DNA of 37,502 bases, from assembly GCA_900315895.1 (NCBI GenBank), contig ONAY01000016.1, positions 1 through 37,502 of the forward strand, written 5' to 3'. Positions 1 through 37,502 of this stretch are shown here, piece by piece. The translations under genes were made by a program, and so were the position numbers. Position 1 is the stretch's first letter; the number at the start of each line of letters is the position of its first letter. The notes below the pieces were generated by a model, which made no database searches, was not told where the DNA came from, and worked only from the letters and a program-made list of their open reading frames with translations. Source of the stretch: an uncultured Eubacteriales bacterium (GTDB taxonomy: Bacteria; Bacillota; Clostridia; Peptostreptococcales; Anaerovoracaceae).

Positions 1-96
1 ACTAAGAGGACTGAGCCCTGTTCAATACAGGATCCAATCCTCTAAAGTTGCTTAAATGTTTGCCCGTATTTTGTCTAACCTTTTGGGGTCAGTTCA
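1..96 (+). mobile_element. IS3-family element, right end
   Basis: The first 96 bases look like the right end of an IS3-family (IS150-group type) insertion sequence. Two things support this. Bases 2-55 encode a typical OrfB transposase C-terminus. Bases 69-96, read on the opposite strand from 96, begin TGAACTGACCCC and contain GTTAGACAAAA, closely resembling the element end at 37337-37364 (TGAAGTGAACCCC...GTTAGACAAAA). The element lies on the plus strand, most of it outside the window. Its end is 30 bp from the trpS stop codon. The exact boundary is inferred from the TG...CA ends usual for this family. Confidence 0.75.
2..55 (+). CDS. IS3-family transposase OrfB, C-terminal fragment
   Basis: Reading from base 2 gives 17 codons ending at TAA (53-55): LRGLSPVQYRIQSSKVA. 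The GLSPVQYR motif is the usual extreme C-terminus of the DDE integrase (rve) OrfB of IS3/IS150-type elements. The rest of the gene lies before the window. Bases 5-43 also form an imperfect hairpin inside this coding sequence, which I attribute to chance or to element-end regulation. Confidence 0.7.
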   Translation, partial: LRGLSPVQYRIQSSKVA

Positions 97-126
97 CCGA
101 GGGCGCTTTTTCTTTGCTCATAATTC

Positions 127-1110
127 TCAGATACCCATGCCGAAGGCGTCTCTTACGCGCTTCATGGTGGCCTGGGATATCTCGTTGGCTCTCTCGGCAC
201 CTGCTGTCAGAGCATCGATCAGATCCTGTGAATATCTTATCTCGTTGAAGTTCTCCTTGATTGGCCTGAGGGCATCCACGGTTATCTCCACCAGATCCTT
301 CTTGAAGTCTCCATAGCCGTGGCCTGCGTAGTCCTTCTCAAGTTCCTCGATGGGGCGGTCCGTAAGAGCGCTCATGATGGAGAGCAGATTGCTCACTCCG
401 GGCTTGTTCTCCAGATCGTACCTAACCTCTCCCTCGGAATCGGTGGTGGCCTTCATGATGGACTTCTTGATCTTGCTGTCATCGTCCAAAAGCGATATAC
501 GACTATGCACGTTCTGTGCGGACTTTGACATCTTTTGGGTGGGATCGTCCAGGGCCATTACTCTGGCTGCGGACTTCATGAAACGTCCGTCGGGCACCAC
601 GAAGGTATGCTCTCCGTACTTGTGATTCACCCTGATGGCCAGGTCTCTGGTAAGCTCGATGTGCTGCTTCTGGTCATTTCCTACGGGGACGATGTTGGTG
701 TCGTAAAGAAGGATGTCCGCCGCCATGAGCACCGGGTAGGTCAGAAGACCGGTTCCCACAGATTCCTGTCCCTTGGACTTTGATTTGAACTGGGTCATTC
801 TGTAGAGCTCTCCCGTAACGGATACGCAGTTCAGTATCCAGCCAAGCTCAGCGTGGCCCGGCACCTGTGACTGTACGAAGACCGTGGACTTCTTGGGATC
901 CAGACCGATGGCGAGATAAAGTGCCGCAACGTCAAGGATGCTCTTCTTAAGTTCCTTGGGGTCCTGGGGAACGGTTATGGCATGCTCGTCCACGATGCAG
1001 TAGAAGCAGTCATTGTCGTTCTGAAGTTCCACGAACTGTCTGAGAGCTCCCAGATAGTTACCGAGATGTATGTTTCCTGTAGGCTGTACGCCGCTGAATA
1101 CTCTGTTCAT
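127..1110 (-). CDS. trpS: Tryptophan--tRNA ligase
   Basis: Class Ic aminoacyl-tRNA synthetase that charges tRNA-Trp in the cytoplasm. The protein is 327 residues, normal for the short bacterial form. The HIGH-type motif is TGNIHLGNY at residues 11-19, the GNDQKQHIELTRD substrate-binding segment is near 144, and the KMSKS loop is at 193-197. A ribosome site (AGAGGGAAAG) precedes the ATG. It lies 39 bp downstream of the sigma-factor gene on the same strand, so it is probably the last gene of the gyrB-gyrA-rsbW-sigma transcript. There is no room for a T-box leader in front of it, which is unusual for Firmicute trpS and suggests it is not tryptophan-controlled here. An IS end lies 30 bp past its stop. 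Confidence 0.97.
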   Translation of the reverse strand: MNRVFSGVQPTGNIHLGNYLGALRQFVELQNDNDCFYCIVDEHAITVPQDPKELKKSILDVAALYLAIGLDPKKSTVFVQSQVPGHAELGWILNCVSVTGELYRMTQFKSKSKGQESVGTGLLTYPVLMAADILLYDTNIVPVGNDQKQHIELTRDLAIRVNHKYGEHTFVVPDGRFMKSAARVMALDDPTQKMSKSAQNVHSRISLLDDDSKIKKSIMKATTDSEGEVRYDLENKPGVSNLLSIMSALTDRPIEELEKDYAGHGYGDFKKDLVEITVDALRPIKENFNEIRYSQDLIDALTAGAERANEISQATMKRVRDAFGMGI

Positions 1111-1149
1111 AGCTTTCCCTCTGCTAATTCCTATTATAAAGCGCTTATT

Positions 1150-1848
1150 TTATGCTTCCTTTTCCACTTCTTTGCGGAATCTGTCAACGATAGCTTTTTC
1201 TGCCCTGGAGATGGTCATCTGAGAAACTCCCAGGACCTTGGCGATCTCCGCCTGAGTCTTTTCCTCAATGAATCTTTTGCGGAAAATATATCTGTTGGTA
1301 TCTGACATGCCGTCCAGGACTTTCTTGATGATCTCGTTGGTCTCCACCATCTCGTAGCCCTTTTCCAGCTGGCCCAGGGCATGGTAAAGTGACAGGCCTG
1401 CTCCGTCATGGTCTGAGGAGCCTTCTCTGTCTCCCGGTTCTCCCGCCTCACTGTCCAGGGAATAGGCGGCATAGGCGTTGGCACTGTCCAAGGCGACCAT
1501 CACCTGTTCGTCGCTGAGTCCGGCTTCGGCTGCCAGCTCTTTGAGGGTGGGGGCTCTTCCTTCTCTTCGGGTGAACCTGTCCTCGGCGTCCCTCACCTTA
1601 AGGGCCCGCTCCTTCCTGGTGCGGGGGATCTTCAGATCCCACTGGGTGTCCCTGAAAAACTTCTTGATCTCCCCAAGGATCGTGGCCGTAGCGAAGGTCC
1701 TGAACTCGAAGCCCTTGTCTGGATCGAACCTGTTGGCAGCTTCGACCAGGCCCACAGCAGCGGCCTGATAAAGGTCGTCGTACTCCGCGCCTTTGCCCAA
1801 ATATTTCTTTATTAAGATTTCAATCAGGTAAAGATGGTCCTCGACCAT
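1150..1848 (-). CDS. SigB/SigF/SigG-type sigma-70 family factor
   Basis: An alternative RNA polymerase sigma factor of the sporulation/general-stress branch, 232 residues. Region 2 is clear (EYDDLYQ near 22; NRFDPDKGFEFRTFAT; GEIKKFFRD), followed by region 3 (TLKELAAEAGLSDEQV) and a region 4 helix-turn-helix (TQAEIAKVLGVSQMTISRAEKA). With the ATG at 1848 the N-terminus is shorter than usual. The 13 codons between this ATG and the TAG ending the upstream RsbW-like gene are in frame and encode PEETATDIEKRNK, which resembles the family's normal pre-region-2 sequence. The true product may therefore start upstream at a non-AUG codon. An AGAGGA ribosome-site-like sequence lies 31 nt before the ATG, ahead of an in-frame ACG. 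Whether it acts in sporulation or stress cannot be decided from sequence; no anti-anti-sigma gene is adjacent. Confidence 0.88.
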   Translation of the reverse strand: MVEDHLYLIEILIKKYLGKGAEYDDLYQAAAVGLVEAANRFDPDKGFEFRTFATATILGEIKKFFRDTQWDLKIPRTRKERALKVRDAEDRFTRREGRAPTLKELAAEAGLSDEQVMVALDSANAYAAYSLDSEAGEPGDREGSSDHDGAGLSLYHALGQLEKGYEMVETNEIIKKVLDGMSDTNRYIFRKRFIEEKTQAEIAKVLGVSQMTISRAEKAIVDRFRKEVEKEA

Positions 1849-1887
1849 CTTGTTTCTCTTCTCGATATCCGTGGCAGTTTCCTCTGG

Positions 1888-2295
1888 CTACGCCTGTTTC
1901 GCTTTCTTTACCATTTCTATGGTGCGGCTGTCATCTCTTGAGCAGTCTATCCTGACCTCGTCCATTAAGGTGGAGATCATGAATTTACCGATCTCTCCCT
2001 CCTCGGGACAGTTCAGGCAGCGCTTGTCGCCCTTGGTGATGAATTCGCTTCCGCTCTTTGTCACCTTTATGCTTATTTCGCCCTTTTCCACTTCGCACTC
2101 TACGGTGTATACGGATGCAAAACCTTCAAGGGCATGACAGCTCACCAGCTGGCAGGCTTCGCCTACAGCTGCCTTGATGTCCGCCGTCTCTTCGACGTCG
2201 AAACCTGCGCTGTAGGCTATGGATCCTACCGCCAGTCTGACTGCGGATATGTACTCCGGCTTTCCCGGGATAGTCATTTCAATCTTATCCTGCAT
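1888..2295 (-). CDS. RsbW/SpoIIAB-like anti-sigma factor, degenerate ATP site
   Basis: A GHKL-fold protein related to the anti-sigma kinases RsbW and SpoIIAB, next to its presumed sigma-factor target. The N-terminal part is typical (TIPGKPEYISAVRLAVGSIAYSAGF; ADIKAAVGEAC). Key nucleotide-binding residues are missing: the N-box Asn of EAxxNxxxH is Leu (EACQLVSCH), the DxGxG loop reads KSGSE, and the glycine-rich lid reads GEIGKFM. A CLNC pair lies just before the last segment. It probably binds sigma without phosphorylating a SpoIIAA-like partner (inference). I chose the ATG at 2295, giving 135 residues, because AAGGATAGGG precedes it. A TTG at 2322 would add nine residues and overlap gyrA. 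Its TAG stop is in frame with the sigma gene. Confidence 0.8.
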   Translation of the reverse strand: MQDKIEMTIPGKPEYISAVRLAVGSIAYSAGFDVEETADIKAAVGEACQLVSCHALEGFASVYTVECEVEKGEISIKVTKSGSEFITKGDKRCLNCPEEGEIGKFMISTLMDEVRIDCSRDDSRTIEMVKKAKQA

Positions 2296-2311
2296 TTTTT
2301 GCGCCCTATCC

Positions 2312-4852
2312 TTAAAGATCAAACTTTACTTGATCGTCATTCACCTCTTCGGGAGCTTCCTCCTTGGGCTGAGCTGCGCCCTTGGCGGGTGTCGCTTCCT
2401 TTGCGGGAGTCTCGTCTTCGTCATCTTCTCTTGCAACCTTGGAGATGGCGATGATGTTGGCGTCCTCGGAAACGTTCATGATCTTCACGCCCTGAGTGGC
2501 TCTTCCAAGTCTGGAAACTTCCTTGGCGGGAACTCTTATGATGATGCCGTCGGAATTGATAAGCATCACGTCGTCCTCGTCGTCGACGGCGATGGCGCCT
2601 ACCAGTTCTCCGGTCTTCTTGAACTTGGATTTATCGTAGGTGAGGAGACCCTTGCCGCCTCTTACCTGAATCTTGTAATCCCTTGCCTTGGTGCGCTTGC
2701 CGTAGCCCTTTTTGGTGACTACCATCAGCTCCTCTGAGGGATCCACCAGTTCCATGGAGACTACCTCATCGTTTCCTTCAAGTCTGATGGCTCTCACGCC
2801 GCCTGCGATCCTGCCCATTGGTCTGACATCGTCCTCTGAGAAGGAGATGCACTTGCCCTGGCGGGTAACGATGATGACGTTGTTGGTGCCTGTGGTCTGC
2901 TTGACTCCGATGAGTTCATCGCCCTCTCTCAGCTTGATGGCGATCAATCCTGTCTTCCTGTTGGTTATGAACTCGGTCAGGGCCGTCTTCTTGATGGTTC
3001 CCTTCTTGGTGACGCAGATCAGGAACTTGTTGGCTTCCGCCTCGTCCAGCCTGATCACTGCGGTGACTCTCTCCGTGGACATCAGGCTTATGAAGTTCAC
3101 GATGGGAATTCCCTTGGCTGTGCGGGATCCTTCGGGGATCTCGTAGGCCTTGATCATGTGGACCTTGCCCAGATTGGTGAAGAACAAAAGATTATCGTGA
3201 GAGGAGCACATGATCATCTGCTTCACGAAATCGTTCTCTCTGGTGGTGAGACCGGTTATTCCCTTGCCGCCCCTCTTCTGAGCGCGGTAGGTATCCGCAG
3301 GAACTCTCTTGGCATATCCCAGATGTGTCAGGGTTATGCAGACATCCTCTTCATGGATCAGATCCTCTTCATCGATCTCAGCCTCATCGGCCTTGATCTG
3401 GGTCTTTCTCTTGTCTCCCCATTTCTTCTTGACCTCGAGAAGTTCGTCCTTTACAACTCCCATGAGCTTGTGCTCATCTTCAAGGAGCTCTTTGTAGTAG
3501 GCGATCTTTCTCTCCAGTTCCTCGTACTCGGCTTCGATCTTTTCACGCTCCAGACCCTGGAGTCTTCTCAGCTGCATGTCGAGGATGGCCTTAGCCTGGA
3601 TCTCGGAAAGTCCGAAGCGATCCATCAGTTTCTGCTGAGCGTCATCGTAGGAAGCCCTGATGATCTTGATGATCTCGTCGATGTTTTCCAGAGCGATCAG
3701 GTATCCTTCCAGGATGTGAGCCCTGGCTTCGGCTTTTTTCTTGTCGAAGATGGTCCTTCTGGTGACCACTTCTTTCTGATGGTTGAGATATATGTCTATG
3801 ATCTGCCTGATGTTCAAGATCTTGGGTTTGCCCTCATCTATGGCAAGCATGATCATGGATACGTTCTTCTGAAGCTGGGTGTGCTTGTAGAGACGGTTCA
3901 GGATTATCTGGGCGTTGGCGTCCTTCTTGAGTTCGATGACGATCCTCAGTCCTTCTCTGGAACTTTCGTCTCTGATCTCGGTGATGCCTTCCAGCTGTTT
4001 AAGCTTTACAAGCTCTGCCATCTTCTGGATCAGGGCAGCCTTGTTGACCTGGAAGGGGATCTCGGTGACGATGATCTGCTGCTTACCTCTGGATCCTTCC
4101 TCGATGGAAGCAACTGATCTTACCACTACCTTGCCCTGGCCGGTCCTGTATGCTTCTCTGGCGCCGCCCTTTCCCATGATTATTCCGCCTGTGGGGAAAT
4201 CCGGAGCCTTGATGATCTTGATAACATCATCGATGGAGCAGTCCGGTTCATCGATCACCTTGACGCAGGCGTCGATGGTGTCGCTTAAGTTGTGGGGCGG
4301 GATGGCTGTCGCCATACCTACAGCGATACCGTCGGAACCGTTGATCAAAAGATTGGGTACCCTTGAGGGGAGCACCACCGGCTCTTCTTCTTCGCCGTCA
4401 TAGTTGGGAACGAAGTCTACGGTATCCTTTTCGATGTCTCTCAGCATCTCCAGTGAGAAGGGAGTCATCCTGGCCTCGGTGTAACGGGATGCGGCTGCGC
4501 CGTCTCCGTCGATGGAGCCGAAGTTTCCGTGGCCGTCCACCATGGGATATCTCATATTCCAGGGCTGGGCCAGTCTGACCATGGCATCGTAGATGGATGA
4601 GTCACCGTGGGGGTGATATTTACCCATTACTTCTCCCACGATCCTGGCGCTCTTCTTGTGGGGCTGGTTGGGACCGATGCCCAGGGCGTTCATTCCGTAG
4701 AGTATCCTTCTGTGTACCGGCTTCAGGCCGTCCCTCGCATCGGGAAGGGCACGGGAAACGATTACGGACATGGCGTAGTCGATATAGCTCTGCTTCATTT
4801 CAGAGTATATCTCGTGCTGTATCATCTTTGTGTCTTCAAAAAATGTTGTCAT
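2312..4852 (-). CDS. gyrA: DNA gyrase subunit A
   Basis: Breakage-and-reunion subunit of the type IIA topoisomerase that introduces negative supercoils. The protein is 846 residues. The catalytic tyrosine is Tyr124 in AASRYTEARM. The GyrA box (QKRGGKG) marks the C-terminal wrapping domain, identifying it as gyrase and not topoisomerase IV ParC. The quinolone-determining region reads HPHGDSSIYDA with the canonical Ser85 and Asp89, so no classical resistance substitution is present. The C-terminus is a Lys/Glu/Ala/Pro-rich tail ending in VKFDL. A strong ribosome site (GGAAAGGAGG) precedes the ATG. It lies 16 bp after gyrB, as an operon. Confidence 0.98.
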   Translation of the reverse strand: MTTFFEDTKMIQHEIYSEMKQSYIDYAMSVIVSRALPDARDGLKPVHRRILYGMNALGIGPNQPHKKSARIVGEVMGKYHPHGDSSIYDAMVRLAQPWNMRYPMVDGHGNFGSIDGDGAAASRYTEARMTPFSLEMLRDIEKDTVDFVPNYDGEEEEPVVLPSRVPNLLINGSDGIAVGMATAIPPHNLSDTIDACVKVIDEPDCSIDDVIKIIKAPDFPTGGIIMGKGGAREAYRTGQGKVVVRSVASIEEGSRGKQQIIVTEIPFQVNKAALIQKMAELVKLKQLEGITEIRDESSREGLRIVIELKKDANAQIILNRLYKHTQLQKNVSMIMLAIDEGKPKILNIRQIIDIYLNHQKEVVTRRTIFDKKKAEARAHILEGYLIALENIDEIIKIIRASYDDAQQKLMDRFGLSEIQAKAILDMQLRRLQGLEREKIEAEYEELERKIAYYKELLEDEHKLMGVVKDELLEVKKKWGDKRKTQIKADEAEIDEEDLIHEEDVCITLTHLGYAKRVPADTYRAQKRGGKGITGLTTRENDFVKQMIMCSSHDNLLFFTNLGKVHMIKAYEIPEGSRTAKGIPIVNFISLMSTERVTAVIRLDEAEANKFLICVTKKGTIKKTALTEFITNRKTGLIAIKLREGDELIGVKQTTGTNNVIIVTRQGKCISFSEDDVRPMGRIAGGVRAIRLEGNDEVVSMELVDPSEELMVVTKKGYGKRTKARDYKIQVRGGKGLLTYDKSKFKKTGELVGAIAVDDEDDVMLINSDGIIIRVPAKEVSRLGRATQGVKIMNVSEDANIIAISKVAREDDEDETPAKEATPAKGAAQPKEEAPEEVNDDQVKFDL

Positions 4853-4868
4853 CGCTTTCCCTCCTTTC

Positions 4869-6865
<1,997 letters not shown>

Positions 6866-6867
<2 letters not shown>

Positions 6868-6901
6868 AAACGGGGCATATTCAAGAGAAATGCCCCGTTT
6901 T
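6866..6901 (-). terminator. Rho-independent terminator after the dnaA-cobI operon
   Basis: The stem ACGGGGCAT (6870-6878) pairs with ATGCCCCGT (6890-6898) around an 11-base loop. On the minus strand it is followed by five T, fitting termination of the leftward dnaA-dnaN-recF-cobI transcript before gyrB. The plus strand also carries TTTT after the stem. Confidence 0.75.
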
Positions 6902-7006
6902 ATAATATTTTATTTAATTTAATTAAAACTCGGTCAAATCGTAAAAAATCTACCGAAAACCGCCGATTTTTATCTTAGTATAACCTCGAACATATATTCT
7001 CAGATA

Positions 7007-7708
7007 TTACTTCTTCTCCCTGGCGATCAAAACAGTGAAAAATCCACTGTCTTCGGGAATATCATCCATATTTTCGTAGATTTTCTGATTGGGAAGTCCG
7101 ATATTGGCGATTGCTTTTACTTCTCTTCTTCTGAGACCGGGGATATCCCTTAAGCTCTTCATGTGTCCCTCAGTCTTCATAACTATGTAGTTTCCTGCAG
7201 AATGATAGTATCTTCCTGCAGAATATGTGGCCGGAATGATGTGGCAGGGCTGTTCTCTCTCTGCCAGGGGAAGCTTGAGCTGGCCGGCTGCAGCTGTGAA
7301 TGTGGTAACTCCACTGGACATTACCGTCGCATATCCGTCATGTTCCAAGGCATAAAGTATATATATGGACCTGGAATATACCATCGGATCGCCCAATACC
7401 AATATTGCAAGATTCTGGCCTCTGTCCAGGTATTTTTCAAGGTTTCTGGCTTCTCTCCAGCAGATCTCTTCCAGTCTGTCAGGGTCGATCACATCAGCTA
7501 TTTCAAGGGAGAGCACGGTCTTGTCCTTGATCTCGGGTACCACAGCTTCCGCCACCTTATATGCAAGTTCCTCCCTGGGATCTTCTCCCCTTACAAAGAA
7601 CAGATCATTCTCTTCTATCAATCTTTTGGATTTGATAGTCATAAGTTCCGGATCTCCGGGACCTACTCCCACAAAATATGCCGTTCCTTTATTTCTTCCT
7701 CTGTTCAT
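7007..7708 (-). CDS. cobI: Precorrin-2/cobalt-factor II C20-methyltransferase-like protein
   Basis: SAM-dependent tetrapyrrole methylase of the CobI/CbiL type, 233 residues. Family-typical segments are the N-terminal YFVGVGPGDPELMTIKS (about 11-27), GDPMVYSRSIY, SGVTTFTAAAGQLKLPLAE and IVMKTEG. In B12 biosynthesis this enzyme methylates C20 of precorrin-2 or cobalt-factor II. No other cobalamin gene is in the window. The gene lies 20 bp after recF with its own ribosome site (AAAGGGAAG) and ends the origin operon before a terminator, so it is cotranscribed with replication genes. It may be a relocated B12 gene or a family member with another substrate; sequence alone does not decide. Confidence 0.75.
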   Translation of the reverse strand: MNRGRNKGTAYFVGVGPGDPELMTIKSKRLIEENDLFFVRGEDPREELAYKVAEAVVPEIKDKTVLSLEIADVIDPDRLEEICWREARNLEKYLDRGQNLAILVLGDPMVYSRSIYILYALEHDGYATVMSSGVTTFTAAAGQLKLPLAEREQPCHIIPATYSAGRYYHSAGNYIVMKTEGHMKSLRDIPGLRRREVKAIANIGLPNQKIYENMDDIPEDSGFFTVLIAREKK

Positions 7709-7728
7709 TTTCTTCCCTTTCTGATCTT

Positions 7729-8817
7729 TTATTTTTTTGAGACCTTACCCTTTGATACGTAAAAAACTTCAGCACCGGGAAATTCTTTTATAAAGCTCTC
7801 TTGCATCTCTGCAGCTGAAATAAATAACTGATTGTATGAAAGCGTCTTTATCAAATACTTCTGACGCTCAAGATCCAGCTCACTCATCACATCATCAAGA
7901 AGAAGTATGGGGTCTTCCCCGGTCTCATCCTTGATTATTCTGATCTCTGCCAGTTTAAGTGAAAGAGCTGAAGTCCTCTGCTGACCCTGGGAACCGAAGC
8001 TTCTGGCATTTATCTCCTCTTCATCCCTTTTTATGAAGAAGTCCATGTCATCCTTATGAGGTCCCTTTGTAGTAGTCCTCATCCTGATATCCTGCTCGTC
8101 GGATTCCCTTAGTATTTCATAGAGTTTATTCTCGTCTTCTACGTTAGGCTTGTAGACTAATCTCAGATCTTCTGAATTATTGGTTATACTTCTATGTATC
8201 TCTCCTGAAATATCAGATAATTCTCTGATGAATTCTCTTCTTTTGGAGATTATGGATGCGCCATACTTTGCAAGCTGGGCATCCCATATATCAAGCATGG
8301 ATCTGTCTATGTAATTCTCTTTTAAATAGGTATTTCTTTCATTAAGGACTTTTTTGTAGTCCAGAAGGTCTTTATAATATGAAGGTCTTATGAGACAAAG
8401 TTCTCTGTCTATGAATTTTCTTCTCTTTTCCGGTTCATCCTTTACTATTTTCAGATCATCCGGGCTGAATATTACAATATATATATTATCAAGGAGCTGG
8501 GATATCTTTTTTAAATTTACACCATCCATTTTTATGGATTTTTTTCGATTACTGAAGAATTGTATCTCTATTTCAGTATCGCCGGTATATTTAGAAAAGA
8601 CCATTTCAACTTTTGCGGAATCCTGTCCGAAACGTATCATTTCTCCTTCTTTTGATGTACGAAAAGATCTTCCAATGGACGCAATATATATGGATTCCAA
8701 AAGATTTGTCTTTCCCTGGGCATTATTGCCCAGGATTATGTTTACTTTTTCATTAAATTTCAAATCAAGGATTTCATAATTTCTGAAATCCTTGATCTTT
8801 GTGCTTTTGATGTACAT
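7729..8817 (-). CDS. recF: DNA replication and repair protein RecF
   Basis: SMC-like ATPase that helps load RecA at single-strand gaps, 362 residues, normal length. The Walker A is GNNAQGKT at 30-37. The ABC-type signature region is RSFGSQGQQRTSALSL, and Walker B is DPILLLDDVMSELD. The start is only 6 bp from the dnaN stop. The small S4-domain gene yaaA, found between dnaN and recF in many Firmicutes, is absent. Confidence 0.97.
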   Translation of the reverse strand: MYIKSTKIKDFRNYEILDLKFNEKVNIILGNNAQGKTNLLESIYIASIGRSFRTSKEGEMIRFGQDSAKVEMVFSKYTGDTEIEIQFFSNRKKSIKMDGVNLKKISQLLDNIYIVIFSPDDLKIVKDEPEKRRKFIDRELCLIRPSYYKDLLDYKKVLNERNTYLKENYIDRSMLDIWDAQLAKYGASIISKRREFIRELSDISGEIHRSITNNSEDLRLVYKPNVEDENKLYEILRESDEQDIRMRTTTKGPHKDDMDFFIKRDEEEINARSFGSQGQQRTSALSLKLAEIRIIKDETGEDPILLLDDVMSELDLERQKYLIKTLSYNQLFISAAEMQESFIKEFPGAEVFYVSKGKVSKK

Positions 8818-8823
8818 ATATTA

Positions 8824-9936
8824 TCAGTTTCCGAGAAGCCTTACGGGAAGTACCAGATATTCAAAACTGTTTCCTTCCACCGGCTTTATGATACAGGGGC
8901 TGATAGGAGTATTAAAGAGAAGTGTCACAGTCTCGTCTTCAATATATTTAAGAGGATCTTCGAAATATTTTGAGTTAAATCCTATAGCCAGGTCCTTGCC
9001 CTCTTTTGAGATCATAACTTCCTCGCGGCCCTTGCCTTCTTCGGATTCTGAAGTGATCTCAAGGATATTATCTAAAATATTTACTCTTATGAGATTGTTT
9101 TTGCCTGCTCTTGAAAGAAGAGAAGCTCTTTCAACTGCATCTATCAGGTCTGTTCTGTTAAGAGTGACTCTTATCTGGCTTTCCTTTGGAAGAATATTTT
9201 CGTAATCGATGTAGTCTCCGCTCAGGAGTCTAACTGCGACCTTGATCTCTCCGATGATGAACACCGCTCTCTTATCGCTTAAGAGAACATCTATTGTATT
9301 CTTTTCAACTCCGGATTCGTTGATTATCTTTGAAACTTCAAGAAGTGTTCTTGCAGGAATGATGATGTTCTGATCGTATTCGCTCTTTATGGCTTCCCTT
9401 GCAACCGCCATTCTGAATCCGTCAAGGGCTACCATATTGAAGTTTCCATTTTTGAGTTCGAAGAGAACTCCTGTTATGACTCCTCTTGACTCATCTGATG
9501 AAGCTGCGAATACGGTCTTTCTGATCATATCCTTTAAAATATCTCTGTCGAAGGAAAGCTTCTCATCGTATTCATCCACATTCATTGAAGGAAATTCATC
9601 TGCAGAACTTCCAACGATATTGAATTCAGATGAGGAGCACTTGATATTGAAGTTACCGTCTTTTTCTTCCATATATATAATATCTGAAGGAAGTTTTCTT
9701 ACGATATCTCCGAAAAGCTTAGCCTGTACCACTACTTCACCCGGTTCATATTCTACAGTTTCAAACTTATCTTCTATAGATATATCCAGGTCTGAAGCAG
9801 ACATGATAACTGAACCATCCTCTGTAACTCTTATTAAGATACCTTTAAGGATAGGAATGGTGGTCCTGGATGTAACTGCTTTAGATACTATGTTAAGTGC
9901 TTTCAAAAGAGTGCTCTGTGCACAAGCAAATTTCAT
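8824..9936 (-). CDS. dnaN: DNA polymerase III beta sliding clamp
   Basis: Ring-shaped processivity clamp of the replisome, 370 residues. The N-terminus (MKFACAQSTLLKALNIVSKAV) and the C-terminal ending (SFEYLVLPVRLLGN) are family-typical, with three clamp repeats implied by length. I chose the ATG at 9936, not 9942, because GGAGG is directly abutting the first ATG and correctly spaced (6 bases) from the second. It follows dnaA across the intergenic segment that carries the unwinding half of the origin. Confidence 0.97.
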   Translation of the reverse strand: MKFACAQSTLLKALNIVSKAVTSRTTIPILKGILIRVTEDGSVIMSASDLDISIEDKFETVEYEPGEVVVQAKLFGDIVRKLPSDIIYMEEKDGNFNIKCSSSEFNIVGSSADEFPSMNVDEYDEKLSFDRDILKDMIRKTVFAASSDESRGVITGVLFELKNGNFNMVALDGFRMAVAREAIKSEYDQNIIIPARTLLEVSKIINESGVEKNTIDVLLSDKRAVFIIGEIKVAVRLLSGDYIDYENILPKESQIRVTLNRTDLIDAVERASLLSRAGKNNLIRVNILDNILEITSESEEGKGREEVMISKEGKDLAIGFNSKYFEDPLKYIEDETVTLLFNTPISPCIIKPVEGNSFEYLVLPVRLLGN

Positions 9937-9950
9937 ATTCATCCTCCTAT

Positions 9951-10014
9951 TTTTTGATTAATAATATATTAAAATAGTAGTAATAGTAATAGAGTCTGTT
10001 GAAAATGTGTAAAA
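9951..10014 (-). other. oriC: oriC unwinding module between dnaA and dnaN (incC-like)
   Basis: Read on the minus strand, in the dnaA-to-dnaN direction, the segment holds two abutting degenerate DnaA boxes, TTTTACACA (10014-10006) and TTTTCAACA (10005-9997). Then come the short spacer GACT and six DnaA-trio units CTATTACTATTACTACTA (9992-9975), followed by an all-but-one A/T stretch (9974-9951). This order (boxes, spacer, trios, AT-rich element) matches the Bacillus subtilis basal unwinding system in the same intergenic position. The GC-rich patch seen in B. subtilis is not obvious here. Confidence 0.7.
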
Positions 10015-10030
10015 CCTTCTTAAAGCCTTA

Positions 10031-10069
10031 TTTTTCAAGGAAAAGTTATTATTAAAATGCCTTGGAAAA
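10031..10069 (-). other. Inverted repeat just after dnaA
   Basis: TTTTTCAAGG (10031-10040) can pair with CCTTGGAAAA (10060-10069) with one G-T wobble around a 19-base loop. It starts 19 bases past the dnaA stop on the minus strand. It could be an attenuator between dnaA and dnaN or part of the origin architecture; there is no clear T-tract beyond it. Confidence 0.35.
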
Positions 10070-10088
10070 GTTGAAAACTTTATTAAAG

Positions 10089-11501
10089 TTATTCTTTGAT
10101 CTCCCTTTTTATATATTCTATTATATCCCGGAAGTTCTCATCGTGCCTTATCTCGTAGTCGATCTTATCGCAGGCATATTTTACTGTGGTATGGTCTCTG
10201 CCACCGAATAAAGATCCTATTTTAGGAAGAGAACTGTCAGTCATCTCCCTTATGAGATACATCGCTACCTGTCTCGGGAAGGCTATATCGTTGGTCCTCT
10301 TCTTTGATTCAAGGTCAGCTACCTTGACACCGTAGTATTTAGCCACGATCTTTTTTATCTTTTCGGGAGTAATGAGAGTCTCCGCATCTGAAAGAAGATC
10401 CTTCAATACTTTTTTTGCGAAGGCCTTATTAGCCTTTTCGTTCAATCGTTCGGAGAAGAACTTGACCCTGGAGAAAGCTCCCTCCAGTTCTCTGATATTA
10501 TCCTTTATCTTCTCAGAAATGAGATTGATAACGTCCGCCCAATCATCATCTACTTCTATATTATACAACTCTGCATTCTTATATAAAATAGCAACTCTCG
10601 TGGCGAAGTCGGCCGGCTGAACGTCGGCCATGAGATTCCACTGGAATCTGGTGACCAGTCGCTCGTCCACTCCCTGCAGCTTGTTGGGATCCTTATCCGC
10701 AGTAAGTATTATCTGCTTGTCATTCTGGAAAAGTGCATTGAAAGTATGGAAGAATTCTTCCTGAACTCCTTCTTTTCCCTCAAGGAACTGAACATCATCG
10801 ACTATGAGAACGTCCACTTTTCTGTATTTGGATTTGAATTCTCTCATCTTTTGCTCTCTGATGGCAGTGACGAATTCGTTGGTGAAATTCTCAGATGATG
10901 TGTAAAGAATATTGGTCTTCGGCGCATGCTGAAGAATATAGATACCGATAGCCTGGATCAGATGTGTCTTGCCCAGGCCGGATCCTCCGTAAATAAAAAG
11001 AGGATTGGATGCTATTCCCGGAGATTCTGCTACTGCGTGGGCTGCGGCATAAGCGAAGCTGTTGGAAGGTCCCACGACAAAGTTCTCGAAGGTATACTTG
11101 GGATTAAGCAGCTTCTCTGCAATAAGAGTCTGCTTGCCGATGGTATCAACAGGTGATTTTTTAAGAGTTTCTTTCTTTGAAGCCGGTTTTTCTGCACCAA
11201 AAGAAGCCGCATCGTCCAATACATCCAAATCATTTGAAGGCATTCTTAATACAACGCGGTATTCTCTTCCTAAAATTTCCTTAAAAATCTCCTGAAGAAG
11301 GGGCAGATAGCGGTCGTTGATCACGCTCGCGAAAAGATCAGGGTCAAGAGATGTCTTGAAACCCATGTAGATTATCCTTAATTCCGTATTTATTTCTTCA
11401 ACGTCAAGATGATCCTGGAACCAAGTGTTGTACATTACTTCGGTCACCTGTTCCTTGATCATAGAAAGCGCGGCTTTCCAGACGTCATCGTATTTGTTCA
11501 T
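10089..11501 (-). CDS. dnaA: Chromosomal replication initiator DnaA
   Basis: AAA+ initiator that binds DnaA boxes and melts the origin, 470 residues. Domain I is at the N-terminus (NKYDDVWKAALSMIKEQV) and a variable linker follows. The AAA+ core has Walker A GGSGLGKTHL and Walker B VDVLIVDDVQFLEGK. Domain IV carries the DNA-binding signature FGGRDHTTVKYACDKI. I chose the ATG at 11501, preceded by GGGGGAT; the frame is open to a TTG at 11513. It is driven by a strong promoter whose spacer contains a DnaA box, implying autorepression. Confidence 0.98.
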   Translation of the reverse strand: MNKYDDVWKAALSMIKEQVTEVMYNTWFQDHLDVEEINTELRIIYMGFKTSLDPDLFASVINDRYLPLLQEIFKEILGREYRVVLRMPSNDLDVLDDAASFGAEKPASKKETLKKSPVDTIGKQTLIAEKLLNPKYTFENFVVGPSNSFAYAAAHAVAESPGIASNPLFIYGGSGLGKTHLIQAIGIYILQHAPKTNILYTSSENFTNEFVTAIREQKMREFKSKYRKVDVLIVDDVQFLEGKEGVQEEFFHTFNALFQNDKQIILTADKDPNKLQGVDERLVTRFQWNLMADVQPADFATRVAILYKNAELYNIEVDDDWADVINLISEKIKDNIRELEGAFSRVKFFSERLNEKANKAFAKKVLKDLLSDAETLITPEKIKKIVAKYYGVKVADLESKKRTNDIAFPRQVAMYLIREMTDSSLPKIGSLFGGRDHTTVKYACDKIDYEIRHDENFRDIIEYIKREIKE

Positions 11502-11533
11502 TTTATCCCCCAAGCAATAACTGAAGTAACTTC

Positions 11534-11562
11534 ATTATACATAAAAAGTTATCCACAAACAA
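11534..11562 (-). promoter_or_regulatory. dnaA promoter
   Basis: On the minus strand, TTGTTT (11562-11557) and TATAAT (11539-11534) are 17 bp apart, close to the sigma-A consensus, about 30 bp before the dnaA ATG. The DnaA box at 11549-11557 lies within the spacer, so DnaA binding should repress transcription. Confidence 0.75.
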
Positions 11563-11580
11563 GGGATAATCTGTGGATAA
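11549..11580. other. oriC: oriC DnaA-box cluster upstream of dnaA
   Basis: Two perfect DnaA boxes in opposite orientation: TTATCCACA at 11549-11557 and TGTGGATAA at 11572-11580, 14 bp apart. They lie at the divergence point between the minus-strand dnaA block and the plus-strand rpmH block. With the dnaA-dnaN module they form a bipartite origin. Only two exact boxes are visible here, fewer than in B. subtilis. Confidence 0.85.
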
Positions 11581-11616
11581 CTCAAATTTTTAAGAGCGTT
11601 TTTTGCGCCTGAATCG

Positions 11617-11645
11617 TTGACAACAAAGGCTTTATTTATTATAAT
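11617..11645 (+). promoter_or_regulatory. rpmH promoter
   Basis: Perfect sigma-70/sigma-A consensus: TTGACA (11617-11622), a 17-bp spacer and TATAAT (11640-11645), about 68 bp before the rpmH ATG. It is the strongest promoter seen in the window and drives the rightward block beginning with rpmH-rnpA. Confidence 0.9.
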
Positions 11646-11712
11646 ACTTTAGTCTATGTGCCGTTTGGAATTCAGATCGGCATCAAATTATTCAGAAAGG
11701 AGACTACAGACC

Positions 11713-11847
11713 ATGAAAATGACTTACCAGCCCAAGAAGAGGCAGAGAATGGTGGAGCACGGATTCAGAAAGAGAATGTCCACAAAGAACGGAAGAAACG
11801 TTCTCAAGAGAAGAAGACAGAAAGGCAGAAAGAGACTTTCCGCTTAA
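11713..11847 (+). CDS. rpmH: 50S ribosomal protein L34
   Basis: A 44-residue very basic ribosomal protein: [12 protein letters not shown] at the start, then [13 protein letters not shown] and KGRKRLSA at the end, all L34 signatures. The start is the ATG at 11713, with AGAAAGGAG upstream. An in-frame ATG at 11656 would add 19 unrelated residues and is rejected. It is first in the rpmH-rnpA-yidD-yidC-khpB operon. Confidence 0.97.
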
Positions 11848-11853
11848 TTTGCC

Positions 11854-12189
11854 ATGCTTAGAGAAGACGTCCTGAGGAAAAAAACGGATTTCGACGCCGT
11901 ATACAGCAAGGGAAGATCCACCGGATCAAGGTATGTGGTGATCTTTTACCTTAAGAACGATTTGGGACTCACCAGGACATGTTTTCTCGCCAGTAAGAAA
12001 GTGGGAAACAGCGTTATGAGGAATCGCGCCAGGCGCCTGATGAAGGAGAGTTTTCGTCAGATAAAGGGGCGCCTGCCGGAAGGTTACGACCTGATTTTCA
12101 TAGCCAGGACCACGATTAAGGGAAGAGTGTGCTCTGAAGTAAAGAGATCCATGGAGGATGCTTTAAAGAGAGCCAAACTCATAGCCTGA
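11854..12189 (+). CDS. rnpA: Ribonuclease P protein component
   Basis: Protein cofactor of RNase P, which matures tRNA 5' ends with the RNA subunit. The protein is 111 residues and rich in Lys/Arg. The RNR signature is [17 protein letters not shown] at about 50-66. It starts 6 bp after rpmH with no clear ribosome site of its own, so translational coupling to rpmH is likely. Confidence 0.96.
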
Positions 12190-12197
12190 TCACAGAT

Positions 12198-12407
12198 ATG
12201 AAGAAGATAATCATACTCCTGATAAGAGGTTATCAAAATTTCATATCTCCCCTATTCCCGCCCACGTGTCGCTTTACTCCAACCTGTTCTACATATTTTA
12301 TACAGGCCGTGGAGAAATATGGGGCAATTAAAGGAAGTTACCTGGGAATAAAAAGGATATTGAGGTGCCATCCCTGGAGTCCCGGAGGATATGACCCGGT
12401 ACCTTGA
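12198..12407 (+). CDS. yidD: Membrane protein insertion efficiency factor YidD
   Basis: A 69-residue small protein that assists YidC-dependent membrane insertion at the cytoplasmic face. Its signatures are [18 protein letters not shown] (about 16-33) and [20 protein letters not shown] at the C-terminus. It lies 8 bp after rnpA and 18 bp before yidC, the usual order. Confidence 0.96.
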
Positions 12408-12425
12408 CGCAAACGGAGGAAATCA

Positions 12426-13148
12426 ATGAGATTATTAGCCACACCCTTAGGCTATCTATTGACCTTTCTGTACAATCTTGTAGGTAATTACGGAATCGCC
12501 GTTCTTATCATTACCATCATCGTAAAAGCCTGCCTGTATCCTGTATACGCCAAGCAGATGAAGTCCAGCATGAAAATGTCAAAGCTTCAGCCCAAGATAC
12601 AGGAACTCCAGCAGAAGTACGGAAACGACAGGGAAACGTACAGCGAGAAGGTTCAGGAACTGTACAAATCAGAAGGCGCATCCATGTACGGCGGATGCCT
12701 TCCCATGATCATCCAGATGTTCGTGATCATGGGTCTGTTCGCATTGTTCAGAAACCCCATGACATACATGACGGATGAGAACATGCTCTACGCTATTCAC
12801 GAGAACTTTCTGTGGATTCCGGACCTCGCTCAGCCTGACAAGTGGATCCTGCCCATAGCGGCGGGCGCAGCCACTTTCATTTCCTATTCCATGAGCTCCA
12901 GCCAGCAGATGCAGAGTCAGCTGGCAGGCGGCGGAAATGCTAAACAGGGCAACATGATGTCGAAGATGATGAAATATTTCTTCCCCATCATGATCCTTTG
13001 GTTCGCAAGAACATATCCGGCAGGTCTTGCAATTTACTGGTTCGGCAGCCAGGTCATCCAGATCTTCTATAACCTGAGATTCAACAAGTGGAGAAAGAAA
13101 CAGCAGGAAGAAGAAAAGGAAGAGAAGAGAAAGAAGAAAAAGAAGTAG
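12426..13148 (+). CDS. yidC: Membrane protein insertase YidC/Oxa1 family
   Basis: Inserts proteins into the cytoplasmic membrane; 240 residues, the short Gram-positive form without the large periplasmic domain. The first hydrophobic segment (about 9-35) ends in a basic residue (IIVKACLYPV) typical of the hydrophilic groove. A cytoplasmic hairpin follows (SKLQPKIQELQQKYGND), then further membrane segments (MIIQMFVIMGLFALF; YFFPIMILWFA; LAIYWFGSQVIQIFYN). The C-terminus is a Lys/Glu-rich tail that may bind ribosomes. No lipoprotein cysteine is present, unlike B. subtilis SpoIIIJ. The ribosome site is AGGAA. Confidence 0.94.
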   Translation: MRLLATPLGYLLTFLYNLVGNYGIAVLIITIIVKACLYPVYAKQMKSSMKMSKLQPKIQELQQKYGNDRETYSEKVQELYKSEGASMYGGCLPMIIQMFVIMGLFALFRNPMTYMTDENMLYAIHENFLWIPDLAQPDKWILPIAAGAATFISYSMSSSQQMQSQLAGGGNAKQGNMMSKMMKYFFPIMILWFARTYPAGLAIYWFGSQVIQIFYNLRFNKWRKKQQEEEKEEKRKKKKK

Positions 13149-13167
13149 TTATACCGGAGGAAAATAA

Positions 13168-14064
13168 ATGGATTATTCCGAAAAATGGGGCCGGGATACT
13201 GATGAAGCGGTGAGACTCGCTTTGGATGATCTCGGACTTACCATCGACCAGGTCGAAGTGACGGTCCTGGAAGAACCGTCCAGAGGATTTTTCGGCATAG
13301 GTTCCAAATTGGCGAAGGTAAGAGTAGAAAAGAAGAAACCGCCTAAAAAGGAAGAAGCGCACAAACAGACCAGACCCGACCTCGTCATCCCCATTGAGGA
13401 AGCGAGAGCAAGAGATGCTGCAAATCGTGAGAAACAGGCAGCAGAGGGAATAAGCGCAGAGGAGCCTAGAGAAACAAGAAGAGAAAAAAGACCGAGAAAC
13501 GGTAACAAAAGAAATAACCGTAAGGAGCATAGTGACCACACAGGGTCCCACGCTAAGAGTGAAGTTCCGGAAGTAAGAGAACCCATAATCCCCACCGAAC
13601 CTGAAGAGGATCTTAAGGTTATTGAGGATCATCCTTCCATCAACTTCTTAAAGGATCTCATCAAAGAGATGGGTCTTGAAGCAGATGTCACCGGTAAGAT
13701 GGGCGAAGAAGCTATCTACCTGAACATTCAGGGAAAGGATTCAGGAACCATAATCGGCAAGCGTGGACAGACACTGGATGCAGTGCAGTATCTGACCAGC
13801 CTTGTGGTAAACAAGGATCAGAGCAAGTATACGAGAGTAGTTGTCGATGCGGAGAATTACCGCGCCAAGAGAGAACGCACCCTCGAAGCACTGTCCTACC
13901 GCCTGGCAAACAAGGTCGTCAAGAGCAGAAGACCTGTCAGACTGGAGCCCATGAATCCCTATGAGAGAAAGGTCATCCATGCAACTCTTCAGTCTCACCC
14001 CAAGGTAACCACCAGGTCCGAGGGAGAAGATCCTTACAGAAGAGTCGTCATAGAACTTAAATAA
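13168..14064 (+). CDS. khpB: RNA-binding protein KhpB (Jag/SpoIIIJ-associated)
   Basis: RNA-binding regulator linked to cell elongation; 298 residues. A Jag-N domain occupies about 1-55 (GRDTDEAVRLALDDLGL; RGFFGIGSKLAKVRV). A charged low-complexity linker spans about 56-150. A KH domain with the GKRG loop at 197-200 follows, then an R3H domain with PMNPYERKVIH at 261-271. It is cotranscribed after yidC (gap 19 bp) and ends before a terminator. Confidence 0.95.
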   Translation: MDYSEKWGRDTDEAVRLALDDLGLTIDQVEVTVLEEPSRGFFGIGSKLAKVRVEKKKPPKKEEAHKQTRPDLVIPIEEARARDAANREKQAAEGISAEEPRETRREKRPRNGNKRNNRKEHSDHTGSHAKSEVPEVREPIIPTEPEEDLKVIEDHPSINFLKDLIKEMGLEADVTGKMGEEAIYLNIQGKDSGTIIGKRGQTLDAVQYLTSLVVNKDQSKYTRVVVDAENYRAKRERTLEALSYRLANKVVKSRRPVRLEPMNPYERKVIHATLQSHPKVTTRSEGEDPYRRVVIELK

Positions 14065-14071
14065 CGAAGTG

Positions 14072-14109
14072 AGCCTCGCGGTTGGGAGATCCCCCTGCGA
14101 GGCTTTTTT
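14072..14109 (+). terminator. Rho-independent terminator after khpB
   Basis: AGCCTCGC (14072-14079) pairs with GCGAGGCT (14097-14104), with a further GGG/CCC pairing inside the loop, then six T. It lies only 15 bp before the mnmE ATG, so mnmE must rely on read-through or on a promoter within khpB. Confidence 0.85.
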
Positions 14110-14123
14110 GAAAGAATAATAAG

Positions 14124-15527
14124 ATGGAAGATACAATTGCTGCGATCTCAACGCCATCCGGCGAGGGCGGCATCGGGGTGATCCGGATTTCCGGGCCCCG
14201 CGCTCTCAATATAGCAAAAGATGTTTTCCGCACGGTAAGCGGTAAGATCTTAGATGAATTCAGACCAAGACAGATGTATTTCGGTCGGATCGAGGCCGGC
14301 CCTGAGAACATCCTGGACGAGGCTATGGTCTGCTATTTCAAAGCCCCCGCAAGCTACACTGCAGAAGACGTGGTGGAGATTCAGTGCCACGGATCCATCG
14401 TTTCCCTAAGGAAGATCCTCTCCCTGGTCATCTCAAGGGGAGCCAGGCTGGCGGAACCCGGTGAATTCACCAAGAGAGCCTTCCTGAACGGCAGGCTTGA
14501 CCTGAGCCAGGCAGAGGCCGTAATGGACCTGATAAAGGCCAGGACCGATAAGACCTTCCAGGTGGCCCTGGACCAGCTGGAGGGCAGCTTTTCCAAAGGG
14601 ATCAGGGACATCAGAACGGATCTCACCGACATTCTGGTGGATATGGCGGTGAATATCGATTATCCCGACGAAGACATCGAGGAACTGACCTACGGCAAGC
14701 TTCGTGACGGCCTGAAAAATGTGGAACATAAGGTCGCAAAATATCTTAAGACTTGCGGTACAGGTAAGATCTTAAGGGAAGGCCTGAGAGTCTCCATCAT
14801 CGGAAAGCCCAACGTGGGCAAGTCTTCCCTTCTGAATGCCCTCCTCAAGGAGGAACGGGCCATCGTCACCGAAATTGCAGGAACCACCAGGGACACCATC
14901 GAAGAGGCGATCTCAGTGGATGGGATCCCTGTGATCCTCACAGATACCGCCGGCATCAGGGATACGGACAACGTGATCGAGAAGATTGGTGTGGAGCGCA
15001 GCAAGGACGCCTTCAACAAGGCGGATCTTGTGATATTCACCCTGGACCTGAGCAGGGCTTTGGACCGGGAGGACATGGACATTGCAGAGAAACTGACAGA
15101 CCGCAAAGTCGTCGTCTTCCTCAATAAGGAAGATCTGGCAGCCTTGGACGGATCAGAACGGGGCTTGTCAGACGCGGACATTTCCAAGCTCAAGGCCATG
15201 CTTCCTGATGCGACTTTTATAGAAGGCTCCGCAAAGAAGGATTCCGGCCTGGAACAGCTCAGAGAGTGCATTAAGAATACTGTATACACGAATAGTGGGG
15301 AGTCCCAGTCAGGAGATATCGTCACCAATGTGCGGCACGAAAATCTTTTGCGGGAAGCCCTGGAATCAGTGGAGAGCGCGCTGGAGCTCACGGAGCTCAG
15401 ACAGCCTCTGGAACTTATAGAGATAGACGTAAACGCGGCCTACCTTTCCCTCGGCATGATCATTGGCGAGGAAACGGCCGGCGATATAATAGACGAAGTG
15501 TTTAGGCGCTTTTGCCTTGGAAAGTAA
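14124..15527 (+). CDS. mnmE: tRNA uridine-5-carboxymethylaminomethyl(34) GTPase MnmE
   Basis: GTPase that works with MnmG to modify U34 of certain tRNAs; 467 residues. The N-terminal domain begins [22 protein letters not shown]. The G domain has Walker [12 protein letters not shown], the G3 motif DTAGIRDT and the G4 motif NKED. The C-terminus ends CLGK, the conserved CxGK. The ribosome site is weak (AAGAATAATAAG). Confidence 0.97.
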
Positions 15528-15532
15528 GTATT

Positions 15533-17425
15533 ATGGAAAATATTTTCATGGGAGATTATGACATCATAGTCATTGGGTCCGGTCATGCCGGATGCGAGGC
15601 GGCTCTGGCGGCAGCCCGCATGGGTCACAAGACCCTCATGTTCAGCATGAACCTGGAGTCCATAGCTATGATGCCCTGCAATCCGTCCATCGGAGGCACC
15701 GGCAAGGGCCATCTCGTAAGAGAGATCGATGCCCTGGGCGGCGAGATGGGCGTGAACATCGACAAAAGCTTCATACAGGTAAGGATGCTCAACACCGCTA
15801 AAGGCCCGGCGGTCCATTCTTTAAGGGCTCAGGCCGACAAGAATCTCTATCACATAGAGATGAAGAAGACCCTGGAGCACACAGAGAATCTGGACCTTAG
15901 ACAGGGCGAGGTCACTGAGATCATCGTGGAGGACGGAAGAGCCTGCGGTGTCAGGACTAAGACCCACACGTGGTACAGCGCAAAGGCGGTGATCCTTGCC
16001 ACGGGCACCTTCCTCAAGGGCAAAATATTCATAGGCGACGCTGTGTATTCCAGCGGACCCAACGGCCTGGCTCCATCGGAACAACTTGGGGATAACTTGA
16101 GGAAAATGGGGATAAATCTCAGGCGTTTCAAGACCGGTACTCCCGCAAGGTGTCTGGGCCAGAGCCTGAACTATGAAAAGATGATCCCCCAGGCCGGAGA
16201 CGAGCCACCTGTGCCCTTCTCCTTCATGGATGACGAGATCGGCGAGAACAAGGGACTTTGCTGGCTCAGCTATACCAATGAGAAGACCCATGAGATCATA
16301 AGAGAGAATTTCTCTAGATCCGCTCTCTTCGGCGGTCAGATCGAGGGCATAGGACCCAGATACTGCCCATCTATAGAAGACAAGGTCAACCGATTCAGCG
16401 ATAAAGAGAGACATCAGCTCTTCGTGGAACCTGAAGGCTTGGATACTGATGAAATGTACATCCAGGGAATGTCCAGTTCCCTGCCGGAGGACGTGCAGCA
16501 GGCGTTCTACTCCACCATCCCCGGACTTGAAAACATTAGGATCGTGAGACCCGCATACGCCATAGAGTACGACGTGATCGACCCCCAGGACCTTAAGCTC
16601 AATCTCGAATACAGGAAGATCCCGGGACTGTTCATGGCGGGACAGATCAACGGTTCTTCGGGCTATGAGGAGGCAGCCTGCCAGGGACTCATGGCCGGAA
16701 TCAATGCGGTGCTTTCCATTGAAGGAAAAGATCCTTTCGTACTGGGACGCGATGAAGCGTACATCGGAGTCCTCATCGATGACCTGGTCACCAAGGGAAC
16801 CAATGAGCCCTACAGGATCATGACATCGAGGGCTGAGTACAGACTGCTGCTCCGCCAGGACAATGCGGACCAGAGACTGACAGAGAGATCCTACAAGATA
16901 GGCCTTGCATCTGAGGAGCGTTACCAGAGGATGCTCGAAAAGAAGCAAAAGGTGGAAGCCGAGAAGGAAAGGCTTAAGAGCACCTTTGTGGATAGAGACA
17001 GGGCTTCAGAATTCCTTGTGTCCCACGGTACGACAGAGACCGAGGGAAGGGTCTCCCTTATGGATATGCTCAAAAGACCTCAGATCACCTACGATGATCT
17101 TAGTGCTGTGGACAGCGCTGACAGACCTCACCTCTCCTACCACGAAAAGACGGAGCTGGAGGTGGAGATCAAATATGAGGGATATATCACAAAGCAGCTC
17201 AAGCAGATAGAGCGTTTCAAGAAGCTTGAGACCAAGAGCCTTCCTGAAGACATTGAGTACGAAGGAATAGACGGGCTCAGAATAGAAGCCAGGCAGAAGC
17301 TTTCAAAGGTAAGACCATTAAATATCGGCCAGGCATCAAGGATCTCCGGTGTATCCCCCGCAGATATAAATGTGCTGATGGTCTACCTGGAAAAGAGAAG
17401 AAGAGAAAGGTCTCTAAGGAAATGA
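15533..17425 (+). CDS. mnmG: tRNA uridine-5-carboxymethylaminomethyl(34) synthesis enzyme MnmG
   Basis: FAD-dependent partner of MnmE (GidA), 630 residues from the chosen start. It has the Rossmann motif [19 protein letters not shown], the segment [24 protein letters not shown], and FKTGTPARC, with the C-terminal helical domain ending [12 protein letters not shown] chose the ATG at 15533 (GGAAAG upstream, 5 bp after mnmE). An in-frame TTG at 15512 would overlap mnmE and an ATG at 15548 is also possible. It overlaps rsmG by ATGA. Confidence 0.96.
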
Positions 17426-18099
17426 ACAGACTCTTAACCGAAGAACAGACTAAGATGCTTGAAAGCTACAGGGATGGCATACTTGAGATCAACAAGTCCA
17501 TGAACCTTACAAGGGTATGCGATCCCGAGGAGTTCTGGTATAAGCACGTCCTTGACTCCATGGCTTGCGTCGGGCTTGATTGCTACAAGGATGCAAAGAA
17601 GGTGCTTGACCTTGGCACAGGCGCAGGATTCCCGGGCATCCCCCTGGCGGTGTTCTCCCCGAACAAAGAATTCCTTCTCGTAGACTCTGTGGGTAAAAAA
17701 CTCAAAGCTGTCGAAGGGGAAGCCAAGAACATCGGTCTTCAGAATGTATCCTTCGTCCACGGAAGGGCGGAAGATCTTGCAAGAGACTCAGCGTACAGAG
17801 AATCCTTTGACCTTTGCGTGTCCAGAGCGGTGGCATTTCTTCCGGTGCTTCTGGAATATTGCCTTCCTTTCATTAGAGTGGGAGGACATCTCGTCTCATA
17901 TAAAGGGCCGGACTACGCTGAAGAAATCGAAGCCTCTTCTAAGGCACTTAAAAAGCTGGGTGGAGAGATCATATCAGTTGAGAGCGCCGGGCTCGAGAAC
18001 AAGGAGCTGGAGCACTACATGATCGTTATTAGAAAGACCTCCCCTACTCCCAAATCCTATCCGAGAAAGGCCGGCACCCCGTCAAAGAGTCCTCTCTAA
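17422..18099 (+). CDS. rsmG: 16S rRNA (guanine(527)-N(7))-methyltransferase
   Basis: SAM-dependent methyltransferase acting on G527 of 16S rRNA, 225 residues. The SAM site is [16 protein letters not shown], followed by [12 protein letters not shown]. The C-terminus [12 protein letters not shown] is characteristic. It starts within the mnmG stop (ATGA), so the two are translationally coupled. It is followed by a palindrome that is both a parS site and a likely terminator. Confidence 0.96.
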
Positions 18100-18131
18100 G
18101 TCCAGGGCACGGATTAAAGCTCATATAAAAC

Positions 18132-18165
18132 AAAGGATGTTTCACGTGAAACATCCTTTTTTATA
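18132..18165 (+). terminator. Terminator hairpin after rsmG, built on a parS site
   Basis: The perfect palindrome AAAGGATGTTTCAC / GTGAAACATCCTTT (18132-18159) is followed by more T. As RNA it folds into a GC-anchored hairpin with a T-tract, suited to ending the mnmE-mnmG-rsmG transcript. The same bases contain a parS site. Confidence 0.65.
18138..18153. other. parS: parS site 1
   Basis: TGTTTCACGTGAAACA, an exact match to the ParB/Spo0J recognition sequence, about 130 bp before the parA start and close to the origin. ParB loads here and spreads along the DNA for chromosome segregation. Confidence 0.95.
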
Positions 18166-18174
18166 TTATTTTGG

Positions 18175-18190
18175 TGTTTCACGTGAAACA
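18175..18190. other. parS: parS site 2
   Basis: A second exact TGTTTCACGTGAAACA, 37 bp from the first centre to centre, immediately upstream of parA. Tandem parS sites this close could both nucleate ParB and regulate parAB transcription. Confidence 0.95.
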
Positions 18191-18248
18191 TGCAATAAAA
18201 ATACAATTATTATTCGAGTTAAATGTGGCAAACTTATTTGAAGTATAG

Positions 18249-18254
18249 TATAAT
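18249..18254 (+). promoter_or_regulatory. Candidate parA -10 element
   Basis: TATAAT lies 31 bp before the parA GTG start. The -35 position (TGGCAA, 18226-18231, 17-bp spacer) is a poor match, so the promoter may be weak or activated. It lies 59 bp past parS site 2, within range of ParB spreading. Confidence 0.5.
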
Positions 18255-18285
18255 TACTGTGTTGAAGTATATAAGGAGGGGCATA

Positions 18286-19056
18286 GTGGGAAAAGCAATT
18301 GCAATCTTCAATCAGAAGGGCGGAGTCGGCAAGACTACGACAAACATCAATCTGGCAGCCTGTCTTGCCATAAAGGGAAAGAAAATCCTTGTGTTGGATA
18401 TAGATCCGCAGGGAAACACCACCAGCGGACTGGGCGTTTCCAAGAAGAAGCTGTCGGATACGGTGTACAATGTTTTAATTGACAAGAACTACGACCCGAG
18501 GCGGGCCGTGATCCACACGGCGGTGGAGAATCTGGATCTCATTCCGGCCAGCGTTGACCTGGCAGGGGCGGAAGTAGAACTGGTCCAGATAGAGGAACGT
18601 GAAAAGACTCTGAAACACGGCTTGGATCAGGTGAAGGGCGATTATGACTATATCTTTATAGATTGTCCTCCATCACTGGGACTGCTCACCATCAATTCTC
18701 TTACAGCAGTAGACTCGGTACTGATCCCAATCCAGTGCGAGTTCTATGCTCTGGAAGGAGTGAGCCAGCTGGTGAGCACCATCGAGCTCGTCAAGAAGAG
18801 CCTGAATCCAAGGCTGGAAATCGAGGGAGTCGTCCTCAGCATGTTCGACGGCAGGACGAACCTCAGCGCTGCGGTAGTTCAGGAAGTAAAGAAGTATTTC
18901 AGAGATAAAGTGTATTCAACGGTCATTCCCAGGAATGTTACGCTGGCGGAAGCACCTAGCTATGGACAGCCGGTCATCACCTATGATCCGAGGTCAAGAG
19001 GAGCTGAAGCGTATGTAGATTTTGCTGAGGAATTCCTTGATCGGGAGGGTGAATAA
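18286..19056 (+). CDS. parA: Chromosome-partitioning ATPase ParA (Soj)
   Basis: Walker-type ATPase that, with ParB-parS, segregates origins and in Firmicutes controls DnaA; 256 residues. The deviant Walker A is KGGVGKTTT with N-terminal IAIFNQ. LDIDPQGNTTSGLG and IDCPPSLGLLTINSL follow. The start is GTG at 18286, preceded by AGGAGG; an ATG at 18223 lacks a ribosome site and would add 21 unlike residues. Its stop TAA overlaps the parB ATG. Confidence 0.96.
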   Translation: MGKAIAIFNQKGGVGKTTTNINLAACLAIKGKKILVLDIDPQGNTTSGLGVSKKKLSDTVYNVLIDKNYDPRRAVIHTAVENLDLIPASVDLAGAEVELVQIEEREKTLKHGLDQVKGDYDYIFIDCPPSLGLLTINSLTAVDSVLIPIQCEFYALEGVSQLVSTIELVKKSLNPRLEIEGVVLSMFDGRTNLSAAVVQEVKKYFRDKVYSTVIPRNVTLAEAPSYGQPVITYDPRSRGAEAYVDFAEEFLDREGE

Positions 19057-19988
19057 TGGCGAAACCAAAGAAAGGCGGACTGGGAAGAGGCCTCGAAGCA
19101 CTCTTTGCGGACCAGGTCTCTGTCGTTCAAGAAGATGAGGCGGAACCTAAGAAAAGAACAGGTAAATCAAGCGGAACAGATGAGAGCGCATCGGGCGCGG
19201 CCCCAAAGGACGGCGTGATGTATCTCAGCATACACAACATAAAGCCGAACCCCGATCAGCCGAGAAAGACCTTCAATAAAGAGAAGATCACTGAACTGGC
19301 GGATTCCATCAGGGAAAACGGCATAATCCAGCCCATTATAGTCAGCAAGTCGGGCAAGACCTATGAGATCATATCCGGCGAAAGACGTTTCAGAGCTGCC
19401 ATGGAGGCAGGTCTCAAGGAAGTGCCCTGCCTGGTCAGAAAGCTCAGCGACGAGCAGAAGGCGCTGTTTGCCATCGTTGAAAACATGCAGCGCGAGGACC
19501 TGAACCCCATGGAAGAGGCAGCAGGTCTTGAAAGGATGATCACCGAGTACGGACTGACTCAGGAACAGGTGGCTACAAGCGTAGGCAAAAGCCGCCCATA
19601 TGTGGCAAACGCCCTGAGACTGCTGAAGCTTCCCGAGTACATCCGTGACTACGTGGCATCCGGGGCCCTTACTCCGGGACACGCCAGAGCCCTGATCAAC
19701 ATGAAGGACTCCAAGGCCAGACACGAACTTGCGGAGCAGGCAAAGAACGGCGGCCTCACCGTAAGAGAGACCGAGAAACTTGCAGGCCAGGTCAAGAAAG
19801 GCAGAAAGGCACCGGTACGCGTGCCCAAAGACCCCAACCTTGCAAAGGTAGAGGAAGATCTTAAGGAGATCCTGGGAACCAAGGTCACAGTCAAGTCCGG
19901 GAAACGCAAAGGAAAGATAGAGATCGAATTCTTCTCCGAGGAAGAAAGAGAGAGACTGATCGAGCTTTTATGGAGCTTGAGAGATTGA
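19056..19988 (+). CDS. parB: Chromosome-partitioning protein ParB (Spo0J)
   Basis: CTP-dependent DNA clamp that loads at parS; 310 residues. The N-terminal GGLGRGLEALFAD segment is the ParA-stimulating peptide. The ParB/sulfiredoxin domain has NPDQPRKTF and the CTP-binding GERRFRA motif. A helix-turn-helix follows (LTQEQVATSVGKSRPYVANALRLLKLP), then a C-terminal dimerisation segment (EEERERLIELLWSL). It overlaps parA by one base. A terminator follows at 20053. Confidence 0.96.
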   Translation: MAKPKKGGLGRGLEALFADQVSVVQEDEAEPKKRTGKSSGTDESASGAAPKDGVMYLSIHNIKPNPDQPRKTFNKEKITELADSIRENGIIQPIIVSKSGKTYEIISGERRFRAAMEAGLKEVPCLVRKLSDEQKALFAIVENMQREDLNPMEEAAGLERMITEYGLTQEQVATSVGKSRPYVANALRLLKLPEYIRDYVASGALTPGHARALINMKDSKARHELAEQAKNGGLTVRETEKLAGQVKKGRKAPVRVPKDPNLAKVEEDLKEILGTKVTVKSGKRKGKIEIEFFSEEERERLIELLWSLRD

Positions 19989-20052
19989 TAGAGATTTTAT
20001 AAAGTCAAAAGATTGATAACCGTTTAACAAATACGCTTATATGTGATCATAT

Positions 20053-20076
20053 GGCCGCCCTTCGGGCGGTCTTTTT
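20053..20076 (+). terminator. Rho-independent terminator after parB
   Basis: GGCCGCCC pairs with GGGCGGTC (20053-20060 / 20064-20071, with one G-T pair) around a TTC loop, followed by five T. It ends the parA-parB transcript 65 bp past the parB stop. Confidence 0.88.
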
Positions 20077-20117
20077 ATGCGGTTGAGAAGAAGTCGGGAT
20101 GGCTGAGGGAAAAAACC

Positions 20118-20207
20118 AGGACGCAACTGGGTCAAACAGGGATTTGCGTCCTAGTGGTCAGGATTCCATTCAGGCTACAAGTGTTGGAATCGAGCCAATG
20201 TAGCCTG
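20118..20207. repeat. Two hairpins leading into the 53-bp repeat array
   Basis: AGGACGCAA (20118-20126) pairs with TTGCGTCCT (20144-20152), and the loop contains TGGGTCA, the half-site used in the array. CAGGCTACA (20171-20179) pairs with TGTAGCCTG (20199-20207), with a nested TTGG/CCAA. They have perfect 9-bp stems and no coding sequence. With the following array they make a run of six hairpins between parB and the next gene. Confidence 0.6.
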
Positions 20208-20214
20208 CCCCCTG

Positions 20215-20426
20215 CCAAAATATTGGGTCAATATGCCCGACATCCTCGAATCTGACCCAATCACCAACCAAAATATTGGGTCAATATGCCCGACATCCTC
20301 GAATCTGACCCAATCACCAGCCAAAATATTGGGTCAATATGGTCGACATCCCCGAAATTGACCCAATCACCAGCCAAAATATTGGGTCAATATGCCCGAC
20401 TTCCCTGAATCTGACCCACTAGTCAA
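20215..20426. repeat. Four tandem 53-bp repeats with internal inverted repeats
   Basis: Units at 20215-20267, 20268-20320, 20321-20373 and 20374-20426, each beginning CCAAAATATTGGGTCAATAT. Units 1 and 2 differ only at the last base; unit 3 has a few changes and unit 4 diverges at its end. Each contains ATTGGGTCA and TGACCCAAT about 22 bases apart (truncated to TGACCCACT in unit 4). TGACCC of one unit can also pair with GGGTCA of the next, allowing two folding registers. There are no spacers, so it is not CRISPR. This and the flanking hairpins fill most of the 624-bp non-coding stretch 19989-20612; no gene is supported there. Confidence 0.85.
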
Positions 20427-20534
20427 CCAACAATGCCGGCCTCCCAGGCCACTCCTCCTTGCCCCATAGGGCACCGAAGCCCCAAGACACGGGCAAAACC
20501 GCAACATCTTGTAGATGCATACGCTTGAATTTGG

Positions 20535-20543
20535 TGATATAAT
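20535..20543 (+). promoter_or_regulatory. Candidate extended -10 promoter of the GdpP-rplI-dnaB run
   Basis: TGATATAAT is an extended -10 element about 70 bp before the ATG at 20613. No good -35 is visible at the expected distance. Confidence 0.45.
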
Positions 20544-20612
20544 AATACTGAATTTTTGTGACCTTTCCATATCAGATGATCTGAAATAGAGTATCAGAAA
20601 AGGTGGTTCAAA

Positions 20613-22373
20613 ATGGATCAGATCGAAGAAAAGATCCAGATCCCTTCTGGGTTTCCTCTGCCGGAGCTTACGATAGACGCTCAGGGCAAGGTGACCAGCG
20701 CAAACGTCCACATCGGGGAAGTTTTCATCTATGAAGGGATACTGGGCACAGATATTTTCGCCCTGACAGGATTCAAGGGCGCAGAGTTCAGAGAGAACGC
20801 TGAGACCGGACGGTATGTCCACCTGGAGAGAAACTATAAGTCTTTCAGGATCTATTCCTACAGGATGGATCCTGAGAAGGAAGAATGGACTCTCCTCTTC
20901 AGGGACGACACATCTCTCGAGGAACTGAAGACCAAGTACAATTCGGAGCGGCCCTGCATGGCCAAGATCCAGATCGACAACTATGACGAGCTCATCGAAG
21001 CGGTGAGGGACGCAGGAGGTTCTGACCTGAGCGCCAGGATCGACCGCATCGTCAGGGACTGGGCAGAGGACATGAAGGCTTCCGTAAGCCGTGTCAAGAA
21101 CAACAGATACAATATCTGGCTGACCCAAAAGTACATGGATGACGAACGGTTCAGAAAGTTTGACCTTCTTGACGAGGTGCGCAAGCTTGAGACCAACGCT
21201 GACTTCCCCGCCAGCCTTTCCATAGGAGTAGGCGCAGGCGGCGAAGACCTGGAGGAGACCGAAGGCTACGCCGATGCTGCACTGCAGCTGGCTTTGGGCC
21301 GTGGCGGTGACCAGGCGGTCATCAAGAGGATCAATGACATCTCATACTTCGGCGGCAAGCTTCAGACCGTAGAGAAGAGCAATAAGGGCAAGTCCCGTAT
21401 CGTCGGGCACGCCCTGACCCAGCTGATCCTTCAGGCTCCCAAGATCTTTATTATGGGCCACGTCCATTCGGACATGGACAGCTTTGGGGCCACCCTAGGA
21501 ATAGCCAGACTCTGCATGGTCAACGGCAAGAAGCCCTACATCGTCATCGAGGATCCCAATGAATCCCTTGAGACGTTGTTCAATCTCGCAAAAGATACAG
21601 AGAAGTACGGCTTCATAAACTGCGACAAGGCGACGGACCTCTGCACTGAGGACAGTCTGGTAATAGTCGTGGATACCCACAAGAAGGACATCGTTCAGTG
21701 CCCGGAACTTCTGGGAATATCCCGCAAGGTGGTAGTCATCGATCACCACAGAAAAGCGGACAAGGGAATAGAGGATCCCGAACTTATCTACATGGAATCC
21801 TACGCATCCTCCGCCTGCGAGATGGTAACTGAGATTCTGCAGTTCATGCTTCAGAAGAAGAAGCAGATGGAAAAGATCGAAGCCGAGGCCCTTATGGCAG
21901 GCATCATGGTGGACAGCAGCTTCTTCTCGGTTAGAGCGGGAGTGCGAACCTTCGAGGCGGCGGCCTGGCTTAGAAGGCAGGGGGCGGACCCCACAGAGGT
22001 AAAGAGATTCTTCCAGGAGGACTGGGAGAACGTAAAGATAAAATCCAAGGCACTGCTGGACGCGGATATTTTGAACCATGGGATCGCCATGGCCTCTCTT
22101 CCCGGAGAGAGGGGAGATGCGCAGCTGCTTTGCGCACAGCTGGCGGACAGGCTTTTGTCCCTCAAGGGAGTGAGAGCATCCTTCGCCTGCGGAAGGGACA
22201 GCGAGCAGAGGACCGTCATAAGCGCCAGGTCCCTGGGAGCGGTGAACGTCCAGGTCATCATGGAGAAGCTGGGAGGAGGCGGCCACCTGACCAATGCGGC
22301 GGCTCAGGTCTCGATCCCCGTTGAAGAGGCGCTGGAAAAAATAAGGATACTTACAGAGGAGACGATAAAATGA
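20613..22373 (+). CDS. GdpP-like cyclic-di-AMP phosphodiesterase lacking membrane segments
   Basis: DHH/DHHA1 phosphodiesterase of the GdpP type, 586 residues, expected to degrade c-di-AMP. The order is a PAS-like segment (about 1-95), a degenerate GGDEF domain without the GGDEF signature (about 105-240), then DHH and DHHA1. DHH motifs are visible: HSDMDSFGA (His285, Asp287, Asp289), VDTHKKD, DHHRKAD and [17 protein letters not shown]. The DHHA1 GGGGH motif is near the end. Standard GdpP begins with two transmembrane helices; none is present here. The start is supported by AGGTGG and lies just after non-coding DNA. It sits before rplI and dnaB, the usual gdpP-rplI-dnaB order, with an ATGA overlap with rplI. 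Confidence 0.87.
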
Positions 22374-22813
22374 AAGTAATACTTCTTGAAACTGTGAGAG
22401 GCTCCGGCAAGGCCGGAGAAGTGGTGAACGTGTCGGACGGATACGCCCGTAACCTTCTGATCCCCAAGGGACTGGCTCAGGAAGCCACACCCCAGAACAT
22501 GGCTCGCCTCAAGAAGACTCAGGAGCGCATAGCGAAGAAGCTTGCTGAGGACAGAGAATCTGCTGAGAGGCTTGCAGAGATCCTGGCCAACACTCAGGTG
22601 GAGATCAAGGCTAAGGCCGGTGAAGGCGGCAAGGTCTTCGGATCCGTCACATCCAAGGACATCGCAGATGCATTAAACGCCCAGGGCTTCGACATCGACA
22701 AGAAAAAGATCAAGCTGGACGGCCCCATCAAGGAACTGGGAGTGACCACTGTAGAGATCAAGCTTTTCAACGAGATAAGCGGTAAAGTAAAGGTAAACGT
22801 TATCCCTAAGTAG
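22370..22813 (+). CDS. rplI: 50S ribosomal protein L9
   Basis: 147-residue large-subunit protein. The N-terminal RNA-binding domain ([35 protein letters not shown]) is joined by a long helix to a C-terminal domain ([16 protein letters not shown]). Its ATG overlaps the preceding stop (ATGA). The 36-bp gap to dnaB holds the 14-bp palindrome GGAGCTTAAGCTCC. Confidence 0.97.
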
Positions 22814-22849
22814 GGTTATTTGGGAGCTTAAGCTCCATAAGGAGAAAAA

Positions 22850-24169
22850 ATGGCAGAGAGGATCCCTCCTCAAAGTAAAGAAGCCGAGAGATCGGTACTG
22901 GGCGCGGTCATGCTCAACAAGGACATGCTCTTTGAAGTGGTGACCAAACTGACCGCAGAGGATTTTTACTATCCCGAGAACAGGGAGATCTATGCGGCCA
23001 TACAGGATCTTTACAACGAAAACAAGGCGGTGGACGTGCTCACCGTTTCAGACAAGCTGAAGCAGCGAGGAACCCTGAAGATGGCCGGGGGAAGAGCCAA
23101 TGTGGCCCAAATCACCATGGATGTACCTTCCACGGTGAACGCCATGGAGTATGCCAGGATCGTGTCGGACAAGGCGGCCCTCCGCAGGATGATCCACGTC
23201 ACTGAGGACATTACGGACAAGAGCTATCAGGCCACCGTAGATGCCCAGGAAATAATGGAATACGCTGAGAGCAGCATCTTCGCCATCGCGCAAAAGAATC
23301 AGAAAAAGGATTACGAGGGCATTTCCAACGTCCTCATCACCAACATCCACGACATCGAGGAGGCGGTGAAGAACGGCGGCAAGATCACCGGCGTTCCCAC
23401 TGGCTTCAAGGAGCTGGATGAGGTGGTAAACGGGTTCCAGAATTCCAACCTAGTGGTCATCGCCGCCAGACCGGCCATGGGAAAGACCGCCTTTGCCCTG
23501 AATATCGCAGAGCAGACGGCGGTGAAGAACGGCTCCACCGTGCTGGTCTTCAGCCTTGAGATGTCCAAGGAGCAGCTGGGACAGAGAATGCTGTCCTCAG
23601 AGGCCAGGGTGGACCTCAAGAAACTCCAGAGAGGCAAGCTTGAAAGCGACGACTGGAAGAGGATAAACATAGCGCTTGATGAACTGAACAAGGCCAAGAT
23701 ATTCATAGACGATTCTCCGGAGGTATCTTTTGCGGAGATCAGGAACAAGTGCAGACGCCTCAAGGCGGAGCACGGGCTGGACATGGTGCTGGTGGACTAC
23801 ATGCAGCTCATGAAGTCCCCGGAGAGGGCGGACAACCGTCAGGCGGAGATCTCCGCCATCTCAAGGAGCCTGAAGCTTCTGGCCAGAGAGATGGACTGCC
23901 CGGTGGTGGCTTTGTCCCAGCTTTCCAGAGGCCCGGAACAGCGTCAGGACCACCATCCCAACCTGGCGGACCTGAGAGAATCCGGAGCTATCGAGCAGGA
24001 CGCAGACCTGGTCATCTTCCTTTACAGGGATGAGTACTATAACCCGGACACCACCACGAAGCCCGGGATCTGCGAAGTTGACGTGGCCAAGAACCGCCAC
24101 GGCGAGACCAAGAAGGTGGAACTCACCTGGATCGACAGATACGCCAAGTTCAGCGATAAGGCGATGTAG
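22850..24169 (+). CDS. dnaB: Replicative DNA helicase DnaB
   Basis: Hexameric 5'-3' replicative helicase (DnaC in B. subtilis naming), 439 residues. The N-terminal primase-interaction domain starts IPPQSKEAERSVLGAVM. The RecA-like core has GVPTGFKELDEVVNGF, Walker A ARPAMGKTAFALN, Walker B VLVDYMQLM and the arginine-finger region KNRHGETKKVELTW. The ribosome site is AAGGAG. No intein. The expected helicase loader is missing downstream; see the next gene. Confidence 0.97.
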   Translation: MAERIPPQSKEAERSVLGAVMLNKDMLFEVVTKLTAEDFYYPENREIYAAIQDLYNENKAVDVLTVSDKLKQRGTLKMAGGRANVAQITMDVPSTVNAMEYARIVSDKAALRRMIHVTEDITDKSYQATVDAQEIMEYAESSIFAIAQKNQKKDYEGISNVLITNIHDIEEAVKNGGKITGVPTGFKELDEVVNGFQNSNLVVIAARPAMGKTAFALNIAEQTAVKNGSTVLVFSLEMSKEQLGQRMLSSEARVDLKKLQRGKLESDDWKRINIALDELNKAKIFIDDSPEVSFAEIRNKCRRLKAEHGLDMVLVDYMQLMKSPERADNRQAEISAISRSLKLLAREMDCPVVALSQLSRGPEQRQDHHPNLADLRESGAIEQDADLVIFLYRDEYYNPDTTTKPGICEVDVAKNRHGETKKVELTWIDRYAKFSDKAM

Positions 24170-24206
24170 AGACCGCTGCTAAAGTGGGCGGTAAAGAGGA
24201 AAGACA

Positions 24207-25451
24207 ATGAAGTTTTTAAAGGGTGGAGTGGATTATTCCAGGCTCTCCACCACCGTTGAAAACATTTTCATATCGGAATACATGCCGGGAGCTCCCGGGG
24301 AGTTCGTGAAGGTCTACCTCTACGGCCTTTCCCTGGCCGAAGCCGGACTGGAGAAGGACGAAGGCGCCATGGCTGAGGACCTGGGTATCACCACTACGGA
24401 CCTTAGAAAAGCCATGGTTTACTGGGAGGACCAGCAGCTCATAAAAGCGGGTCCGGACGGAGGCATGGTCTTCGTAAATCTGGTGGCCAGACCCGACAGA
24501 TCCGGCGCAAAAGATCCCGCCCCGGAGGCCTTGACTCCGGAACAGCCGGCGCAGGACGAAGATTCCTTCAAACGTGTGCTTGACCACGCAGAGACCATCC
24601 TGGGCAGACCCCTGAACGTCCGTGAGATGCAGGAGATCGAAGGCTGGATCGAGGAGATCGGCGTAAGCGAAGACATGATCAAGAAGGCCTTTGACTACTG
24701 CCAGGAAGGCGGGAAGACCGGCATCAGCTATATTTCCAAGGTGGTGCTGGGCTGGGCCAAAGAGGGACTGGAGACAGTTCAGGATGTTGACAACTATCTG
24801 GAACAGAGATCCGAGCGCCAGGGCATATACAGGCGCATCCTGAATTCCCTGGGTCTGAGGAGGAATATCACCGAAGCCGAAAAGACCATGATCGACGGCT
24901 GGCTGGACACCTACGGCTTCACCGTGGAGAAGATCCTGGATGCCTGCGAAAAGGCAGGCTTCACTCAGAGCCCAAGCATACGCTACGTCAACAAGGTCCT
25001 GGAAAACTGGAAGAAGGAAGCGGAGGACATGGGTCGGGATATCAATTCCAAGATCACCGTTACCCAGGGAACTCTTAACAAGTATTATGACTATCTGAGA
25101 GAAAAAGCCGAAAAAGAAGCGGACAACAGACGGGAAGAGATCTATAAAAAACTACCGGAAATTCGCGATATCGACATAAATCTCCAGTCATTATCGAGTA
25201 AAATATCAAGGGGTCTTCTCCGTGGAGTATCAGGAGAAGAGACCGCAAAGATAAGAAAAGAGATCTCAGATCTCGAGAAGCAGAGGGCGATCCTCCTTAC
25301 GGAGAGCAACTACCCTCTGGACTATACAGATATAAAGCATCTTTGTGACAAGTGCAGCGACACCGGTTTCGACGAAAACGGAAGACGCTGCTCCTGCCAG
25401 AAGATCAGAATGGGAGAAGCAGAATTATGGCAAAATGGCAGACTGCAGTAA
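24207..25451 (+). CDS. DnaD-domain protein fused to a DnaC-type N-terminal zinc domain, no AAA+
   Basis: 414-residue replication protein. Residues 1-95 form a winged-helix-like N-terminus. Two DnaD C-terminal-type domains follow at about 123-190 and 205-270 (LNVREMQEIEGWI; ITEAEKTMIDGWL). From about 290 the sequence instead resembles the N-terminal part of the DnaC/DnaI helicase loader: a helical segment (REEIYKKLPEIRDIDINLQS; DLEKQRAILLTES), then YPLDY and a four-cysteine zinc site (Cys380, 383, 395, 397). In related Clostridia, dnaD is followed by a separate dnaC with this N-terminus joined to an AAA+ ATPase. Here the protein stops 17 residues after the last cysteine and its last 25 bases overlap a peptidase gene. 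It looks like a deletion-derived fusion, possibly still a helicase-loading adaptor. Confidence 0.8.
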   Translation: MKFLKGGVDYSRLSTTVENIFISEYMPGAPGEFVKVYLYGLSLAEAGLEKDEGAMAEDLGITTTDLRKAMVYWEDQQLIKAGPDGGMVFVNLVARPDRSGAKDPAPEALTPEQPAQDEDSFKRVLDHAETILGRPLNVREMQEIEGWIEEIGVSEDMIKKAFDYCQEGGKTGISYISKVVLGWAKEGLETVQDVDNYLEQRSERQGIYRRILNSLGLRRNITEAEKTMIDGWLDTYGFTVEKILDACEKAGFTQSPSIRYVNKVLENWKKEAEDMGRDINSKITVTQGTLNKYYDYLREKAEKEADNRREEIYKKLPEIRDIDINLQSLSSKISRGLLRGVSGEETAKIRKEISDLEKQRAILLTESNYPLDYTDIKHLCDKCSDTGFDENGRRCSCQKIRMGEAELWQNGRLQ

Positions 25452-27034
25452 AAGCAAGTGCCGTTCTGAAAAACATCAGAAGTAAAATAAGCACCAAGGT
25501 AGAGGCGAAAAAGAAGCCTAAAAAGAAAAGTTCGATCACCTGGGGAGCGATCTTCAGGCGCATAAATGAGATAGTAATGGATCACGCCGGAGATCTGGTA
25601 ACGGGAGCAGATAAGACCCTGGACTTCGCAGCGTGGAGCGTGGAAAGGACCTCGGTCCTGATCCTGAGAAGGATACATAAGTTCAGGGAAGGCCTGAATG
25701 AACATGCAGCTCTTCTTAAGAAGGTGGTGCTGTTCGCCGTGGCAGCTTCAGTAGTGATCATCGGCGTTTTCGTAAGCGCCATAGACTATTCATACTCCTA
25801 CAATGGCAGGACCCTGGGCATAGTAAAGGAGCAGAACGATGTTCTGGAAGTGCTGGACCTGGTGTCCGACGGACTTTCCAAGGAATATGGCTCCGTGATA
25901 TCTATAGATCCCAATAAGGATATAACCTTCTCTCCTGTGATCTCCACCGGAATGGAGATAGATACCCCGGATGCAGTTCTCCAGAAGTTCACCTATATGG
26001 GTGATATAGACACCACAGCCTATGCCATCATGATCGATGGCGTTCAGGTCACTACAGTCCAGTCAGAAGATATGGCCAACAAGGTCATTGACTCAATAAT
26101 AGACAGCCACATCCTGAAAGACCGTTCAAGCTACGAGGTAGTAGAGATCAATGCGGATGTGGACATCCAGGAAAAGACCGTTAAGCTTTCAGCTGTTCAG
26201 AGCAAGGAGGACGCCATCGCTCTGATCGAAGGAGGAATTTCCAAGACCTACGTTTACACCGTCAAGGAAGGAGATACTCTGGAGACCGTCGCAAAAGAAA
26301 TGGGTACAACGGTGGATGATCTGGTGAGACAGAACCAGATCACCAAGGGCGAGGGAGCCCTCAAGGAGGGTCTGATCCTGAGAAATACCGTCAGCAACAA
26401 GACCATCTCAGTAAAGACTGTGGGGGTTGAAACTTTTGCGGAAGTAGTGCCTTACAAGACCATTTACCAGGAGTCCGACAAGTATTATGAGGGCGACGAG
26501 ATCGTCTCCGTTGCAGGACAGGATGGCAAGAACAAGGTCAAGGCAAGGCTTACAAGAATAGATGGGGAGATCACTGACAGAGAGGATCTGGAAGTGGAAG
26601 AGATCATCCCCGTTGTGGACAGAGTAGTTATAAAGGGAACTGCCGAGAGACCGCCTACAGTGGGCTGCGGCAAGTTCATCAGACCTTGTACCCTTCCCAT
26701 CTACTATCACTTCGGATGGCGCTGGGGAAGAATGCATGAAGGAATCGACATGTCAGGAGCCTCCGGCACGCCCATAATAGCTGCCGACGGCGGAACGGTC
26801 ATAACTGCAGGCTGGTATCAGGGATATGGATTGGCGGTCATCATCGACCACCAGAACGGTTACAAGACACTTTATGGACATTGCTCGACCCTGGCCGTCT
26901 CCGTGGGAGACAAGGTATATCAGGGCCAGCACATCGCTAATGTGGGATCCACCGGAAACTCTACCGGACCTCATCTCCATTTTGAGATATGGATCAACGG
27001 CACCAAGGTGGACCCGGAACCCTACATTTCATAA
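25427..27034 (+). CDS. Membrane-anchored LysM/G5/M23 peptidase (copy 1)
   Basis: LytM-type cell-wall metallopeptidase, 535 residues. A basic cytoplasmic N-terminus contains SSITWGAIFRRINEIVMDH, followed by one membrane helix at about 100-119. Then an extracytoplasmic region, a LysM domain (about 272-318, YTVKEGDTLETVAKEMG), a G5 domain (about 325-400) and the C-terminal M23 domain. Zinc ligands are His437, Asp441 and His518; catalytic His485 (YGH) and His516 (HLH). All are present, so it should be active on peptidoglycan cross-links. The ATG at 25427 is preceded by GGGAGAAG. It overlaps the upstream gene by 25 bases and is a tandem paralogue of the next gene. Confidence 0.9.
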   Translation: MAKWQTAVKASAVLKNIRSKISTKVEAKKKPKKKSSITWGAIFRRINEIVMDHAGDLVTGADKTLDFAAWSVERTSVLILRRIHKFREGLNEHAALLKKVVLFAVAASVVIIGVFVSAIDYSYSYNGRTLGIVKEQNDVLEVLDLVSDGLSKEYGSVISIDPNKDITFSPVISTGMEIDTPDAVLQKFTYMGDIDTTAYAIMIDGVQVTTVQSEDMANKVIDSIIDSHILKDRSSYEVVEINADVDIQEKTVKLSAVQSKEDAIALIEGGISKTYVYTVKEGDTLETVAKEMGTTVDDLVRQNQITKGEGALKEGLILRNTVSNKTISVKTVGVETFAEVVPYKTIYQESDKYYEGDEIVSVAGQDGKNKVKARLTRIDGEITDREDLEVEEIIPVVDRVVIKGTAERPPTVGCGKFIRPCTLPIYYHFGWRWGRMHEGIDMSGASGTPIIAADGGTVITAGWYQGYGLAVIIDHQNGYKTLYGHCSTLAVSVGDKVYQGQHIANVGSTGNSTGPHLHFEIWINGTKVDPEPYIS

Positions 27035-27040
27035 GGAACA

Positions 27041-28630
27041 ATGTCAAAAGCAGACCCCCAAAACGATATAAAGAAGGTCAGGGAAAAGAAGACCCGGCAG
27101 AAGAAGTCCCGGAAGAAGAGCTCCATCACATGGGGAGCGATCTTCCGCAGGATCAATGAGATCGTTATGGATCATGTGGCCAACGTGGTCACCGGGATCG
27201 ATAAGGTCCTGGATCTGGCAGCCTGGAGCTTCGAGAGGACCTCTGTCCTGACTCTAAGAAGGATTCATCGGTTCAGAGAAAGAATGACCGAACATTCAGG
27301 GATCCTGAAGAGGATTTTCCTTTTCGGTGTGGCAGGAGTGGTGATCATCATCAGCGTCTTCATGGGAGCCATCGATTACACCTATTCTTACCACGGCCGG
27401 GCGCTGGGCATAGTCAAGGAGCAGAGCGACGTCCTGGATGTGCTGGATCTTGTGTCAGACGGGCTGAGCAAGGAGTACGGATCCACGGTCTCCATAGACC
27501 CGGAGAAGGATATAACCTTCACTCCCGTGATCTCTGCAGGCAAGGAGATAGACAAGCCCGATACTGTCCTTCAGAAGTTCACCTACATGGGAGATATACC
27601 CACCATGGCCTACGTTATCATGATCGATAACGTGCAGGCTGCCACCGTCCAATCTGAGGACGCAGGAAACCGTGTAATGGATGCCATCATAGACAGGTAT
27701 ATCACCGGAAGCCGCGAGGACTATGAACTGGTGGAATTCAGCGAGCCCGTTGAGATCGTGGAGAGATCCGTGAAGCTTTCCAGCATCCAGAGTGAACGAG
27801 AAGCGCTGGCTGTAATAGACAAGGGCATCAGCAAAACATACACCTACACCGCCCGTCAGGGGGACACCCTGGAGAGCGCAGCCAAGGCCCTGGGGATCAC
27901 CGTGGAGGACCTGGTCAGTCAGAACCAGATAACCAAGGGAACACAGGAGCTTACAGAGGGACAGATCCTTAAGAACACAGAGACCAGCAAGACCCTTTCT
28001 GTAAAGACGGTTGGCATCGAGACCTTCTCCGAGACTGTGCCTTACGAGACGAAATACGAAGAGTCATCCAAGTATTTTGAGGGAGACGAGATTGTCTCTG
28101 TAGCCGGTCAGGAAGGGAAGAATGCAGTAACCGCCAGAATAACCAGAATAGATGGTCAGCAGGTGGAGAGAGAAGACCTTGAGGTAAAGGTCATAACTCC
28201 CGTAGTGGACAGAGTGATCATCAAGGGCACCTCTCCCAGACCACCTACAGTTGGTTCCGGCCGCTTCATCCGCCCTGTGCCCTATTCCATCCATGATGGA
28301 TTCGGAACGCGCTGGGGAAGGATGCATGAAGGAGTGGACATGTTCGACGGCAACTGCTACGGAGCACCCATCGTCGCAGCCGACGGAGGAACAGTGGTGG
28401 TGGCAGGCTGGTACCAGGGATACGGATTGGCCGTGATCATCGATCACCAGAACGGCTTCAAGACCCTGTACGGACACGCCTCCGCACTGATGGTATCAGT
28501 GGGAGACCAGGTGTACCAGGGTCAGCACATCGCAAATATCGGTAACACCGGCAGGTCCTACGGAGCGCACCTGCACTTCGAGATCTGGTATAACGGGACC
28601 AAGGTAAATCCCGCACCGTACATATCATAA
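27041..28630 (+). CDS. Membrane-anchored LysM/G5/M23 peptidase (copy 2)
   Basis: 529 residues, with the same architecture and high similarity throughout to the preceding gene: SSITWGAIFRRINEIVMDH near the N-terminus, one membrane helix, LysM (YTARQGDTLESAAKALG), G5, and M23 with His429, Asp433, YGH and HLHFE. The N-terminus differs and is Lys/Arg-rich. It begins 6 bp after copy 1. In place of the GASGTP of copy 1 it has DGNCYGAP in the active-site rim, hinting at a different specificity (inference). G5-domain wall proteins commonly precede rnmV-rsmA in Firmicutes (yabE in B. subtilis). Confidence 0.9.
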   Translation: MSKADPQNDIKKVREKKTRQKKSRKKSSITWGAIFRRINEIVMDHVANVVTGIDKVLDLAAWSFERTSVLTLRRIHRFRERMTEHSGILKRIFLFGVAGVVIIISVFMGAIDYTYSYHGRALGIVKEQSDVLDVLDLVSDGLSKEYGSTVSIDPEKDITFTPVISAGKEIDKPDTVLQKFTYMGDIPTMAYVIMIDNVQAATVQSEDAGNRVMDAIIDRYITGSREDYELVEFSEPVEIVERSVKLSSIQSEREALAVIDKGISKTYTYTARQGDTLESAAKALGITVEDLVSQNQITKGTQELTEGQILKNTETSKTLSVKTVGIETFSETVPYETKYEESSKYFEGDEIVSVAGQEGKNAVTARITRIDGQQVEREDLEVKVITPVVDRVIIKGTSPRPPTVGSGRFIRPVPYSIHDGFGTRWGRMHEGVDMFDGNCYGAPIVAADGGTVVVAGWYQGYGLAVIIDHQNGFKTLYGHASALMVSVGDQVYQGQHIANIGNTGRSYGAHLHFEIWYNGTKVNPAPYIS

Positions 28631-28655
28631 GGGGAAAAGGAATTCATAAGGGGAA

Positions 28656-29234
28656 ATGGCAGATCTAAAAGGAAACTTAACTGAATACAAGTCCCGGCGC
28701 AAAAAACTCAACGTCATGAAACTTGTGGTCGTCCTGATCGCAGTTGGCGTGATCCTGTATTTTGCGATCTCCGCTGTAAAGATCGTGAATCTCACCATTG
28801 AAAAGAATAGAGTGGAGACAGAGAACGAGAGACTCAGAAACCAGAAGGAGGATCTGGAGCAGAAGCTGGAGATAGTGAACTCCAACGACTATCTGGAATC
28901 CCTGGCCAGGAACAAACTGAGGCTGGTGAAGGGCAACGAGATACTTTTCGTCCTGCCCTCCTTCAGGTCCGCCCCTGAGGACGAGCAGCTGACGCCTGAA
29001 GAGGAGCTTTTCCGCCTAAGGCTCAAGGAGGCCGAGGAGAAGGCTATGAGGGATGCGGAAAACGAAAAGAAGGCCAAGTCCGGAGAACAGCCCGAGGGCG
29101 ATATGGAAGGGGAAAGCCCGGATGCGACCGATGGCGGTGAGTCAGGTGACGTGTCCCAGGGAATCTCCCAAGGATTGGGAGCAGCCGGCGACGCAGTCTC
29201 AGGTAATGATAGCCAAGAGGGCGGAAATGGCTGA
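28656..29234 (+). CDS. Septum-formation initiator (DivIC/FtsB-like)
   Basis: 192-residue single-pass membrane protein. A short basic cytoplasmic N-terminus leads to a membrane helix at about 20-42 (KLVVVLIAVGVILYFAISAV). A coiled coil follows (IEKNRVETENERLRNQKEDLEQ) and a conserved post-coil region (YLESLARNKLRLVKGNEILFVLP), the pattern of FtsB/DivIC divisome proteins. The C-terminal 80 residues are an acidic, Gly/Ser-rich low-complexity extension not typical of the family. The ribosome site GGGGAA follows a short direct repeat of CATAAGGGGAAA. It overlaps rnmV by 8 bases. Confidence 0.82.
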   Translation: MADLKGNLTEYKSRRKKLNVMKLVVVLIAVGVILYFAISAVKIVNLTIEKNRVETENERLRNQKEDLEQKLEIVNSNDYLESLARNKLRLVKGNEILFVLPSFRSAPEDEQLTPEEELFRLRLKEAEEKAMRDAENEKKAKSGEQPEGDMEGESPDATDGGESGDVSQGISQGLGAAGDAVSGNDSQEGGNG

Positions 29235-29790
29235 AAAACTCAGAATAGACAGAGCGGTCATAGTTGAAGGCCGCGATGATACCACAAACTTAAAGAGAGC
29301 CGTGGATTGCTATACCATAGAGACCCACGGCTTTGGTATAACCGGGGAGACCTACATGGAGATCGGGAAAGCCTATGAACAGAAGGGCATCATGATCTTC
29401 ACCGACCCTGATCATTCCGGGGAGGAGATCAGGAGGAAGCTCACCGAGAGATTCCCGGAAGCCATCCAGGTCTACCTCACGAGAGACGAGGCCTTAAAGG
29501 ATGGCGACATAGGGGTGGAAAATGCCGCACCGGAAGCCATAATCAGGGCTTTTGAGAGGGCTCTAGCCCTTGAAAAACAAGCATCATCGCAATTAGGCAA
29601 ACTGACGGAGCAGGATCTCTTCGAAAGGGGTCTTGTGGGAGCCCCGGGGTCCGGAAAGCTGAGAGAAAAGCTGGCAAGAGACTTAGGAATAGGCTACGGA
29701 AACTCCAAGAGCTTTCTTTTGAAAGTGAATGCCTTTGGAATAGGAAAAGAGGAACTGGATGGAGCATTACTCAGGATCTCAGAAGAATAA
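29227..29790 (+). CDS. rnmV: Ribonuclease M5
   Basis: TOPRIM nuclease that matures 5S rRNA, 187 residues, usual length. The N-terminus has AVIVEGRDD and the second TOPRIM motif is FTDPDHSGEEIRRK. The C-terminal half includes GSGKLREKLARDLGIGYGN. The frame is open to 29053 but those codons have no family similarity; the ATG at 29227 follows GAGGGCGGA. It lies next to rsmA, the conserved Firmicute pair. Confidence 0.93.
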   Translation: MAEKLRIDRAVIVEGRDDTTNLKRAVDCYTIETHGFGITGETYMEIGKAYEQKGIMIFTDPDHSGEEIRRKLTERFPEAIQVYLTRDEALKDGDIGVENAAPEAIIRAFERALALEKQASSQLGKLTEQDLFERGLVGAPGSGKLREKLARDLGIGYGNSKSFLLKVNAFGIGKEELDGALLRISEE

Positions 29791-30622
29791 AAACAAATCA
29801 GAGCAGAATTTCAGATTCCTCAAGAGTCTGGGCCAGAACTTCCTGCAGGATGAAAAGGTCATCTTTAAGATCCTGGATGGATCGGAGATAGGTCCGGAGG
29901 ACCTGGTGATCGAGGTGGGACCCGGAGCGGGAGCCCTTACGGTGGAAGCTGCAAAGAGGGCGGGAAAGCTCATTGCAGTGGAGCTGGACAAGCGCCTCAT
30001 ACCGGTCTTGAATGCTGCACTCATCAATTGCGGGAATGCTGAGATCATAAACGGAGATATCCTTAAGACCGACATCGCTTCCCTCATCAGGGATAACCGG
30101 ATGGGAGGCAAGGTGAGGATCATAGGAAACCTGCCCTACTACATAACCACACCCATAATCATGAAATTCCTTGAAGAGGGGGAGGGCGTGGATACCATAA
30201 CGGTGATGATGCAAAAGGAAGTGGCGGACAGGCTGACTGCGGCGCCGGGCACCAAGGAGTGCGGAGCCATCACCCTCCAGACCGGATATTTTGCGGAGGT
30301 CAGAAGGATATGCGATGTGCCGAAGGAAGCTTTCGTCCCCATGCCCAAGGTGGAAAGCGCAGTGCTCAGGCTGGACGTGCTAAAGGATGCTCCGGTGGAT
30401 GTGCCGGACAGGAAGTTCCTCTTCGACGTGATCAAGGCGGGATTCACCCTGAGGCGCAAGACCCTTAGAAATTCTCTCATGACTCTGGGCGGATTTACAA
30501 AGGATCAGATCGAAGATGCACTTAAGGAGAGCGGGATCGATCCGGTGAGAAGAGGGGAGACCTTAAGCCTTGAAGAGTATGCTGAACTCAGCCGTAAGCT
30601 TACGGAGATCAGAAACAGATAG
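29759..30622 (+). CDS. rsmA: 16S rRNA (adenine(1518)-N(6)/adenine(1519)-N(6))-dimethyltransferase
   Basis: KsgA family methylase dimethylating two adjacent adenines near the 3' end of 16S rRNA; 287 residues. Motifs are KSLGQNFLQDE, the SAM site VIEVGPGAGALT, the catalytic NLPYYITTPI, and the C-terminal FTLRRKTLRNSL. Its ATG lies 32 bases inside rnmV, with GAGGAA five bases upstream, so the two are coupled. Confidence 0.96.
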   Translation: MEHYSGSQKNKNKSEQNFRFLKSLGQNFLQDEKVIFKILDGSEIGPEDLVIEVGPGAGALTVEAAKRAGKLIAVELDKRLIPVLNAALINCGNAEIINGDILKTDIASLIRDNRMGGKVRIIGNLPYYITTPIIMKFLEEGEGVDTITVMMQKEVADRLTAAPGTKECGAITLQTGYFAEVRRICDVPKEAFVPMPKVESAVLRLDVLKDAPVDVPDRKFLFDVIKAGFTLRRKTLRNSLMTLGGFTKDQIEDALKESGIDPVRRGETLSLEEYAELSRKLTEIRNR

Positions 30623-30631
30623 GAGGAGACC

Positions 30632-31213
30632 ATGACCGCGAAGAATGAGACCTGGAGGGAGACGGACATTATAACTACTGAGCGCCTGAAGCTGGTGCCC
30701 TGGGAGGACACGGAAGCTGACGCCCGGGAGATCTTCAGGATCGCCTCCAATCCCAATATCGGACCTCACGCAGGCTGGAAGCCCCACGAGAGCCTGGAGG
30801 AATCCAGAAGGATACTTCGGGAGATGTTCCTGCCTTTCGGAGGGGGAAATGACGCCTTTTCCATAAGACTCAAGGACACTGGCAGGGTCATAGGAAACAT
30901 CAGCGTGTATGAGGATTCTGCCAGGGAGAACGTAAGATCTCTGGAGATCGGTTACTGGCTGGACGAGGCGGAGTGGCACAAAGGCTACATGACGGAGGCC
31001 TGCAAGGCCATCCAGGATTACGCCTTCCTGAAGTATGATCTGGCCATCATGGCCATCAGAACATCCAATGTGAACATGAGATCCCAGGGGGTGATCCGGA
31101 ACTGTGGCTTCACCTATGAGGGGACCATAAGAAAGGCTTATCACATCTATACCGGCGAGGACCGGGACAGCAGGATATATTCCATAACAAGAGAAGAGTG
31201 GGAAGCAAGATAG
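30632..31213 (+). CDS. GNAT-family N-acetyltransferase (RimJ/RimL-like)
   Basis: 193-residue acetyltransferase. The start (ITTERLKLVPWE) is typical of the RimJ/RimL branch. The acetyl-CoA region is LEIGYWLDEAEWHKGYMTEACKAI, and the family NVNMRSQGVIRNCGF and YEGTIRKAYHI segments follow. The substrate could be a ribosomal protein N-terminus or a small molecule and cannot be told. A strong ribosome site (GGAGGAG) lies 9 bp after rsmA. A terminator follows. Confidence 0.88.
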   Translation: MTAKNETWRETDIITTERLKLVPWEDTEADAREIFRIASNPNIGPHAGWKPHESLEESRRILREMFLPFGGGNDAFSIRLKDTGRVIGNISVYEDSARENVRSLEIGYWLDEAEWHKGYMTEACKAIQDYAFLKYDLAIMAIRTSNVNMRSQGVIRNCGFTYEGTIRKAYHIYTGEDRDSRIYSITREEWEAR

Positions 31214-31219
31214 AACGAA

Positions 31220-31254
31220 AAAGACCGGCGCGATGCCGGTCTTTCGATCTTTTT
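31220..31254. terminator. Bidirectional terminator between convergent genes
   Basis: AAAGACCGGC (31220-31229) pairs with GCCGGTCTTT (31235-31244) around a five-base loop, with T-rich sequence to 31254. It separates the rightward GNAT gene from the leftward 31283 gene; the minus strand also carries T after the stem. Confidence 0.8.
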
Positions 31255-31282
31255 CAGTTGTGATCAGCTAGTCGTTGTTGAC

Positions 31283-31780
31283 CTATTCATTGACCTCTTC
31301 TTTGACTTCTTCCACGGTTTCCTGGAATTCGCCCTTGAGATCGGCTACCTTGTCCTGAAGGTCATCTTTAACGTCGTCAAACTTGTCCTTAGCCTGTGCG
31401 AAGTAATCGCCTGCGTTCTCCTTGACATCGCCGATAACGTCGTTGACCTTGTCCTTAGCCTGTGCGAAGTAATCGCCTGCGTTCTCCTTGACATCGCCGA
31501 TAACGTCATTGACCTTGTCCTTCACTGTGTTGACGGCGTCCGTTACCTTCTCGGTGACTTCAGGAGCAGCTTCCTTGACCTTGTCAGAAGTTTCAGCATA
31601 AAGCTCTTGGGCGGCCTTCTTGGTCTCTTCTACGTAATCCTTGTAGTCTACTCTTCCGTCCTGATTTACGTCGCCTACTCCGTCCGGATTGTTAGCCCTA
31701 ACTCTCTCTACGACCTTAGCTGTTGCTACGGCGGTTCCTGCTACGGCGGCTCCGCCGAATAATTTCTTAAAAAATCCCAT
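31283..31780 (-). CDS. Uncharacterised repeat protein with an EF-hand-like loop
   Basis: I do not recognise a named family. The protein is 165 residues from the ATG at 31780 (AGGAGG upstream). Residues 1-20 are MGFFKKLFGG plus an Ala-rich hydrophobic stretch, not a clear signal peptide. At about 35-47 there is DVNQDGRVDYKDY, which fits the DxNxDGxxDxxD calcium loop of dockerins and EF-hands. The remainder is a highly charged amphipathic helical region rich in Lys, Asp, Val and Ala, similar in style to LEA or YtxH-like proteins. It contains a 22-residue unit twice in tandem (KDKVNDVIGDVKENAGDYFAQA). It is transcribed alone, against replication, from a good promoter. Confidence 0.75.
   Translation of the reverse strand: MGFFKKLFGGAAVAGTAVATAKVVERVRANNPDGVGDVNQDGRVDYKDYVEETKKAAQELYAETSDKVKEAAPEVTEKVTDAVNTVKDKVNDVIGDVKENAGDYFAQAKDKVNDVIGDVKENAGDYFAQAKDKFDDVKDDLQDKVADLKGEFQETVEEVKEEVNE
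31385..31516 (-). repeat. 66-bp tandem duplication inside the repeat protein gene
   Basis: Bases 31385-31450 and 31451-31516 are identical except for one base (65 of 66). This duplicates 22 codons in frame. Such identity implies a very recent duplication or ongoing slippage, so copy number may vary between strains. Confidence 0.9.
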
Positions 31781-31833
31781 TGGTAAGTACCTCCTATTTA
31801 AAACTGAATAAAAATTCAAATTTTGACAAGAAT

Positions 31834-31862
31834 ATTATACCACACAAAGAAAAAACTGTGTA
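31834..31862 (-). promoter_or_regulatory. Promoter of the 31283 gene
   Basis: On the minus strand TACACA (31862-31857), a 17-bp spacer and TATAAT (31839-31834). It lies about 55 bp before the ATG. Confidence 0.6.
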
Positions 31863-31891
31863 GTATTTTTTGCGCAGGCACAAGTGCGGCC

Positions 31892-32773
31892 CTAGGACTG
31901 GGAGGGGACGACATCTCCGGCGTAGGCAGGTGGAAGTTTCAGGGCCGTCTGGAACAGGTCCTTGGTCCTGGCCAGCACCTCGCGGAGCTCTCTCTGAACG
32001 GCGTAATCGTAGTTGCTCTGGTCGGAGCATACGCCCAAGGAATCGATCCCAAGGCCCTCTGCTATTTGAAGGGCCCGGAAGATGTGGTACTTCTGAGTGA
32101 CTATGACCATGCGCTCCACCTGAAACACGCTTTGGGCGCGGTAGACGGATTCATATGTGGAGAAGCCGGCCTGGTCCAGAAGAAGAGCCTCTTCGGGCAC
32201 ACCCTGAGACAGGCAGTAGCTGTGCATGGCGCCGACCTCGTTGTACTCCACCTGGCCGGCGTCGCCTGACAGAAGCAGGCGATCCACCACCCCGGTTTTG
32301 TACAGCAGGATGCCGCAGTCCAGGCGGTCCTTCAGCATGAGACTGGGGGACCCGTCGGGGTTCACAGAGCAGCCCAGGATCAGGGCGCACTGAGGGTCGA
32401 CGGCCTTGAGCCGTTCCAGGTCAGACTGAGAGAATGCCTCCTGGGCCCGGTCGGGAACATCCTTCAGGGAACAGACTATGTCTCCCGATACGGAAAAGCA
32501 GATCAGGGCGTTTATGATGAGGACCGCCAGGATCAGGTTGACCGGGATGGAAAGAGGCAGGCCCAGCCTGAACTTCCACTTCAGGGTCTTGTGCCTGAAG
32601 ACCAGGGCCCCTATGATCTCTCCGACGCCGCCCAGAAGGAAGGCGCAGAGGAGCAGGGTCCTCTCCGGGATCCGCCAGCCGCCCTTTACGGCGCGGCGCT
32701 TGTCGATCCCCATGAGGACGAAGGTCACCAGATTCCATATGACAAATGCAAGTGCAAAATATATCAATTCCAA
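31892..32773 (-). CDS. DUF1294-SanA/YdcF (DUF218) membrane fusion protein
   Basis: 293 residues. Residues 1-70 match the DUF1294 small membrane family (NLVTFVLMGIDKRRAVKGGWRIPE; VFRHKTLKWKF), with two hydrophobic segments. A third membrane helix follows at about 73-92. Residues 128-270 are a SanA/YdcF-type DUF218 domain: ALILGCSV, SLMLKDRLDCGILLYKTG, LLLSGDAG, QAGFSTYESVYRA and IVTQKYHIFRALQIAEGLG. SanA affects envelope permeability and vancomycin sensitivity in enterobacteria; function here is unknown. The start is a TTG with GGGAG upstream; no ATG exists in frame above. It has its own strong promoter and opposes replication. Confidence 0.82.
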   Translation of the reverse strand: MELIYFALAFVIWNLVTFVLMGIDKRRAVKGGWRIPERTLLLCAFLLGGVGEIIGALVFRHKTLKWKFRLGLPLSIPVNLILAVLIINALICFSVSGDIVCSLKDVPDRAQEAFSQSDLERLKAVDPQCALILGCSVNPDGSPSLMLKDRLDCGILLYKTGVVDRLLLSGDAGQVEYNEVGAMHSYCLSQGVPEEALLLDQAGFSTYESVYRAQSVFQVERMVIVTQKYHIFRALQIAEGLGIDSLGVCSDQSNYDYAVQRELREVLARTKDLFQTALKLPPAYAGDVVPSQS

Positions 32774-32811
32774 GTTCTCCCGGATAAGTTTCGTAAAAAA
32801 TAACGAAGCCC

Positions 32812-32840
32812 ATTATAGCATCAGGGACATGGTTTATCAA
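32812..32840 (-). promoter_or_regulatory. Promoter of the DUF1294-SanA gene
   Basis: On the minus strand TTGATA (32840-32835), a 17-bp spacer and TATAAT (32817-32812). Its -35 overlaps the -35 of the divergent thioesterase promoter, so the two may compete for polymerase. Confidence 0.75.
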
Positions 32841-32861
32841 TCGGGTGTTTTGTGATATAAT
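32833..32861 (+). promoter_or_regulatory. Promoter of the thioesterase gene
   Basis: Extended -10 TGATATAAT (TATAAT at 32856-32861) with a weak -35 TTTATC (32833-32838) at 17 bp. It overlaps the divergent promoter. Confidence 0.6.
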
Positions 32862-32907
32862 CGAGAAGATTCAGGGAAGATGCCCTGCATAAAGAAAGGA
32901 ATGAGAT

Positions 32908-33321
32908 ATGCAGATCGGAGACACATACGAAGTAAAAGCCACCGTTACTGATGAAATAACCGCCCAGGCCGCAGGAAGCGGCACCCTGAGGGTGTTCGGC
33001 ACCCCCTTCCTTGTGGGGATGATGGAGACCGCGGGAGTGGCATACATGAGCCGTGAGCTCCCCGAGGGCAAAAGCACCGTAGGGACCATGGTCATGGCCG
33101 AGCACACTTCTCCCACGCCGGTGGGAATGGATGTGACGGTCAGGGTCACTGTGACCCACATATCCGAAAACGGTAAGATGGTGGACTTTGACATGGAGGC
33201 CTTCGACGAGACAGGCCCCGTGGGACGTGGCAGGCATCAGAGAGCCATCGTCACTATCGACAGATTCATGGATAAGTGCGTGGGTAAGCTGGCGGAAGCG
33301 GGCAAGCCCTCGGACTATTAA
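32908..33321 (+). CDS. FlK-like hot-dog fold acyl-CoA thioesterase
   Basis: 137-residue thioesterase resembling the fluoroacetyl-CoA thioesterase FlK family. The family pattern TPFLVGMMETAG and TSPTPVGMDV is present. Putative catalytic residues corresponding to the FlK Thr/Glu/His triad are Thr32, Glu40 and His66. These are annotated 'thioesterase family protein' in many Clostridia, with natural substrates mostly unknown. It is divergent from the SanA fusion gene and 11 bp ahead of the NUDIX-MGMT gene on the same strand. Confidence 0.83.
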   Translation: MQIGDTYEVKATVTDEITAQAAGSGTLRVFGTPFLVGMMETAGVAYMSRELPEGKSTVGTMVMAEHTSPTPVGMDVTVRVTVTHISENGKMVDFDMEAFDETGPVGRGRHQRAIVTIDRFMDKCVGKLAEAGKPSDY

Positions 33322-33332
33322 GGGTGGGCCCC

Positions 33333-34091
33333 ATGATCTGGAGCTCACTTTGCTATATCGAGCATCAGGGGAACTATCTGATGCTCCACAGGACCAAGAA
33401 GGACCACGACATCAACAAGGGAAAGTGGATCGGAGTGGGAGGCAAGACCGAACCTCTGGAGACAGTGCCGGAGTGCCTGGTAAGGGAGGTCCGGGAGGAG
33501 ACGGGATTCATTCTGAATTCCTATGAGCCCAGGGCCATCATCACCTTCAACTCTGACTTTGCCGAAAAGGAGATCATGTTCCTCTTCACCTCCCGGGACT
33601 TCAAATGCCACCTTGGGGAGGACGGCATGCCGGCCCTTCCGGTGTGCAATGAAGGGGTGCTCAGGTGGGTGCCCAAGGAGGAGGTACTGAGCCTGAATCT
33701 CTGGGAAGGCGACCGGGTGTTCATCGAGAAGCTTCTGACGGACGACCCCTTCTTCTTCATGAGGATGGAATACAGGGGAGACGACCTTACGGAATACGTG
33801 GTGGGCGCGGAGAACTTCAAGGACAAGGTCTACGAGGCCACCGCCAGGATCCCCAAGGGCAAAACATCCACCTACGGCGATATAGCCATAGAGATCGGCC
33901 ATCCCGGGGCGGCCAGGGCAGTTGGGAACGCCCTCCACGATAACCCCTACGAAGGGGTGATCCCCTGCCACAGAGTGGTGAACGCCGGAGGCTATTGCTC
34001 CAGAAGCTTCGGATTCGGCGGAGCCGAGTCACAAGCCAGGCTTCTTAGGGCCGAAGGCGTGAAAGTTGAGAAGGGCCGAGTGGTCCTTTGA
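33333..34091 (+). CDS. NUDIX hydrolase-MGMT fusion (8-oxo-dGTPase-like plus O6-alkylguanine methyltransferase)
   Basis: 252 residues from the ATG at 33333 (AAGGG eight bases upstream; a GTG at 33324 would add three). The N-terminal half is a NUDIX domain with a complete box: GGKTEPLETVPE...REVREETG. It resembles MutT/MTH1-type 8-oxo-dGTP hydrolases (WIGVGGK; LRWVPKEEVLSL). The C-terminal part (from about 160) is an MGMT/ATL DNA-binding domain with IPKGKTSTYGDIA, GNALHDNP and the active-site PCHRVV (Cys212), then GFGGAESQARLL. It would pair nucleotide-pool cleaning with alkyl-lesion reversal. Confidence 0.9.
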   Translation: MIWSSLCYIEHQGNYLMLHRTKKDHDINKGKWIGVGGKTEPLETVPECLVREVREETGFILNSYEPRAIITFNSDFAEKEIMFLFTSRDFKCHLGEDGMPALPVCNEGVLRWVPKEEVLSLNLWEGDRVFIEKLLTDDPFFFMRMEYRGDDLTEYVVGAENFKDKVYEATARIPKGKTSTYGDIAIEIGHPGAARAVGNALHDNPYEGVIPCHRVVNAGGYCSRSFGFGGAESQARLLRAEGVKVEKGRVVL

Positions 34092-34105
34092 GCAAAACAT
34101 CCCGG

Positions 34106-34122
34106 GCGCAAGTTTTTTGCGC
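34106..34122. other. Small hairpin before the TlpA gene
   Basis: GCGCAA (34106-34111) pairs with TTGCGC (34117-34122) around five bases, between the NUDIX-MGMT stop and the TlpA ribosome site. Function unclear; it may be a weak attenuator or stability element. Confidence 0.35.
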
Positions 34123-34144
34123 AAACAGAAACGAGGATAGAATC

Positions 34145-34660
34145 ATGAAAAAAATTACAGCTATACTGATCGGCCTTGCGCTGATATTCACCTTTACTGC
34201 CTGCGGAACGGGAGGCGGCCAGACAAGCGGGATCGGAGAGGGCGACCTATTCACCTTTTCCACCGAGACTTTCCAGGGGGAGGCCTTCACAAGCGACAAT
34301 GTGAAGGACGCCAAACTGGTAATGATCAACCTGTGGGAGCCCTGGTGCGGCCCCTGCGTAGAAGAGATGCCCGATCTTGAGAAGATCTACGAAGAGTACA
34401 AGGACCAGGGTTTAGTCATCCTGGGGGCCTTCTTTGAGACGGGACAGGATGAGGACGTGGCAAGCATTCTTGAAGAGGCCGGCATCACCTATCCCATCCT
34501 TAGAGCCAGCTCGGAATTCGCAGGCTTCAACACCGGATACGTGCCGACCACAGTCTTCCTTACGGGGGAAGGCAAGCTGGTGTCATCGGAACCATATATC
34601 GGCTCCCGCTCCTACGAGGAATGGGAGCAGATCGTAAAAGAACTCATGGAGGGGCTTTGA
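34145..34660 (+). CDS. TlpA/ResA-like thioredoxin lipoprotein
   Basis: 171-residue membrane-anchored thiol-disulfide protein. It has a short signal (KKITAILIGLALIFTF) and a likely lipobox ending at Cys (FTAC, about residue 20). The thioredoxin fold has active site WCGPC, preceded by MINLWEP and followed by EEMPDLEKIYEEY; the cis-Pro loop is YVPTTVFL. The ATG at 34145 follows GAGGAT; the frame is open to 34088 but those residues are not conserved. It heads a three-gene cluster with a small CxxC membrane protein and a membrane polyferredoxin, and probably exchanges electrons with them outside the membrane. Confidence 0.9.
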   Translation: MKKITAILIGLALIFTFTACGTGGGQTSGIGEGDLFTFSTETFQGEAFTSDNVKDAKLVMINLWEPWCGPCVEEMPDLEKIYEEYKDQGLVILGAFFETGQDEDVASILEEAGITYPILRASSEFAGFNTGYVPTTVFLTGEGKLVSSEPYIGSRSYEEWEQIVKELMEGL

Positions 34661-34661
34661 T

Positions 34662-34802
34662 TTGACCAAGAGAACGTTCATACTGGCGGCTATCCTTTTG
34701 GGAGCGGCGGCACTGGTGGTCGTTGGCGTCATTCAGGGGCAGCCGGGCCAGGTCCTGAGCAAAGCCATAAACATATGTCTGGAGTGTGTGGGCCTTGGAT
34801 AG
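34662..34802 (+). CDS. CD1871A-family small CXXC membrane protein
   Basis: 46-residue protein beginning at TTG, with GGAGGGG well spaced upstream, one base after the TlpA stop. It has a basic start (TKRT), one membrane helix (about 6-24) and the C-terminal segment LSKAINICLECVGLG with CLEC. This matches the small 'CD1871A family CXXC motif-containing' proteins found beside 4Fe-4S membrane ferredoxins and TlpA proteins in Clostridia. Function unknown; the CxxC may be a thiol relay or metal site. Easily missed because of its length and TTG start. It overlaps the next gene's start. Confidence 0.8.
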   Translation: MTKRTFILAAILLGAAALVVVGVIQGQPGQVLSKAINICLECVGLG

Positions 34803-35650
34803 CAAAAAACGCCTTGCCATACAGGGCATAGCTGCCCTCATACAGAATGCGGACTTCAGGGGATTCTTCAGAGGAGGCATCTATCAGCGCCACAAAGGCG
34901 GTCTGTGTGCCGGGCCTCAACTGCTATTCCTGCCCGGGTGCTGTGGGAGCCTGTCCAATCGGATCCCTTCAGAACAGCCTGTCGGGCATGACCTTCAGGT
35001 TCCCTTATTATGTGCTGGGACTGATGATATTTTTCGGGGCCTTACTGGGAAGAACAATCTGCGGATTCCTCTGTCCCTTCGGGCTTCTGCAGGATCTTTT
35101 GAACCGCATACCCTTCCCGAAGAAGATAAGGACCTTCAAGGGCGACCGTAAGCTGAGGAATCTGAAGTACCTGGTACTCATAGTCCTCGTGATTATGGTG
35201 CCCATATTCGTGAAGCTGACCCCGGCCTTCTGCAAGTACGTCTGCCCTTCGGGGACCCTTTCGGGGATACTGCTTGCGCTGGGTGACTCCAGGCTTTTCG
35301 CGGTGCTGGGAGGCACCTTCTTCTGGAAGCTGAGCCTGCTGATATTGGTGATACTCATAAGTATCATGATCTACAGGCCCTTCTGCAAGTACATCTGCCC
35401 CTTGGGGGCCTTCTACGGGCCCTTCAACAAGGTGGCCCTTATGAAGATGTCCTGTGACAAGTCGGCCTGCGTGGACTGTGGCGCTTGCAGCGCTGTCTGC
35501 GGCATGGGTGTGGATCCTTCGGAGGATCCCAACAGCACAGAGTGCATACGCTGCGGGTCCTGCATCAAGACATGCCCCGCCAAGGCCCTCGGCTATGAAT
35601 TCAGCCTCAGGAAGAAGGAAGCCGGGGATCCTCTTGACACAAGTGCATAG
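34795..35650 (+). pseudogene. Membrane 4Fe-4S polyferredoxin, frameshifted
   Basis: NapH/CcoG-like integral membrane iron-sulfur protein, with a frameshift near 34880-34890. The first frame (from TTG 34795 or GTG 34786) gives KRLAIQGIAALIQNADFRGF and FRGGIYQ, the normal N-terminus. The next frame gives TKAVCVPGLNCYSCPGAVGACPIGS and everything after. One extra or two missing bases explain it. The remainder has CGFLCPFG, CKYVCPSG and CKYICPLG cysteine motifs between membrane segments, and two C-terminal 4Fe-4S motifs (CVDCGACSAVC; CIRCGSCIKTCP). The downstream ATG at 34847 has no ribosome site. It may be a pseudogene, a sequencing error or recoding. Confidence 0.8.
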
Positions 35651-35664
35651 CATAAGAGACAATA

Positions 35665-35692
35665 AAAAACCTGCTCATCTGAGCAGGTTTTT
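35665..35692. terminator. Bidirectional terminator after the ferredoxin gene and after tRNA-Arg
   Basis: AAAAACCTGCTC (35665-35676) pairs perfectly with GAGCAGGTTTTT (35681-35692) around ATCT. The T-tracts on both strands suit termination of the rightward redox cluster and the leftward tRNA. Confidence 0.88.
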
Positions 35693-35695
35693 AGT

Positions 35696-35770
35696 TGGTA
35701 TCCCCCGACAGAATCGAACTGTCAACTGAGCTTTAGGAGAGCTCCGTTATATCCATTTAACTAGGGAGAC
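35696..35770 (-). tRNA. tRNA-Arg (anticodon CCU)
   Basis: On the minus strand the cloverleaf runs from G at 35770 to the encoded CCA at 35698-35696. The acceptor stem GTCTCCC pairs with GGGGGAT with G-U pairs. The anticodon stem GAGCT/AGCTC encloses loop CTCCTAA, giving anticodon CCT, which reads AGG. The T arm is GACAG-TTCGATT-CTGTC. The AGG codon it serves is frequent in this window's genes. It opposes replication and sits next to a terminator. Confidence 0.93.
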
Positions 35771-35843
35771 TCGCTTTGCAAGAGATATATTAACACACAA
35801 GGGGGAAAAATAAAAGAGAAATTTGATAATTGCTTTTGTAATC

Positions 35844-35872
35844 TTGAAAACTGCCTTGGATTGCGGTATAAT
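35844..35872 (+). promoter_or_regulatory. CoA-transferase promoter
   Basis: TTGAAA (35844-35849), a 17-bp spacer and TATAAT (35867-35872), close to consensus, about 85 bp before the CoA-transferase ATG. Confidence 0.8.
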
Positions 35873-35883
35873 AGTCGTACTGT

Positions 35884-35901
35884 TTGTTCATTTTTTAACA
35901 G
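35884..35901 (+). promoter_or_regulatory. Candidate Rex operator
   Basis: TTGTTCATTTTTTAACAG matches the clostridial Rex consensus TTGTTAANNNNTTAACAA at 12 of 14 defined bases. It lies a few bases after the expected transcription start, where a bound repressor could block polymerase. An overlapping 7-bp inverted repeat TACTGTT/AACAGTA (35878-35903) has the same centre. Rex senses NADH/NAD+ and represses fermentation genes, fitting the downstream enzyme. Confidence 0.6.
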
Positions 35902-35956
35902 TATAACAAAGGCCCGGACAGGATGAAAAGCGAGGCCGGACGATAAGGGGAAATAT

Positions 35957-37315
35957 ATGTACAAAGTATCAGAATTAGCCAACGAATATAAGCGCAAGCT
36001 GATCACGGCGGACAAGGCTGCTGCCATGGTCAGAAACGGCAGTCGTATCCACTTCGGTCTGGGCTGCGGCACGGTCATAGACATCGACAAGGCTCTGGCC
36101 AAGCGGGCGGATGAGCTCAAGGACGTGACCATCATATCCACGGTATCCATCAGGGAGAAGCCCTTCGAGACCTTCTATGCCACCCAGTCCAACGACCAGG
36201 TGAGATTCGCCTCCGCACACTTCAGCGCCCAGGACAGAATAATGAACAGGGAAGGCCGCTGTTGGTACATCCCGATGATGTTCAACGAGCTGCCCTTCCT
36301 CTGGACCAACAATAACAACGAGGTGGACATCGCGTTCTTCCAGGTAGCACCCATGGACGAGCACGGCAACTTCAATATAGGCCCCCAGGTGGCAGACATG
36401 TGGGGAGTCATCAAGTCCGCCAAGCTGAGGATCGTGGAGGTCAATGAGAACATGCCCATTGCCCACGGCTACCAGACTCAGCTGAACCTCTACGGAATAG
36501 ACTATATCGTGGAAGGCTCCAACACACCTCTGGCGGAGATCCCCGCCAAGGAGCCTACGGAGATCGACAAGATCATCGCAAGCCACGTGGTAAAGAACAT
36601 CAAGTCCCACTGCACGGTGCAGCTGGGAATCGGAGCTCTCCCCAACTATATCGGCAAGATGATCGCCGAATCCGACATCAGAAACGTTGAAGGACACACG
36701 GAGATGGTGTCCGACGCTTACGTTGCCCTTTTCGAGGCGGGCAAACTCACCGGAAACAAGCCGGTGGACAAGGGAAAGCTGGTGTACACCTTCGCCGGCG
36801 GCACCAAGCACCTTTATGACTTCATAGACGACAACCCCATCTGCTGCTCGGCACCTGTGGACTACGTCAATAACTACGCCACGATCTCCAGGATACCCAA
36901 TTTCATCTCGGTTAACAGCTGCATCGGCGTAGACCTCTACGGCCAGGTGTGCGCAGAGTCCGACGGACACCGTCAGATCTCCGGCACCGGCGGTCAGCTG
37001 GACTTCGTAATGGGAGCCTTCGGTGCGGACGGCGGCAACAGCTTCCTCTGCACCCCCTCCACCAAAACATCCAAGAGCGGCAACGTCTACTCCCTGATCA
37101 CTCCAAGTCTTGCCCAGGGAGCCATCGTGACCACCCCCAGAATGTGCACCGACTACATCGTCACCGAGTATGGCGCAGTGGAGCTCAAGGGCAAGTCCAC
37201 CTGGGAAAGAGCGGAGCTTCTGATCTCCATTGCGCACCCCGACTTCAGGGATGACCTGATCAAAGAGGCGGAAAAGATGGGTATTTGGAAGAACTCTTCC
37301 AAGATAGCATATTAA
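35957..37315 (+). CDS. Butyryl-CoA:acetate / 4-hydroxybutyrate-type CoA-transferase
   Basis: Class I CoA-transferase of the acetyl-CoA hydrolase/transferase family, 452 residues. Family features are the N-terminal [52 protein letters not shown]-type glycine loop (here [12 protein letters not shown]), and [11 protein letters not shown] containing the likely catalytic Glu. The C-terminal [17 protein letters not shown] and [18 protein letters not shown] also fit. Close gut homologues act in the final step of butyrate formation (butyryl-CoA plus acetate to butyrate plus acetyl-CoA); 4-hydroxybutyrate or another acid is possible. It has its own promoter with a Rex-like operator and ribosome site GGGGAA. 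An IS end lies 21 bp past the stop and no terminator is visible. Confidence 0.85.
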
Positions 37316-37336
37316 AATTTCAAAGACAGGCCCCGG

Positions 37337-37502
37337 TGAAGTGAACCCCTTTCGTTAGACAAAAAACTCTAATGAAAGGGGTTTTAAAATGTCAGGAAAG
37401 AAAAAGTACAGTGATGAGTTTAAACTCAAGGTAGTCAATGAGTACTTAGAAGGTAAAAATGGCGGGGTCAAAGTTCTGGCTGCAAAATATGGGTTGGCAC
37501 AC
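37337..37502 (+). mobile_element. IS3-family element, left end
   Basis: From 37337 the sequence TGAAGTGAACCCC...GTTAGACAAAA matches the inverted end seen at 69-96. An inverted repeat CCCCTTTCGTTAG / CTAATGAAAGGGG (37346-37358 / 37369-37381) sits before the OrfA start, a common feature of this group. The element continues past the window. It lies directly behind the CoA-transferase gene. Confidence 0.8.
37389..37502 (+). CDS. IS3-family transposase OrfA, N-terminal fragment
   Basis: Open from the ATG at 37389 to the window edge, 38 codons: MSGKKKYSDEFKLKVVNEY and on through GGVKVLAAKYGLAH. This is the start of the helix-turn-helix OrfA of IS150-type elements (the KYSDEFKLKVV start and LAAKYG recognition region). 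The partner OrfB would follow by frameshifting or reinitiation. Confidence 0.85.
   Translation, partial: MSGKKKYSDEFKLKVVNEYLEGKNGGVKVLAAKYGLAH

Follow-up and report, generated by a model that had tools for sequence, protein, structure and literature searches.

Lambda P loads the DnaB helicase without AAA+ activity. It has been described as unrelated to DnaC by sequence and structure (PMC6391071). For E. coli, the isolated HBD of DnaC, a laboratory construct, is reported to load DnaB without AAA+ activity at about half the wild-type level and to stimulate unwinding nearly as well as full-length DnaC, and the AAA+ domain is reported to increase loading efficiency (PMC8213410). DciA is a chromosomal loader that lacks an AAA+ domain, and species with neither gene are listed in Supplementary Data 1 of the report concerned (PMC5109545). 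In the B. subtilis complex, the DnaI NTD is reported to have the larger contact with the helicase, 1,197 versus 548 A2 out of a total of 1,745 A2 (PMC3791466), and the tail of B. subtilis DnaB is reported to bind the AAA+ domain of DnaI (PMC13326638). Oligomerisation and recruitment by DnaA or PriA are reported for DnaD and BsDnaB (PMC4909229, PMC13326638). In C. difficile, CD3653 has the architecture DDBH1-DDBH2-DDBH2, loaders with Walker mutations still seem to load and/or activate the helicase and to release it, and the wild-type loader was found to be inhibitory to the helicase in vitro (PMC5204125). CD3654 is taken here to be an AAA+ loader of the PRK06835 type. Arguments about the role of the bacterial helicase-loader ATPase have so far drawn on mutants and on domains studied in isolation.

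The window analysed here is a whole stretch of 37,502 nucleotides from an uncultured Eubacteriales bacterium (contig ONAY01000016.1), whose family we take to be Anaerovoracaceae. As seen in Table 1, the gene order at the locus is gdpP-rplI-dnaB, followed by a gene in which DnaD and the front part of DnaC are joined, and then by an M23 peptidase gene. The frame had been predicted to end without an AAA+ domain and to give way to a peptidase gene, and this is what is found: the peptidase ATG at 25427 overlaps the end of the fusion by 25 nt.

Table 1. Features of the window that bear on the fused gene, in order of position.
Feature	Position	Strand	Basis
dnaA, the sole gene in this assembly matched by the DnaC AAA+ profile	10089..11513	-	named by Pfam
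gdpP-type DHH phosphodiesterase	20613..22373	+	
rplI, ribosomal protein L9	22370..22813	+	
dnaB replicative helicase, putative client of the fusion	22850..24169	+	DnaB_C, E 1.7e-109 (Pfam)
Fused DnaD / DnaC-N-terminal-domain protein, 414 aa, ATG start	24207..25451	+	ORF, Pfam, NCBIfam
Putative DnaD-type N-terminal domain (DDBH1), aa 1-95	24207..24491	+	position and weak Foldseek match
First DnaB_2 (DDBH2) domain, aa 126-197, YxxxVxxxW at 175/179/183	24582..24797	+	Pfam, Foldseek
Second DnaB_2 (DDBH2) domain, about aa 205-272, YxxxVxxxW at 260/264/268	24819..25022	+	Pfam, approximate limits
Linker, aa 273-288, poorly conserved (identity 0.18)	25023..25070	+	alignment A4
Three-helix part of the loader N-terminal domain, aa 289-372	25071..25322	+	NCBIfam, profile-profile comparison, model helices
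Four-cysteine site of zinc-ribbon type, C380 C383 C395 C397, aa 373-400	25323..25406	+	invariant in alignment A1
M23 peptidase with G5 and LysM domains	25427..27034	+	Pfam

The first part of the open reading frame is DnaD-like, as the original prediction had it. Two DnaB_2 stretches were found by Pfam (E 1.4e-30, the best being aa 126-197) and a DnaD domain by NCBIfam, and the DnaD half matches split clostridial DnaD by tblastn. For aa 1-95, Pfam gave no match of its own and Foldseek a weak one to 2v79_B (E 0.46, prob 0.99); the first DnaB_2 domain was matched to 2zc2_A (E 0.051, rmsd 1.4 across 72 columns). Like Firmicute DnaD and B. subtilis DnaB, the fusion has an N-terminal domain followed by two DnaB_2 domains, and it carries YxxxI/VxxxW motifs.

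The part that follows belongs to the clostridial DnaC type. According to NCBIfam, aa 288-400 correspond to positions 7-120 of the 330 of NF005304/PRK06835 (E 2e-25, 89.6 bits), so that the fusion stays below the whole-protein cut-off of 215 bits. When the alignment of fused proteins (A4) was compared by profile with 10 split DnaC proteins from the order (A3, with the AAA+ start set at residue 126), DnaC residues 9-125 of 326 were covered at E 2.4e-31. The fusion and clostridial DnaC thus share a homologous N-terminal helical domain and cysteine ribbon, whereas the fusion lacks the AAA+ domain of DnaC (roughly residues 126 to 326) and has the N-terminal domain in covalent linkage with DnaD. No AAA+ family was among the Pfam matches of the 414-aa protein. 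Judged by its defining domain as recognised in the sequence, the fusion falls outside the AAA+ loader family. All 49 members of A4 matched both DnaD_dom and PRK06835, a result that is partly built in because every row except that of the window was picked by its cysteine pattern. The name DnaI_N was rejected for the C-terminal domain, as no DnaI-type family was among its Pfam matches, and any one Pfam family was matched in at most 1 of the 16 members searched. The earlier assignment of aa ~290-400 to the N-terminus of DnaC/DnaI loaders can therefore be retained for the PRK06835 type and was not borne out for DnaI: no likeness to the DnaI N-terminal zinc domain was found by Pfam or among the best 50 of 89 Foldseek matches. 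After the ribbon, many fused proteins end in the pattern R..EA..W (25407-25448 in the window), which replaces the DnaC sequence leading into the AAA+ domain.

In the structure predicted for the full fusion (mean pLDDT 90.3, pTM 0.55), a DnaD-like half with a low-confidence stretch at 97-115 is followed by a linker, by helices at 287-315, 317-339 and 343-366, by the cysteine ribbon and by a last helix at 398-409. The pTM value makes the mutual placing of the two halves uncertain. With the full model, a single Foldseek match lay within E<=0.001, and it was to a DnaD model. The loader domain alone (25065-25448) was predicted at pLDDT 94.8; against solved structures none of its matches reached E<=0.001, and the best 50 of 89 included no loader. 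DnaI and E. coli DnaC were reached solely by way of their AAA+ parts or the stretch immediately ahead, and by the fused profile not at all. As neither Foldseek nor Pfam links this domain to solved loaders, its putative function is transferred from its position in DnaC proteins.

The loader half is conserved. The C-x2-C...C-x-C site foreseen at 380-397 was borne out, the four cysteines C380, C383, C395 and C397 being invariant in the 27 rows of A1, which were not selected for cysteines; in A4 their invariance follows from the selection of rows. They are also present in each of the 69 named fused loci whose sequence extends this far (63 by pattern, 6 by eye). In A4 the loader helices have a mean pairwise identity of 0.34 and the ribbon one of 0.51; the linkers are at 0.18, aa 1-95 at 0.48, and the first and second DnaB_2 domains at 0.35 and 0.50. 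The corresponding values in the narrower set of 10 split DnaC proteins are 0.49 for the helices and 0.64 for the ribbon. Since the cysteines are kept and the identity lies well above that of the linkers, the loader half of the fusion is very unlikely to be a remnant. In the DnaD half, Y and W of the first YxxxVxxxW motif occur in 49/49 rows of A4; in the second motif, Y occurs in 49/49 and W268 in 40/49. The YxxxI/VxxxW motif is reported to bind DNA in DnaD (PMC4909229).

At the junction the fusion differs from split DnaD, the loader domain standing in the place of the DnaD tail. A tail pattern, F[HN]NF or alike, which was chosen after the tails had been viewed, was present in 18 of 23 split proteins and at the junction of 0/63 fused ones. 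The five split proteins lacking it were L124, L147, L154, L160 and L161, with the near variants FHNY in L160 and FQNY in L124. A search of the PDB with split DnaD gave matches that did not cover the tail. If the clostridial tail binds as the B. subtilis DnaB tail does, the dock for the AAA+ domain may have been lost together with the motor and a covalent link taken its place. In B. subtilis the DDBH protein DnaB works with the loader DnaI, as proposed for the fusion, and the partners meet through a tail-to-AAA+ contact; the fusion, in contrast, is covalently linked to the loader N-terminal domain, which would make an AAA+ dock unneeded. This is a weak lead, because the pattern was chosen post hoc, some split proteins do not have it, and the DnaD tail of Bacilli has other reported partners, namely ssDNA, PriA or DnaB (PMC4909229, PMC3814617). 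Tails of the type F[HN]NF, FHLS or alike were seen in the split DnaDs L146, L148-L153, L155, L156, L112, L113, L116 and L118-L123, where they continue with Y and a stretch often containing LE.

Comparison with relatives took the original prediction beyond a single sequence. The fusion model was matched in 92/92 genomes of the window's family (91 at >=95% completeness and the window's own, at 86.9%), and in 90 of these a single match spanned both halves; in G524 the fusion is broken into three frames, and in G071 it is cut by the contig end before the loader part. A separate draw from the family gave the fusion in 36/37 genomes, the one genome with no match (G031) being 80% complete and in about 300 contigs. 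A second family, f9, has the fusion in 3/3 genomes. Full-length DnaC, scored as NF005304 above cut-off, was found in 0/60 genomes of the window's family, 0/3 of f9 and 35/36 of the other families of the order, where the one miss, G096, is 80% complete. In these other families dnaC is a separate gene adjoining dnaD in 13/13 regions, so that the two-gene arrangement with an AAA+ loader had been rightly ascribed to relatives. In family f12 the slot reads M23-[dnaD-dnaC]-purA-dnaB-rplI-gdpP and in f9 M23-[fusion]-purA-dnaB-rplI-gdpP; between these two families, dnaD-dnaC and the fusion therefore occupy the same position.

Among 80 named loci, 70 are fused and 10 have two genes. The fused ones comprise 63 recognised by cysteine pattern, six with differently spaced or spelled cysteines (L062, L063, L069, L089, L110, L111) and L109, which runs off its contig. 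They include Mogibacterium pumilum (chromosome), M. timidum, Emergencia, Anaerovorax, Eubacterium pyruvativorans and Clostridium aminobutyricum; identical match coordinates place M. timidum, E. pyruvativorans and Anaerovorax sp. IOR16 within the window's family, and some fused loci are filed under Clostridiales Family XIII. By tblastn, a DnaC AAA+ domain lies downstream in 10/10 split and 0/70 fused loci, the latter count taking in several loci, L103 and L109 among them, with little or no sequence beyond the gene. A dnaB match was obtained in 69/80 loci, all 69 being fused. In a DnaB-helicase tree of 30 fused and 9 split rows, the two states are separated by one change (SH-aLRT 100), and f9 stands beside the window's family; this tree is independent of the fused gene, was made by a quick method with no bootstrap, does not include f6, f7 and f10, and has L147 flagged as a long branch. 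As two-gene loci occur outside the order, the fusion is the derived state. The architecture is real and conserved, and it probably evolved once. No such DnaD-DnaC fusion was met among the open-access matches listed in a literature search, supplements being outside its scope.

Across the class, the loader domain was matched in at least 340 of 391 genomes. Twenty of the 51 genomes with no listed match were retested with NF005304, in a run of 22 genomes that also took in two family genomes. Three of the 20 scored over the cut-off, five gave nothing at E<=1e-15 (G126, G203, G245, G252, G268), two gave only an ORF of DnaA size (G171, G241), and the remainder gave matches below the cut-off. Five genomes of Clostridia that are 94-99% complete (G126, G203, G245, G252, G496) have no DnaC-type loader at the thresholds used, and further losses or divergent loaders are possible there. 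A second loss of the AAA+ domain, suspected in family f67 from short ORFs, was rejected: NF005304 was above cut-off in 26/30 genomes, and the remaining part of the gene adjoins the short ORFs of G222, G490, G502 and G505. Within f67, DnaC was not found in G245 and G496.

From its domains and distribution, the fusion is likely to serve as the family's resident loader of the chromosomal helicase, derived from one ancestral joining of dnaD to the front of a neighbouring dnaC with loss of the DnaC AAA+ domain. It probably works like a loader, and is best read as using no dedicated AAA+ motor. The DnaD half would provide oligomerisation, ssDNA binding and recruitment by DnaA or PriA, and PriA was present in 9/9 genomes. 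The tethered DnaC N-terminal domain would then bind the C-terminal ring of DnaB, and the ring would be opened or stabilised, or assembled on ssDNA, without use of ATP by the loader. Release would also proceed without ATP hydrolysis by the loader, through ssDNA binding, the ATPase of DnaB itself or primase. The ATP-driven locking and release performed by a loader AAA+ domain would thus be dispensed with.

Other AAA+ proteins that might contribute were sought with the DnaC AAA+ profile in 48 genomes, 46 with the fusion and 2 split controls. The controls scored 368.4 and 299.5 bits. DnaC-like matches at 69.5-83.7 bits were obtained in 8/46 fused genomes, all others reaching at most 46.2 bits. In 29/46 the only matches were ORFs of 445-557 aa, which are taken for DnaA (that of the window alone being confirmed by Pfam), 4/46 had none, and 5/46 had additional matches in ORFs of about IstB size (214-265 aa). 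The DnaA-size matches, and the genomes with none, would suit a scheme in which DnaB is handed over by DnaA, itself an AAA+ protein, or loads itself, the fusion acting as a recruiter or brake and not as a ring opener. We regard this scheme as unlikely. The C. difficile loader is reported to be partly a lock, with primase activating the helicase (PMC5204125), which is in keeping with a brake, but the loader domain and its cysteines are retained across the family, as expected if DnaB is still contacted. The scheme overlaps with the loader reading, and sequence cannot cleanly separate the two.

It is quite improbable that a separate DnaC-like or diverged AAA+ protein acts in trans and leaves the fusion as an adaptor half only. 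The original prediction had allowed for a motor elsewhere; in the window's own assembly (86.9% complete) the DnaC AAA+ profile matched only DnaA, PF01695 gave two weak matches below cut-off (30 and 23 profile positions, contigs C19 and C46), and no DciA was found. Within the family, DnaC-type AAA+ genes do occur at E<=1e-13 in 18/92 genomes (23 in all, with ORFs of 157-315 aa), but 74/92 have none at this limit, which hides matches of IstB size. Among seven one-contig genomes, six are without such a gene (G516, G523, G524, G525, G483, G549; 34 of 49 candidates were scored in G525), and G522 has one. The neighbours of 6 of the 23 genes were inspected: five (L129, L162, L164, L165, L166) share a similar upstream gene, which in L129, the one examined by Pfam, is RepA_N, and L163 has a different context. 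A repeated block in which a RepA-like initiator gene precedes a DnaC-like AAA+ gene is present in scattered genomes of the family. These AAA+ genes look as if they were borne by mobile elements, and since 74/92 genomes lack them as well, they make poor candidates for a loader of the family. Nor was a DnaC-type AAA+ domain found beside the fusion within the available flanks of the 70 fused loci. DciA (PF05258) was found in 0/24 genomes (21 fused, 3 split), with 7/14 controls positive. With the fusion in 92/92 genomes, no DnaC-type AAA+ gene at E<=1e-13 in 74/92, and full DnaC mostly kept by the other families of the order, a motor encoded at another locus is unlikely to hold as a general explanation. 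Finally, it is barely conceivable that the fusion is a sequencing, frameshift or assembly error, or its loader part a decaying remnant. Broken, cut or unmatched cases exist in G524, G071 and G031, but one-frame fused ORFs recur across many genera with differing downstream genes, which makes the assembly error raised earlier very unlikely as the cause of the missing AAA+ part, the cysteines are retained, and the identity of the loader helices equals nearly that of the first DnaB_2 domain and exceeds that of the linkers.

We lean towards the view that the window's family and the neighbouring f9 initiate chromosome replication without any dedicated AAA+ helicase loader, after losing the ATPase and joining the helicase-binding half to an origin-recruitment protein. 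The fusion suggests that DNA replication starts in this family with a simpler loader than that of textbook models. If true, it would add another, independently evolved type to the chromosomal loaders free of AAA+, like DciA in its lack of the AAA+ domain and different from it in the domain used, and would be natural evidence that the DnaC-type loader ATPase is dispensable. The activity of the E. coli DnaC HBD is that of a laboratory construct, whereas the fusion would be a natural version fixed in a family. What is new here is probably a variant of the DnaC-type loader that has no AAA+ domain and whose remainder is joined to DnaD. Evolution appears to have deleted the ATPase family-wide and to have joined the remaining half to a recruiter; the ATPase question therefore becomes testable with purified proteins. 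Loader inventories that count AAA+ domains would score these genomes as loader-free.

Several minor observations concern the neighbouring genes. In the helicase tree, a very long branch (1.25) is shared by the dnaB products of the fused loci L115 and L125, which are also longer, with 531 and 489 aa as called. Genes downstream of the fusion vary from genus to genus; within the window's own genus, a MAKWQT start overlapping the fusion stop recurs in the loci L005, L007, L008 and L010. Two adjacent, similar M23 peptidases with G5 domains (25427-27034 and 27041-28630, both on the + strand) follow the fusion in the window, and this tandem is probably a local duplication.
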